Positions 1-49,919 of a DNA stretch of 49,919 bases are shown one piece after another. A program made the translations under genes and the position numbers. The notes under the pieces are model-generated. The model was given only the letters and a program-made list of their open reading frames with translations. It did no database searches and had not been told where the DNA came from. Numbering within the stretch: the stretch's first letter is position 1; each line of letters starts with the position of its first letter. Origin of the DNA: Solirubrobacteraceae bacterium (GTDB lineage Bacteria; Actinomycetota; Thermoleophilia; Solirubrobacterales; Solirubrobacteraceae); contig JANWLE010000094.1 of assembly GCA_025451035.1 (NCBI GenBank), positions 1 through 49,919 on the forward strand, in the 5' to 3' direction.

Positions 1-149
1 AGGCGCTGCAGCTCGGCTGGCCCGTAGAGTCGGTAGCCAGAAGCGGAGCGGGCGGGCTCGACGAGCCCCGCGCGCTCGATGTAGCGCAACATGCGAGCCG
101 ACCAGCCCGTGACCTCGGCTGCCTCGTTGATCGTCAGCGCCTCAAGCAT
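1..149 (-). CDS. MerR-family transcriptional regulator, N-terminal part (runs off the window)
   Basis: Only the first 49 codons are in the window. They encode a winged helix-turn-helix of the MerR type: LTINEAAEVTGWSARMLRYI, then the wing signature ARSASGYRLYGPAEL. MerR proteins bind dyads in promoter DNA and activate or repress in response to a ligand, metal or stress; the effector domain is outside the window, so the signal is unknown. The ATG at 149 has no clear Shine-Dalgarno site, but a TAAGGT box lies 8 nt upstream and suggests a leaderless mRNA. That box is part of a 24-bp palindrome, the likely autoregulatory operator. The gene lies 65 bp downstream of PGI/PMI on the same strand. Confidence 0.85.
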   Translation of the reverse strand, partial: MLEALTINEAAEVTGWSARMLRYIERAGLVEPARSASGYRLYGPAELQR

Positions 150-157
150 CCGCCATC

Positions 158-181
158 ACCTTACCACGAGCGTGTCAAGGT
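158..181. promoter_or_regulatory. MerR-type operator overlapping the regulator's own -10 box
   Basis: An imperfect 24-bp palindrome with the pattern ACCTT-N2-CACG-N2-CGTG-N2-AAGGT lies 8 bp upstream of the MerR gene's ATG. Its gene-proximal arm contains TAAGGT on the minus strand (158-163), which fits a -10 box. The position suits autoregulation by the adjacent MerR protein; that binding is inferred. Confidence 0.6.
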
Positions 182-214
182 TTACGGCGCTGTGGCGGCC
201 CGCTCGCCGCGTCC

Positions 215-1297
215 CTAGCTTTCGGCTAGTTCGCCCTTGAAGCGTTCGATGAGCTTCACCGGGCCCGGGTCAACGCCCCTCAACACCGCCAGGTACAGCG
301 ACACCAGGTCGCCCAGCAGCACCAGCGAGATGACGCGCTCGATCGTCGTCTGCCCGCGGCTCTCGACGCGGTAGCTGACAGCGGCGTTGGTGGAGATGAG
401 CCGTTCGGTCAGCTCGATGCGCGCCTTGACGCGGGGGTGGGTGTCGCAGTCGTCGAGGAAGACGGCGGAGAAGCGCCCGACTTCCGGCGCGCCCTCCCAT
501 CCCTCCAGCTCGTTGTGGTCCAGCTCGGGCAGTTCGTGGGCGAAGCACGGCTGCTTGGAGTTCTCGTTGATCTGGGTCTTCCAGCGGTAGGCGATCGGCG
601 TGGTCAGGCCAGCGCCGATGATGACCGGCGCGCTGCCGAGCAGCCCGCGCGCGAGTTCCTTCGCGAGCGAGTCCTCGCTGGCGTCAGGCCCCCACTCGGT
701 GAGGAGCTGGCCGGTGTGCGACGCGGCGACGTCGATCTCCGACGTCAGGCGCGGGCCGGCGCCGCACAGCGCGGCGACCTCCAGCGCGGCGACGGTCATG
801 TAGGCGACCGCTGCTCGTGGCTGAAAGCCTCCGGGGAGCGGGATCAATGGAACGCCGTCCTCGCGCGCCATCGCAGCGAGCTTACCCCCGGTCGTCACGA
901 CGACGCGCTGCGCGCCGAGCGCGCCGGCCGACTCGTAGCAGGCGAGGGTCTCCTCGGTGTTACCGGAGTAGGAGGCGCAGAGCACGGTCGTCTCGGGCGT
1001 CGTCCAGGGCGGCAGGCCGTAGGCGCGGGTGACGAAGATCGGCCGTGAAGCATGGTCGCCGAGCGCGGCGCGAGCGAGCGCACCGCCGATCGCCGACCCT
1101 CCCATGCCGGCCACGACCAGCCCGCCTGGGGTGTCCCACTCCGCCATGATCGCCGACTCCACCCGCCACAGCGCGTCGCGCAAATGGTCAGGTAGCGCGA
1201 GCATGTCGTTCAGCTGGCCGGAGATGTCGACTCGGGCGATAGCCTCGCGTGAGAGCGCGCTCTCGGCTATGGGCACTGCGGCTGCGCCGTCACTCAT
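215..1297 (-). CDS. Bifunctional phosphoglucose/phosphomannose isomerase (SIS-domain type)
   Basis: A 360-aa cytosolic isomerase that interconverts glucose-6-P, fructose-6-P and mannose-6-P, feeding glycolysis and mannose activation. The N-terminal SIS domain has the glycine-rich loop VAGMGGSAIGG (about residues 62-72) and the serine-rich phosphate site CASYSGNTEETL. The later stretch FAHELPELDHNELEGWEG resembles the catalytic Glu/His region of the archaeal/actinobacterial PGI/PMI family. I chose the ATG at 1297 because GGGAG lies 6-10 nt upstream; a GTG at 1375 would add 26 unconvincing residues. The next gene upstream is a mannose-1-phosphate guanylyltransferase. A phosphomannomutase would be needed to link the two and is not in the window. 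Confidence 0.88.
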   Translation of the reverse strand: MSDGAAAVPIAESALSREAIARVDISGQLNDMLALPDHLRDALWRVESAIMAEWDTPGGLVVAGMGGSAIGGALARAALGDHASRPIFVTRAYGLPPWTTPETTVLCASYSGNTEETLACYESAGALGAQRVVVTTGGKLAAMAREDGVPLIPLPGGFQPRAAVAYMTVAALEVAALCGAGPRLTSEIDVAASHTGQLLTEWGPDASEDSLAKELARGLLGSAPVIIGAGLTTPIAYRWKTQINENSKQPCFAHELPELDHNELEGWEGAPEVGRFSAVFLDDCDTHPRVKARIELTERLISTNAAVSYRVESRGQTTIERVISLVLLGDLVSLYLAVLRGVDPGPVKLIERFKGELAES

Positions 1298-1436
1298 CGT
1301 GTCTCCCGGGTATCGCTTCGCATGGCGTACAGCTGACCTGACGTGCATGGGATGGCCGCGGCTGGCGAGCAGCACGACCGTCGCCCAGCAATCATATGTC
1401 GTGCCCGATTCGTGTGCGCCTCACGCAACCGGGGCA

Positions 1437-2537
1437 CTAGAACCTCAGCGCGCCGTCGGGCAGCTCGACGCCGGGCGATATGCGCGCGCCCGCGCTGATC
1501 ACGTTGCCCGCGCCGACCGTGACGCCCTCTCCCAGCACGGCGCCGCCGGTTATGTGGGTGCCCGCTCCGATGCAGCAGCCTCCCGCGACGATGCAGTCCC
1601 TGATCACGCAATCCTCGCCGATCTCGGTGCCGTCGAGGATGACCGCGCGCTCGACGATCGTGTGAGCGCCGACGCGCACGTTCTGGCCGAGCACCACGAG
1701 GCTGCCGACGTGGGCGCCGTGCGCGACGTGCACGCCGCGCTCCAACACGGCTGGCGGGATCGCGCGGCCCATGAGCTCGACCGTGTCGCCGAGCGCCATG
1801 TAGCTGGTGCCGAGGCGCTCCTGCACCGCCGTTTTGACGTTCCCCTCGAGGATGTCGAAGGTGCCCTTCAGGTAGCGCTCGGGCGTCCCGATGTCAAGCC
1901 AATAGCTGTCCGAGGGGTACCCGTAGAGCCCGTTGCCGACGAGCTGGGGCCAGACTTCCCGCTCTATCGAGACGTTGCGCTCGGCGGGTATCAGCCCGAG
2001 GATCTCGCGCTCGAGCACGTACGCGCCGGCGCTGATCATGTTCGTCGGGATGTGGTCGGAGCCGGGCTTCTCGATGAACTCGCTGACGGAGTGATCCTCG
2101 CGCAGGCAGACCACACCGTAAGCGGTCGGGTCCTCGACGGGGACCAGCGCGAGCGTCGCTGCGGCCGCCGTGCGCTCGTGCTGAGCGATCTGGGCGGTGA
2201 GGTCGATGTCTGTCAGGACGTCGCCGTTGAGCATCAAGAAACGCTCGTCGAGCAGTGACTCGGCGTACTTCAACGCCCCCGCGGTGCCGCGTGGCTCGGG
2301 CTCCTCGACGAAGCGCAGACGGATCCCGTACGCCGAGCCGTCGCCGAGGACGTTGCGCACGCTGGTCGCCAGGAACCCGCAGGACATGATCACGTCGTCC
2401 ACGCCGTGTGAGCGCAGCCACTCCAGCATGAAGGAGATGAACGGCCTGTCGACCAGCGGCACGACCGGCTTGGGCACGGTGGAGGTCAGCGGCCGCAGAC
2501 GCGTCCCCTCTCCGCCGACGAGGATGACGGCTTGCAT
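1437..2537 (-). CDS. Mannose-1-phosphate guanylyltransferase (GDP-mannose pyrophosphorylase-like)
   Basis: A 366-aa nucleotidyltransferase. It opens with VILVGGEGTRLRPLT (residues 4-18), the nucleotide-binding signature of sugar-nucleotide pyrophosphorylases. The catalytic domain contains LNGDVLTDIDL (metal-binding Asp) and FIEKPGSD. From about residue 255 the protein becomes a left-handed beta-helix of hexapeptide repeats (VAHGAHVGSLVVLGQNVRVG and following), as in the eukaryotic GMPP-beta type. The predicted reaction is mannose-1-P plus GTP to GDP-mannose; a glucose-1-P nucleotidyltransferase is the main alternative. The start codon overlaps the stop of the upstream UDP-glucose dehydrogenase gene (TGATG), so the two are translationally coupled and the longer frame to 2678 is not used. 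Confidence 0.8.
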   Translation of the reverse strand: MQAVILVGGEGTRLRPLTSTVPKPVVPLVDRPFISFMLEWLRSHGVDDVIMSCGFLATSVRNVLGDGSAYGIRLRFVEEPEPRGTAGALKYAESLLDERFLMLNGDVLTDIDLTAQIAQHERTAAAATLALVPVEDPTAYGVVCLREDHSVSEFIEKPGSDHIPTNMISAGAYVLEREILGLIPAERNVSIEREVWPQLVGNGLYGYPSDSYWLDIGTPERYLKGTFDILEGNVKTAVQERLGTSYMALGDTVELMGRAIPPAVLERGVHVAHGAHVGSLVVLGQNVRVGAHTIVERAVILDGTEIGEDCVIRDCIVAGGCCIGAGTHITGGAVLGEGVTVGAGNVISAGARISPGVELPDGALRF

Positions 2538-3829
2538 CAGCTTCTGCCGATCCCTTGGTAGATCAGGCCGGCCGCGGTGATGGCCTGGGCGTCTAGGGCG
2601 TTGCGCCCGTCGATTACGAGCCTGCCCGACATCGCTTGGGCGACCTGCGCCCAGTCCAGCTCGATGAACTCCGGCCACTCAGTCACGAGCACCACCGCGT
2701 CCGCGTCGGCGATCGCGCCGAGCGCCGAGTCCGCATAGTCAAGCTGGGGCATCAACTCCCGCGCGGCGTCCTCCGCGATCGGGTCATACGCCCGCACCAG
2801 CGCGCCCTCCGCCTGCAACCTCGCCGCCAAGACGATCGAGGACGCGCCGCGCATATCGTCGGTGTGCGGCTTGAACGCAAGCCCCAACAGCGCGATCCGC
2901 CGCCCCGCCAGATCCCCGTCGAAGTGACGCTCGAGCTTCGCGACAACCCGGCGCTTCTGCAGCTCGTTGACCTCGATCACCGCGTTCAAGAGCTGGAAGT
3001 GATACCCCGAGTTACCAGCCAGGAGCTTGAGCGCCGAGACGTCCTTAGTGAAACAGCTACCGCCATACCCCAAGCCGGCCTGCAGAAACTTCGGGCCGAT
3101 CCGGTCGTCCAACCCCATCCCCCGCGCAACCTCCACCACATCCGCGCCCAGCACCTCACACACGTTCGCGATCTCGTTGATGAAGCTGATCTTCGTCGCC
3201 AGAAAAGCGTTCGCGGCGAGCTTGATCATCTCCGCCGAGGCGACATCCGTCCGCACCAGCGGCGCCCCCAACGGCTCATACAACCCCACCACCGCGTCAC
3301 CCGCCCAGTCACCATCGTCCCCCACCACCACCCGGTCCGGGTGCAGAAAGTCCTTGACAGCCGACCCCTCCTTCAAAAACTCCGGGCACGACACATAGCT
3401 GAACCCGGACTTCCCCAAACCCTTGAAAATCCGCTTGATGTTCGTACCCGTCCCACACGGCACGGTCGACTTCATCACCAGCGCATGCCCATCCGGTGTC
3501 GGCATCGAGTCGACGACCCGGTGCACCGCCGAGAGATCCGCGTCCCCCGACTGCGTCGGCGGGGTACCGACCGCCACGAACAACAGCCGCGCGCGCCCAA
3601 GCGCATCGGAGAGCTCCGTCGAGAAATGCAAGCGCTCCCGGTTGCGCGCCAAGACCTCATCCAACCCAGGCTCATAGATCGGCACCTCGCCCCGACGCAA
3701 CCGCTCGATCTTCTCGGTGTCGATATCCACACACCACACATCGCTACCGAGATCAGCGAACCCAGCGGCCGTCACCAGGCCCACATAACCCGTCCCGATA
3801 ACCCCAATAGGCTCCCGCTGCGCGCTCAT
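2537..3829 (-). CDS. ugd: UDP-glucose 6-dehydrogenase
   Basis: A 430-aa NAD-dependent enzyme that oxidises UDP-glucose to UDP-glucuronate for polysaccharide or glycolipid synthesis. The Rossmann motif GVIGTGYVGLVTAAGFADLG is at residues 9-28. VAVGTPP and STVPCGTG follow, and the catalytic cysteine is C259 in GYGGSCFTKD. FKPHTDDMRGASS near residue 318 is the conserved UDP-binding C-terminal signature. The length is normal for the family. The gene leads a coupled pair with the guanylyltransferase. A TAGCCT box 9 nt upstream of the ATG suggests a leaderless transcript. Confidence 0.95.
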   Translation of the reverse strand: MSAQREPIGVIGTGYVGLVTAAGFADLGSDVWCVDIDTEKIERLRRGEVPIYEPGLDEVLARNRERLHFSTELSDALGRARLLFVAVGTPPTQSGDADLSAVHRVVDSMPTPDGHALVMKSTVPCGTGTNIKRIFKGLGKSGFSYVSCPEFLKEGSAVKDFLHPDRVVVGDDGDWAGDAVVGLYEPLGAPLVRTDVASAEMIKLAANAFLATKISFINEIANVCEVLGADVVEVARGMGLDDRIGPKFLQAGLGYGGSCFTKDVSALKLLAGNSGYHFQLLNAVIEVNELQKRRVVAKLERHFDGDLAGRRIALLGLAFKPHTDDMRGASSIVLAARLQAEGALVRAYDPIAEDAARELMPQLDYADSALGAIADADAVVLVTEWPEFIELDWAQVAQAMSGRLVIDGRNALDAQAITAAGLIYQGIGRS

Positions 3830-3838
3830 CTCAAACGA

Positions 3839-3844
3839 AGGCTA
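3839..3844 (-). promoter_or_regulatory. -10 box of ugd (leaderless type)
   Basis: TAGCCT on the minus strand ends 9 nt before the ugd ATG. There is no Shine-Dalgarno sequence in between, and no convincing -35 element was found. Confidence 0.5.
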
Positions 3845-3883
3845 ACCGGAAAGCAACCCGACACGCAGCCAGGCCCACGAGCC

Positions 3884-5008
3884 TCACCCCGAGGGCAGCG
3901 TGTCCGGGGCCGAAGCCCCGCCCGTCGAGCCGGCATACCAGTCGGGCAGCAGATCCACGAAGTCGCCGAGCGCCTGCCTGTAACTGACGAGCGAGCTGAG
4001 CGAAACCCACTCCTTGGGGCCGTGGTGACCGGCGCCCACCGGCCCGAACTCGACGGCCGCGATACCGGCGCGCAGGAACGAGAGGGCGTCGGAGGCGCCG
4101 TCGCGGCCGACGCTGAGCACCTCGTCGCCCTGCTGCCGGGCGACCGCGGCGCACAGCGCGAGCACGCCCGGGTCGGTGCGCGAGACGGTCGCCGGCGGGT
4201 GGATGAAGCAGCCCTTGAGTTGCAGGTCGTCGATCGCGCGGATCTGCCCGAGGATCTGTTCGGGGTCCTGCTCTGGCAGATAGCGGATATCCACCTCGAT
4301 GAGGCAGCGGTCCGGGACCTTGTTGAAGGCGTCCCCCCCCTCGATCCGGGCGAGGTTAATCGACGGGCGGTCGAACAGCTCTGAGGACTCGCGGCTGAAC
4401 GGCAGCGTCTCGATCCGCCTGAACGCGTCGTGGGCCTTGAGGATGGCGTTGTCGCCCAGCCACGGGGTCGAGCCGTGCGCGGCGGTGCCAGAGAGCTCGA
4501 GGCGGACCGCCAACACACCCTTCGCCTCGACGCCGATGTGCAGGTCGGTGGGCTCCCCGGTGATCGCGAAGTCGCCGTGCAGCCCGTCCGCGAGCAGCGC
4601 GTCGATCGCGCGCCGCTGCGTGTCCTCGGACTCCTCGTCCGGGACGCAGACAAGCGTCACGCGCACGCGGTCCTGCTCGCCGGCGTCCCGCAGCGCGCAC
4701 ATCATCGCGCCGAGCGCCCCCTTCATGTCGTAGGCGCCGCGCCCGTAGAGGCGGTCGCCTTGCACCCGCGCGCAGAACTGATCGGCGTGGGCGGGGACCA
4801 CGTCCAGGTGCCCGTGGAAGATGACATGCGGCGCGTGCTCCGGGCCGGCGTGGGCGAGCAGTACCGGCAGGCCGTTGTGGTCTATCTCGCGTACGGGCAG
4901 ATCGCGCGCCTCGAGCCAGCCCTTGACGAACGCGCCGGCGCGGCGCAGTCCGTCCTCGGTCGAGGTGTCATACGCGATCAGCTGCTCGGCGAGTACGCGC
5001 TCATCCAT
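3884..5008 (-). CDS. M20-family metallopeptidase/deacylase (ArgE/DapE type)
   Basis: A 374-aa dinuclear-zinc hydrolase of the acetylornithine deacetylase / succinyl-diaminopimelate desuccinylase group. The motifs are in order: HGHLDVVP (zinc ligand H67, D69), GRGAYDMKG (bridging D94), PDEESED (catalytic E125 and zinc ligand E126), GEPT (E152), and GAGHHGPKEW near the C-terminus with the last His ligand. The dimerisation domain lies between about residues 165 and 275. Whether the substrate is N-acetylornithine, N-succinyl-DAP or another N-acyl amino acid cannot be told from sequence, and there are no arg or dap neighbours. TAGGCT 7 nt upstream of the ATG indicates its own leaderless promoter downstream of atpC. 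Confidence 0.85.
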   Translation of the reverse strand: MDERVLAEQLIAYDTSTEDGLRRAGAFVKGWLEARDLPVREIDHNGLPVLLAHAGPEHAPHVIFHGHLDVVPAHADQFCARVQGDRLYGRGAYDMKGALGAMMCALRDAGEQDRVRVTLVCVPDEESEDTQRRAIDALLADGLHGDFAITGEPTDLHIGVEAKGVLAVRLELSGTAAHGSTPWLGDNAILKAHDAFRRIETLPFSRESSELFDRPSINLARIEGGDAFNKVPDRCLIEVDIRYLPEQDPEQILGQIRAIDDLQLKGCFIHPPATVSRTDPGVLALCAAVARQQGDEVLSVGRDGASDALSFLRAGIAAVEFGPVGAGHHGPKEWVSLSSLVSYRQALGDFVDLLPDWYAGSTGGASAPDTLPSG

Positions 5009-5015
5009 GCAAGGC

Positions 5016-5021
5016 AGCCTA
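5016..5021 (-). promoter_or_regulatory. -10 box of the M20 peptidase gene (leaderless type)
   Basis: TAGGCT on the minus strand lies 7 nt upstream of the ATG, with no Shine-Dalgarno sequence between. Confidence 0.5.
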
Positions 5022-5071
5022 GCCTCTGGCTTGCCCGAGGCGAAGGGTCGAGCGCTCCTGTGCGCGGGCGG

Positions 5072-5478
5072 CTAGGGCTCGACGGCGAGGAACGCCTCGT
5101 AGCGTTTGATGTCGCGCAGCGCGCGGGCCTTCTCCTCACTGTCCTCGGCGGCGCGCTCGGCTGATGCCCGAGCTTCCGCCAGACGCGTCTGGTAGGCGCC
5201 GCGGTCGAGCGCCTGCGGCGCGATCGCCTCCTCGACCAGCACCAGCGCGCGGTTCTCGGAGAACTGCAGGTACCCCTCGGCCTGCGCGAAGCGCACCACG
5301 TCTGACTCCGAGCGGTACAGCCGCAGCTCCGATGGTTCGAGCATCGCCAGCACCGGCTCGTGGTGGGCGAGCACGCCGATCGAGCCGACCGCGGTGCGCG
5401 TGGAGAGCATCTCGATCTCCTCGCTGAACACCTGTCCCTCGGGGGTGAGGACTTCGACTGGGAAGGTGGTGCGAGCCA

Positions 5479-5479
<1 letters not shown>
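5072..5479 (-). CDS. atpC: ATP synthase F1 subunit epsilon
   Basis: A 135-aa central-stalk subunit that joins gamma to the c-ring and can inhibit ATP hydrolysis. The N-terminal beta-sandwich begins FPVEVLTPEGQVFSEEIEML and contains GSIGVLAHHEPVLAMLEPSE. The C-terminal half (LAEARASAERAAEDSEEKAR) is the helical arm and is full length. Its ATG overlaps the atpD stop codon (TGATG). It is the last gene of the atp operon. Confidence 0.96.
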
Positions 5480-6996
<1,517 letters not shown>

Positions 6997-7053
6997 CTAT
7001 TGCTTTTCAAAGTTGGTGTGGTGTGAGGAGGGCGGCGCAGCTTCACAGTCACC

Positions 7054-7947
7054 CTAGCCGAGACCCTCCGCCCCGGCCACAACCTCCATGATCTCCTGCG
7101 TGATCTCCGCCTGACGGGCGCGGTTCATCTGCAAGGTGTACTGCTCGATCAGCGTGCCGGCGTTCTCTGAAGCGTTGCGCATCGCCGTCATCTGAGCGCC
7201 GAAGAAGCCTGCGGTGGACTCGATCAGTGCACGATAGATGGATATCTCCACGTAGTCTGGCACCAGCCGCTTGAGGATCTCCTGCGGGTCCGGCTCGTAC
7301 TCCACGAGCGCGCGCTGGCCACTGTCCTGCTCGGCTGAGTCCTCGCCTGAGAGCACCGGTTCTGAGAGCGGCAGCAGCACCTCGCGCGTGACGTGCTGCG
7401 TTAGCGGCGAGACGTACTGATTGTAGATGACCTCGACCCGGTCGAGCTTGCCGTCGACGTAGCCGCTCATCAGATCGTCGGCGATCGTGCGGGCATCGGC
7501 GTAGCCGGGGCGGTCCGAGAAGCCGGTGTAGCTGCCCGACAGCTCCCTACCGCGAAACGTCAGCGAGGAGACCCCGCGCCGGCCCGTGGCATACCAGCTG
7601 GGTGCCATGCCCTGTTCTGAGAGCTCCGCCCCGGCGCGTACGCCCGCGCGGATGATCTGCGAGTTGAATGCTCCCGCCAGCCCGCGGTCGCCGGTGACGA
7701 GCAGCAGGCCGACGTGCTTTACCTCCTCGTGTTCGCGCAGCAGCGGGAACGCCGAGGCCTCGGCGCCCGCCGCCGCGGCGGCCTGGAAGGTCATGCGGCG
7801 GATCGCGTCGGCGTAGGGGCGCAGGCGAGCGATGCGCTGCTCGGCGCGGCGCAGCCTGGCGGCGGCCACCATCTCCATCGCCCGGGTGATCTTCTGGATG
7901 TTCTTGACCGAGGAGATCCGGTTCTTTACGTCGCGCTGAGAGGCCAT
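7054..7947 (-). CDS. atpG: ATP synthase F1 subunit gamma
   Basis: A 297-aa rotor shaft. The N-terminal helix shows the family signature SQRDVKNRISSVKNIQKITRA-type sequence, and the C-terminal helix shows MRNASENAGTLIEQYTLQMN followed by RARQAEITQEIMEVV. VTGDRGLAGAFNSQ marks the central Rossmann-like domain. The gene starts 21 nt after the atpA stop with no obvious Shine-Dalgarno, so reinitiation after atpA is likely. A 72-nt gap separates it from atpD. Confidence 0.97.
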   Translation of the reverse strand: MASQRDVKNRISSVKNIQKITRAMEMVAAARLRRAEQRIARLRPYADAIRRMTFQAAAAAGAEASAFPLLREHEEVKHVGLLLVTGDRGLAGAFNSQIIRAGVRAGAELSEQGMAPSWYATGRRGVSSLTFRGRELSGSYTGFSDRPGYADARTIADDLMSGYVDGKLDRVEVIYNQYVSPLTQHVTREVLLPLSEPVLSGEDSAEQDSGQRALVEYEPDPQEILKRLVPDYVEISIYRALIESTAGFFGAQMTAMRNASENAGTLIEQYTLQMNRARQAEITQEIMEVVAGAEGLG

Positions 7948-7968
7948 GGGCTGAAGTCGACGCCGCGG

Positions 7969-9564
<1,596 letters not shown>

Positions 9565-9570
9565 TTTTCT

Positions 9571-10107
9571 CTAAGAAGCTCCTTGAGCAACCTGCCTGCG
9601 CAGCTGCTCCAATCGATTGCGGATAGAGGCGTCCAGGATTGAGTTGCCGACCTGCACAACGATCCCCCCGATGATGTCGGGCTCCACGTGGGTGGTTAGC
9701 TTGACGGTGCGCCCGGTGCGCTCGCCGATGCGTGACGCCAGGCTCGAGGTGGTCTGCTCGTCGAGCTCCACGGCGCTCGTAAGGACGACTGGCAGCAGGC
9801 GGTTCTCCTGCTCCCACAGCCGGTCGTACTCGCGCCTGATGCGAAAGATGACCGGCATACGGTGGTTCTCGATCAACAGGTTCAGAAAGCGCAGCAGGTG
9901 CTCGTCCGCCCCATCGAGCATCCGCCCGAGCCCATCCTGCTTCTCTGAGGTGGAGAAGTAGGGGGAGAAGAAGAACACCGACAGTTGACGGTTGTCCTCG
10001 AGCGCTTCGGCGAACTGGGCGAGCTGCTCGCGCAGCAAATCCAGCTTGCCTTGCTCGCGCGCGACCTCGAAAAGCGAGCGGGCGTATACCTGGGCGAGCT
10101 CCTCCAT
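9571..10107 (-). CDS. atpH: ATP synthase F1 subunit delta
   Basis: A 178-aa peripheral-stalk subunit joining alpha-beta to the b dimer. MEELAQVYARSLFEVAREQG starts the N-terminal helical domain. The C-terminal segment RTVKLTTHVEPDIIGGIVVQ, followed by VGNSILDASIRNRLEQLR, is the family signature. The length is that of a stand-alone delta, not the b-delta fusion found in mycobacteria. The start codon overlaps the atpF stop. Confidence 0.95.
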   Translation of the reverse strand: MEELAQVYARSLFEVAREQGKLDLLREQLAQFAEALEDNRQLSVFFFSPYFSTSEKQDGLGRMLDGADEHLLRFLNLLIENHRMPVIFRIRREYDRLWEQENRLLPVVLTSAVELDEQTTSSLASRIGERTGRTVKLTTHVEPDIIGGIVVQVGNSILDASIRNRLEQLRRQVAQGAS

Positions 10108-10667
10108 CAGTCCTGCGCGCCCCCGGATGAGATGCCGGAGAAGTCGAGCTCTCCCAGAGCCTCCTCCACCAGGCGGCGCTGGTCGGCGTCGTCGAGCACC
10201 TTCTTGGTCACCTTCTCGGTGGCGAGGATCGTCAGGTCGGCGACCTCGCGGCGCAGTTCGTCCAGCGCGCGGGCGGTCGCTGTCTCGATGTCGCGCGCCG
10301 CGCGGGCAGACGCCTCGGTGGCGATCACACGCGCCTGGTCCTTAGCCTCACGCTCGTGAGCCTCGGCGGTGTGGCGGGCGCGCTGCACGATCTCGTCCGA
10401 CTGCGCCCTGGCCTCGGCGAGCCGCTGGCGGTATTCCGCGAGCAGCTTCTGCGCTTCCTCGCGGGTGCGCTCGGCTGTGTCGATCGAGTCTTCGATCGTT
10501 TTCTGGCGGCGGTCGAGCGCCTCGGTGATGCGTGGGAACGCCAGCCGCCAGAGGATGATCATCGTGACACCAAAGACGATCAGCGTCCACACCATCAAGC
10601 CCACGCCGGGCTTGACCAGGAAATTGCCGCTGGAGGCGAGCGGAAGCTGTGAAGCGAGGGCAGCCAT
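10107..10667 (-). CDS. atpF: ATP synthase F0 subunit b
   Basis: A 186-aa peripheral-stalk subunit with one N-terminal membrane helix (VGLMVWTLIVFGVTMIILW, about residues 22-40) and a long charged coiled-coil (RQKTIEDSIDTAERTREEAQ onward). The final residues (FSGISSGGAQD) are short and hydrophilic. It lies 6 nt downstream of atpE. Confidence 0.95.
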   Translation of the reverse strand: MAALASQLPLASSGNFLVKPGVGLMVWTLIVFGVTMIILWRLAFPRITEALDRRQKTIEDSIDTAERTREEAQKLLAEYRQRLAEARAQSDEIVQRARHTAEAHEREAKDQARVIATEASARAARDIETATARALDELRREVADLTILATEKVTKKVLDDADQRRLVEEALGELDFSGISSGGAQD

Positions 10668-10673
10668 GATCGA

Positions 10674-10943
10674 CTAGACGATGAACGCGGCCAACAGGCC
10701 GGCCACCAGCCCGTAGAAGAAGCAGGCCTCGGTGAGGGCGAAGCCGAGCCACTGGATCGCGGTGATCTCATCGCGCATCTCGGGCTGGCGCGTGATCGCC
10801 TCGATCACCTTCCCGAAGATGATGCCGATGCCGACGCCGGCGCCCACGGCGCCCAGGCCACCGCCGACTCCGAGGCCGATCGACTTGCCGGCCTTGGCGG
10901 TTTCTTCAGCGACTGCGAACAGCGTGACTAGAGCTAGGTGCAC
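10674..10943 (-). CDS. atpE: ATP synthase F0 subunit c
   Basis: An 89-aa two-helix proteolipid of the rotor ring. Helix 1 is glycine-rich (GLGVGGGLGAVGAGVGIGII), followed by the polar loop TRQPEMRDEI. The ion-binding carboxylate is E72 in ALTEACFFYGLVAGLL. The residue after the Glu is Ala rather than Ser/Thr, and there is no Gln in helix 1, which argues for proton rather than sodium coupling. The start is GTG with AAAAGGAG about 10 nt upstream, the strongest Shine-Dalgarno in the operon, as expected for a subunit needed in high copy. Confidence 0.96.
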   Translation of the reverse strand: MHLALVTLFAVAEETAKAGKSIGLGVGGGLGAVGAGVGIGIIFGKVIEAITRQPEMRDEITAIQWLGFALTEACFFYGLVAGLLAAFIV

Positions 10944-10958
10944 GTCGGTTGACTCCTT

Positions 10959-11918
10959 TTAGTGATGGTCGGCGACGGCGCCGCCGAGGTAGATAGCGGT
11001 AAGGGTTGCGAAGATGAATGCCTGCAGGGCTGCCACCAGCCCCACCTCGAAGGTGAACATCGCGATGCCCAGCGGTAGCGTGACCCAGCCGAGCCAGGCG
11101 GCGCCCAGCAGCACGGCGAGCGCGCCCGCCATGAACAGGATCAGCAAATGCCCGGCGAGGATGTTGGCGAACAGACGAATCGACAGCGACAGCAGGCGCA
11201 TGAAGTTGGAGACGAGCTCCAACACGAAGATCGCTCCCGCCATCGGCCCGTGCACGCCGGCGGGCACCAGGCCCTTGAGGTAGCCGAACAGGCCCTTGGC
11301 GCGGATGCCTTCGACGTTGTAGGAGATGAACACCACGAGCGCCAGGACCAGCGGCACCGACAGGTTGGCGGTCGCGGCATACAGCGAGAACGACGGGATG
11401 TGCAGCCCGCCGATCGTGAGCTCATGCTCGGTGTTGGTGGGCAGCGGGATGTACCCGATGAGGTTTGAGAAGAGGATGAAGAGAAACAGCGCGCCGATGA
11501 ACGGGAACCACTTCGCGGCCATCTTCTCGTCCATGTTCCCGCCGGCGATGTTCTCGCGCATCAGGCGGTAGACGACCTCCACGGCTGTCTGCACACGATT
11601 GGGCCGCTGCTGCATGCGCCGGGCGATGTAGATCATCGTCGCGGAGGTCAGCGTCGCGGCGATCACCAGGTACATGACGGCCTTGTTGATGGAGAGGATC
11701 CCGAGCGGGATCCAGCTTTCGAGCTTGAACTCGTTCTGGGGTTCAAAGGCGGTGTTGCGGTGGCCGTGGAAGCCGGCGATCGCGATGAGCGCGATCGTGC
11801 CGCCGACCCATATCGCCAACCCGATCAGCACCTTCTGCCTGGTGCCCAATTTGGAGCGGCCAGCGGACGCTCTCTGAGGGCCGGCGGAGGCGGCCGGCGC
11901 GGCTTGCCCTGTGCTCAC
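10959..11918 (-). CDS. atpB: ATP synthase F0 subunit a
   Basis: A 319-aa membrane stator. The essential arginine lies in LLSLSIRLFANILAGHLL, and LIGYIPLPTNTEHELTIG is a typical loop. About 25 hydrophilic residues precede the first membrane helix (KVLIGLAIWVGGTIALIAIA), a longer cytoplasmic start than in many homologues. GTG start with GGGAG upstream. It lies 19 nt downstream of atpI. Confidence 0.95.
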   Translation of the reverse strand: MSTGQAAPAASAGPQRASAGRSKLGTRQKVLIGLAIWVGGTIALIAIAGFHGHRNTAFEPQNEFKLESWIPLGILSINKAVMYLVIAATLTSATMIYIARRMQQRPNRVQTAVEVVYRLMRENIAGGNMDEKMAAKWFPFIGALFLFILFSNLIGYIPLPTNTEHELTIGGLHIPSFSLYAATANLSVPLVLALVVFISYNVEGIRAKGLFGYLKGLVPAGVHGPMAGAIFVLELVSNFMRLLSLSIRLFANILAGHLLILFMAGALAVLLGAAWLGWVTLPLGIAMFTFEVGLVAALQAFIFATLTAIYLGGAVADHH

Positions 11919-11937
11919 GATCTACCTACTCCCGCTC

Positions 11938-12309
11938 TCAAGATGGACTCGGCTTGCGATCCAGCCGGCCGCCGCGCTGCACGATGGTGAGCATGAAGTA
12001 AACGGTGAACGCCGCGAGCACTAGCACGGCGGCCATGATGCCGTCGTTCTTGCTCCCGGCGTAGCGGGCTAGGAGCACGGCCAGCACGATGAGCCACACG
12101 CGGCCCATCATCACTCCCACCATCCCTCCCGCGCGCAGGCGGACGTCGTTGGCATGCATCGCCTTCGCCTGCAGCACATCGGATCCGACGCGTGTGAGCA
12201 GCCACGCAGCCGCGCCGACCAAGTAGCCGAAGAACGGCATGCCGGCCGCGAGCACGAACGGTGCCGTGGCGAGCACCAGCAGAACGTCGAGATAGCGCAC
12301 AAAGGTCAT
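11938..12309 (-). CDS. atpI: AtpI-like small membrane protein at the head of the ATP synthase operon
   Basis: A 123-aa protein with four predicted membrane helices (LLVLATAPFVLAAGMPFFGY; YLVGAAAWLLTRV; VGVMMGRVWLIVLAVLLARY; GIMAAVLVLAAFTVYFMLTI). Sequence similarity to AtpI is weak, so the call rests on topology and position before atpB. AtpI proteins assist c-ring or F0 assembly. The ATG at 12309 has no good ribosome-binding site but lies 2 nt after the stop of a 12-codon upstream ORF, so coupled initiation is likely. A longer GTG start at 12369 would overlap a promoter-like box and a hairpin. Confidence 0.65.
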   Translation of the reverse strand: MTFVRYLDVLLVLATAPFVLAAGMPFFGYLVGAAAWLLTRVGSDVLQAKAMHANDVRLRAGGMVGVMMGRVWLIVLAVLLARYAGSKNDGIMAAVLVLAAFTVYFMLTIVQRGGRLDRKPSPS

Positions 12310-12311
12310 CT

Positions 12312-12350
12312 TCAGATGGCAGGGGTTTGGGCGACGGCAAGAAAGGACAT
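12312..12350 (-). CDS. Possible 12-codon leader ORF upstream of atpI
   Basis: ATG at 12350 encodes MSFLAVAQTPAI and stops with TGA 2 nt before the atpI ATG. A GGCGAG run and a perfect hairpin lie just upstream. The tight stop/start spacing and the lack of a site for atpI suggest that ribosomes are delivered by this short frame. It could also be chance; only expression data can decide. Confidence 0.35.
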   Translation of the reverse strand: MSFLAVAQTPAI

Positions 12351-12353
12351 GGT

Positions 12354-12406
12354 GTGTGGCTCGCCACACTACAGACGCGAAAACCCGCGCGCTCCCTCGC
12401 GGCGGG
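12354..12406 (-). other. Structured leader of the atp operon: two hairpins
   Basis: Two inverted repeats lie in the inferred 5' leader. The one at 12354-12369 is perfect (GTGTGG, loop CGAG, CCACAC). The one at 12384-12406 is GC-rich (arms CCCGC/GCGGG extended by GCG/CGC past one bulge, loop AGGGAG) and is followed on the minus strand by TTTT, like an intrinsic terminator. The second could terminate the upstream PAP2 transcript or attenuate the atp operon. Confidence 0.4.
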
Positions 12407-12426
12407 ATTCGTTAGTGGCGCTGGCG

Positions 12427-12455
12427 AGTCTACCGGTTCGGGAACTTCGTAACAA
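12427..12455 (-). promoter_or_regulatory. Promoter of the ATP synthase operon
   Basis: On the minus strand TTGTTA (12450-12455), a 17-bp spacer and TAGACT (12427-12432) form the best sigma-70-like promoter in the gap between the PAP2 gene and atpI. Transcription would begin near 12420, giving a leader of about 110 nt. The 256-bp gap (12310-12565) holds this promoter, the two hairpins and the short upstream ORF; nothing else was seen. Confidence 0.55.
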
Positions 12456-12565
12456 CTTTGTGACATGCGCCACGGGCTGTGCGGCTCGCGGCGGCCGTAG
12501 GCTAGCTCACCGGGCGAGCGCTTGCAGCGCTGCGGGACAGGCGGTGAGCCCAGATCCCTTCGACC

Positions 12566-13432
12566 TCAGCCGGCGCGTTGCCCGCCAAGGCGCGCAGGGC
12601 GCCGCTCGAGTGCGCGGTAGAGGGCGCTCGCGAGCGCGAGCGCGAGCACGCACGTGAGTGCCCCGGCGAGCGCGTCGAGCACGAAGTGGTTGCCGGTCGC
12701 GAACACGATGAACACGGTCGCCACCGGGTGCAGCGCGACGAGCAGGCGCACCCAGAGACGCGCGGGCACGCGCCACAGCGCGATCGCGCTCCACAGCGCC
12801 CAGGCGACGTGCAGCGATGGCATCGCAGCGAACTGGTTGGCGGCAGAGGCGAGCGACCCGGCGTGCCACGAGCCGAAGGCGTGCGTGGAGGCGACCACGT
12901 CGGAGAAGCCGAGCCCCGTGAGCATCCGCGGCGGCGCGACCGGGTAACGCCAGAAGACGGCAAAACCGATGAGGTTGATCAGCACCAGCGCGGTACGCAA
13001 CGGCCGGTAGGCCTGCCCGCAGCGAAACCACAGCCAGCCGAGCACGCCGAGGGTCACGACGAAGTGGGCGTTGTCGTAGTAGTCGGAGAGGATGAGGCCC
13101 AGCGTGTGGTGAGAGGCGAGCCAGCGGTTGAGCGTAAGCTCGACGTTCAGGTGCAGCGAGCGCTCGAGCACGAGCAGGTCTTCGCCGTTGGTGATCGCGG
13201 TGTGCGCGCGCAACGGCGCGAGGTCGGTGATCAGGTCATACACCCAGCCCAGCCAGGCGATCACGAGCAGCTCGCGCCACAGGTGCGCTCGCGCGTGGAT
13301 GAGCGGCGAGCTACGCAGCCCAAGCAGGGCTCGCCTCGCCGAGGCCTGCTGCCCCGCAGGGTGGGTCGCTAGTCCTGGGGTGTCGGTGGCGCAGGCAGCG
13401 CCTTGCTGCGCCGTTTCGGTACTTACCGCCAT
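12566..13432 (-). CDS. PAP2-superfamily membrane phosphatase/phosphotransferase (AUR1-like)
   Basis: A 288-aa integral membrane enzyme with about six helices. The PAP2 active-site elements are AAMPSLHVAWALW (about residues 205-217; His) and the histidines of ATGNHFVLDALAG. YDLITDLAPLRAHTAITNGE and LILSDYYDNAHFVVT resemble the inositol-phosphoceramide-synthase/AUR1-like branch (PAP2_3), whose members transfer or remove lipid-linked phosphate head groups. Actual substrate unknown; an envelope-lipid role fits the neighbours. The ATG at 13432 is chosen because TAGGAT lies 7 nt upstream; GTG at 13453 and ATG at 13441 are alternatives. Confidence 0.75.
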   Translation of the reverse strand: MAVSTETAQQGAACATDTPGLATHPAGQQASARRALLGLRSSPLIHARAHLWRELLVIAWLGWVYDLITDLAPLRAHTAITNGEDLLVLERSLHLNVELTLNRWLASHHTLGLILSDYYDNAHFVVTLGVLGWLWFRCGQAYRPLRTALVLINLIGFAVFWRYPVAPPRMLTGLGFSDVVASTHAFGSWHAGSLASAANQFAAMPSLHVAWALWSAIALWRVPARLWVRLLVALHPVATVFIVFATGNHFVLDALAGALTCVLALALASALYRALERRPARLGGQRAG

Positions 13433-13439
13433 CCGAGGC

Positions 13440-13445
13440 ATCCTA
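13440..13445 (-). promoter_or_regulatory. -10 box of the PAP2 gene (leaderless type)
   Basis: TAGGAT on the minus strand lies 7 nt upstream of the ATG at 13432. It favours that start over the two earlier in-frame candidates. Confidence 0.5.
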
Positions 13446-13477
13446 GCCAGCACGGCGCCGGCGCCGGCAGGCGAAGC

Positions 13478-14233
13478 TCACGGCGCTGCGGGCGAGAGGC
13501 CGCGAGCGGCGAGCGTGTCGAGCACCCGCGGGAGCGCCGCCGCCATTCGCCGCCACGACCCGGGGGCACTGTAGTCGTCGGCGTCGTGCAGCAGCAGCAC
13601 CGCGCCGGGAGCGACGCCGTCGGTCACCAGCCGCGTGATCGACTCGCTCGTCGCGCGCGCGGCCCAGTCGCGGCCCCAGTGGGTCCACAGCAGCGTGCGC
13701 CAGCCGTGCGCGCGGGCCTCCCGCAGCGCCGCGGCGGTGAGCACCCCGTACGGTGGGCGGTACAGCTCAACGACGCTGGAGGTGGCGTCCTCGATCGTCG
13801 CTCGCGCCGCGGCGATGTCCTCGTGCACCTGGCGCGGGGCGAGCCGCAGCAGGTTGCGATGGCGATCGCAGTGCAACGCGACGCGGTGGCCGGCGGCGAC
13901 GATCTCGCGTGCGAGCGCAGGGTTGCGCCTCACCTGCTCGCCGACCAAAAAGAACGTCGCGCTGACCTTCTCGTGCGCGAGGATCTCAAGCGTGGCCGGG
14001 GTGCCCTGCGCGTGCGGGCCATCGTCGAAAGTGAGCGCGTAGCCCTGCCGGCTGGAAGTGCGGTCCTGGACGTCGAGGGCGCGGCGCAAGGCGGGCCAGA
14101 TCGGGGCCGGCGAGCCGGGCAGCCCGGCGGGCCGCGAGCCCGCGAGCGCCGGCACGGCGTGACCCAGCAGCGGCACGCCTACAAGCGCGGCTGCGAAGCT
14201 CGTGCTTCTGGTGCGATCATCCTCGTCGTACAT
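13478..14233 (-). CDS. NodB-type polysaccharide deacetylase, exported
   Basis: A 251-aa carbohydrate esterase family 4 protein. The N-terminus (DDRTRSTSFAAALVGVPLLG) looks like a short signal peptide or membrane anchor. The catalytic domain has TFDDGPHAQGTP (motif 1, general-base and metal Asp), HCDRH (motif 2, HxxxH metal ligands), and RPPYG (motif 3); LLLHDADD is the C-terminal signature. It probably removes acetyl groups from envelope polysaccharide or peptidoglycan. Its ATG shares the same CATG with the divergent transporter gene, so the two starts overlap by 2 nt. The start is therefore less certain than the function. Confidence 0.82.
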   Translation of the reverse strand: MYDEDDRTRSTSFAAALVGVPLLGHAVPALAGSRPAGLPGSPAPIWPALRRALDVQDRTSSRQGYALTFDDGPHAQGTPATLEILAHEKVSATFFLVGEQVRRNPALAREIVAAGHRVALHCDRHRNLLRLAPRQVHEDIAAARATIEDATSSVVELYRPPYGVLTAAALREARAHGWRTLLWTHWGRDWAARATSESITRLVTDGVAPGAVLLLHDADDYSAPGSWRRMAAALPRVLDTLAARGLSPAAP

Positions 14234-15221
14234 GGCTGCTCTCGTTCTCGGAATCCTGGCCGCCGTGGGGGCCTCGACCTTCTACAGCCTAGGGATCGCG
14301 CTACAGGCGATGGACGCCAAGCTCGCTCCCCGGGGCCAGCACCTGCGCGTTGCGCTGTTGCGCAGCCTGCTGCTGCGCAGCCGCTGGCTGGCGGGGACCG
14401 GCCTTTCGCTGTTGGGCTGGCCGCTGCAGGTGGTGGCGCTGCTGCTCGCGCCGCTTGTGGTCGTGCAGCCGACGCTCGCCGCGGGCCTGCTGGTGCTGCT
14501 CGTCTTCGGCGAGCGGATGCTGGGCGAGAGCGCCGGCAGGCGCGAGCACGTGGCGGTCGCGGCGATCGTGCTCGGCGTGGTGGGGACCGCGCTCGGCGCC
14601 CCCGCCCGCAGCGAGAGCCACCCCAGCGACGAGACGATCACGCTCGCGCTGATCGGCCTCGGCGCGCTGGCGATGCTGCCCTACCTGGTCAGCCTCGTGC
14701 GCCGCCCCCCCGCGTCGCTGACGATAGTCGGCGCGGGCCTCGGCTTCGCGTGGAGTGGCGTCGCCACGAAGCTCGCCTCCGATGGCATCTCGCAGGGGCG
14801 CTGGGGGATCGCCGCCGCATGGATGGCCTCGACCGCGGCCGCCTCCATCGTGGGCGCGCTCAGCGAGATGAGCGCGATGCAGATGCGACCAGCGATCCTC
14901 GTCGCGCCGGTCGTGTTCGTGACTCAGACGGTCGTGCCGATCGTGCTCGCGCCGGTGCTGCTCGAAAATTTCAAGTCGACGCCGTTGGACGGCGCGCCGC
15001 TGGCCGTCTCGCTGGCGCTGCTGATCGCGGGCGCGGCGACGTTGGCGCGTTCGCCGCTCTTGCTGGCGCTGATGGAAGGCGAGCGGATCAGCGACTCGAG
15101 CGTCTCGACGCCGAGCCCGTCCGAGCGCAGCCAGGCGACTATGCGCTCCACTCCCGCCGCGGGCGAGGATGACCCTTCGGATGTGACGACCAGGACGTCG
15201 CCGCCGCGAACGCGGCGCTGA
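14232..15221 (+). CDS. DMT/EamA-like multi-helix membrane transporter
   Basis: A 329-aa protein with about nine hydrophobic helices in two homologous halves, beginning [35 protein letters not shown] between helices resembles the conserved Glu region of EamA and NIPA-like transporters. The substrate cannot be predicted; a lipid or metabolite exporter serving neighbouring envelope enzymes is plausible. The last 50 or so residues are hydrophilic and antisense to the convergent glycosyltransferase gene. A GTG at 14202 is an alternative start that would overlap the divergent NodB gene further. Confidence 0.65.
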
Positions 15222-16906
15222 GGCAAGGGGCCGCTCGCCGTCAGCCACAGCGCGCCGCGCACCGGGATCGCCCCGGTAGTGCGAGCGAGCACCATCTGAC
15301 CGAGTGTGAGGCCGCCGCGCGGTTCCAAAAAGTAGAAGTGGTGGCGCAGGCCGAGCGCCCGGGCTTGCGAGCGCAGCGTGGAGCGGGTGCGCAGCCAGCG
15401 CAAGAGCGCAGCGGAGTCAGGCACGTCGGGTACGACTTCGTCGCCGAGCGCGCGCAGCTTGTCGATCATGGCGGGCGAGGGGACCGCGCCGTCGGTGAAA
15501 GAGGCGTGAACGCCGCGGGCGGCGAGCTCGCTCGCGATGACCGTCAGCTCGCTCGGCTGGGTGCGCACGATCATTCCGACGTCGGGCTGGCTGGTGTGCA
15601 CCTGCTTGAGCGGATGCACACCGAGGAAGGCGCTCGCCAGGGCGGTGACGTCGTCGGTCGACATCATCCACGTGCCGAGGGCGAGCATCATGACCAGCTG
15701 AGTGGCAAACGCGATCAGGCGCAGCCGCCACAGCGGGATCGGCCGCACCCGGCGCGGGGCGGTCAGGACGACGTCGACGGCGGCCTGCTCAAAAGGCGGG
15801 GCGCTCACCTCGGTCACCGCCGAGAGGGCCGGCTCCTGGAAGCTCGCCTGGATGTGCTCGCGCAGCTCGCGGGTGTCGTTGGCCAGGCGCACCAGCTGTA
15901 GATCCGCCATCGCGCGGGTGTTCAGACGCGCGTGACCAACCGGCAGCCCGTAGGAGACGACCGGCGTGCCTGCGGCCATCGCCTCCAGGCAGGTGACCCC
16001 GCCGGTGGAGTGGACCAGCGCGTCCGCGGCCGCCAGCAGCTGCGGCATCTTTTCGGTGAAGCCATAGACATGGACACGGGGCTCATCCGCGAAGGCGCCG
16101 CTCAGCTTCTCGTACAACTGCTCGTTGTGTCCCGCGAGGCAGACGATGCTGCTCACGTCGGAGATCCGGCGCAGCTCGCGCACGGCCCCTTCGACGTCCC
16201 CCACGCCCCAGCCGCCGCCGGAGACGACAACCATGCGGCCGTGCTCGGGCAAGCCGAGCGAACGGCGTGTCTCTGTCGGGCAGCGCGGAGTGAGGAACTC
16301 GGCGGAGATCAGCGGGCGCACGAGCTGCACGCTGCCGGGCCCCGCGATGCGCTCGACGGAGCCCATCGACTCCCCGTACATCACCAGGTGCATGTCGATC
16401 CCGGGCTGCGCCCAGAAGAACAGGCCGGTCAGGTCGGTGATGGTCGCGACGGTCGAGCACCTGACAGCGCCGGTCCGACGCAGCCGCCCGAGCACCACCG
16501 TCACGGCCGGGTAAGTGGAGACGACGACGTCAGGTTCGTGTTCGTTGATCGCGCGAGCGAGCGGCCGTGAGCCAAGGCGGCACAGCAGCCACCTGGCGAG
16601 CAAGCGCACGGGCGTGATGTTCTCGAGCAGCCAGTAGACGATGGTGTAGCTCCACGGCATCACGTTCAGCTGGACGCGGTAGCCGTCCTGCACGATCGGC
16701 CGCAGGACGCGGCCCATCGCGGCCAGACCGTCGATGATCGTGGCCTCGGCGTGCTCGCCCGAGACCTCGACCTGTTGCGCCAGCGCGCGCGCGGCCGCCG
16801 CGTGGCCCTCGCCGACGTCAGCGGAGAGGATCAGTACACGGCGCGGCCTGTCAGCCCTGGTGGGAGAGGTTTTTTTACGACGCTGTCGCATAGAGGTCAG
16901 GCGCAT
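14924..16906 (-). CDS. MGDG-synthase-like glycosyltransferase fused to a polysaccharide-deacetylase-like domain
   Basis: A 660-aa protein. Residues about 20-380 resemble monogalactosyldiacylglycerol synthases and processive diacylglycerol glucosyltransferases (GT28 type): [18 protein letters not shown] at the start, [20 protein letters not shown] mid-domain, and the nucleotide-sugar site [21 protein letters not shown] membrane helix follows ([18 protein letters not shown]). The C-terminal part ([20 protein letters not shown] onward) looks like a NodB-fold domain without the TFDDGP and HxxxH motifs, so probably not an active deacetylase. The last 45 or so residues are low-complexity and antisense to the transporter gene. 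Start: ATG at 16906 with AGGG nearby; ATG at 16891 is possible. Predicted role: glycolipid synthesis at the membrane. Confidence 0.72.
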
Positions 16907-17009
16907 CTCGCCCTGGGGTGGCGGCGGTAGCGGGACACGGCGGGAGGTACGTGCCCCGGGGCGAGCGCGATGGCCCCCAAAGAGTACCGGCAGCACCGAA
17001 CGGTTGCAC

Positions 17010-17036
17010 GAATGTTTCGCCGGCTAACAAACGTTC
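17010..17036. promoter_or_regulatory. Inverted repeat in the divergent region between two glycosyltransferase genes
   Basis: GAATGTTT (17010-17017) and AAACGTTC (17029-17036) are complementary at 7 of 8 positions with an 11-bp spacer. They lie in the 153-bp divergent gap (16907-17059), about 24 bp before the chosen plus-strand start. No clear -10 box was found in the gap. A shared operator is possible. Confidence 0.3.
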
Positions 17037-17059
17037 CGCAGGATCGCAACAATGCAGCA

Positions 17060-18544
17060 ATGGGACTCGTCTCCCCGATACCCCGCCCGCTAGGGGAGGT
17101 GCCAGCCCCTGAGCACGCGGGATATCGCCCGGCGGCTCACCCGCGCCGGCGCGCGCTCGCGCCGCTGGGAGTGGCGGGCTTGCTCTGTGTGCTGGTCGGC
17201 AGCTTCGTGGTGGCGGCCGGGTCGGCCACCGAGCCGAACCTGTATGTGCCGGGGCGCACCGGCGGCTGGCCGGGGTGGCTCGCAGGGCCATTTCAGGGGC
17301 TCGGCCTGGGCATCGACCAAGCGCGTTTTCAGACGTTCACGCTCGTGATGTGCGCCGGCTACCTGGTGGTGCTCGCGTGCGCCCGGGCGATCCCGCCGCG
17401 CGCGCTGGTGGCGAGCATCCTCGCCGCGCACCTGATCTTCCTGCTGGGCCCGCCGCTGCTCTCCCAGGACGTCTTTGGCTATCTGGGGTTCGCCCGTCTG
17501 GGTGTACTGCACGGCCTTGACCCGTATACCCACGTGGCCGCCGCGGCCGCCGGCGACCCGGTCTTCCCATTCCTTGGCTGGCCTTTTCAGCACTCGCCGT
17601 ATGGGCCGCTCTTTACGCTCGCGAGCTACGCGATCGTGCCGCTCGGGCTGGCGGGCGGCCTTTGGGCACTGAAGGCGATCGCGGTGCTCTCAAGCCTCGC
17701 GGCGGTCGCGCTGGTGTGGCGTGCCGCCGAGCTGGACGGACGCCCACCGGCGCTGGCCGCGGCCTTCCTCGGGCTGAACCCGGTGCTGCTCGAGGTCGCC
17801 CTCGGCGGCGACCACAACGACACGCTGATCCTGCTGGCCGTGGCGGGCGCACTGGCGCTGGCGGCGGGGGCCTCGCGGCGCCCGCGCGCGGCGGCGGCGC
17901 TCCTGGCGGCGGGGGTCGGCGTCAAGGTGACGGCGGGGGTCGCGCTGCCCTTTCTCGTGCTCTCGCGTGGCAGCTGGCGCGGCCGTCTGGGGCTGCTCAC
18001 CGGCGCGGCGGTGAGCCTGTCCGTCCTGGCCGCGGTCGCGCTCGTCGCGTTTGGCTCGCACGCGCTGGGCTTCCTCAGCGCGGTCGGCGAGCAGCAGCAG
18101 CTCGTGGCGACCCACAGCATCCCGGCGGAGACCGCCCGGCTGGTCGGCCTTCACGGCATCCCCGCCTGGTGGCGCCAAATCTTTGCCGGCGGGTTCGTTG
18201 CGGCGCTCGCGCTCACGCTGTGGCGCACCGCCCGCGGCGCCGACTGGCGCGCGATGGCCGGCTGGGCGACGCTCGCGCTCTTGCTCTGCACGGCGTGGTT
18301 CTTGCCGTGGTATGCGATCTGGGCGCTGCCGCTCGCGGCGCTCAGCCCGAGCAGGGCGCTGCGGGCCGCGACCCTCGTCTTCTGCGCGTACGCGATCTCG
18401 ATCCACCTGCCGCTGGCGAGTCCGCTGCTGAGCGCACCCCAGCCCACGGTGGCGCCGCTGCCGCGCGCGTTCGCCGTGCCCGCGCCGATCCGCCCCTCCG
18501 GGACGCTCGGCGCCGACGCGGCGCGGGGCATCGCGCCCGGCTAG
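17060..18544 (+). CDS. GT87/MptA-like polyprenyl-phosphate-dependent mannosyltransferase
   Basis: A 494-aa polytopic protein with about 11-12 membrane helices and little else. The first luminal loop carries LLSQDVFGYLGFARLG and LDPYTHVAAAAAGDPVFPFL, followed by FQHSPYGPLFT. This resembles alpha-(1,6)-mannosyltransferases of the MptA/MptB and DUF2029 (GT87) group, where the acidic residue of the first loop is catalytic. It likely adds mannose from polyprenyl-phosphomannose to an envelope glycan or lipid outside the membrane. The guanylyltransferase at 1.4-2.5 kb could supply GDP-mannose. Start uncertain: ATGs at 16970, 17012 and 17060 are in frame and none has a good ribosome-binding site; 17060 is closest to the first membrane helix. 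Confidence 0.7.
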   Translation: MGLVSPIPRPLGEVPAPEHAGYRPAAHPRRRALAPLGVAGLLCVLVGSFVVAAGSATEPNLYVPGRTGGWPGWLAGPFQGLGLGIDQARFQTFTLVMCAGYLVVLACARAIPPRALVASILAAHLIFLLGPPLLSQDVFGYLGFARLGVLHGLDPYTHVAAAAAGDPVFPFLGWPFQHSPYGPLFTLASYAIVPLGLAGGLWALKAIAVLSSLAAVALVWRAAELDGRPPALAAAFLGLNPVLLEVALGGDHNDTLILLAVAGALALAAGASRRPRAAAALLAAGVGVKVTAGVALPFLVLSRGSWRGRLGLLTGAAVSLSVLAAVALVAFGSHALGFLSAVGEQQQLVATHSIPAETARLVGLHGIPAWWRQIFAGGFVAALALTLWRTARGADWRAMAGWATLALLLCTAWFLPWYAIWALPLAALSPSRALRAATLVFCAYAISIHLPLASPLLSAPQPTVAPLPRAFAVPAPIRPSGTLGADAARGIAPG

Positions 18545-19851
18545 CGCTCGGCTTGCGCCGGTCCTACCGGGCCGAGCGCACGCGCGTCGTGCCCGTCGCC
18601 GAGCTGGCGCTCCGCCCGCGGCGGGGACGGCTCCTGGCTGTTTGAGAGGGCCTCGAATTCGCCGGTTTCCAGGCGTCTGTCGACGTCGCTTTCGATCTCG
18701 GCGGCCGTCGCCTCGGGCCGCAGGCGGCGCAGGCGGATAGCCTCCAGCCGACGGAACTTGAGGATCTCCAGCACGTAGATGAGATACACGCTTGCGGAAA
18801 GCGCCGCCAGGCCGAGCGCGACCATCACCAGCGTCCAGCCGGTGCGCAGGTGCCCGTGATGGTCTGAGTAGGGGACGAAGCGCAGCGCGAGCGCGACGCC
18901 AGAGAGCATCAGCGTCCACGCATACAGATATGCGATCGTGCGCCGGCTGGAGAAGCCGATGCGCGCCATGCGATGGTGGAAGTGCTCGCTGTCGGCTGCG
19001 TAGATTGGGCGCTTGTACTTCAGGCGCTTGAGCACGACGAACGTGGTGTCCAGGAACGGTACGGCCAGCAGGATCAGCGGCAGCACGAAGGAGACGACGG
19101 CGGCTACCTTGACCGCCGCCTCGACTGCGATCACGCCCATCAGCAGCCCGAGCAGGTTCGCGCCGCAGTCGCCCATGAAGCTCGAAGCTGGCGGGAAGTT
19201 GTAGAGCAAAAAGCCGAGCGCCGCGCCCGCCGTGATCGCCGCCAGCACCCCCGGCTGCGGGCGCGAGAGGTCGTAGGCGATCACCGCCATCGTCACAGCG
19301 ATGATCACGCAGACGCCCGCCGCGAGACCGTCAACGCCGTCGGAGAAGTTGACGACGTTCATCATCAGCACGAGGCCGATGACGGTCAGGATCGGCCCCG
19401 CGTTGGTGGCGCCGACGTTGGGGAAGTGCAGCTGGCCGACGAAAGGGAGCGTGATCGCCTTGACGGCCACGCCGTAGTGCACCACCACCACCGCCGCCAG
19501 GATCTGCCCGGCGAGCTTCACCCACGGCGAGAGATCGAAGCGGTCGTCGAATGCGCCCACCACGGTGATGACGCCGGCCCCGATCAGCACCCCCTGCCAC
19601 AGCTGCGGCGAGCGATCGGCGCCGCTGCCGTAGCCGGCGGGCAGCCACAGCAGACCGGCGATGAGTATCCCGGCGAAGATCGCCAGCCCGCCCAGCAGCG
19701 GTGTCGGACGATCGGATAGACCACGCTCGCGCGGCTGGTCGATCGCGCCCACGCGAGTGGCAAAACGCATCGTCAGCGGGGTCGCCACGGCGACCACGAC
19801 GGCGGCCGTCAGGAACGCGTAGAGCGCGTCGAGCTCGTTCAGATGCCCCAT
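18541..19851 (-). CDS. wecA: Undecaprenyl-phosphate N-acetylglucosaminyl-1-phosphate transferase (WecA/TagO/Rfe family)
   Basis: A 436-aa integral membrane enzyme of the MraY/WecA superfamily with about 11 helices. Signatures are GLSDRPTPLLGGLAIF near residue 44, GAFDDRFDLSPWVKLAGQIL (Asp-rich catalytic loop), MNVVNFSDGVDGLAAG, SFMGDCGANLLGLLMG, and the substrate-specificity loop RPIYAADSEHFHHRMARIGF. It initiates lipid-linked glycan synthesis by moving sugar-1-phosphate to undecaprenyl phosphate. The C-terminal 80 or so residues are a hydrophilic tail. Its stop codon overlaps that of the convergent mannosyltransferase within a single CTAG. In mycobacteria the orthologue (rfe) lies directly before atpI. 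Confidence 0.88.
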   Translation of the reverse strand: MGHLNELDALYAFLTAAVVVAVATPLTMRFATRVGAIDQPRERGLSDRPTPLLGGLAIFAGILIAGLLWLPAGYGSGADRSPQLWQGVLIGAGVITVVGAFDDRFDLSPWVKLAGQILAAVVVVHYGVAVKAITLPFVGQLHFPNVGATNAGPILTVIGLVLMMNVVNFSDGVDGLAAGVCVIIAVTMAVIAYDLSRPQPGVLAAITAGAALGFLLYNFPPASSFMGDCGANLLGLLMGVIAVEAAVKVAAVVSFVLPLILLAVPFLDTTFVVLKRLKYKRPIYAADSEHFHHRMARIGFSSRRTIAYLYAWTLMLSGVALALRFVPYSDHHGHLRTGWTLVMVALGLAALSASVYLIYVLEILKFRRLEAIRLRRLRPEATAAEIESDVDRRLETGEFEALSNSQEPSPPRAERQLGDGHDARALGPVGPAQAER

Positions 19852-19941
19852 AGGCTCGCCAACAGCATCGCACGAGCGCTGCCCGGGCGCGAACACGTCG
19901 CGGCCGTGGCGCCGCGGTCCGCCCGCCGCGGCGCCGGGACG

Positions 19942-21243
19942 CTACCCCGCCAGCGGCACGCTGAGGCTCTCATACAGCGGGAAACGCTGCACGAGCTCCT
20001 GCACGCGCTCTGCGAGCTCCTGCTCGCGCGAGTGAAACTGCGCACCGAGGGCGTCCACCAGCAGCTGGCCGATCTCCAGGAAGTCCTCGTGCTGCAGGCC
20101 GCGGGTGGCGAGCGCGGGCGTGCCGATGCGCAGCCCCGAGGCCTCCATCGGCGGGCGGGGGTCAAACGGCACCGCGTTGCGGTTGACGGTGATCCCGATC
20201 TGGTGCAGACGGTCCTCGGCCTGCTTGCCGCTCAACTCGGGGCGCAGATCGCGCAGGTCGACGAGCACCAGGTGCACGTCGGTGCCGCCGGTGAGGACCT
20301 TCAGACCGTCGCCCGCCCCTTGCGCGATGAGCTTCTGTGCGATCGCCCGCGCGCCGTCGATGGTGCGGCGCTGACGCTCGGCGAACAGCTCGCTGGCTGC
20401 GATCTTCAGCGCGACCGCCTTGGCTGCGATCACGTGCTCGAGCGGGCCGCCCTGCTGTCCCGGGAAGATGGCCGAGTCGATCTTCTTGGCGTGCTCCTCG
20501 CGGCAGAGGATCAGCCCGGCGCGCGGGCCGCCGATCGTCTTGTGTGTCGTGCTCGTCACGACGTCCGCGTAGTCGACGGGGTTTGGGTGAAGGCCGGCCG
20601 CGACGAGCCCCGCGAAGTGCGCCATGTCGACCATCAGCAGCGCCCCGACCTCGTCGGCGATCTCGCGGAAACGCGCGAAGTCGAGCTGGCGCGGGTAGGC
20701 CGACCAGCCGGCGAGCAGCAGCCGCGGCTGGCGCTCGCGGGCGATGCGCGCGACCTCGTCCATGTCGATCAGCCCCGTCTCACGGTCGACCTCGTAGGCG
20801 GCGATGTCATACAGCCGCCCGGACACGTTGATCTTCATGCCGTGCGTGAGGTGCCCGCCGTGCGCCAGCGACAGTCCCATGATCGTCTCGCCGGGCTGAA
20901 GCAGCGCGTGGTAGACGGCGGTGTTGGCCTGCGCGCCGGAGTGCGGCTGGACGTTGGCGTGCTCGGCGCCGAACAGCTCCTTGGCGCGGTCGATCGCCAG
21001 CTGCTCGGAGATGTCGACCCACTCGCAGCCGCCGTAGTAGCGCCGCCCGGGGTAGCCCTCGGCGTACTTGTTGGTCAGCACCGAGCCCTGGCACTCGAGC
21101 ACCGCGCGCGGCACGAAGTTCTCCGAGGCGATCAGCTCGAGCGTGCTCTGCTGGCGATGCAGCTCACCACGCAGCACCTCCGCGATCTCGGGGTCCACCT
21201 CGGCGAGGGGAAGATCGAAGTAGTCGGGGCGCAGCTCGGACAT
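19942..21243 (-). CDS. glyA: Serine hydroxymethyltransferase
   Basis: A 433-aa PLP enzyme that interconverts serine and glycine with one-carbon transfer to tetrahydrofolate. [16 protein letters not shown] and [17 protein letters not shown] are the N-terminal signatures. The PLP lysine is in [28 protein letters not shown]-type and [13 protein letters not shown] segments are conserved, and the length is normal. ATG with AAGGAG 6 nt upstream gives a clear start. It lies between tsaC and wecA, as in the Bacillus order tsaC...glyA...atpI. Confidence 0.97.
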
Positions 21244-21357
21244 GGCGTTCTCCTTGACAGGTGACAGCTATCTGAGTGCCCAGGCGCGCGACTTGGCCAG
21301 CCCGTCGCTTCCCGGTGGTCAATTCCACCCTAGCGCCAGTCGCGACGGCGATAGCGC

Positions 21358-22014
21358 TCAGGCTAGCAGTCCTAGCAGGCGTGCAAGCTCACCGCCGTCG
21401 ACGGCGCCCTCACGCAGGACGCGCCAGCTGCCTGACCGTTGGAACTCGCGCAGATCCACGACGGTCGAGGCGACGCCGGGCAGCTCGCCGCCGTCGAGCA
21501 CCAGCTGCGTGCCACGGCGCAGCGCCGCCGGGATCTCCTCGACGCGCCTGGCCTCCGGCCCTCCGGACAGGTTGGCGCTCGACTGCAGTACGGGGCCGTG
21601 TACCCGCGCGAGCGCGGCGAGCGCAGGGGTGAGCGCCGGCACGCGCAGCCCGAGCGTGTCGGGGTCGGGGCCGCAGGCCGCTAGAAAGCGCCTGGCGCGA
21701 TTGGGCAAGAGCAACGTGAGCGCCCCCGGCAGCCGCGCGCGCACGGCGGCGCGCTCGCGTGGCGCTAGCTCTGCCAGCGCCGCGAGCGCGCCGGCACGCG
21801 TGAAGAACATGACGGCCGACGGCTTGGCGGCTGGCCTTCCCTTCAGCTCGTAGACGCGTTCGATCGCCGCCTGGGAGTCGGGGCTGCAGCCGATCCCGTA
21901 GACGGTGTCGGTGGGGAACACGCACACCCCGTCGCTCTCCAGCAGCCACTGGAAACGGGCGGCCTGCTCGTCGCTCAGTGCCGTGGATCCGGCGCCGTCG
22001 GCGCCGCCGCTCAT
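21358..22014 (-). CDS. tsaC: L-threonylcarbamoyladenylate synthase (Sua5/YrdC/YwlC family)
   Basis: A 218-aa protein that makes the TC-AMP intermediate for the t6A modification of ANN-decoding tRNAs. VCVFPTDTVYGIGCSPDSQA (from about residue 30) is the substrate pocket, followed by LKGRPAAKPSAVMFF and FVAACGPDPDTLGLRVPA-like sequence. Only the YrdC domain is present; there is no C-terminal Sua5 domain. The start overlaps the prmC stop (ATGA), placing it in the prfA-prmC-tsaC operon. Confidence 0.92.
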   Translation of the reverse strand: MSGGADGAGSTALSDEQAARFQWLLESDGVCVFPTDTVYGIGCSPDSQAAIERVYELKGRPAAKPSAVMFFTRAGALAALAELAPRERAAVRARLPGALTLLLPNRARRFLAACGPDPDTLGLRVPALTPALAALARVHGPVLQSSANLSGGPEARRVEEIPAALRRGTQLVLDGGELPGVASTVVDLREFQRSGSWRVLREGAVDGGELARLLGLLA

Positions 22015-22847
22015 CCGCGCTGCGCCAGCACGACGCGCTCGATGCCGGCGAGGTCGGGGTGCGCGCTCACGCGCTCAAAGCCCGCCGCGCGCGCCAGCGC
22101 GGCGACGCGCGGCGCCTGGCCCTGGCCGACCTCTATCGCCACCCAGCCGACGCGTTCGCGGCCGGCCAGCTGGCCAATCAGGCGCGTGATCAGCTCCAGG
22201 CCGTCGTCGCTACAGAACAGCGCGAGCGGCGGCTCGTGGCGGGTGATCTCCGGCTCGAGCTCCCCCCGCTGCGCCGTTGCGACGTACGGCGGGTTGCATA
22301 CCACCGCGTCGATGTCGTCTGGCACCAGCGCGAGGAGATCCGACTGCAGCCAGCGCACCTCTAGGCCCAGCCGCGCGCCGTTGGCGCGCGCCAGCTCGAG
22401 CGCCGCGGGCGAGATGTCGCTGGCGCTGACGAGCAAGTCGGCTCGCTCCTGCTTGAGCGCGAGCGCCACCGCGCCGCTGCCCGTGCACAGGTCGAGTACG
22501 CGCGCGCGTGGCGCCAGCGCCAGCGCCAGCTCCACCAACAGCTCGGTCTCGGGCCTGGGGATCAGCGCGCGGGCGTCGACGGCCAGCTCGATGTGGCGAA
22601 AGCCCTTGCGGCCGGTTATGTAGGCGACGGGCTCGCGCTGCACCGCGCGGCGGCGCACGGCGCCCTGAAACGCCTGCACGGCGTCGCCTCGCACCGTCAG
22701 CTCGCGGTCGATCAGCAGCCGCTCGCGGCTCACGCCAAGCACGTGCGCGAGCAGCACTTCCGCGTCCAGGCGCGGGGTGGCACAGCCGGCCGCCTTGATC
22801 GCCACGACCGCGCTGTCGAGCGCCTGCGCTACGGAGGTGCCCGTCAT
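22011..22847 (-). CDS. prmC: Peptide chain release factor N5-glutamine methyltransferase
   Basis: A 278-aa class I SAM methyltransferase that methylates the Gln of the GGQ motif in RF1 and RF2. The N-terminal helical domain precedes ITGRKGFRHIELAVDARALI. The SAM site is LDLCTGSGAVALALK and the catalytic motif is CNPPYVA. It overlaps prfA upstream and tsaC downstream by 4 nt each (ATGA), so all three are translationally coupled. Confidence 0.94.
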   Translation of the reverse strand: MTGTSVAQALDSAVVAIKAAGCATPRLDAEVLLAHVLGVSRERLLIDRELTVRGDAVQAFQGAVRRRAVQREPVAYITGRKGFRHIELAVDARALIPRPETELLVELALALAPRARVLDLCTGSGAVALALKQERADLLVSASDISPAALELARANGARLGLEVRWLQSDLLALVPDDIDAVVCNPPYVATAQRGELEPEITRHEPPLALFCSDDGLELITRLIGQLAGRERVGWVAIEVGQGQAPRVAALARAAGFERVSAHPDLAGIERVVLAQRG

Positions 22848-23893
22848 GCCCCGGTCTGCGCCTGCAGCCGCCGACGCTTCTCATCGGCCTGCAGGGCGGC
22901 GGTGAACTCCTCCAGCTCGCCGGCGAGAACCTCGTCGAGGTTGTGCACCGTGAGCTTGACGCGGTGGTCGGTGACGCGCCGCTCGCCGTAGTTGTAGGTG
23001 CGGATCTTCTCGGCGCGATCGCCGGTGCCGACCTGTGAGCGACGGTCGGCGGCGAGCTCCGCCTGCTGTTCTGAGAGCGCCCGCTCGTACAGCCGCGCAC
23101 GCAGCACACGCAGCGCGCGTTCGCGGTTCTGCAGCTGGGACTTCTCGTCCTGCATGGAGACGACGATGCCGCTCGGCTTGTGCGTGATGCGCACGGCGGA
23201 GTCGGTGGTGTTGACAGACTGCCCGCCGGGGCCGGTCGAGCGGTACACGTCGATCTGCAGGTCGTTCGGGTCGATCTCGACCTCGACCTCCTCGGCCTCC
23301 GGCAGCACCGCGACGGTCGCGGTGGAGGTGTGGATGCGCCCCTGCGACTCGGTTTGCGGGATCCGCTGGACGCGGTGCGTGCCGCCCTCGTACTTGAGGA
23401 TCGAGTACGCGCCGCTGCCCTTGATCGCGAACGTGTACTTGCCGTCCGTGGCAGCCATCGACTCGGTCTGCATGCCGCGGCGCTCGGCGTACTTGGTCAG
23501 CATGCGATACACGTCCCCCGCCCACAGCCCCGCCTCGTCACCGCCGGCGCCGGCCTGGATTTCCACGATCACGTTCTTCTCGTCGTTGGGGTCGCGCTCC
23601 ACCATCGCCAGGCGGATCTCCTCCTCAAGGTGCTCGATGCGCTCGCGCGATGAGGACAACAGCTCGCGCAGCTCCGGATCCTCGCCGTCCTCTGAGAGAA
23701 GTTCTTCCGCGCCGGCCGCGTCGTCGCGCGCTAGGCGCCATTCGGCTGCGAGCTTCGCCGCGAGCTCGAGCTGGCGGTAGGCGCGCCCCACCTCCGCGTA
23801 GCGTTCGCGGTCGGCGATCACCGTCGCGTCTGTCATGTGCTGCCCGAGCTCGGCAAAACGCGTCTCGATCTGCGTGACGAGGTCTTCGATCAT
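22844..23893 (-). CDS. prfA: Peptide chain release factor 1
   Basis: A 349-aa class I release factor that reads UAA and UAG. The catalytic GGQ is at residues 223-225 in GPGGQSVNTTDSAVRITH. The anticodon-like tripeptide occurs as PQT (179-181) in RIPQTESQGRIHTS; PAT or PVT is more usual at this PxT motif. Full length. The ATG has TAGACT 7 nt upstream, so a leaderless promoter starts the prfA-prmC-tsaC operon. Confidence 0.96.
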   Translation of the reverse strand: MIEDLVTQIETRFAELGQHMTDATVIADRERYAEVGRAYRQLELAAKLAAEWRLARDDAAGAEELLSEDGEDPELRELLSSSRERIEHLEEEIRLAMVERDPNDEKNVIVEIQAGAGGDEAGLWAGDVYRMLTKYAERRGMQTESMAATDGKYTFAIKGSGAYSILKYEGGTHRVQRIPQTESQGRIHTSTATVAVLPEAEEVEVEIDPNDLQIDVYRSTGPGGQSVNTTDSAVRITHKPSGIVVSMQDEKSQLQNRERALRVLRARLYERALSEQQAELAADRRSQVGTGDRAEKIRTYNYGERRVTDHRVKLTVHNLDEVLAGELEEFTAALQADEKRRRLQAQTGA

Positions 23894-23900
23894 CGTGATG

Positions 23901-23906
23901 AGTCTA
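23901..23906 (-). promoter_or_regulatory. -10 box of prfA (leaderless type)
   Basis: TAGACT on the minus strand ends 7 nt before the prfA ATG. The 84-bp gap to the DUF1385 gene holds no other signal. Confidence 0.55.
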
Positions 23907-23977
23907 GGTCCTCGCCGTGTTCGCCCGGGCGCTCGCTGCGCGTCCCGCGCGGGCTCGGCCCCGGGACCAGCGAGGGG

Positions 23978-25171
23978 CTAGGCTACGACCTCGACGCCGA
24001 CGAGGTCCTCGGCGGACAGCTCGCCCGGCTTCTCCAGCTCGAGCACCGCCTGCAGCGCGGCGATCGCGACCTGCAGCTGGTCGAGGTCAGGCTCGCGGGT
24101 GGTCAGCAGTTGCAGCTTCAGCCCAGGCCACATCACCGCGCGCACCCAGCGGCGCGAGCGGTTGCGTCCCGCGAACTTGATGATCTCAAACGAGATCCCC
24201 GCGATTATCGGCACACCGAGGATGCGCGTGGCCACGAGCAGGTACCACGCCGGCAACCCGACCGCCCCGAACACGAAGATGGAGACGACCATCACGATCA
24301 GCAGGAAGCTCGTGCCGCAGCGCGGGTGAAGGCGCGAGAAGCGCTGGGCGTTGTGCGGCGTCAGCTCAAGCCCGGCCTCGAAGCAGGAGATCGTCTTGTG
24401 CTCGGCGGCGTGGTACTCAAAGACGCGGCGCAGGTCTTTGATGCGCGAGAGCGCCAGCATGTAGCCGAGGAAGATCGCGGTGCGCACCATGCCCTCGACG
24501 ATCCAGAAGAGCGCCGAGGAGTGAAGTTGGCCCTTGACGAGGCTCGTCAACCCAAGTGGGAGCAGGAAGAACAGGCCGATCGCGAACACGAGCGACACCA
24601 CCACCGTGCCGGCCCAGATGCCCGCGCCGATTTCCTGCGGCTCCTCGGCCTCGCCCGCGGGAAGCTGCGCGTTGGCGGAGATCCCGAGCGCCCTGAAGCC
24701 GATGGCGAGCGAGCCGCCGAGCGCGACGACGCCGCGCAGCACAGGTATCCGAAGCCAGCGGTGACGCGCAAGCGCCGAGGTCAGCTCGAACGTGGACACC
24801 TCGATCTCACCCAGTTGCTCAACGCCTCCGGCATCCTCCTCGTCGGCGAGCTCACCCTCGCGCGCGAACGCCGCCTCAAAGGCGTGTGCCTCTTCCTGCA
24901 CGGTCTCGCGCGCCCCGTCGCCCCCCGCGCCGTCGCCATCTCCAGGCGCCTGCCCGGCTGGCGCCTCGGGCTTCGGCACGAGCGGCTTGCGCACCGCCAC
25001 CGCCCAGTGGCGCACGCCGCGCATCATCACTCCCTCGAGCACCGCCTGGCCGCCGAGCGGCGCGTCCCGCTGGGCGGTGAGCTCGTGGTCTTGCGCTGCG
25101 GGCAGCGGCTCGCCCCCTTGCGACTCGACCGGCAGGTTCGGCGCTACAGCGTCAGCCGGGCGCACGGACAT
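23978..25171 (-). CDS. DUF1385 family membrane protein (YqhQ-like)
   Basis: A 397-aa protein. The family core opens with GGQAVLEGVMMRGVRHWAVA near residue 43 and continues with RIPVLRGVVALGGSLAIGFR, two or three membrane helices (TVVVSLVFAIGLFFLLPLGL), FEYHAAEHKTISCFEAGLEL, and LHPRCGTSFLLIVMVVSI. The conserved His/Glu/Cys residues have suggested a metal-dependent enzyme, but the family has no proven activity. An acidic linker of about 60 residues (residues 75-135) is inserted after the first motif, longer than in Bacillus YqhQ. DUF1385 genes commonly sit beside prfA and rpmE. The ATG at 25171 lies just after the rpmE stop; the longer frame is rejected. Confidence 0.8.
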   Translation of the reverse strand: MSVRPADAVAPNLPVESQGGEPLPAAQDHELTAQRDAPLGGQAVLEGVMMRGVRHWAVAVRKPLVPKPEAPAGQAPGDGDGAGGDGARETVQEEAHAFEAAFAREGELADEEDAGGVEQLGEIEVSTFELTSALARHRWLRIPVLRGVVALGGSLAIGFRALGISANAQLPAGEAEEPQEIGAGIWAGTVVVSLVFAIGLFFLLPLGLTSLVKGQLHSSALFWIVEGMVRTAIFLGYMLALSRIKDLRRVFEYHAAEHKTISCFEAGLELTPHNAQRFSRLHPRCGTSFLLIVMVVSIFVFGAVGLPAWYLLVATRILGVPIIAGISFEIIKFAGRNRSRRWVRAVMWPGLKLQLLTTREPDLDQLQVAIAALQAVLELEKPGELSAEDLVGVEVVA

Positions 25172-25178
25172 GCGGCGG

Positions 25179-25412
25179 CTACTGGGAGGCCTGGGACTTG
25201 GCGGTCTGCAGCCGGCCCTTGGCCACCCGGCGCTGGAAGCGCTCGACCCGTCCACCGGTGTCGACCAGCTTCTGGCGGCCGGTGTAGAAGGGATGGCAGT
25301 TTGAGCAGATCTCGATGTGCAGCTCTGGCTGGGTGGCGCGCGTGTAGAACTCGTTGCCGCAGGTGCAGCGCACGTGTGCCTGTATGTAGTCGGGGTGAAT
25401 TGAGGGCTTCAT
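25179..25412 (-). CDS. rpmE: 50S ribosomal protein L31, zinc-binding form
   Basis: A 77-aa protein with the four zinc cysteines C16, C18 (RCTCGNEF) and C36, C39 (EICSNCHPFYTG), which define the C+ paralogue used under zinc sufficiency. About ten residues (GRLQTAKSQASQ) extend the usual C-terminus. TAGAAT 9 nt upstream of the ATG suggests a leaderless transcript that continues into the DUF1385 gene. No Zur-like box is evident. Confidence 0.97.
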   Translation of the reverse strand: MKPSIHPDYIQAHVRCTCGNEFYTRATQPELHIEICSNCHPFYTGRQKLVDTGGRVERFQRRVAKGRLQTAKSQASQ

Positions 25413-25421
25413 GTGCCGATC

Positions 25422-25427
25422 ATTCTA
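25422..25427 (-). promoter_or_regulatory. -10 box of rpmE (leaderless type)
   Basis: TAGAAT on the minus strand lies 9 nt upstream of the rpmE ATG. Confidence 0.55.
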
Positions 25428-25486
25428 GCGACTCGGCGAAGCCGAGCTTCGGCGCTCGCCCGGCTCGCTCCCGACGCCGCGGCGGG

Positions 25487-26266
25487 CTAGCCGCCGAGCG
25501 GGCAGGGGAAGCTGCGGGGCAGCCCGCCCGCGGGTGCCTCCGCCACCTGGTGGCCGGGGTCCGGTTCGACCGCGAGCTGCCCTCCGGGCGCGCAGCGGGG
25601 CGCTGTCACGGCGAGGATGAGGCTGCTCTGCGGCTGCAGCGACTCGACGGCGAGCGGCGGCTGCGGGGCGCCGTCGACGCTCAGCGCGAGCGTGAAGGCC
25701 CCGCTCGCTGCGCGTCCTTCGTTGCGCAGGGTGATCTGGTAGTCGGCGGTCTGGGCATCCACGGCCGTGGCGCTCACTTCGCCGACCGTGAGCTTGGGGC
25801 GCTCGTCGGGCTGTTCGCAGGTGGGCGTGAGCCGGCTTGTGTGGCGGATCAGGCGCCCCTTGGCGCCCAGCCAGCGAAAGTCGATCCGCGCCCGGAATTC
25901 AGCCGGCGCGGGCAGGTTGGTCACCTGCCCGTAGAACTTGTAGATCTTCACGCCGGGCTGCGAGGCGCGCCAGACGCCGAGCCCGGGCGCGCTGACGGTA
26001 TGGAAGTAGGCCTCGCCACCCAGGCGCTCCTGCACCTCGACGCGGACCGCCATGCGGGTGGTGTCGGCGCTGGCGAGGACCTGGCCCGCGAAGGTCGCCG
26101 AGCGGTCTGGCTCATCGACCGCGGCGACGCAGTGGCTGAGCGTTGCCGTCGCCAGCTGGCTAGCTGGCGACGCCGCATATGCGTGCGCGGCGCTCGCGCA
26201 GGCAAGCGCCAGCGTGGCGCCGAGAACGCCCGCGGTTCTGCGGCAGGGTCGCATGCTCTTTGCCAT
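25487..26266 (-). CDS. Secreted protein with a C-terminal CARDB-like domain
   Basis: A 259-aa exported protein of unknown function. A signal peptide is clear (RRTAGVLGATLALACASAAHA, cleavage near residue 29). The middle region (about 40-150) is a beta-rich domain with no recognised motif. Residues about 158-250 (LTVGEVSATAVDAQTADYQI, then LRNEGRAASGAFTLALSVDG) have the pattern of CARDB Ig-like adhesion domains. Cysteines occur near residues 46, 149, 229 and 255 and could form disulfides outside the cell. It starts 7 nt after the ETF-QO stop and is probably cotranscribed, although no functional link is obvious. Confidence 0.65.
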   Translation of the reverse strand: MAKSMRPCRRTAGVLGATLALACASAAHAYAASPASQLATATLSHCVAAVDEPDRSATFAGQVLASADTTRMAVRVEVQERLGGEAYFHTVSAPGLGVWRASQPGVKIYKFYGQVTNLPAPAEFRARIDFRWLGAKGRLIRHTSRLTPTCEQPDERPKLTVGEVSATAVDAQTADYQITLRNEGRAASGAFTLALSVDGAPQPPLAVESLQPQSSLILAVTAPRCAPGGQLAVEPDPGHQVAEAPAGGLPRSFPCPLGG

Positions 26267-26273
26267 TGCCTCT

Positions 26274-28100
26274 CTAGGGGAGATAACACGGCGTGGGCGG
26301 GCGGGTTGCGCCCGCCCACGCCGCCGCCGGGCTTCGCGCCGGGCAGGTGTTCGGGTACAGCGGCCCGTCGCCCCCCTCGGGGGTCGTCAGGCGCCCGCCC
26401 TTGGCGGTGATCGCCCCGCACTGCACGCAGTTGGTGTAGTTGACGATCACGTCCACCTCGCCCTTCTCGGGGGCGTCGTCGGGGATCTCGTACACCCCGG
26501 CGGGACACATCCAGCGCCACGTTTCGGCGATCTCGCGCGGCACGTGCTTCTGCACGCGGATGTGGTTGGGGGCATCGTCGCGTGTGGCGTTGCCGGTGAT
26601 GAACACGCTCGAGAGCTTGTCGAAGGTGTACTTCCCGTCGGGCTTGGGGTAGCGCTCCTTGGTGTTGCCGACGAACATCGGCTCGGCGTCATCGCGGTGC
26701 CACTCCTGCCGACCCGGGGGGACCTTGCCTTTCGACATGATCGACGGACCCGCGAGCATGCTGCCGACGAGGAAACCCTTCTGGAATGCCTGTCGGGTGT
26801 TGCGCACCTCCCACAGCTCTTTGCCAATCGAGGAGTTCTCGACAGCCTCCTCGTAGTCGGACAGGTCGCTGCTACCGCGCTTGAGTGCCGCGTAAATCGA
26901 CTCGGCCGCCAGCATCCCCGACTTGATGCAGTGGTGGACGCCCTTGAGGGCCGCCGTGTCCACCATTCCGCCGGCGTCACCGACGAGCACCGCGCCGGGC
27001 ATTGAGAGCTTCGGCATCGACCAGTAGCCGCCACCCGGAAGCGCCTTGGCGCCCCACGCGATCCGCTCGCCGCCCTCGAGGATCTTACGCACGAGCGGAT
27101 GGGTCTTGAACGTCTGCAGCAGGTCGTGAGCCGAGGTCGTCGCGTCACGATAGTTGAGGTCGACGACGAACCCGATCGAGACGAGATCGTCGCCCGTCTT
27201 CTCGTCCTTCATCGGGTAGATCCAGGTGCCCCCGAGCTGTCCATACTTGGCGGCAACCTTCAGCGGCCACGGCTGCACAAACGTGTGGATCACCCGGTCG
27301 AGCGGCTTGGTGACCTTCCACACCTCCTTCACGCCGAGCTCCCAGACCTGCGGCTCGCGCCCGGCAGCCAAGTCGAACTCTCTGATCGCGGCGCCGGTGA
27401 GGTGTCCCCAGCAGCCCTCGGCCAGGACGACGGCCTGGGCCTTCATGTCCGTCCCAGGCTCAAAGTTGCCGAGCGGCTCGCCGTCCTTGCCGCGGCCCTT
27501 GTCGCCCGAGCGCACACCGACGACTTTGCCATCCTCGACGATCAGTTGGGTAGCAGAGGTCTCCGTGAGGACGTAGGCGCCGCCCTCTTCGGCTTGGCGC
27601 TGCTGGAAGCGGGCGAGCGCGGAGACCGAGACCACCTCGTTGCCGTGGTTCTTGAAGTTCGGCACCGCCGGAATCGGCACCGAGAGCTTGGTTTTCGCCC
27701 CGGTGAGCATGTACACCGACTCCTTCGTCACCTCACCGAACGCAAACCCCTCCTTGCGCCACTGCTCGCGTGTCACGTCAGGAAACAGCTCTTCGAGCGG
27801 CCCCGGCCGCATCACCGCGCCGGAGAGGTTGTGCCCTCCGCACGTCTTGGCCTTCTCGATCACCGCCACCGGTACTTCGCCGAGGCGCTCCATCGTCTCG
27901 GGGTCATCGCCGAGCAGCTGCAGCAGGCGGTTGGCGCAGGCCAGGCCGGCGGTGCCGCCGCCGACTATCGCCACGCCAACCTCGATCAGCTCGTCCTCGG
28001 CGTCCAGGCCGTGCTTGATGAACTCCTTCTGGGGGTCGACCGGGGGCGGGAAGGCCGCTGGCACGACCTTGCCATTGCTAGAGCCGTTGTGCGATGACAT
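26274..28100 (-). CDS. Electron-transfer flavoprotein:quinone oxidoreductase (ETF-QO)
   Basis: A 608-aa flavoprotein that passes electrons from reduced ETF to membrane quinone. It has the FAD motif VAIVGGGTAGLACANRLL near residue 43, TCGGHNLSGAVMRPGPLEEL, VLVGDAGGMVDTAALKG, and the iron-sulfur region CPAGVYEIPDD...NCVQCGAI...TPEGGDGPLY. Canonical enzymes bind [4Fe-4S] through four Cys (one in CPA, then CxxCxxC). Here C532, C558 and C561 are present but the last position is I564; an extra C586 follows in YPNTCP. AAAAGGAG lies 6 nt before the ATG. It sits in the same operon direction as etfB and etfA, its electron donors. Confidence 0.92.
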   Translation of the reverse strand: MSSHNGSSNGKVVPAAFPPPVDPQKEFIKHGLDAEDELIEVGVAIVGGGTAGLACANRLLQLLGDDPETMERLGEVPVAVIEKAKTCGGHNLSGAVMRPGPLEELFPDVTREQWRKEGFAFGEVTKESVYMLTGAKTKLSVPIPAVPNFKNHGNEVVSVSALARFQQRQAEEGGAYVLTETSATQLIVEDGKVVGVRSGDKGRGKDGEPLGNFEPGTDMKAQAVVLAEGCWGHLTGAAIREFDLAAGREPQVWELGVKEVWKVTKPLDRVIHTFVQPWPLKVAAKYGQLGGTWIYPMKDEKTGDDLVSIGFVVDLNYRDATTSAHDLLQTFKTHPLVRKILEGGERIAWGAKALPGGGYWSMPKLSMPGAVLVGDAGGMVDTAALKGVHHCIKSGMLAAESIYAALKRGSSDLSDYEEAVENSSIGKELWEVRNTRQAFQKGFLVGSMLAGPSIMSKGKVPPGRQEWHRDDAEPMFVGNTKERYPKPDGKYTFDKLSSVFITGNATRDDAPNHIRVQKHVPREIAETWRWMCPAGVYEIPDDAPEKGEVDVIVNYTNCVQCGAITAKGGRLTTPEGGDGPLYPNTCPARSPAAAWAGATRPPTPCYLP

Positions 28101-28154
28101 TGGTTGCTCCTTTTCGCTCGCGCATCCTTACCCGCCCGGACGAACCCTTTGCTT

Positions 28155-29135
28155 TCAGCCGGCCCTCTTCGCCTTCACGGCCTCGGTCAGCTTCGGCATG
28201 ATCTTGTTCAGATCGCCGACGATGCCGAGGTCGCAGAATTCGAAGATCGGGGCGTTGGAGTCCGTGTTGATCGCGACGATGTTCTCCGAGGACTGCATCC
28301 CGACCTGGTGCTGAATCGCGCCGGAGATACCGGCCGCGAGGTACAGCTTCGGCGCTACCGTCTTACCGGTCTGGCCGATCTGCGCGGCGTACGGGTACCA
28401 GCCCGCGTCCACGACGGCGCGTGTCGCGGCGACCGCGGCATTGTTGCCGAACGCGGAGGCGAGCTCGTGGCATAGCTCGAAGCCCTCGGCCTTGCCAAGG
28501 CCACGGCCGCCGGCCACCAGGATCTCGGCTCCCTCGATGTCGACGTCCGCGCCGCGCTGCTCGCCGCGCGTGACCATCTTCGCCTTCGAGGCATGGGCGC
28601 TCAGCTCGAAGGAGAGCTTCTCCACCGGGGCGGGGCCCGCGCCGGTCGCTTTCGCCTCGAACGCGTTGAGGCGGCCGATGACGATGCCGACCTCGGAGCG
28701 GTAGGAGATCTCGGAGATCGCGGAGTCGCCCAGGATCGGACGCTCGGCGATCAGCTCGCCACCCTCGGCGCGCACGGAGGTGACCTCCATCGCGACGCCT
28801 GCGCCCAGGCGGGCGGCCAGGCCGGCGCCGATCTCGAAGCCCAGCAGTCCGCCGCCGAACAGCGCGTATTTGTAGCCACCGCCTGAGATCGCCGCGGCCA
28901 TCGCGTCGACGAGCGGCTGGGCGAGACCCTCGGGGCCCTCGGCTACGAGCACCTTGGCGGCGCCGTAGTCGCCGAGCGAAGCGGCGAGCGCCTCGGGGAC
29001 GTTCTCGCCAAGCAGGATCGCGTGCGCCTCGCCGCCGAGCTCGGCCGCCAAGCGGGCGCCCTCTGATACGGCGCCGAGTGAGTTCTTGTTGATCGCGCCG
29101 TTGTAGTGCAGCGCGTAGACCAGGATGTTCGCCAT
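28155..29135 (-). CDS. etfA: Electron transfer flavoprotein subunit alpha
   Basis: A 326-aa FAD-binding subunit. MANILVYALHYNGAINKNSL is the start. The FAD signature is near the C-terminus: GRGLGKAEGFELCHELASAF, then VDAGWYPYAAQIGQTGKTVAPKLY-type sequence and AAGISGAIQHQVGMQSSENI. It accepts electrons from acyl-CoA dehydrogenases and passes them to ETF-QO. The ATG at 29135 has GAGGAG upstream; the 68-residue Arg/Ser-rich extension to 29339 is antisense noise. It follows etfB by 16 nt. Confidence 0.96.
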   Translation of the reverse strand: MANILVYALHYNGAINKNSLGAVSEGARLAAELGGEAHAILLGENVPEALAASLGDYGAAKVLVAEGPEGLAQPLVDAMAAAISGGGYKYALFGGGLLGFEIGAGLAARLGAGVAMEVTSVRAEGGELIAERPILGDSAISEISYRSEVGIVIGRLNAFEAKATGAGPAPVEKLSFELSAHASKAKMVTRGEQRGADVDIEGAEILVAGGRGLGKAEGFELCHELASAFGNNAAVAATRAVVDAGWYPYAAQIGQTGKTVAPKLYLAAGISGAIQHQVGMQSSENIVAINTDSNAPIFEFCDLGIVGDLNKIMPKLTEAVKAKRAG

Positions 29136-29151
29136 GTCTAGATCAGTCTCC

Positions 29152-29943
29152 TCAGATGAGCTTGCGCTCGTCGAGCCAGGCGACGATCTTTTCGACCGTC
29201 TCGGCGGTGTCCTCATCCTCGATGATCTCGCCCGCCGCCTTCGCCGGCGGCGCCTTGGCGGCGATCCACTGGGCGGCCGAGTTATCGCCGCCGACCTTCG
29301 AGGTGTCAATGCCAACGTCGCCGGAGGCGACGGTGTCAAGCGGCTTCTTCTTCGCGCCCATGATCGCCTTCAGCGAGGGATAGCGGGGCTCGTTGATCGC
29401 GTCGCCGACGGAGATCACGGCCGGCAGCTGTATCTGGACGGTGTCGTAGCCGTACTCGGCCTGGCGCTCGCAGCGCAGCGCGTCGGATTCGACGTCCATC
29501 TTGATGACCTGCGTCAGCGACGGCATACCGAGATGCTCGGCAACGACCGCGCCGATCGTGTAGCACTCGCCGTCGTCGGACTGCTGGCCGAGCAGCACCA
29601 GGTCGGGGCTCTCACGATCGATCGCCTTCGCCAGGGCGTAGCCGGTGGCGGCCACGTCCGAGCCGGCGAGCGCCTGGTCTGAGAGGTGGACCGAGCGGTC
29701 GGCGCCGAGCGATACGGCCTTGTGCAGGGCGCGCACGGCGCTTTCGGGGCCCATCGTGACGGCGACGATCTCCTCGACGGACACAACGCCGCCCTCGCGG
29801 ATCTGCATCGCCGCCTCTATGGCGTGCGTGTCGTAGGGGTTCAGGTTCTTCTCGCCGCTACGGTCCATCCGCCCCGTCGAGGGATCAATCCTCTTTTCGA
29901 CGGCAGCATCCGGAACCTCCTTAACCAGGACGCATATCTTCAT
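29152..29943 (-). CDS. etfB: Electron transfer flavoprotein subunit beta
   Basis: A 263-aa AMP-binding partner of EtfA. It starts MKICVLVKEVPDAAVEKRID. The adenine-site segments VAVTMGPESAVRALHKAVSLGADRSV-type and VLLGQQSDDGECYTIGAVVA are conserved; YPSLKAIMGAKKKP is the interface loop. AAGGAG lies 8 nt upstream of the ATG. It is the first gene of the etfB-etfA-ETF-QO group, behind a promoter with an overlapping palindrome. Confidence 0.96.
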   Translation of the reverse strand: MKICVLVKEVPDAAVEKRIDPSTGRMDRSGEKNLNPYDTHAIEAAMQIREGGVVSVEEIVAVTMGPESAVRALHKAVSLGADRSVHLSDQALAGSDVAATGYALAKAIDRESPDLVLLGQQSDDGECYTIGAVVAEHLGMPSLTQVIKMDVESDALRCERQAEYGYDTVQIQLPAVISVGDAINEPRYPSLKAIMGAKKKPLDTVASGDVGIDTSKVGGDNSAAQWIAAKAPPAKAAGEIIEDEDTAETVEKIVAWLDERKLI

Positions 29944-29973
29944 TCAAAGACTCCTTGAGCTGTGGGTAGCGTA

Positions 29974-30004
29974 ATCCTACCCTTTTCGTTGACTGACGAG
30001 TCAA
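29974..30004 (-). promoter_or_regulatory. etfBA promoter with overlapping palindromic operator
   Basis: A perfect inverted repeat TTGACT-N4-AGTCAA spans 29989-30004. On the minus strand its distal arm (TTGACT, 29999-30004) fits a -35 element 19 bp upstream of TAGGAT (29974-29979). Transcription would start about 20 nt before the etfB ATG region with its AAGGAG. The layout (a dyad covering -35 and spacer) is typical of a repressor such as the TetR-family regulators of acyl-CoA metabolism; the regulator is not identified. Confidence 0.5.
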
Positions 30005-30429
30005 TCAATACTTCGTTCGGTTGTGGCGCTACGGATGAAGTCCACGATCGCCTGGGTCGGTGACCCCGGCGTGAACACCTCCGCCACCCCGAGCTCTTTG
30101 AGCTGCGGGATGTCTTCCGCGGGGATCGTCCCGCCGACCGTCACCAGCACGTCCTCGACCCCCTGCTCCCGCAGCAGCTCGACCACCCGCGGCACGAGCG
30201 TCATGTGGGCGCCGGAGAGGATCGACAGGCCTACGGCGTCGGCATCCTCCTGGATGACCGTCTCGACGATCTGCTCCGGCGTTTGATGCAGCCCTGTGTA
30301 GATGACCTCCATGCCCGCGTCGCGCAGGGCGCGGGCGATTATCTTCGCGCCACGGTCGTGCCCGTCGAGGCCAGGCTTGGCGACGACGACACGGATCTTG
30401 CGTTGACTTTGGGCAGAGGAAGTGGCCAT
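30001..30429 (-). CDS. Methylmalonyl-CoA mutase-type cobalamin-binding subunit
   Basis: A 142-aa stand-alone B12-binding domain. The signature DxHxxG is DGHDRG with the cobalt-ligating H24; the later nucleotide-loop motifs are LSILSGAHM and [15 protein letters not shown]. Such small subunits pair with a separate large (alpha/beta)8 acyl-CoA mutase subunit, which is not in the window. It is the third gene of thiolase-HAD-B12; its ATG overlaps the HAD stop (TGATG). MeaB, the GTPase that protects these mutases, is encoded 6 kb away. Confidence 0.88.
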
Positions 30430-31304
30430 CAGACTTTTTGGCGTTCGCGACCCGCGCCACGGCGAATCGGACCTGTCCGCGGCGGACCGGCCGAGCGGGA
30501 TTGTAGAGGGAGCGCGTCCCGGCGCGCCGCCACGCGCTCGCGTGCCACTTGGCCGAGGCTGCTGAGCGCGCCGACGCCGACCAGGGCCGCGAGCACCTTC
30601 AGCCGCCAGCCGAGACGGTCAAGGCGCAGCACCTCCCATTCTTCGCTGGCCGCCACGCGCGCCAGCTGCGGGTCCGGGTTGACCACGACGGCGTGCCCGA
30701 CCGCGCGCAGCATCGGCAGATCCGACTCGGAGTCCGAGTATGCGTAGGAGCGCGACAGGTCGATGCCCTCGCACTCGGCGAGTTCGCGCATCGAGACGAC
30801 CTTGCCCTCGCGGTAGTTGAACGGGCCCGCCGGCCGGCCCGTGTAGCGGCCGTCGACGATCTCCGAGCGGGAGCCCAGGCCGCCGTCGAAGGCCAGCACG
30901 TGCGCGAGCAGGTCCGCCATCTCCTGGGAGGCGGCGGTCACGATGTAGACGCGCCGCCCGTCGTCCTGGTGACCGTAGGCGCAGCTCAACATCTGCGGGT
31001 ACAGGCGCGGCAGCACGCCCGCGAGCACCTGGGGCGCCATGCGCTCGAAGTCCCGCACGGGCACGCCCGCGATCATTTCCCCCACTCGCTTGCGGACGGT
31101 GTCCGCGAGATCGTCGGTGGAACCGCGCAGACGAAAGCGCAGGTTCTCGTACACGTCGCGCGCGAGCCGCCGGCGCGTGATCATCCCGGTCTGGAAGGCC
31201 GCCTTAGCGAAGTAGATTCCCGAGGACCCGGCCATCAGCGTGCGGTCCAGGTCAAAGAACGCCGCGTGGCGTGTCGGGCCCGCGCCGTCACGAGCCTGGG
31301 TCAC
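30429..31304 (-). CDS. HAD-IB family phosphatase (SerB/CicA-like) with a C-terminal hydrophobic segment
   Basis: A 291-aa HAD-superfamily hydrolase. The nucleophile motif is FFDLDRTL (D18, D20). IVTAASQEM is motif II (Thr/Ser), the Lys is in [10 protein letters not shown], and the metal-binding Asp pair is in [13 protein letters not shown]. This matches the IB subfamily that includes phosphoserine phosphatase and lysophosphatidic acid phosphatase-like proteins. A hydrophobic stretch ([19 protein letters not shown]) and an Arg-rich tail follow the catalytic domain and could anchor it to the membrane. The substrate is unknown. GTG start, 1 nt after the thiolase stop. Confidence 0.82.
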
Positions 31305-31305
31305 T

Positions 31306-32481
31306 TCACACCTTGAGGATCAGCGCGTCGCCCTGTCCGCCGCCGGAGCAGATCGCCGCGCAGCCGTAGCCGCCGCCGCGGCGGCGCAGCTCGTGCACGA
31401 GCGCGCCGAGGATGCGCGCGCCGGATGCGCCGATCGGGTGGCCGAGCGCAACCGCGCCGCCGTTGACGTTCACCTTGTCCTCGTCGATGCCGAGCACGCG
31501 GATCGAGTTCAAGGTCACCGACGCGAAGGCCTCGTTGATCTCCCACAGGTCGATGTCCTCGGCTTTCAGACCGGCCTTCTCCAGAGCCTTCTTCGCGGCC
31601 GAGGCGGGCGTCGTCGCCAGATAGGCGAAATCGTTGGCGCTCTGCGCGTGCGCGACTATCTCCGCGAGCGCCTCGTGCCCATTGGCGGAAGCCCACTCGT
31701 CGCAGGCCAGCACCAGCGCGCCGCCGCCGTCGTTGACGCCGGGGGAGTTCCCCGCGGTGTGCGAACCCTCCTTGCCGATCAGGCCCGGCAGTGCGGCGAG
31801 CTTCTCAAGTGAGGTGTCGCGGCGGGGGCCCTCATCGATCTCGACTACCGTGTCGCCCTTCCTGCCTTTGACGGTCACGGGCACGATCTCCTCCGCCAGA
31901 CGGCCCTCGTCGGTGGCCTTCAGCGCCAGCTCGTGGGAGCGCAGGGCCCAGCGATCCAAATCGGCGCGGGTAATCTCGAGCTCGTCTGAGATCTCGGTCG
32001 CCTCCACGAACATCTGCTTGCCCGAGAACGGGTTGGTGAGGCCGTCGTGGACCATCGCGTCCAGCGCCTTGACGTCACCCATGCGGAAACCGAAGCGGGC
32101 GCCCGGCAAGAGATACGGCGCGCACGACATCGACTCCATGCCGCCACCCACGCCAACCTGCACGTCACCGGCGCGAATCGCCTGGTCGAGCAGCACCGAC
32201 GCGCGCAGCCCGGAGGCGCACACCTTGTTGATCGTCTCGGAGGACACCTCCTTTCCGATGCCCGCCTTGATCTGCGCCTGGCGCGAGGGGATCTGGCCCT
32301 GGCCGGCCTGCAGCACCTGGCCCATGATCACGTGATCGACCTGCTCGGGCTCGACGCCCGAGCGTTGCAGGGCGGCTTCGATCGCGACCGCCCCGAGCTG
32401 GGTCGCGTCGAGCGAGGAAAGCCCGCCACCCATCTTGCCGACGGGGGTGCGCGCGGTGCCGAGGATCACGGTCTTTGGCAT
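31306..32481 (-). CDS. Acetyl-CoA acetyltransferase (thiolase)
   Basis: A 391-aa thiolase that condenses or cleaves acetoacetyl-CoA or longer 3-ketoacyl-CoA. The catalytic residues are C88 (NKVCASGLRASV), H348 (GHPIGASGARILG) and C378 (CSGGGQGDA). GGMESMSCAPYL and NEAFASVTLNS are also conserved. The length and the NEAFA form fit the biosynthetic/degradative acetyl-CoA acetyltransferase group. First gene of the thiolase-HAD-B12 operon. AGGAGA lies 12-17 nt upstream of the ATG, a long spacing. Confidence 0.93.
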   Translation of the reverse strand: MPKTVILGTARTPVGKMGGGLSSLDATQLGAVAIEAALQRSGVEPEQVDHVIMGQVLQAGQGQIPSRQAQIKAGIGKEVSSETINKVCASGLRASVLLDQAIRAGDVQVGVGGGMESMSCAPYLLPGARFGFRMGDVKALDAMVHDGLTNPFSGKQMFVEATEISDELEITRADLDRWALRSHELALKATDEGRLAEEIVPVTVKGRKGDTVVEIDEGPRRDTSLEKLAALPGLIGKEGSHTAGNSPGVNDGGGALVLACDEWASANGHEALAEIVAHAQSANDFAYLATTPASAAKKALEKAGLKAEDIDLWEINEAFASVTLNSIRVLGIDEDKVNVNGGAVALGHPIGASGARILGALVHELRRRGGGYGCAAICSGGGQGDALILKV

Positions 32482-32545
32482 GGGATTGGGAGTCTCCTAG
32501 AGATTGGGGAAGCGACCTTGAGAACGGGAATGCTAGCGGGGCGGA

Positions 32546-32551
32546 TATTGT
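32546..32551 (+). promoter_or_regulatory. -10 box of leucyl aminopeptidase (leaderless type)
   Basis: TATTGT lies 10 nt upstream of the GTG at 32562 and overlaps the alternative GTG at 32550, which would rule that one out if the box is used. Confidence 0.4.
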
Positions 32552-32561
32552 GGCTGGCATC

Positions 32562-34010
32562 GTGCTCGTGTCCGCCACAGCCAAGGAGCCCCTCGACACC
32601 GACGCCGACACCATTGCCGTCGGCGTCTTCGCCGACGAGCAGCCGCCCGGCGCGAATCCCAGCGAGCTCGGAGACCTCCTTGCCTCGGGCGAGGCTCGCA
32701 GCACGTTCAAGTCGCTGGCCCTGACCCACGCCGCCGGCAGGCGCTGGCTGGTGGCGGGGCTCGGCGAACGCGAGGATTTCACCCCCGAGCGCGCGCGTGT
32801 GATCGGCGCGGTCGTGCGCGAGCGTGCCCGCGAGCTCGCGACCGCTGCGCTGTGCGTGCGGCTGCCGAACGACCTGGCGGCGGAGGTTCCGGCGGCGCTC
32901 ACGGAGGGCGTGGTGCTCGCCGACTACCGCTTCGAGCGCTTCAAGAGCGCGAGCGAGGAGCAGGACACCCGGGCCAAGCACCTGGAGCGCCTGGTCGTTT
33001 GCGCCAGCGAGCACCAGCGTGTGGGCGTCGAGCAGGCGGCGATCGTCGCGCAGGCGGTGAACGCGGCCCGCGACCTGCAGAACCGCCCCGCCAACGACCT
33101 CACCCCCGGCGAGCTGGCCGAGTATGCGCGCGCGCTGGCGTCGGAGATCGAGCCGCTGCGCGTCGAGGTGGAGGGCCGCGATGCCATCAGCGCGCACGGC
33201 ATGGGCGCCTTCGCCGCGGTCGCGCAGGGCTCAGAGCAAGAGCCGGCGCTGATCACGATGCGCTACGAGCACCCCCAGGCCAGCGGGCCGCTGCTGGGGT
33301 TTGTCGGCAAGGCCGTGACCTTCGACAGCGGCGGGATCTCGCTGAAGCCCGGCGCGAAAATGTCGGAGATGAAGTTCGACATGTCCGGTGGCGCGGCCGT
33401 GATCGAGGCGATCGCCGCGATCGCGCGCCTCGGCCTGCCGGTGCGGGTGCTCGCCGTCGTCGGCGCGACCGAGAACCTCCCGAGCGGACGGGCGGTGAAG
33501 CCGGGGGACATCGTGCGCGCCTCAAACGGCAAGACGATCGAGGTCAACAACACCGACGCGGAGGGGCGGCTGGTGCTCGCCGACTGCCTACACCACGCGG
33601 TCTCGCTCGGCGCCGAGCGACTCATCGATCTGGCGACGTTGACGGGCGCGGTGATCATCGCGCTGGGGTCCACCTACGCGGGGCTCATCAGCAACGACGA
33701 CGAGCTGGCGCAGCGCCTGGACCTAGCCGGGCGGCAGACCGGGGAGATTGTCTGGCGCCTGCCGCTGCACGAGGAGTACAGCGAGCTGCTCAAGGGCACC
33801 TACGGCGACTTGGACAACGCGCCCGAAGCGCGCAAGGCGGGCACGATCGTCGGCGGCGCCTTCCTGTCGAACTTCGTCGGCGAGACGCCGTGGGCGCACC
33901 TGGACATCGCCGGCTCGGCCTGGGATCTCGGGCGCCCCTACGCCCCCAAGGCGGCGAGCGGCTACGGCGTGCGGCTGCTGGTGGAGCTGGCGCGCTCCTA
34001 CGCTTCCTAG
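32562..34010 (+). CDS. pepA: Leucyl aminopeptidase, M17 family
   Basis: A 482-aa cytosolic dizinc exopeptidase. The C-terminal catalytic domain has GKAVTFDSGGISLKPGAKM (Lys and Asp ligands), the hallmark NNTDAEGRLVLADCL, and ATLTGAVIIALGSTYAGL. The N-terminal domain (about residues 1-160) is the usual macro-like regulatory domain. GTG at 32562 is preferred because TATTGT lies 10 nt upstream; GTG at 32550 and 32568 are close alternatives and none has a Shine-Dalgarno site. It diverges from the thiolase operon. Confidence 0.93.
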   Translation: MLVSATAKEPLDTDADTIAVGVFADEQPPGANPSELGDLLASGEARSTFKSLALTHAAGRRWLVAGLGEREDFTPERARVIGAVVRERARELATAALCVRLPNDLAAEVPAALTEGVVLADYRFERFKSASEEQDTRAKHLERLVVCASEHQRVGVEQAAIVAQAVNAARDLQNRPANDLTPGELAEYARALASEIEPLRVEVEGRDAISAHGMGAFAAVAQGSEQEPALITMRYEHPQASGPLLGFVGKAVTFDSGGISLKPGAKMSEMKFDMSGGAAVIEAIAAIARLGLPVRVLAVVGATENLPSGRAVKPGDIVRASNGKTIEVNNTDAEGRLVLADCLHHAVSLGAERLIDLATLTGAVIIALGSTYAGLISNDDELAQRLDLAGRQTGEIVWRLPLHEEYSELLKGTYGDLDNAPEARKAGTIVGGAFLSNFVGETPWAHLDIAGSAWDLGRPYAPKAASGYGVRLLVELARSYAS

Positions 34011-34057
34011 CTCGCCGCGCACGAGCGCCGAGGCCATGTGTCTGTGAGAATGCGCGC

Positions 34058-35212
34058 GTGAACTTCGACCTCTCCCCCGACCACGAGCTGATCCGCCGCA
34101 CCGTGCGGGAGTTCGCGCAGGGCGAGGTCGCGCCGCAGGCGGAGGAGCTCGACCGCACCAAGTCCTTCCCTTATGAGATCGTGGCCAAGCTCGGCTCGCT
34201 CGGCCTGATGGGGATCCCCTTCCCGCTCCAGTACGGCGGCAGCGGCGGCGACACGCTCGCGTACGTGCTGGCCGTGGAGGAGCTCACGCGAGTCGACTCC
34301 TCTGTCGCGATCACGCTGTGCGCGCATACCTCGCTCGGCACCCAGCCGATCTACCTGTTCGGCAGCGAGGAGCAGAAGCAGCAGTGGCTGCCGCAGCTGT
34401 GCTCCGGTGAGCGCCTCGGCGCGTTCGGGCTGACCGAGCCCGAGGCGGGGTCCGACGCCGCCAACACCCGCACGCGCGCGCAGCTCGTCGACGGCGAGTG
34501 GGTGATCAACGGCGCCAAGCAGTTCATCACCAACGCGGGGACCGACATCTCCGCGATGGTGTGCATCACCGCGGTGACCGGCGAGGAGTCCGATCCCGCC
34601 CGCCCCAGGGAGATCTCGAACATCATCGTGCCGAACGGAACACCCGGGTATGAGCCCGGTCAGCCGTACCGCAAGATGGGCTGGAACGCGTCGGACACCC
34701 GGCCGCTCACCTTCAGCGACTGCCGGGTGGCGCAACAGAACCTGCTCGGTCAGCGCGGCGTCGGCTTCAAGCAGTTCCTGCGGGTACTCGACATCGGCCG
34801 CATCGGCGTGGCCGCGATGGGAGTCGGGCTCGCCCAGGGAGCGCTGGACCAGGCGCTCGCCTACGCCAAGGAGCGCCGCGCCTTCGGCAAGCCGATCTCC
34901 AAGTTTCAGGCGATCCAGGGCAAGCTGGCCGACATGTCGAGCGAGATCGAGGCGGCGAGACTGCTCGTCTACAAGGCGGCGCGCGAGAAGGACTCAGGAC
35001 GCGACTTCTCGCTGACGGCGGCCCAGGCGAAGCTCAAGACGGGCCGTCTGGCGGTGCGCTGCGCCGAGGAGGCCGTACAGATCCACGGCGGCTACGGCTT
35101 CATCGAGGAGTACCCCGTCTGCCGCTTCTACCGCGACGCGAAGATCCTCACGATCGGCGAGGGCACCGACGAGATGCAGCAGATGGTGATCGCGCGCGCC
35201 CTCGGGGCCTGA
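34058..35212 (+). CDS. Acyl-CoA dehydrogenase
   Basis: A 384-aa FAD flavoprotein that desaturates acyl-CoA and passes electrons to ETF. The sequence begins NFDLSPDHELIRRTVREFAQ. FGLTEPEAGSDAANTRTRAQ binds FAD/substrate. The catalytic base is E368 in IGEGTDEMQQMVIARAL, the position used by short/medium-chain enzymes. VQIHGGYGFIEEYPVCRFYR is the C-terminal signature. The start must be the GTG at 34058, because the ATG just upstream runs into TGA after three codons. Chain-length specificity cannot be told. Confidence 0.94.
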   Translation: MNFDLSPDHELIRRTVREFAQGEVAPQAEELDRTKSFPYEIVAKLGSLGLMGIPFPLQYGGSGGDTLAYVLAVEELTRVDSSVAITLCAHTSLGTQPIYLFGSEEQKQQWLPQLCSGERLGAFGLTEPEAGSDAANTRTRAQLVDGEWVINGAKQFITNAGTDISAMVCITAVTGEESDPARPREISNIIVPNGTPGYEPGQPYRKMGWNASDTRPLTFSDCRVAQQNLLGQRGVGFKQFLRVLDIGRIGVAAMGVGLAQGALDQALAYAKERRAFGKPISKFQAIQGKLADMSSEIEAARLLVYKAAREKDSGRDFSLTAAQAKLKTGRLAVRCAEEAVQIHGGYGFIEEYPVCRFYRDAKILTIGEGTDEMQQMVIARALGA

Positions 35213-35225
35213 TCCACGGGCATCC

Positions 35226-35242
35226 GAGCGTCCGGGACGCTC
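35226..35242. terminator. Hairpin between convergent acyl-CoA dehydrogenase and F420-type reductase genes
   Basis: GAGCGTC-CGG-GACGCTC is a perfect 7-bp stem located 13 bp after the acyl-CoA dehydrogenase stop. It touches the stop codon of the convergent gene. There is no U-tract on either side, so it may be a bidirectional 3'-end hairpin and not a strong intrinsic terminator. Confidence 0.4.
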
Positions 35243-35693
35243 AGCGCGGTTCGAGGACCATCAGCGGGATCTTGCGCTCCGTGCGCCGCCGATACGCTTC
35301 GTAGCCGCCGTACACGTCCACCGCCAGCCCCCACAGCCGGTCGTACTCCTCGGGCGTCGCCTCGCGCGCATGCACCGGCATCAACTTCGAGCCGATCTGG
35401 ATCGTCGTGTCGGGGTTGGCCTTGAGGTTGTGGTACCAGGCCGGGTTCTTCTGATAGCCGCCCTTGGAGGCGATCAGGATCGTGTTCTCGCCGTCACGCG
35501 CGAACACCAGCGGCGTCGTGCGACTTACGCCGCTCTTGGCGCCAACGTGGTCGAGCAGGCACATCTCCGGCAGGCCGGGGATGTGTTGGCCGATCACGCC
35601 GCGCGACGCGCGGTAGACCTTCGCGTGGGCACCCATCAGGCGGGTCAGAAGGCCCCAGTTGCGGTCGGCCCAGCGCAGGTAGTCGACGGCCAT
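35241..35693 (-). CDS. F420/deazaflavin-dependent nitroreductase-family protein (DDN-like)
   Basis: A 150-aa split-barrel protein. The family pattern is visible: GLPEMCLLDHVGAKSGVSRT, TPLVFARDGENTILIASKGG, YQKNPAWYHNLKANPDTTIQ, and EYDRLWGLAVDVYGGYEAYR. Members bind coenzyme F420 and reduce quinones, fatty acids or nitroaromatics, as Ddn does in M. tuberculosis; the physiological substrate here is unknown. The ATG at 35693 has TACAGT 10 nt upstream; the extension to 35897 reads through the operator repeats and is spurious. It diverges from the hydroxylase gene with which it shares the operator region. Confidence 0.85.
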   Translation of the reverse strand: MAVDYLRWADRNWGLLTRLMGAHAKVYRASRGVIGQHIPGLPEMCLLDHVGAKSGVSRTTPLVFARDGENTILIASKGGYQKNPAWYHNLKANPDTTIQIGSKLMPVHAREATPEEYDRLWGLAVDVYGGYEAYRRRTERKIPLMVLEPR

Positions 35694-35703
35694 CGCGGCT
35701 TGC

Positions 35704-35709
35704 ACTGTA
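35704..35709 (-). promoter_or_regulatory. -10 box of the F420-type reductase gene
   Basis: TACAGT on the minus strand lies 10 nt upstream of the ATG at 35693 and 22 bp from the edge of the operator unit. Confidence 0.45.
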
Positions 35710-35731
35710 CCGGCAACCGAGCGCGAGCAGA

Positions 35732-35826
35732 TTACGCGAGCTTGCGTAACGCAAATTTGCGTAAGATTCATGACGCAAAAGCAGTGTGTCTCGTTACGCA
35801 TAGTTGCGTAACGCAATCTTGCGTAA
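35732..35826. promoter_or_regulatory. Duplicated palindromic operator in a divergent promoter region
   Basis: Two copies of a 33-bp unit, 35732-35764 and 35794-35826, are offset by 62 bp. Each unit reads TTACGC-N4-TTGCGTAACGCAA-N2-TTGCGTAA and differs only in the N positions (GAGC/ATAG and AT/TC). The 13-mer TTGCGTAACGCAA is an inverted repeat around one central base. Octamer TTGCGTAA occurs at 35742, 35757, 35804 and 35819. A further half-site (GACGCAAA) lies between the units, and unit 2 continues as CGCA. Unit 1 ends 38 bp from the minus-strand start codon and unit 2 ends 37 bp from the plus-strand start. AT-rich relative to surroundings. The cognate regulator is not apparent in the window. 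Confidence 0.8.
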
Positions 35827-35849
35827 CGCAGCTTCCCCGGCCGCTGGGC

Positions 35850-35855
35850 TAGCAT
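35850..35855 (+). promoter_or_regulatory. -10 box of the hydroxylase gene (leaderless type)
   Basis: TAGCAT lies 8 nt upstream of the ATG at 35864, just downstream of operator unit 2. Confidence 0.5.
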
Positions 35856-35863
35856 CGACGGGG

Positions 35864-36643
35864 ATGGCAGACACGGTGAGAAGCAGCGCGACCGCAACAG
35901 GCGATGCTCGCCCGGACGCCGAAGGGCTCACTCCGGACCTCGACGCCCCGCACCTGACCGCGCCGGCCGGGGCGGTGCCCACGCGAGACCAGAGGCGGGC
36001 CGTCACGCTCGCCGACTGCGCGCGCACCTTCGCGCGCCAGCCCTCGCCCCCGTATTTGCTTGGCGCGGTCGCGGTGGCGCTCGCGCTGCGCGTCCCCCAG
36101 GGCGGGTGGAGCTGGCGCGACCTGGTGATGGCCGGCGGGCTCATCGGCGTCACGCCGTTCGTCGAGTGGGCGATCCACGTGTACCTGCTGCACTCGCGGC
36201 CGTTCACGCTGCTCGGCCGGCGCGTGGAGCTGCTGACCGCGCGTGAGCACCGCGCGCACCACCGCGCGCCGGGGGTGCTCGAGGGCGTGTTGATCCCCGT
36301 CTCCGGGGTGCTCGTGTTCCTCGCGATGATCGCCGCCACCAACTGGGCGCTGTCGTTCCCGATCGCGGCGGTCCTCTCCGGCCCGCGCCTGGCGTACGCC
36401 ACCACCGGTGTGGCAGTGAGCTTCGCGATCCTCGCCTCCTACGAGTGGATCCACTTTCTGATCCACACCCCCTACCGGCCCAAGCGCCGCTACTACAAGG
36501 CGATCTGGCGAAATCACCGGCTGCACCACTACAAGAACGAGCGCTACTGGTTCGGCGTCACCTCCACCGTCGGCGACCGCCTGATCGGCACCTCGCCCGA
36601 CCAGCACGAGATCCCCCGCTCCGCCACCGCCCGCACGCTCTAG
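35864..36643 (+). CDS. Fatty acid hydroxylase / sterol desaturase family membrane protein
   Basis: A 259-aa diiron membrane oxygenase. After about 60 hydrophilic residues come four helices (GVLVFLAMIAATNWALSFPI, ATTGVAVSFAILASYEWIHF). The histidine clusters are HVYLLH, REHRAHHRAP, HFLIH and NHRLHHYKNERYWFGVTS, the pattern of the FA_hydroxylase superfamily, which includes carotenoid hydroxylases, sterol C4/C5 oxidases and fatty-acid hydroxylases. The exact substrate is unknown. It shares the duplicated operator with the F420-type reductase, so both may act on the same lipid or respond to the same signal. Confidence 0.8.
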   Translation: MADTVRSSATATGDARPDAEGLTPDLDAPHLTAPAGAVPTRDQRRAVTLADCARTFARQPSPPYLLGAVAVALALRVPQGGWSWRDLVMAGGLIGVTPFVEWAIHVYLLHSRPFTLLGRRVELLTAREHRAHHRAPGVLEGVLIPVSGVLVFLAMIAATNWALSFPIAAVLSGPRLAYATTGVAVSFAILASYEWIHFLIHTPYRPKRRYYKAIWRNHRLHHYKNERYWFGVTSTVGDRLIGTSPDQHEIPRSATARTL

Positions 36644-36665
36644 CTGACGCGAGCGCTCGCCCGCG

Positions 36666-37658
36666 CTAGCCCCCGCTTCGTTCGAGCAGCGCGCTGGCCG
36701 CGCTCGCCGGGTCAAGGCGCCGCTCGATGACCTCCTGCAAGAGGCGCTTGAACTGGGCGTCCTCGCGCAGCTCCTCCTCCAGGCGCCTGCGCATCCGGGC
36801 GCTTGCGATCGCGAGCACCTCGTTGCGCAGGTTGCGCCCGCGACGCTCCTGCAGGGTGCCCTCGGCGGCGATGTGCGCACGGTGCTCCCCTAGCCGCTCG
36901 ACGAGCTCGTCGATCCCCTCGCCGCGCGCCGCCTCGGTCTTGACGATCGGCACCCGCCAGCGCGGGCGGGCGGGGCCCGAGCTGGCCTCGTCGAGATTCG
37001 CCAGCGACAAGACGCCGCGTATCTCGCGCACCATCGTGTCGGTCAGGGGGTGCTGCGCCTTGTTGATCACGATCACGTCGGGGATCTCCATCACGCCGGC
37101 CTTGAGCGCCTGGATCGAGTCGCCTGAGCCCGGCATCAGCACCAGCACGATCGTGTCAGCGTGGTCGATGATGTCTATCTCCGCCTGGCCGACGCCGACG
37201 GTCTCGATGAAGATGTCCTGCCGGCCGGCGGCGTCCAGCAAGAGCGCCGCCTGCAGCGCGGCCTCGGACAGCCCGCCGAGCGCACCGCGGTTGGCCATCG
37301 AGCGGATGAACACCCCCTGGTCCAGGAAGTGCTCGGTCAGGCGGATGCGGTCTCCCAGCAGCGCCCCTTGCGTGAACGGCGAGGACGGGTCGATCGACAG
37401 CACGCCGACGGTCCGCCCAGCCGCCCGCCGCGCCTTCGTGAGCGCGCCGATCAGCGTCGACTTGCCGACCCCGGGCGGCCCGGTGAAACCGAACACGGCG
37501 GCCCGCCCGGTATGGGGATAGACCTCGCGCACCAAGTCCCACCCCTCGGGGCGGTCGTCCTCGACCAGCGAGATCGCGCGCGCCAGCGCGCGCCGGTCGC
37601 CGTTGAGCAGCCGCCGCGCGAGGCTGCTCGTGCCTTCGTTGGTGTTCGCCTGAGGCAT
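36666..37658 (-). CDS. meaB: Methylmalonyl-CoA mutase-associated GTPase MeaB
   Basis: A 330-aa G3E-family P-loop GTPase that gates cofactor loading and protects B12-dependent acyl-CoA mutases. GFTGPPGVGKSTLIGALTKA is the P-loop (about residues 57-76). SIDPSSPFTQGALLGDRIRL, FIETVGVGQAEIDI and NKAQHPLTD (the base-recognition NKxD site in modified form, NKAQ) follow. The length is normal. The mutase small subunit is encoded at 30.0-30.4 kb; the large subunit is not in the window. GATAAT 8 nt upstream of the ATG suggests a leaderless transcript. Confidence 0.94.
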   Translation of the reverse strand: MPQANTNEGTSSLARRLLNGDRRALARAISLVEDDRPEGWDLVREVYPHTGRAAVFGFTGPPGVGKSTLIGALTKARRAAGRTVGVLSIDPSSPFTQGALLGDRIRLTEHFLDQGVFIRSMANRGALGGLSEAALQAALLLDAAGRQDIFIETVGVGQAEIDIIDHADTIVLVLMPGSGDSIQALKAGVMEIPDVIVINKAQHPLTDTMVREIRGVLSLANLDEASSGPARPRWRVPIVKTEAARGEGIDELVERLGEHRAHIAAEGTLQERRGRNLRNEVLAIASARMRRRLEEELREDAQFKRLLQEVIERRLDPASAASALLERSGG

Positions 37659-37666
37659 AGCGCGCC

Positions 37667-37672
37667 ATTATC
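37667..37672 (-). promoter_or_regulatory. -10 box of meaB (leaderless type)
   Basis: GATAAT on the minus strand lies 8 nt upstream of the ATG. Confidence 0.5.
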
Positions 37673-37732
37673 GCCGAGCGCCCCCGCGGGCGTTCGGCGG
37701 CGCGCTGTGAGCCCCCGCCGCGATGCGCTGGC

Positions 37733-37738
37733 TAGGAT
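37733..37738 (+). promoter_or_regulatory. -10 box of the hexapeptide acyltransferase gene (leaderless type)
   Basis: TAGGAT lies 9 nt upstream of the ATG at 37748. It is divergent from and 60 bp away from the meaB box. Confidence 0.5.
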
Positions 37739-37747
37739 CCGCCGCGC

Positions 37748-38458
37748 ATGGAAAGCGAGGCAGCTCACAGCGGCCAGGCCACGAGCCCGCCCGACCCGCA
37801 GGCGCCGCCGGCGGACGGCGCCCACGTGCGGGCGGCGCCAGCGCCGCCCCACGGCGGGCCGCTGACGCTGCTGCGCTTCATGCGCGCGAACAAAATGCTG
37901 CACCTCGCGTATGCCTCGATGCTGATCCGCCTGGCGCTGTTGAAGCTGCGTTTCGGCAGGCGCCTGCAGCTCGACGGGCTCTGCTTCCTCTGTCCCGGCG
38001 TGCAGCTCGAGATCGGCAAGTCGGCGACGCTGCGCCTCGGTCGCTGGTCGTGGATCGGCCACGGCTCGAAGATCCGCGTGCACGAGGGGGAAGTCTCGAT
38101 CGGCGCGAAGACCGTGATGGGCCAGGAGTGCACGATCTCCTGCTTCCAGCACGTCTCGATCGGGCGCGAGTGCATCGTCGCCGACCGGGTGATGCTGATC
38201 GACTTCGACCACGGCGTCGTGGAGGTGGAGCGCCCGATCCGCCTGCAGGGCATCTACAAGCGTGACGTGCGCGTCGGGCACAACGTCTGGATCGGCTACG
38301 GCGCGTGCCTACTGCGCGGTGTCCGCGTTGGCGAGAACAGCGTGATCGGCACGAGCGCGGTCGTGACTCGTGAGGTCCCCGCGAACGCGATCGTGGGCGG
38401 CGTCCCGGCGCGCGTCATCCGCATGCGCGAGGCGCCGCAACAGATGCGCTTCGAGTGA
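37748..38458 (+). CDS. Hexapeptide-repeat (left-handed beta-helix) acyltransferase
   Basis: A 236-aa protein of the maltose/galactoside O-acetyltransferase-like superfamily. About 40 Pro/Ala-rich residues precede an amphipathic segment (LRFMRANKMLHLAYASMLIR). The beta-helix runs from about residue 75, with imperfect hexapeptides (VQLEIGKSATLRLGRWSWIG, then VSIGAKTVMGQECTISCFQH) and a loop LIDFDHGVVEVERPIRLQG. The C-terminal turn is VRVGHNVWIGYGACLLRGVR, ending in VVTREVPANAIVGGVPARVI. The acceptor is unknown; a sugar of the envelope is likely. Confidence 0.8.
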   Translation: MESEAAHSGQATSPPDPQAPPADGAHVRAAPAPPHGGPLTLLRFMRANKMLHLAYASMLIRLALLKLRFGRRLQLDGLCFLCPGVQLEIGKSATLRLGRWSWIGHGSKIRVHEGEVSIGAKTVMGQECTISCFQHVSIGRECIVADRVMLIDFDHGVVEVERPIRLQGIYKRDVRVGHNVWIGYGACLLRGVRVGENSVIGTSAVVTREVPANAIVGGVPARVIRMREAPQQMRFE

Positions 38459-38465
38459 GGCCTGC

Positions 38466-39899
38466 CTAGTTCTCCAGCACGCGCGGATCGGCGTGCGCGG
38501 CGAGGTTTCCCAGCGCCGCCTCATCCGAGCGGGCTCCGTCGGCCAGCGCCCGCTCGAGCGCCCGCGCGTGCCCTTCGAAACGCTCGTGGGCGTAGGGGAC
38601 CGCCAGGCCGCGGGACACCATGAACGCCCAGTCGCTCGACTGCAGCGCCAGCAGCTCGCGCAGCGCGGTGCGGCTGGCCGCACCGGCGGTGTGCACCAGC
38701 TCCAGCTCCGCCGCGCGGGCGGCGAACGCGAGCTGCGCAACGCTGGGGCCCGACCAGGTCGAGAGGTCGTGCCCCTCCCCCCAGCTGACTGCCTGGGACT
38801 CGCCGAGCAGACGCCCGGGGGCAGCTTGCGGCTCGTGCCGGGCAAGCGCCTCGTCAAGCCGTACGAGCTCCAGCTGCTGGCGGGAGCACTCCTCGAGCAC
38901 CGCCTCTAGCCACGACACCCCCTCGTACCACCAGTGGCCGAGCAGCTCCGTGTCGAGCGCGCACACGAGCAGCCCGCCGCCCGCGAGGCCCTCACCGTCC
39001 CTGCGCAGGCGCGCCTTGACGCGCGCGACGAAGTCCGCGGCATGCTCGCGGGCGAGGCCGAGCGCGCGCTCGTGGTCGTAGGCGCCGCCGTCGTTGGCCC
39101 ACGGGTTGTGGTGGTGGATCGTGTGGCGGTGGTAGTCGCGGTAGCCGCCGTTGGCGGGATAGCCGTCCTCACTCCAGACCAACGACATGCTCGCCCGGTC
39201 GACCGGCACGATCACCACGCCGGCGTCGCCGAGCAGCGGCTGCAGGTGCTCGCGCGCGCCCAAACCGAAGCGGTCGGTCAGCTCCAGGCACACGGTCCGC
39301 ACCCCGGCGTCCTCGAGCAGCGGCTCCAGGTAGGGGGTGTAGGCGCACTCCGGCAGCCAGAAGCCCCCTTGCCAGTCGGCGTCCAGGCGCGCGCGGTGGG
39401 ACTGCACGCCGGTCTGCACCTGTGCGCGGATGCCGGCGTCGCTCGCCAGCAGCGGCAGCACCGCGTGGGTCGCCGAGGACGTCCACTGCGCATGCGGGGC
39501 GAACGCCCCGAGCAGGTCACCCCCCCGCTCGGAGAAACGCCTGATCGCCCACGCGTAGTCCTCGCGCCAGGAGCGTTCGAGCTCCCGCGCGAGCTGCTCG
39601 TGGCCGCCGGCGCGCAGGCCCTCGATGTCCTCCTCGTGGGTGTAGCGGCGGACCTCCTCGAGGAAACGCACGAAGCGCTCGGGGACGGCGCTCGCCTCGA
39701 GCTGGTCACACAGCACCGGGGTCAGCGACAGCGTCAGCGGCGCGCCGCTGTCCAGTAGCTCGAGCAGCGGCAAATAGCTGCAGGCGATCGCCTCCCACAA
39801 CCACTCCTCCCCGAACGGCCAGGTGCCGAAGCCCTCGACGTACGGCATGTGCGTGTGCAAGACGATCGCCAGCTGGCCGCTGGATTTGGCGCGGCTCAT
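38466..39899 (-). CDS. Glycoside hydrolase family 57 protein, probable 1,4-alpha-glucan branching enzyme
   Basis: A 477-aa GH57 enzyme. Motif 1 is VLHTHMPYVEGFG (residues 13-25). The nucleophile is E184 in GFWLPECAYTPYLEPLL and the acid/base is D316 in CALDTELLGHWWYEGVSWLE. HHHNPWANDGGAYDHERA lies between them. These match the branching-enzyme subgroup (DUF1957-type), which makes alpha-1,6 branches in glycogen, although the protein is shorter than the 520-560 aa of characterised members. The start is at the first in-frame ATG; no Shine-Dalgarno sequence is visible. It is 124 bp downstream of the methyltransferase gene on the same strand. Confidence 0.85.
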   Translation of the reverse strand: MSRAKSSGQLAIVLHTHMPYVEGFGTWPFGEEWLWEAIACSYLPLLELLDSGAPLTLSLTPVLCDQLEASAVPERFVRFLEEVRRYTHEEDIEGLRAGGHEQLARELERSWREDYAWAIRRFSERGGDLLGAFAPHAQWTSSATHAVLPLLASDAGIRAQVQTGVQSHRARLDADWQGGFWLPECAYTPYLEPLLEDAGVRTVCLELTDRFGLGAREHLQPLLGDAGVVIVPVDRASMSLVWSEDGYPANGGYRDYHRHTIHHHNPWANDGGAYDHERALGLAREHAADFVARVKARLRRDGEGLAGGGLLVCALDTELLGHWWYEGVSWLEAVLEECSRQQLELVRLDEALARHEPQAAPGRLLGESQAVSWGEGHDLSTWSGPSVAQLAFAARAAELELVHTAGAASRTALRELLALQSSDWAFMVSRGLAVPYAHERFEGHARALERALADGARSDEAALGNLAAHADPRVLEN

Positions 39900-40023
39900 C
39901 GCCGGGGCGCGAGCGCTTGCGGGGCGATCTGCGGCTGAGAGTGGCTCACGACGGCGAAGACTGCCAGAAACTCCCGGAATCCTCGCCGTACTCCACCGGC
40001 CGCGGGCGGCTCAGAGAGCCGGC

Positions 40024-40812
40024 TCAGGGACGACACACCGCGATGAAGTCAAGCGCCCGGTCGAGCTGCCCGGTGCTCGCCTCGCGCAACACGAAGTCGC
40101 TCGCGGCGATCGCCGGGGTGAACCACCCGTAGAAACGCTCGGTGAGCCGCAGGCGGGGGTGCACCGCGTCCCACCCCAGCTTGAGCGCCAACTCGTGGGC
40201 CCTCAGCTTGCGGGCATGGAACAGGCCGTAGATCCGCACCGACGCGAAATGCTTCGCGCAGAGCTCGTGGAATTCGGTGGCCGTGTACTCGTGCACGTGC
40301 CAGGGGTTGTCCGAGCGCGAGGCGCCCTTCGGCGCGAGCGTCAGCACGTTCGGCGTGGACACATACACGGGTCCCCGCTCCCCCGTCAGCGACCTGAAGT
40401 GCTCGAGCACCGCGTCCGGGTCCTTGAGATGCTCGATCGTCTGCAGGAACACGACGGCGTCCGCGGGGCTCGCATAGGTCTCCACCAACTCGCGTGCGAA
40501 GCTCAGGTTCTCGCGGCGGTAGCGCAGGTGGGCGTGCTCGTGCGCCTGTGGGTTGGCGTCGACGCCGACGACGCTGGCGGCACGGTCGGCGAGTACGTCC
40601 GTGCCGTAGCCCTCGCCGCAGGCCATGTCGATCACGCGCAGCCCCTCGAGCTGCGGCGCGATCCACTCGTACACCGCCAGGTGGCGGCGAAACCAGTAGT
40701 TCTCCTCGGGGATGTCGGGCAGCGTGCGCTCGCCGGTGAGCGGCAGCGGCGGCACCCCCTCGGGCTGGTCGCGCTGGAGGATCGGCGGCGCAGGCGCAGA
40801 GGAAGGGGACAC
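40024..40812 (-). CDS. Class I SAM-dependent methyltransferase (sugar/lipid-type)
   Basis: A 262-aa methyltransferase. The SAM site is VIDMACGEGYGTDVLADRA near residue 60, followed by VVGVDANPQAHEHAHLRY (acidic ribose loop) and VVFLQTIEHLKDPDAVLEHF (motif IV). FDFIAV-like sequence ends the fold. The N-terminus LPLTGERTLPDIPEENYWFR is typical of methyltransferases near glycan gene clusters. The target is unknown. The start is GTG at 40812, 7 nt after TATACT, the best -10 match in the window; the much longer frame that extends to 42249 is antisense to the neighbouring genes. Confidence 0.82.
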   Translation of the reverse strand: MSPSSAPAPPILQRDQPEGVPPLPLTGERTLPDIPEENYWFRRHLAVYEWIAPQLEGLRVIDMACGEGYGTDVLADRAASVVGVDANPQAHEHAHLRYRRENLSFARELVETYASPADAVVFLQTIEHLKDPDAVLEHFRSLTGERGPVYVSTPNVLTLAPKGASRSDNPWHVHEYTATEFHELCAKHFASVRIYGLFHARKLRAHELALKLGWDAVHPRLRLTERFYGWFTPAIAASDFVLREASTGQLDRALDFIAVCRP

Positions 40813-40819
40813 GGCCGCG

Positions 40820-40825
40820 AGTATA
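40820..40825 (-). promoter_or_regulatory. -10 box of the 40.0-40.8 kb methyltransferase (leaderless type)
   Basis: TATACT on the minus strand ends 7 nt before the GTG start at 40812. Confidence 0.6.
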
Positions 40826-40981
40826 CGGGCCGCGCGCTCTGCGCCGGCGAGGGCTAGCGGCACGCGACTTCGCCTGCCAGCCGCCCAAGCCTTCATCGAC
40901 GGAAGCCGCTCGCCACACACGATCCGCGTTTGCGGCCTGCGCCCCGCCACGGCCTGGTGAACGCCAGCGAGCCTCATGCCA

Positions 40982-40987
40982 TATCGT
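40982..40987 (+). promoter_or_regulatory. -10 box of the 41.0-41.9 kb methyltransferase (leaderless type)
   Basis: TATCGT lies 8 nt upstream of the GTG at 40996. Confidence 0.5.
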
Positions 40988-40995
40988 GCCCGCCC

Positions 40996-41901
40996 GTGAC
41001 ACCCGTTCTCAGCGCCGAGGAGATCCGCGACGTCAACACGCGCTACCACGATGTCGCGGCCGAGCACTACGACTCCAAGTGGGGTATCGACTTCGGCGAG
41101 CTCGGCTGCGCGCAGGTCGTGCAGAAGGTCGAGAAGGCCCTCGGCGGCGAGCCGCGGCGCTTCAAAAGCACGCTCGAGATCGGCTCCGGGACGGGCTATT
41201 TCACGTTGAACATGATGCGCGCGGGCCTGATCGAGCACGCGACCTGCAGCGACATCTCGCCCGGCATGCTCGAGACGCTGAGCGCCAACGCCGAGCGTCT
41301 CGAGCTCAACGTGCAGACGCGCCTCGCGGACGCCGAGCGGCTGCCGTTCGACGACGGGAGCTTCGACCTGGTGCTCGGCCACGCCGTGCTGCACCACATC
41401 CCCGACCTCGCCCAGGCTTTCGCCGAGTTCGAGCGAGTGCTCGCCCCCGGCGGGACGGTGCTGTTCGCGGGCGAGCCCTCCCGTTACGGCGACCGCCTGG
41501 CGCGCGTGCCCAAGCGCGCGGCTGGCGCCGTCGCGCCGGTGTGGCGGCGGGCGATCGGCGCGCGGGCGGCCGGGCCGGCGGAGGGCGGCGCACCCGAGGC
41601 GTCGCTCGAGAGCGTCGTGGACGTGCACGCGTTCGCCCCAGGAGAACTCGCGAAGTTCGCGCGCGGCGCTGGCCTGGAGCGGGTGCGCGTAACCGGCGAG
41701 GAGCTCCTGGCGAACTGGTTCGGCTGGACCAACCGCACGCTCGAGGCGACCGCCGAGCAGGCCGACATCCCGTGGGCGTGGCGTCAGTACGCCTACCGCG
41801 GCTACCTGCTGCTGCAGCGCCTGGACCGGAGCCTGCTCGAGTCGCGCCTGCCAAGCGCGATCTTCTACAACCTGATGATCACCGCGAGCAAGCGCCCCTA
41901 G
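40996..41901 (+). CDS. Class I SAM-dependent methyltransferase (UbiE/Methyltransf_11 type)
   Basis: A 301-aa methyltransferase. TLEIGSGTGYFTLNMMRAG near residue 57 is the SAM-binding loop. CSDISPGMLETLSANAERL, LADAERLPFDDGSFDLVLGH and HHIPDLAQAFAEFERVLAPG follow in the order expected for Methyltransf_11 proteins. The C-terminal third (LLANWFGWTNRTLEATAEQA, YRGYLLLQRLDRSLLESRLP) is specific to this protein and may bind a lipid or quinone-like substrate. GTG start chosen by the TATCGT box. It diverges from the other methyltransferase across a 183-bp gap that holds only the two -10 boxes. Confidence 0.82.
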   Translation: MTPVLSAEEIRDVNTRYHDVAAEHYDSKWGIDFGELGCAQVVQKVEKALGGEPRRFKSTLEIGSGTGYFTLNMMRAGLIEHATCSDISPGMLETLSANAERLELNVQTRLADAERLPFDDGSFDLVLGHAVLHHIPDLAQAFAEFERVLAPGGTVLFAGEPSRYGDRLARVPKRAAGAVAPVWRRAIGARAAGPAEGGAPEASLESVVDVHAFAPGELAKFARGAGLERVRVTGEELLANWFGWTNRTLEATAEQADIPWAWRQYAYRGYLLLQRLDRSLLESRLPSAIFYNLMITASKRP

Positions 41902-41946
41902 CGGGAAAGGCGCCCTAGCGAGGCGCTGAAGGGCCGCCGGCGCCCG

Positions 41947-41952
41947 TAGACT
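41947..41952 (+). promoter_or_regulatory. -10 box of the LON-domain gene (leaderless type)
   Basis: TAGACT lies 7 nt upstream of the GTG at 41960. Confidence 0.55.
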
Positions 41953-41959
41953 GGCTGTA

Positions 41960-42586
41960 GTGGACGGCCGGACCCAAACCCACTTCCCGCTGTTCCCGCT
42001 GAGCCTGGTGGCGCTCCCCTCAGAGCTCGTGCCGCTGCACGTCTTCGAGGAGCGCTTCCGGCTGATGATCGAGGACTGCCTGACCGACGACCGCGAGTTC
42101 GGGATCCTGTGGCTCGCCGAGGACGAACTCAAGACGGTCGGCTGCGCCTGCCGCGTCGAGGAGGTCCTCGAGCGCCAGCAGGACGGGAGCTTGAACATCC
42201 TCGCGCGCGGCACACGGGCCTTGCGCCTGCTCGAGCGCCAGGACGACATGCCCTACCCCGCCGGCGTCGTCGAATACATCCCGGACGGCGAGCAGGCACC
42301 GGACCAGGCGGCCGCGCTCACCGCCAGGCAGGTGTATGCGGAGCTCGTGAGCGAGGCCACCGACCGCAGCATCGACCCTGTCGAGCTCGCCGCAATGAGC
42401 GCTTACGAGATGGCCGCGACCGTTGACTTCGGCGCTGACGCCAAGCAGGAGCTGCTCGAGCTGCGCTCGGAGACCGCGCGGCTGAGATTGCTGACGCTGC
42501 TTTTGCGGGCCGCGATGAAGCGCCTGGAGCTGATCGAGCGCGCGCACACACAGGCGCGCTCAAACGGCAAGGTCCGCTTCCGCTGA
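41960..42586 (+). CDS. LON substrate-binding-domain protein
   Basis: A 208-aa protein equivalent to the N-terminal domain of Lon protease (PUA-like), with no ATPase or protease domain. FPLFPLSLVALPSELVPLHV and FEERFRLMIEDCLTDDREFG are the family signatures, followed by RVEEVLERQQDGSLNILARG. The rest is helical. Stand-alone LON-domain proteins are common in actinobacteria and have no firmly established function. GTG start with TAGACT 7 nt upstream. Confidence 0.85.
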   Translation: MDGRTQTHFPLFPLSLVALPSELVPLHVFEERFRLMIEDCLTDDREFGILWLAEDELKTVGCACRVEEVLERQQDGSLNILARGTRALRLLERQDDMPYPAGVVEYIPDGEQAPDQAAALTARQVYAELVSEATDRSIDPVELAAMSAYEMAATVDFGADAKQELLELRSETARLRLLTLLLRAAMKRLELIERAHTQARSNGKVRFR

Positions 42587-42589
42587 GGA

Positions 42590-43000
42590 TCACAGGCGCA
42601 GGGCGCAATTGCGCTGCGCGGCCTGCAGCACGAACAGCGCGAGACGGTGCAGCACCGCCGGCTGATGCGGTGAGTTGTCGTTGAAGGTGACGGTCCCGTC
42701 CTGGTCGCGCACGTGGTAGTGGAAGACCGAGCCGCGCGCCGGCGGGAGCGCCAGGTTGCTGGAGGCTGGGTCTTTCAGTTCTTCCTGTAGCGCCCTCGCC
42801 TGCAGCAGCTGCGGGTCGCTGAGCGCACGCGCGCTCACCCCGTTGCAGTGCACGCCGCCTTCTTCGTTGACGAGCAGCGTCAGGCTCGCGCCGGCGATCG
42901 TGCCCGAGCGATAGACGATGAACAGATCGGGGGCCCTGATCCGCTCGCCGCAGCCGGCGAGGGCCAACACGCAGGCGCCGGCGGTCAACGCCGCCTTCAC
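42590..43000 (-). CDS. Small predicted lipoprotein, function unknown
   Basis: A 136-aa protein with a lipoprotein signal: KAALTAGACVLALAGC, lipobox LAGC with the lipidated cysteine at residue 17. The mature part has one beta-rich stretch (FIVYRSGTIAGASLTLLVNE) with a cysteine in GGVHCNGVSARAL and another in QRNCALRL near the C-terminus, which may pair. No family recognised. GTG start overlapping the stop of the gamma-glutamyltransferase gene (GTGA), so the two are translated together; the lipoprotein may accompany that enzyme. Confidence 0.7.
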   Translation of the reverse strand: MKAALTAGACVLALAGCGERIRAPDLFIVYRSGTIAGASLTLLVNEEGGVHCNGVSARALSDPQLLQARALQEELKDPASSNLALPPARGSVFHYHVRDQDGTVTFNDNSPHQPAVLHRLALFVLQAAQRNCALRL

Positions 43001-44472
43001 GCCAGCACCGCCACCCCGCCGCGGCGCGGGTCGCCCGCGCCGCGCAGCGTCTCGCCATCGCGCTGGACCGCGCCGACACCGCCGAAGAAGAGGTTGGGCG
43101 AGCTGAAGCGCACGATCGTGCGCCCCTCGCCGTCGAGCTGCCCGAGGTCGATCCCGGGCTCGGCGTACAGGACCTCGCCCTCATAGTGCACCCGCGGGGC
43201 GCGCACCGCTTCGGCGATCTCCAGGCCGTGGTCGACGACGCCCACGATCGTCTGCAGCAGGGCAGAGCGGATGCGGTTGGAGCCGGCGCTGCCGAGCACG
43301 AGCTCCACCTCGCCGTCGCGCAGCACGACCGATGGGGCCATCATGCTCGGCATGCGCTGGCCGGCCTCCTGGGTGTGAAAGCCGAGCGGGCTGAGGTCCT
43401 CCTCCCCCATGATGTTGTTGATGTGAATGCCGGTGCGCGGCACCACGACACCGGACCCCTCGCCGTTGGTGGCGGTCACGCTGCAGGCCATGCCGTTGCC
43501 GTCGAGCACCGAGATGTGGGTGGTGGCGCCGAGATGGCGGGAGAGAAACCGCTCGAGGAAGCCGTCCTCGTTGAGGCCCTGCACGAACTGGGGGGTGCGC
43601 TCCGCCTGGGCGCACGCCATCGCCTCCACGACGTCCGTGAGCGGCGGCGGCGAGCCGGCCCGGTCGAGCAGCCCGAGCGAGTAAGCCAGCAGCGTGCCGC
43701 CGGCGGACGGCGGGGGGTTGGTCAGCACGTCGCGGTCGCGGTAGCGCATCCGCACCGGTGTGCGCAGGATCGCGCGGTAGGAGGCGAGCTGCTCGCGGTG
43801 CAGCGAGCCGCCGCGCGCGGCCACCCAGTCGCTGACCGCGTGGGCGATCTCACCCTCGTAGAACGGCCGTGCGCCTTCGCCGCCGAGCCGTTCCAGCGCG
43901 TCGGCGAGATCGCCGTTGCGCAACACATCACCCTCCCGCAGCGGCCGGCCGTGCGGCGCCCAGATCGCGGCGCACTCCGGCGTCGAGCACAGCAGCTCCC
44001 CGAGGATCTCCGCCACGTACGCCTGCCCGCGGTTGAGCGCCACGCCCGTGCGCGCCAGCTCGGCGGCGCCGGTGGCGAGCTCGCGCAGCGGGATCGTCCC
44101 CCACCGCCTCACCGCGTCGCACACCCCGGCGGGAGTGCCGTAGACCGCGCACGAGGCCGGGCCTATGTAGAAGACCTGCTCGGCGTCGCCGAAGGACACG
44201 TCGATCGCCTGCAGCGGCACGGTCGAGCTGTCGTGCGGGGGGTCCGGCGCCTCCACGAAGAAGTCCAGCAGCGCCGGCTCCTGGCCGCCGCCGGCGATCA
44301 TCATGTAGCCGCCGGCGCCCAGCCCAGTCAGCAGCGGCTCGGCCACGAACGATGTGAGCATCGCCCCGACAGCCGCGTCCACCGCGTTGCCGCCCTCGCG
44401 CAGCACGCGCGCGCCGGCCTGCGCGGTCAGCGGGTGCCCCGCGGCGATCACTCCTCTGCTAGCGCTACTCAC
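42997..44472 (-). CDS. ggt: Gamma-glutamyltransferase-family hydrolase (Ntn type)
   Basis: A 491-aa protein of the gamma-glutamyltranspeptidase family that self-cleaves. The predicted new N-terminal nucleophile is T317 in ATTHISVLDGNGMA, followed by VTATNGEGSG. EGGNAVDAAVGAML and GLGAGGYMMIAGGG are the N-terminal signatures, and LVLGSAGSNRIRSALLQ is in the small subunit. Unlike the secreted enzymes of E. coli or Bacillus there is no signal peptide before GVIAAGHPLT, so it is probably cytoplasmic and may act on other gamma-glutamyl or amide substrates. GTG start with TAGTCT 6 nt upstream. Confidence 0.88.
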   Translation of the reverse strand: MSSASRGVIAAGHPLTAQAGARVLREGGNAVDAAVGAMLTSFVAEPLLTGLGAGGYMMIAGGGQEPALLDFFVEAPDPPHDSSTVPLQAIDVSFGDAEQVFYIGPASCAVYGTPAGVCDAVRRWGTIPLRELATGAAELARTGVALNRGQAYVAEILGELLCSTPECAAIWAPHGRPLREGDVLRNGDLADALERLGGEGARPFYEGEIAHAVSDWVAARGGSLHREQLASYRAILRTPVRMRYRDRDVLTNPPPSAGGTLLAYSLGLLDRAGSPPPLTDVVEAMACAQAERTPQFVQGLNEDGFLERFLSRHLGATTHISVLDGNGMACSVTATNGEGSGVVVPRTGIHINNIMGEEDLSPLGFHTQEAGQRMPSMMAPSVVLRDGEVELVLGSAGSNRIRSALLQTIVGVVDHGLEIAEAVRAPRVHYEGEVLYAEPGIDLGQLDGEGRTIVRFSSPNLFFGGVGAVQRDGETLRGAGDPRRGGVAVLA

Positions 44473-44478
44473 CAGCTA

Positions 44479-44484
44479 AGACTA
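44479..44484 (-). promoter_or_regulatory. -10 box of the gamma-glutamyltransferase gene (leaderless type)
   Basis: TAGTCT on the minus strand ends 6 nt before the GTG start. Confidence 0.5.
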
Positions 44485-44544
44485 AGGCGATCTTGGCGCC
44501 GCGGTTGCCTGGTTGTGAGCGCGTGCGGCCCTGCGCTGCGTTCT

Positions 44545-45990
44545 TCAGCGGTTGGGGAGGAACTCAGGGACGTCAAGCTCGTTCACCGCAAGCCCGCCGC
44601 GGCCTTGCTCGCGCCGCGTCACGCCGGCATGCTCGGTGCGCTTCACGCGCGGTTCGCCCGCAGGCTCCTCCAGGCGGCTCGAGCGGCGAGCGCCCTGGCC
44701 CGAGTAGCCGGTGGCGACGACGGTCACCCACACCTGCTCCTCGAGCTTCTCGTCGACCATCGCGCCGAAGATGATGTTCGCGTCGGGGTGCGCCGCCTCG
44801 GAGATCGCCTTGGCGGCTTCGTTGACCTCCCACAGCGACAGGTCGGGGCCGCCGGTGATCGACAGCAGGATCGAACGGGCGCCCTCCATGGAAGTCTCGA
44901 GCAGCGGCGAGGAGGCGGCTTGCATCGCCGCCTCAATAGCGCGGTTCTCGCCGACGCCCATGCCGATACCCAGCAGCGCGTTGCCGGCCTCGGACATGAT
45001 CGTGCGCACGTCAGCAAAGTCGAGGTTGATCAGGCCCGGCAGCGTCACGAGATCTGAGATGCCCTGCACACCCTGGCGCAGCACGTCGTCGGCGACCTTG
45101 AACGCCTCGACCATCGAGGTCTGCTTGTCGAGCACCGTGAACAGGCGGTTGTTGGGCACCACGATCAGCGTGTCGACCTCTTCGGCGAGCGTCCGCACGC
45201 CCTGCTCGGCCTGCTCGGAGCGGCGCGAGCCCTCGAAGCCGAACGGCTTGGTCACGATCGCGACGGTGAGCGCCCCGACCTCGCGGGCGATGCGCGCGAT
45301 CACCGGCGCGGCGCCCGTACCGGTGCCGCCTCCGGCGCCCGCGGTGATGAAGATCATGTCGGAGCCCTTCACCAGCGCCTTGATCTTGTCGTAGTCGTCC
45401 ATCGCCGCCTGGCGGCCGAGGCTCGTGTCCGAGCCGGAGCCGAGCCCCCGCGTGAGCTGCGCGCCGATGTGCACGGTGAGGTCCGCCGTGGACTGCTGCA
45501 GCGACTGCAGGTCGGTGTTGATCGCGAGGAATTCGACGCCGTCGACCTCGGCTTCAACCATGCGGTTGACGGCGTTGACGCCGGCGCCGCCGACGCCGAC
45601 GACGCGCAGGACCGGCGCCAGCGGCTGACCGGGCCTGGCGGCGGCGAAGTGGCTCTGCTCCTCGCGGGCGTACGCGTCCAGCCCGGCCGGGGTGGCCGGC
45701 GTGATCGGCCGGTCCATCATGCTGTCGGGGATCTCCGAGGAGAAGGCGTGGCGCAGGCGCTCCTGCGGGCTCGGCACCGGGCGGGCCTCCTGCGGCTCCT
45801 GTGCCGGCGCGCTCAGCGCGGGGTGCGGCACACCCCGCTCGCGTGGGCGCTGCGCCTCAGTCTGGGAGGGCCGCTCCTCGCTAGATTCGGGCGCCTGCTG
45901 CTCGGCGCCGGGCTGGCCCTGCTCTTCTGTCTTGCGGAAGAGCGCGGCCAGCGGCCCCTCGCGCATGCTGGCCCGTTTAGTGTTTGCCAT
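44545..45990 (-). CDS. ftsZ: Cell division GTPase FtsZ with a long N-terminal extension
   Basis: A 481-aa FtsZ. The GTPase core starts only near residue 127 (RVVGVGGAGVNAVNRM) and contains FLAINTDLQSL, the tubulin signature AGGGTGTGAAPVIA, NRLFTVLD and the T7 synergy loop INLDFADVRTIM. A short linker leads to the conserved C-terminal peptide NELDVPEFLPNR. The first 126 residues are rich in Glu, Pro, Arg and Gln and predicted disordered; most FtsZ proteins have fewer than 15 residues there. ATG at 45990 overlaps the end of parA; ATG at 45966 is the alternative and still leaves a 118-residue extension. It sits with parA, away from any dcw genes in the window. Confidence 0.93.
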   Translation of the reverse strand: MANTKRASMREGPLAALFRKTEEQGQPGAEQQAPESSEERPSQTEAQRPRERGVPHPALSAPAQEPQEARPVPSPQERLRHAFSSEIPDSMMDRPITPATPAGLDAYAREEQSHFAAARPGQPLAPVLRVVGVGGAGVNAVNRMVEAEVDGVEFLAINTDLQSLQQSTADLTVHIGAQLTRGLGSGSDTSLGRQAAMDDYDKIKALVKGSDMIFITAGAGGGTGTGAAPVIARIAREVGALTVAIVTKPFGFEGSRRSEQAEQGVRTLAEEVDTLIVVPNNRLFTVLDKQTSMVEAFKVADDVLRQGVQGISDLVTLPGLINLDFADVRTIMSEAGNALLGIGMGVGENRAIEAAMQAASSPLLETSMEGARSILLSITGGPDLSLWEVNEAAKAISEAAHPDANIIFGAMVDEKLEEQVWVTVVATGYSGQGARRSSRLEEPAGEPRVKRTEHAGVTRREQGRGGLAVNELDVPEFLPNR

Positions 45991-46744
45991 TAGCGAGAAC
46001 CTCTTGCGCGAGCTGACGGTATGCCTGAGCCGCGACACCGTCCGGCTCGTACTTAAGGACCGACATGCCCTTCACAGGCGCCTCGGCGAAACGCACCGTC
46101 TTGCGGATGCGCGACGCGAACACACGGTCACCGAAATTCTCCTCGAGAATCTCGATCGCCTCCTTGGCGTGGATCGTGCGCGAGTCCACCAACGTGGGCA
46201 GGATACCCTCGATGTCGACATCCGGGTTGAGATTCTCACGAATCATCGACAGCGTGTTCTGCAGCTGGATCAAGCCGCGCATGGACAAATACTCGCATTG
46301 CACGGGGACGATCACCTTGTTCGCCGCCGTGAGCGCGTTGATCGTCAAGAGGCCCAGGCTGGGCGGCGTGTCGATGCAGATGAAATCGTAGTCCTCGAGG
46401 ATCGGTTCGAACGCCTTCTGCAGCGAGCGCTCGCGGCCGATCATCGCCGACATCGCGATCTCCGCGCCGGCGAGGTCGATCGAGGCGCAGGCGATGTCTA
46501 TCTCGCGCTTGCGGATCACCTCGCGGATGGAGATCCGGTGCACGAGCACGTCGTACATCGACTTCTCCAGCGTGTCAGGGTCGATCCCCTGGGACATCGT
46601 CAGGTTGCCCTGGGGGTCCATGTCGACGCACAGCACGCGATGCCCCTCCTCCGCGAAGGCTGCGGCCAGGTTCAGCGTTGTCGTTGTCTTGGCCACGCCG
46701 CCCTTCTGATTGGCGAAAGCGATGACCTTGGCCTTTCCTTGCAC
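45977..46744 (-). CDS. ParA/Soj-family ATPase
   Basis: A 255-aa deviant-Walker ATPase. The P-loop is ANQKGGVAKTTTTLNLAAAF with the signature lysine, followed by CVDMDPQGNLT (Walker A'), FICIDTPPSLGLLTINAL (Walker B) and PVQCEYLSMRGLIQLQNT. Such proteins position chromosomes, plasmids or cell-division machinery by dynamic membrane or nucleoid binding. No parB or parS-like 16-bp palindrome is nearby; ftsZ follows with a 14-nt overlap, so a role in placing FtsZ (compare MipZ and PomZ) is plausible but inferred. GTG start with GGAG 6 nt upstream. Confidence 0.9.
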   Translation of the reverse strand: MQGKAKVIAFANQKGGVAKTTTTLNLAAAFAEEGHRVLCVDMDPQGNLTMSQGIDPDTLEKSMYDVLVHRISIREVIRKREIDIACASIDLAGAEIAMSAMIGRERSLQKAFEPILEDYDFICIDTPPSLGLLTINALTAANKVIVPVQCEYLSMRGLIQLQNTLSMIRENLNPDVDIEGILPTLVDSRTIHAKEAIEILEENFGDRVFASRIRKTVRFAEAPVKGMSVLKYEPDGVAAQAYRQLAQEVLANGKH

Positions 46745-46846
46745 GGTAGGCTCCGATGCTCGTTTGAGTGAGAAACCGTTACGCGGTGGGTATTCGCACG
46801 GAAGGCACCGATTCCTTCACCGGCCGCGAACAGTTCGCGGCTGTCC

Positions 46847-46852
46847 TACGAT
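46847..46852 (+). promoter_or_regulatory. -10 box of the ArsA-like ATPase gene (leaderless type)
   Basis: TACGAT lies 6 nt upstream of the GTG at 46859. It is in the 114-bp divergent gap with parA. Confidence 0.5.
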
Positions 46853-46858
46853 CCGGCG

Positions 46859-47986
46859 GTGCCCGCAACCAAGCCATCCCTGCCCGCGCAACTTCAGCGC
46901 AAGCGCATCTACATCTGCGTCGGCGCGGGCGGCGTCGGCAAGACGACCCTCTCGGCGGCGCTCGCGCTGGGGCTCGCCGCGCGCGGGCAGAAGGTGGCCG
47001 TGATCAGCATCGATCCCGCCAAGCGGCTGGCGGGCGCGCTCGGGATCGAGGAGCTGGACACGACGCCGCGGCTGATCGACCCGCGGCTGTTTCGCGAGCG
47101 CGGGCTCGACGTCCGAGGGCAGCTGTGGGCGATGGTGCTCGACTCCAAGCGCACGTTCGACCAGCTGATCGAACGTCTGGCGCCGGACGAGCGCGCGCTG
47201 CAGGAGATCCTCTCCAACCGCATCTACCGGGAGATCTCCCACGCCGTCGCCGGATCGCAGGAGTTCACGGCGATCACCAAGCTCTACGAACTGGACCGCC
47301 ACGGCGAATACGACGCGATCGTGCTCGACACCCCGCCGTCGCGTAACGCGCTGGACTTCCTGGAGGCCCCGACGCGGCTGACGCGCTTCTTGGAGGGACG
47401 GGCGCTGGCGATGTTCCTCACCCCGGGCGGCATCACCGCGCGCCTGCTGAGCGGCACCGGCGCGCTGCTGTTCAGCGCGTTCGCGCGCGTCAGCGGCGTC
47501 GATCTGCTCGCGGACCTGTCGGCTTTCTTTCGCTCGCTGTCGGGCCTGATCGGCGGCTTCAGCGAGCGCTCGCGTGGCGCCCAGGCGCTGCTCGAGGACC
47601 CGGCGAGCACGTTTCTGCTCATCACCACGCCGGAGCACGACCCGGCGCAGGAGGCCGTGTTCCTGCACGGGCAGCTGCGTGCCAGGGGGATGCCGTTCGG
47701 GGGACTGGTGGTCAACCGTGTCCACACCGGCGGGCTGGCGGGCCACTCGCCGCAGGAGCTCTCGCTGCTGCTGCGCGAGCCGCTCGGCGAGCGCCTGGCG
47801 GCACGCGTCGCGGCGAACCTGCGGGACTTCGATTTGCTGGCCCGCCGTGACGCGCAGAACATCGAGCGTCTGCGCGCCGAGCTCGGCGAAGAGGACCCGC
47901 TGATCCTGCCGATGCTGGAGGGCGAGATCGCCGACATCGACGGCCTCATCCGCGTGACACGCGAGCTCTTCGGCGAGCGGGACTAG
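46859..47986 (+). CDS. ArsA/Get3-family ATPase
   Basis: A 375-aa P-loop ATPase. CVGAGGVGKTTLSAALALGL is the deviant Walker A motif; AVISIDPAKRLAGALG (switch I-like) and AIVLDTPPSRNALDFLEAPT (switch II) follow. The metal-binding cysteine region of arsenical pumps is absent, and no arsB or arsR gene is near, so arsenite transport is unlikely. Actinobacterial ArsA/Get3-like proteins are of unclear function and may handle hydrophobic or membrane-bound clients. The hydrophobic middle region (LAMFLTPGGITARLLSGTGA, ALLFSAFARV) could form a client groove. GTG start set by the TACGAT box. Confidence 0.86.
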   Translation: MPATKPSLPAQLQRKRIYICVGAGGVGKTTLSAALALGLAARGQKVAVISIDPAKRLAGALGIEELDTTPRLIDPRLFRERGLDVRGQLWAMVLDSKRTFDQLIERLAPDERALQEILSNRIYREISHAVAGSQEFTAITKLYELDRHGEYDAIVLDTPPSRNALDFLEAPTRLTRFLEGRALAMFLTPGGITARLLSGTGALLFSAFARVSGVDLLADLSAFFRSLSGLIGGFSERSRGAQALLEDPASTFLLITTPEHDPAQEAVFLHGQLRARGMPFGGLVVNRVHTGGLAGHSPQELSLLLREPLGERLAARVAANLRDFDLLARRDAQNIERLRAELGEEDPLILPMLEGEIADIDGLIRVTRELFGERD

Positions 47987-48001
47987 AGCCGCGGGACGGC
48001 C

Positions 48002-49393
48002 CTAGTGTCGTGGCGCGCCGGCGACGGGCTGCTCGGGCCACAGCACGCCCTGCTCTTCGCCGGCGAACGAGACGGGCCCGGCCGGGCTCTCGCCGACGCC
48101 GAACGCCAGCTCGAGCTCGTCGAACGCTGCGCGCACGGGCTGGGAGGGCTGTTCCGGCTCGCCCGCCGCGGCGTGCAAGAGCTCGTCGGCGAGCAGCGTC
48201 AACTCGGGATCGAGGTGGCCGCAGATCACGTCCCGCAGCAGCGCGCGCAGATGGTCGGCGAGCGAGCGGATGAGACTCTCCTCGGAGGCGCTCGAGCGCG
48301 CCGTGCCGGCGATCACCGCCCGCTCCAGCGCGAGCGCGCCGCAGATCCGCTCGTTCAGCTCAGCGCGCTCCTCGACGGTCGCGCACAAGGCCGCTAGGCG
48401 GCCGGCGAGCAGGCCGCTGTCGGCGCCCTCCGGCTCGAGCAGCGCGCGCAACGCAAGCAGGTAGTCGCTGAGGGCGCGATGCTCGCTCGGCTGTTCGCAG
48501 CCGACCTGGAAGCGCTCGAGCGCCCACGCGATCGGGGTGTCGCTCGGGGCGCGGCGGGAGACGAGGTTGCAGAAGGCGCGCAGCTCGTCCTCCTGGTCGT
48601 CGGTGACGAGCAGCATGCCGTGCGGGCGGCCCCTGCTCGACGTCGCGACGGGACGCCAGGAGCCCTGGCCGACCCGCACCCACGCCAGCTCCTCGAGCGT
48701 TATCCGCGCGTCGCCGAACAGCCGCAGGCTGCGCAGCAGGTCGTGCAGCACCTCGTGGCCCTGGGCGAGCGCGGCGGACACGTCCGGCTCCTCGCTGGTG
48801 TACAGGGCCAGCAGTTGCGGGCCGCTCTCCCCGGCGTGGGCGAGCTGCTCCGGCAGACCGTCCAGCATCTCCGGCGCGGCGAGCAAAAGCCCGCGTGTGA
48901 GGACCAGCTCGCGCGAGACCAGCGCGATGCCGCGCAGGCCCGCCAGCAGCGTGACTTCCTCGGCGCGCACCGCGGCGGACTGCCCGAGCGACTGCAGCGC
49001 CGCGGCGACGCGCGCGTGGTTGGGCTCGAACTCAGTCTGTTCTGCGAAGACGTCGCACAGCAGGCACAACAGCGCCGTTTCGCTTGCCTTGCCCGAGCCC
49101 GGCGGCAGGCCGCCGGCGTCCTTCGCGGTCAAGTAGCGCTCGAGCCCCGCGGCGCCGGCGATGAGCTGCGCCGCCGGCGGGTAGCTCTCGAGCGCCCGCA
49201 GCGAGGCGGCGCGCTCACGAATGAAGCGGGCGGTGAGCGGACGGTAGCTGTAGAGAGGGGTCCGTTGGCCGCGGCCCGGGCTCGTGGCCAGCTCGAACGG
49301 CACCTCCGCGCCGTCGGTGATCTCCTGCCGCAGATGGGCGGCGGCTTGATCGATGAAGCTTTCCAGGGCCAGCTCGAGCTTCGATGAGTGCAC
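48002..49393 (-). CDS. Unrecognised acidic, helical protein
   Basis: A 463-aa protein I could not assign. It is leucine- and alanine-rich and strongly acidic, with heptad-like helices throughout (LESFIDQAAAHLRQEITDGA, LIRSLADHLRALLRDVICGH). There is no signal peptide, membrane segment or recognisable catalytic motif. Two Cys-containing patches (TALLCLLCDVFAEQTEF and LAALCATVEERAELNERICG) stand out. The C-terminal 30 residues are disordered. It converges with the ArsA-like gene, 15 bp apart. The codon bias matches the neighbours, arguing that it is real. Start uncertain: GTG at 49393 is chosen, GTG at 49432 is possible, and neither has a good ribosome-binding site. Confidence 0.65.
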   Translation of the reverse strand: MHSSKLELALESFIDQAAAHLRQEITDGAEVPFELATSPGRGQRTPLYSYRPLTARFIRERAASLRALESYPPAAQLIAGAAGLERYLTAKDAGGLPPGSGKASETALLCLLCDVFAEQTEFEPNHARVAAALQSLGQSAAVRAEEVTLLAGLRGIALVSRELVLTRGLLLAAPEMLDGLPEQLAHAGESGPQLLALYTSEEPDVSAALAQGHEVLHDLLRSLRLFGDARITLEELAWVRVGQGSWRPVATSSRGRPHGMLLVTDDQEDELRAFCNLVSRRAPSDTPIAWALERFQVGCEQPSEHRALSDYLLALRALLEPEGADSGLLAGRLAALCATVEERAELNERICGALALERAVIAGTARSSASEESLIRSLADHLRALLRDVICGHLDPELTLLADELLHAAAGEPEQPSQPVRAAFDELELAFGVGESPAGPVSFAGEEQGVLWPEQPVAGAPRH

Positions 49394-49755
49394 AGTCAAA
49401 ACGTTTCGTCGGAGGTGTGCTGGCTCCTGCACCTCGCAGGATGAATTTCAAGCTCGCCGCCGTGCCGCGTCAGGCAACGTTTGCGCTTGACCGCCTCACG
49501 CAGCACTCGATCCCGCGCCTGCGAAGCGGGTGAGCAGAGCGATCGGCAGTCGAGGAGAGCGCCGCTCGTGCAGCCGCGGCTATCGTGACGCCCGGAGGTG
49601 GTCCCGGTGGTGGCGCTGCGCTTGCCGGCCGCGGCGGTCAAGACCAACGGCGAAACCGCCATCCGCGGCGATCGGGCTGTCGATTTCCGGGCTTCCCGTT
49701 CGTCTTTAAGCTCGACATGGAACGGATCGATGCGTCCCACGACTTAGGAGTGAGC
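49394..49755. other. Intergenic region before the UvrA-like gene
   Basis: About 360 bp between the divergent helical-protein and UvrA-like genes. The UvrA-like frame stays open upstream for some 55 codons, but TTAGGAG marks the likely start at 49756. No convincing promoter hexamers, hairpins or repeats were seen; both genes' promoters must lie here. Confidence 0.5.
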
Positions 49756-49919
49756 ATGGCCACGAGGACGAACACGCGGCCGTCTGCGCCGCACGCTGCC
49801 GACAGCCACGACTTGATCCGCGTGCATGGCGCGCGCGTGAACAACCTCAAGGACATCAGCATCGAGATCCCGAAGCGCCGGCTGACTGTGTTCACGGGCG
49901 TCTCCGGCTCGGGCAAGAG
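49756..49919 (+). CDS. UvrA-like ABC ATPase, N-terminal part (runs off the window)
   Basis: The first 54 codons are present. After a 17-residue hydrophilic leader come [20 protein letters not shown] and [12 protein letters not shown], the first P-loop of the UvrA family. The form of this segment ([18 protein letters not shown]) is closer to the UvrA-like paralogues linked to drug tolerance (UvrA2/DrrC type) than to canonical UvrA, but the discriminating domains lie beyond the window. ATG with AGGAG 6 nt upstream. Confidence 0.8.

Follow-up and report, generated by a model that had tools for sequence, protein, structure and literature searches.

Palindromic 15-bp-period repeats between divergent reductase and hydroxylase genes of a Solirubrobacteraceae bacterium: a probable orphan pair of ATPase-linked arrays

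The DNA analysed here, a stretch of 49,919 nucleotides from a Solirubrobacteraceae bacterium (assembly GCA_025451035.1, contig JANWLE010000094.1; hereafter the window), carries a divergent gene pair of the F420H(2)-dependent quinone reductase and fatty acid hydroxylase families, with a palindromic array in the 170-bp gap between them (Table 1). Beyond the reductase lies a presumed acyl-CoA dehydrogenase-like gene, which is used below as a syntenic anchor. As had been noticed in a preliminary description of this DNA, the array consists of two 33-bp units (35732-35764 and 35794-35826) placed 62 bp apart, which differ at unit positions 7-10 and 24-25 alone. The distances of 38 bp to the reductase and 37 bp to the hydroxylase given there are also reproduced, with start codons that are the analyst's choice (ATG 35693 and ATG 35864, respectively).

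Table 1. Features in and around the array, in window coordinates
Feature	Position	Strand	Remarks
Acyl-CoA dehydrogenase-like gene (presumed)	34070..35212	+	Syntenic anchor; the G002 element and the degenerate G003 array lie directly after the corresponding gene
F420H(2)-dependent quinone reductase family gene (PF04075)	35241..35693	-	Pfam; left neighbour of the array
Palindromic unit 1	35732..35764	.	Repeats ACGCGAGCTTGCGTA (35734-35748) and ACGCAAATTTGCGTA (35749-35763); 1 mismatch to the class-wide array pattern
Isolated half-site ACGCAA in the spacer separating the units	35773..35778	.	Half-site at 35773-35777
Candidate ATPase remnant GCAGTGTGTCTCG	35781..35793	.	Weak similarity, noted post hoc, to the codons that end the ATPase ORF of G002 just ahead of its right array (shuffle p about 0.005); the reverse orientation scores nearly as high
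Palindromic unit 2	35794..35831	.	Repeats ACGCATAGTTGCGTA (35796-35810) and ACGCAATCTTGCGTA (35811-35825), then an incomplete third half-site, ACGCAG (35826-35831); agrees with the class-wide pattern without mismatch
Fatty acid hydroxylase family gene (PF04116)	35864..36643	+	Pfam; right neighbour of the array

The natural repeat in the window is a palindrome with a period of 15 bp, which starts at 35734, 35749, 35796 and 35811 and has a partial third copy at 35826. With up to two mismatches, the 13-mer TTGCGTAACGCAA yields six matches in the whole window (three places, both strands), all at the array, while 0.26 are expected. The gap holds nine half-sites (TGCGT/ACGCA), against a mean of 0.97 and a maximum of four in 2000 shuffles. 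The lag-15 self-match of the array (22/30) was equalled by none of 1000 shuffles, and the sole lag beating it, 62 (24/30), is the unit-to-unit distance. Judged from its sequence, such a non-random palindromic array would be of a type read by DNA-binding proteins, and to that extent the protein-binding site proposed earlier stands; the regulon suggested to couple the two flanking genes does not. A chance minisatellite, or a fragment coding for pentapeptide repeats, has also been considered, since a 15-bp period corresponds to five codons and LRNANLRK (unit 1) and LRNAILRNA (unit 2) can each be read in one frame, in the manner of LRNAxLRNA. The coding reading is rejected because the units fall in different frames, their distance of 62 bp not being divisible by 3, and because of the palindromic form of the repeats; in addition, a stop stands just before unit 2 in that frame, and relatives have such repeats upstream of ATPase genes. 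An origin of this kind is hardly credible.

TetR-type operators are short palindromes in tandem between divergent genes, and the array, being palindromic, intergenic and set between divergent genes, looks much the same. It had accordingly been proposed as the operator of an undescribed regulon governed by a TetR-, MarR- or GntR-type regulator. However, no TetR gene is linked to it, and none of the four surrounding ORFs compared with Pfam (reductase, hydroxylase, MeaB and hexapeptide transferase) is a regulator. A scan of the own genome (2.87 Mb) revealed no additional operator copies ahead of other genes: allowing one mismatch, the 13-mer matches twice outside the locus, once in what reads as coding (C69:135613) and once 77 bases from a contig end (C91:77), and the 18-bp palindrome with up to three mismatches occurs at two other places, per strand equal to its reversed control. 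The orthologous promoter is also without the array in two relatives, G002, where the gap of the divergent pair is short, and G008, where 27 bp separate the aligned ends; these are the only relatives in which the divergent pair was seen besides the window. A multi-gene regulon operator is contradicted by own-genome sites that do not exceed chance together with the absence of the array at the same pair in two relatives, and since arrays elsewhere adjoin ATPase genes, the TetR/MarR/GntR proposal is largely refuted and very improbable.

The surroundings of the pair vary within the genus. The acyl-CoA dehydrogenase anchor was found at 1e-120 in 16 of the 24 genomes of the genus, and in three (G004, G013 and G015) the reductase and hydroxylase genes stand in a different order. 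The stretch from acyl-CoA dehydrogenase to MeaB (34070-37658 in the window, and the syntenic loci L106-L121) is a shuffling spot, with reductase and hydroxylase reordered or missing.

Outside the own genome, the array leads to a family of ATPases. With up to three mismatches, the 33-mer matches 2 of the 201 genomes of the order, the own genome and G002, which belongs to the same genus. The class-wide pattern ACGCANNNNTGCGTNACGCANNNNTGCGT, allowed two mismatches, matches 14 of 399 genomes, and its reversed control none. The four non-window loci with at most one mismatch (G002, G250, G353 and G178) all adjoin a homolog of an ATPase of about 380 aa, as located by tblastn, and the ATPases beside the last three arrays are 62-65% identical to the G002 protein. 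An ATPase homolog of 52% identity is present in G317 as well, where the pattern (two mismatches) overlaps its aligned start. In the other eight of the 13 further matching genomes, the flanks examined, about 1.5 kb, contain no ATPase; they are G003 and seven whose matches, all with two mismatches, are read as coding or chance (G133, G151, G163, G195, G199, G274 and G360). Exact matches to a 23-bp pattern were obtained at three loci in genome_contigs, all from Bacteroidales, and each time an ATPase gene starts just downstream of the array; the Bacteroidales ATPases are distant relatives of that of G002, at about 26% identity (tblastn). The palindromic motif is seen on two viral contigs, too (L048:8381-8403 and L049:2019-2041), in phage-like regions with no ATPase among the ORFs listed.

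In G002, an array-ATPase-array element, with an ATPase gene of 381 aa, lies between the acyl-CoA dehydrogenase and reductase genes, one intergenic gap from the site of the window array. A window-like array stands at the 3' end of the ATPase and a second, weaker one (two mismatches to the pattern) upstream of its start; G353 likewise has the matching array at the ATPase 3' end and a weaker one visible upstream. In G003, the junction that is occupied by the element in G002 bears a degenerate array, with no ATPase by tblastn, and then an apparent 3' stub of the reductase, although tblastn detects no reductase there. Arrays without an ATPase thus occur in G000 and, in degenerate form, G003. The own genome, a 94% complete assembly, contains no ATPase homolog at 1e-10 and none with profile A2 at 0.01, a profile that does detect members in other genomes. 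Because tblastn finds no ATPase around the window array (locus L093) nor in the own genome, this array is called an orphan. The window units share the palindromic period of 15 bp (ACGCAnnnnTGCGTn) of the ATPase-linked array family, with 0 and 1 mismatches. Within the gap, unit 2 gives the best local match to the right-hand array of the G002 element, its nearest counterpart, and the spacer ATAG agrees as well. Next to it lies the candidate ATPase remnant (Table 1); for the left inner edge of the window array, the comparison with the G002 ATPase gave p 0.12.

Within the class, a homolog of the ATPase at 1e-10 is present in 65 of 299 genomes, and a full-length one at 45% identity or more in 24 of those. 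Pfam matches of the G002 protein (AAA_16, ATPase_2 and others) are all sub-threshold, that to ATPase_2 scoring 27.3 against a cutoff of 33.2 (E 3.8e-6), while a Bacteroidales protein (L046) exceeds the cutoff for ATPase_2 (46.8 against 33.2) and for AAA_14. Residues 298-356 of the latter match LexA_DNA_bind weakly, below the cutoff, and its structural model has helices at 303-314, 324-329 and 336-347 and strands at 351-354 and 357-360 in this C-terminal block (pLDDT 64-85), within a model that is poor as a whole (mean pLDDT 51, two sequences). By this tentative prediction, the ATPases of about 380 aa probably carry a C-terminal winged helix. Among solved structures, the profile of the Bacteroidales ATPases matches the archaeal AAA+ ATPase 2FNA, which we take to be SSO1545, over profile positions 12-366 (E 1.3e-10), and partially another, 2QEN (E 3e-8); the profile of the window-class ATPases matches none at 0.01.

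Archaeal Orc1/Cdc6 initiators are encoded next to origin boxes, and plasmid Rep proteins have iterons. The ATPase loci are alike in that the gene of an ATPase or initiator with a winged helix, putative in the present family, is preceded by a repeat array, but they differ from these systems in that the arrays vary among members and no replicon is seen. Another likeness is with IniR, a mycobacterial ATPase regulator whose ATPase domain was modelled on SSO1545 and which binds and induces a promoter (PMC5760070). IniR is an ATPase-domain protein acting on promoter DNA, yet it differs in size (818 aa), in domains (a MalT-like and an SdiA-like DNA-binding domain) and in target (the iniBAC promoter) (PMC5760070). 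Membership in a defence system is rejected, as PADLOC gives partial matches of L046 to candidate defence families (best E 4.9e-6) and none of the G002 protein at 0.01, and the NCBIfam matches of L046 are all far below cutoff. A viral origin is rejected likewise: viral_contigs contains one relative of the ATPase with profile A1 and none with A2, to which two phage-record matches are added. ATPase homologs were observed on several plasmids, with L131 and L133 as plasmid records of Bacteroides sp. CACC 737, and some of them match only in two or three pieces. One plasmid homolog lies beside a site-specific integrase, and another beside genes annotated as ATP-binding and DUF4143.

The 15-bp period recurs upstream of many of these ATPase genes. 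In 40 discovery loci, the upstream lag-15 score averaged 16.7, and any other lag from 8 to 30 reached at most 13.5. Of the 25 close members (L051-L074 and L094), 15 had lag 15 at the top or tied for it, including L071, whose best window lies in possibly coding sequence, and 12 had a shuffle p of ≤0.01; for the G002 ATPase gene itself, the upstream lag-15 p was only 0.06. None of six distant class members had lag 15 as top or significant, and five of nine Bacteroidales loci had it as top and five as significant, three being near-copies. Sixteen further relatives were compared, with L129 left out as invalid, because its start lay outside the locus and almost all of the locus had been counted as upstream, and the upstreams of L131 and L134 nearly identical; in the 15 valid rows, lag 15 was top in two and significant in one, and periods of 14 and 22 bp appeared in some. 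This last result rejects a universal 15-bp period, and 15-bp arrays are a habit of the close ATPase family. Other spacings were observed as well: in L128, the palindrome GTGCTTTCAAAAGCAC occurs three times, every 22 bp, directly before the ATPase start, and the upstreams of three distant class homologs (L076, L077 and L079) peak at a period of 23 bp instead of 15.

The array sequences themselves vary among members, from TTGCGAnTCGCAA to GGTATAAT-like and GGTATGCA-like forms. In the 399 genomes, TTGCGAnTCGCAA with up to one mismatch occurs at three ATPase starts only, a count that shows just that there are no other close copies, as the pattern was drawn from three members and the three genomes are not independent of it. 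The more identical the recognition helices, the more similar the arrays (Mantel r 0.36, p 0.0014), a correlation that persists once the ATPase domain is allowed for (partial r 0.23, p 0.015); there is a correlation with the ATPase domain as well (r 0.33, p 0.015). It is the 14 residues of this helix alone that keep a partial correlation: given the ATPase domain, none is left between the array and the winged helix as a whole (r -0.009, p 0.53), and a whole-winged-helix correlation is rejected. These six tests are uncorrected, and their permutations leave shared ancestry in. They cover 17 of the 25 close members, those with an array score of at least 15, L071 (score 18) being excluded by hand as possibly coding; some of the 17 automatically chosen arrays (e.g. 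that of L057) resemble coding sequence, which adds noise.

Given such palindromes, the array might also be a small non-autonomous mobile repeat of the REP or MITE kind, which lands near ATPase genes and elsewhere. Within each 33-bp unit, 26 of the 33 positions are self-complementary, the 108-nt array stretch taken as single-stranded DNA folds better than all of 200 shuffles, with unit 1 pairing with unit 2, and the ATPase-free arrays named above would be accounted for. Nevertheless, the own genome and each array-bearing relative in the 399-genome scan have one array locus rather than many dispersed copies, and array sequences vary between family members, in part along with the ATPase helix. 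With so few copies, a reading by hairpins alone is rejected, and a mobile repeat of this kind is an improbable source of the window array.

Comparisons between loci bear on whether array and gene move together. In one pair (L097/L098), DNA identity of 81% extends from within 3 bp of the outer edge of the array to the stop codon, with no match beyond. None of six other pairs has the whole array as its homology edge. Essentially the gene alone is common to L052/L053, L051/L094 and L057/L062, the first two with short extra matches; L056/L058 share the gene and weak short matches, L052/L054 the gene and a flanking stretch, and L067/L068 a much longer context beyond the cassette. No transposition machinery was identified in the ORF listing of the 12-kb G002 region.

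What has been observed is the arrays themselves, their link with an ATPase family, an own genome with no detectable ATPase or regulon, and an array-free gene pair in two relatives. From these we infer a sequence of events, in which the window units would be paired ATPase-type arrays orphaned by the loss of an ATPase cassette, and this is probably, though by no means surely, what they are. In related genomes, such an array lies directly upstream of the start of an ATPase of about 380 aa (ATPase_2/AAA type), and in some members also at its 3' end. As the most likely mechanism, the ATPase would dock by its winged helix on the palindromes of its own promoter, every 15 bp, and in this way control its own expression, and array and gene would be able to travel as a cassette, settling in intergenic gaps. 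A cassette of this sort probably once lay between the reductase and hydroxylase genes in the window's genome, and deletion of the ATPase gene would have left the two end arrays. Several observations count against it. The window array lies on the opposite side of the reductase from the G002 element, which calls for one further event, be it a local hop, a second insertion or a gene swap. Moreover, the own assembly is 94% complete, the viral copies of the motif are without an ATPase, and eight matching genomes have none in the flanks.

The main rival to the orphan-array reading is that the site is still used for the reductase and hydroxylase genes, the array having been kept or taken over as a live local operator, recognised either in trans by an ATPase whose gene is plasmid-borne or lies in unassembled sequence, or by an unrelated regulator. 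The units have identical arms, differ at six spacer positions and lie near both starts, as selection for binding would leave them. Equal arms and changed spacers are, however, also expected if selection ended when the ATPase was lost, and no ATPase was found in the own genome, nor does the pair have an array in G002 and G008. Continued use of the site is accordingly considered unlikely.

For the ATPase family as a whole, a broader proposal can be put forward, possible but decidedly tentative. The loci may represent a widespread class of single-gene cassettes free of transposase, each composed of a winged-helix ATPase and a private, fast-evolving, iteron-like palindrome array that covaries with the recognition helix; such cassettes would hop between intergenic gaps and leave behind solo arrays like that of the window, and the array may be both operator and site of copying or insertion. 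In the literature searched, by title and abstract, no description of such arrays beside these ATPases was found, and the 13-mer appears to be absent from it. For the annotation of promoters, the window serves as a caution that a palindromic pair between divergent genes is not necessarily an operator for those genes. Genes for such ATP-binding proteins are often annotated as hypothetical or merely as 'ATP-binding protein', and a private palindromic promoter array, together with a recognition helix that apparently tracks it, offers a direct test of the binding target of these ATPases. Arrays that stand without the gene, in turn, may mark the former sites of such ATPase genes.
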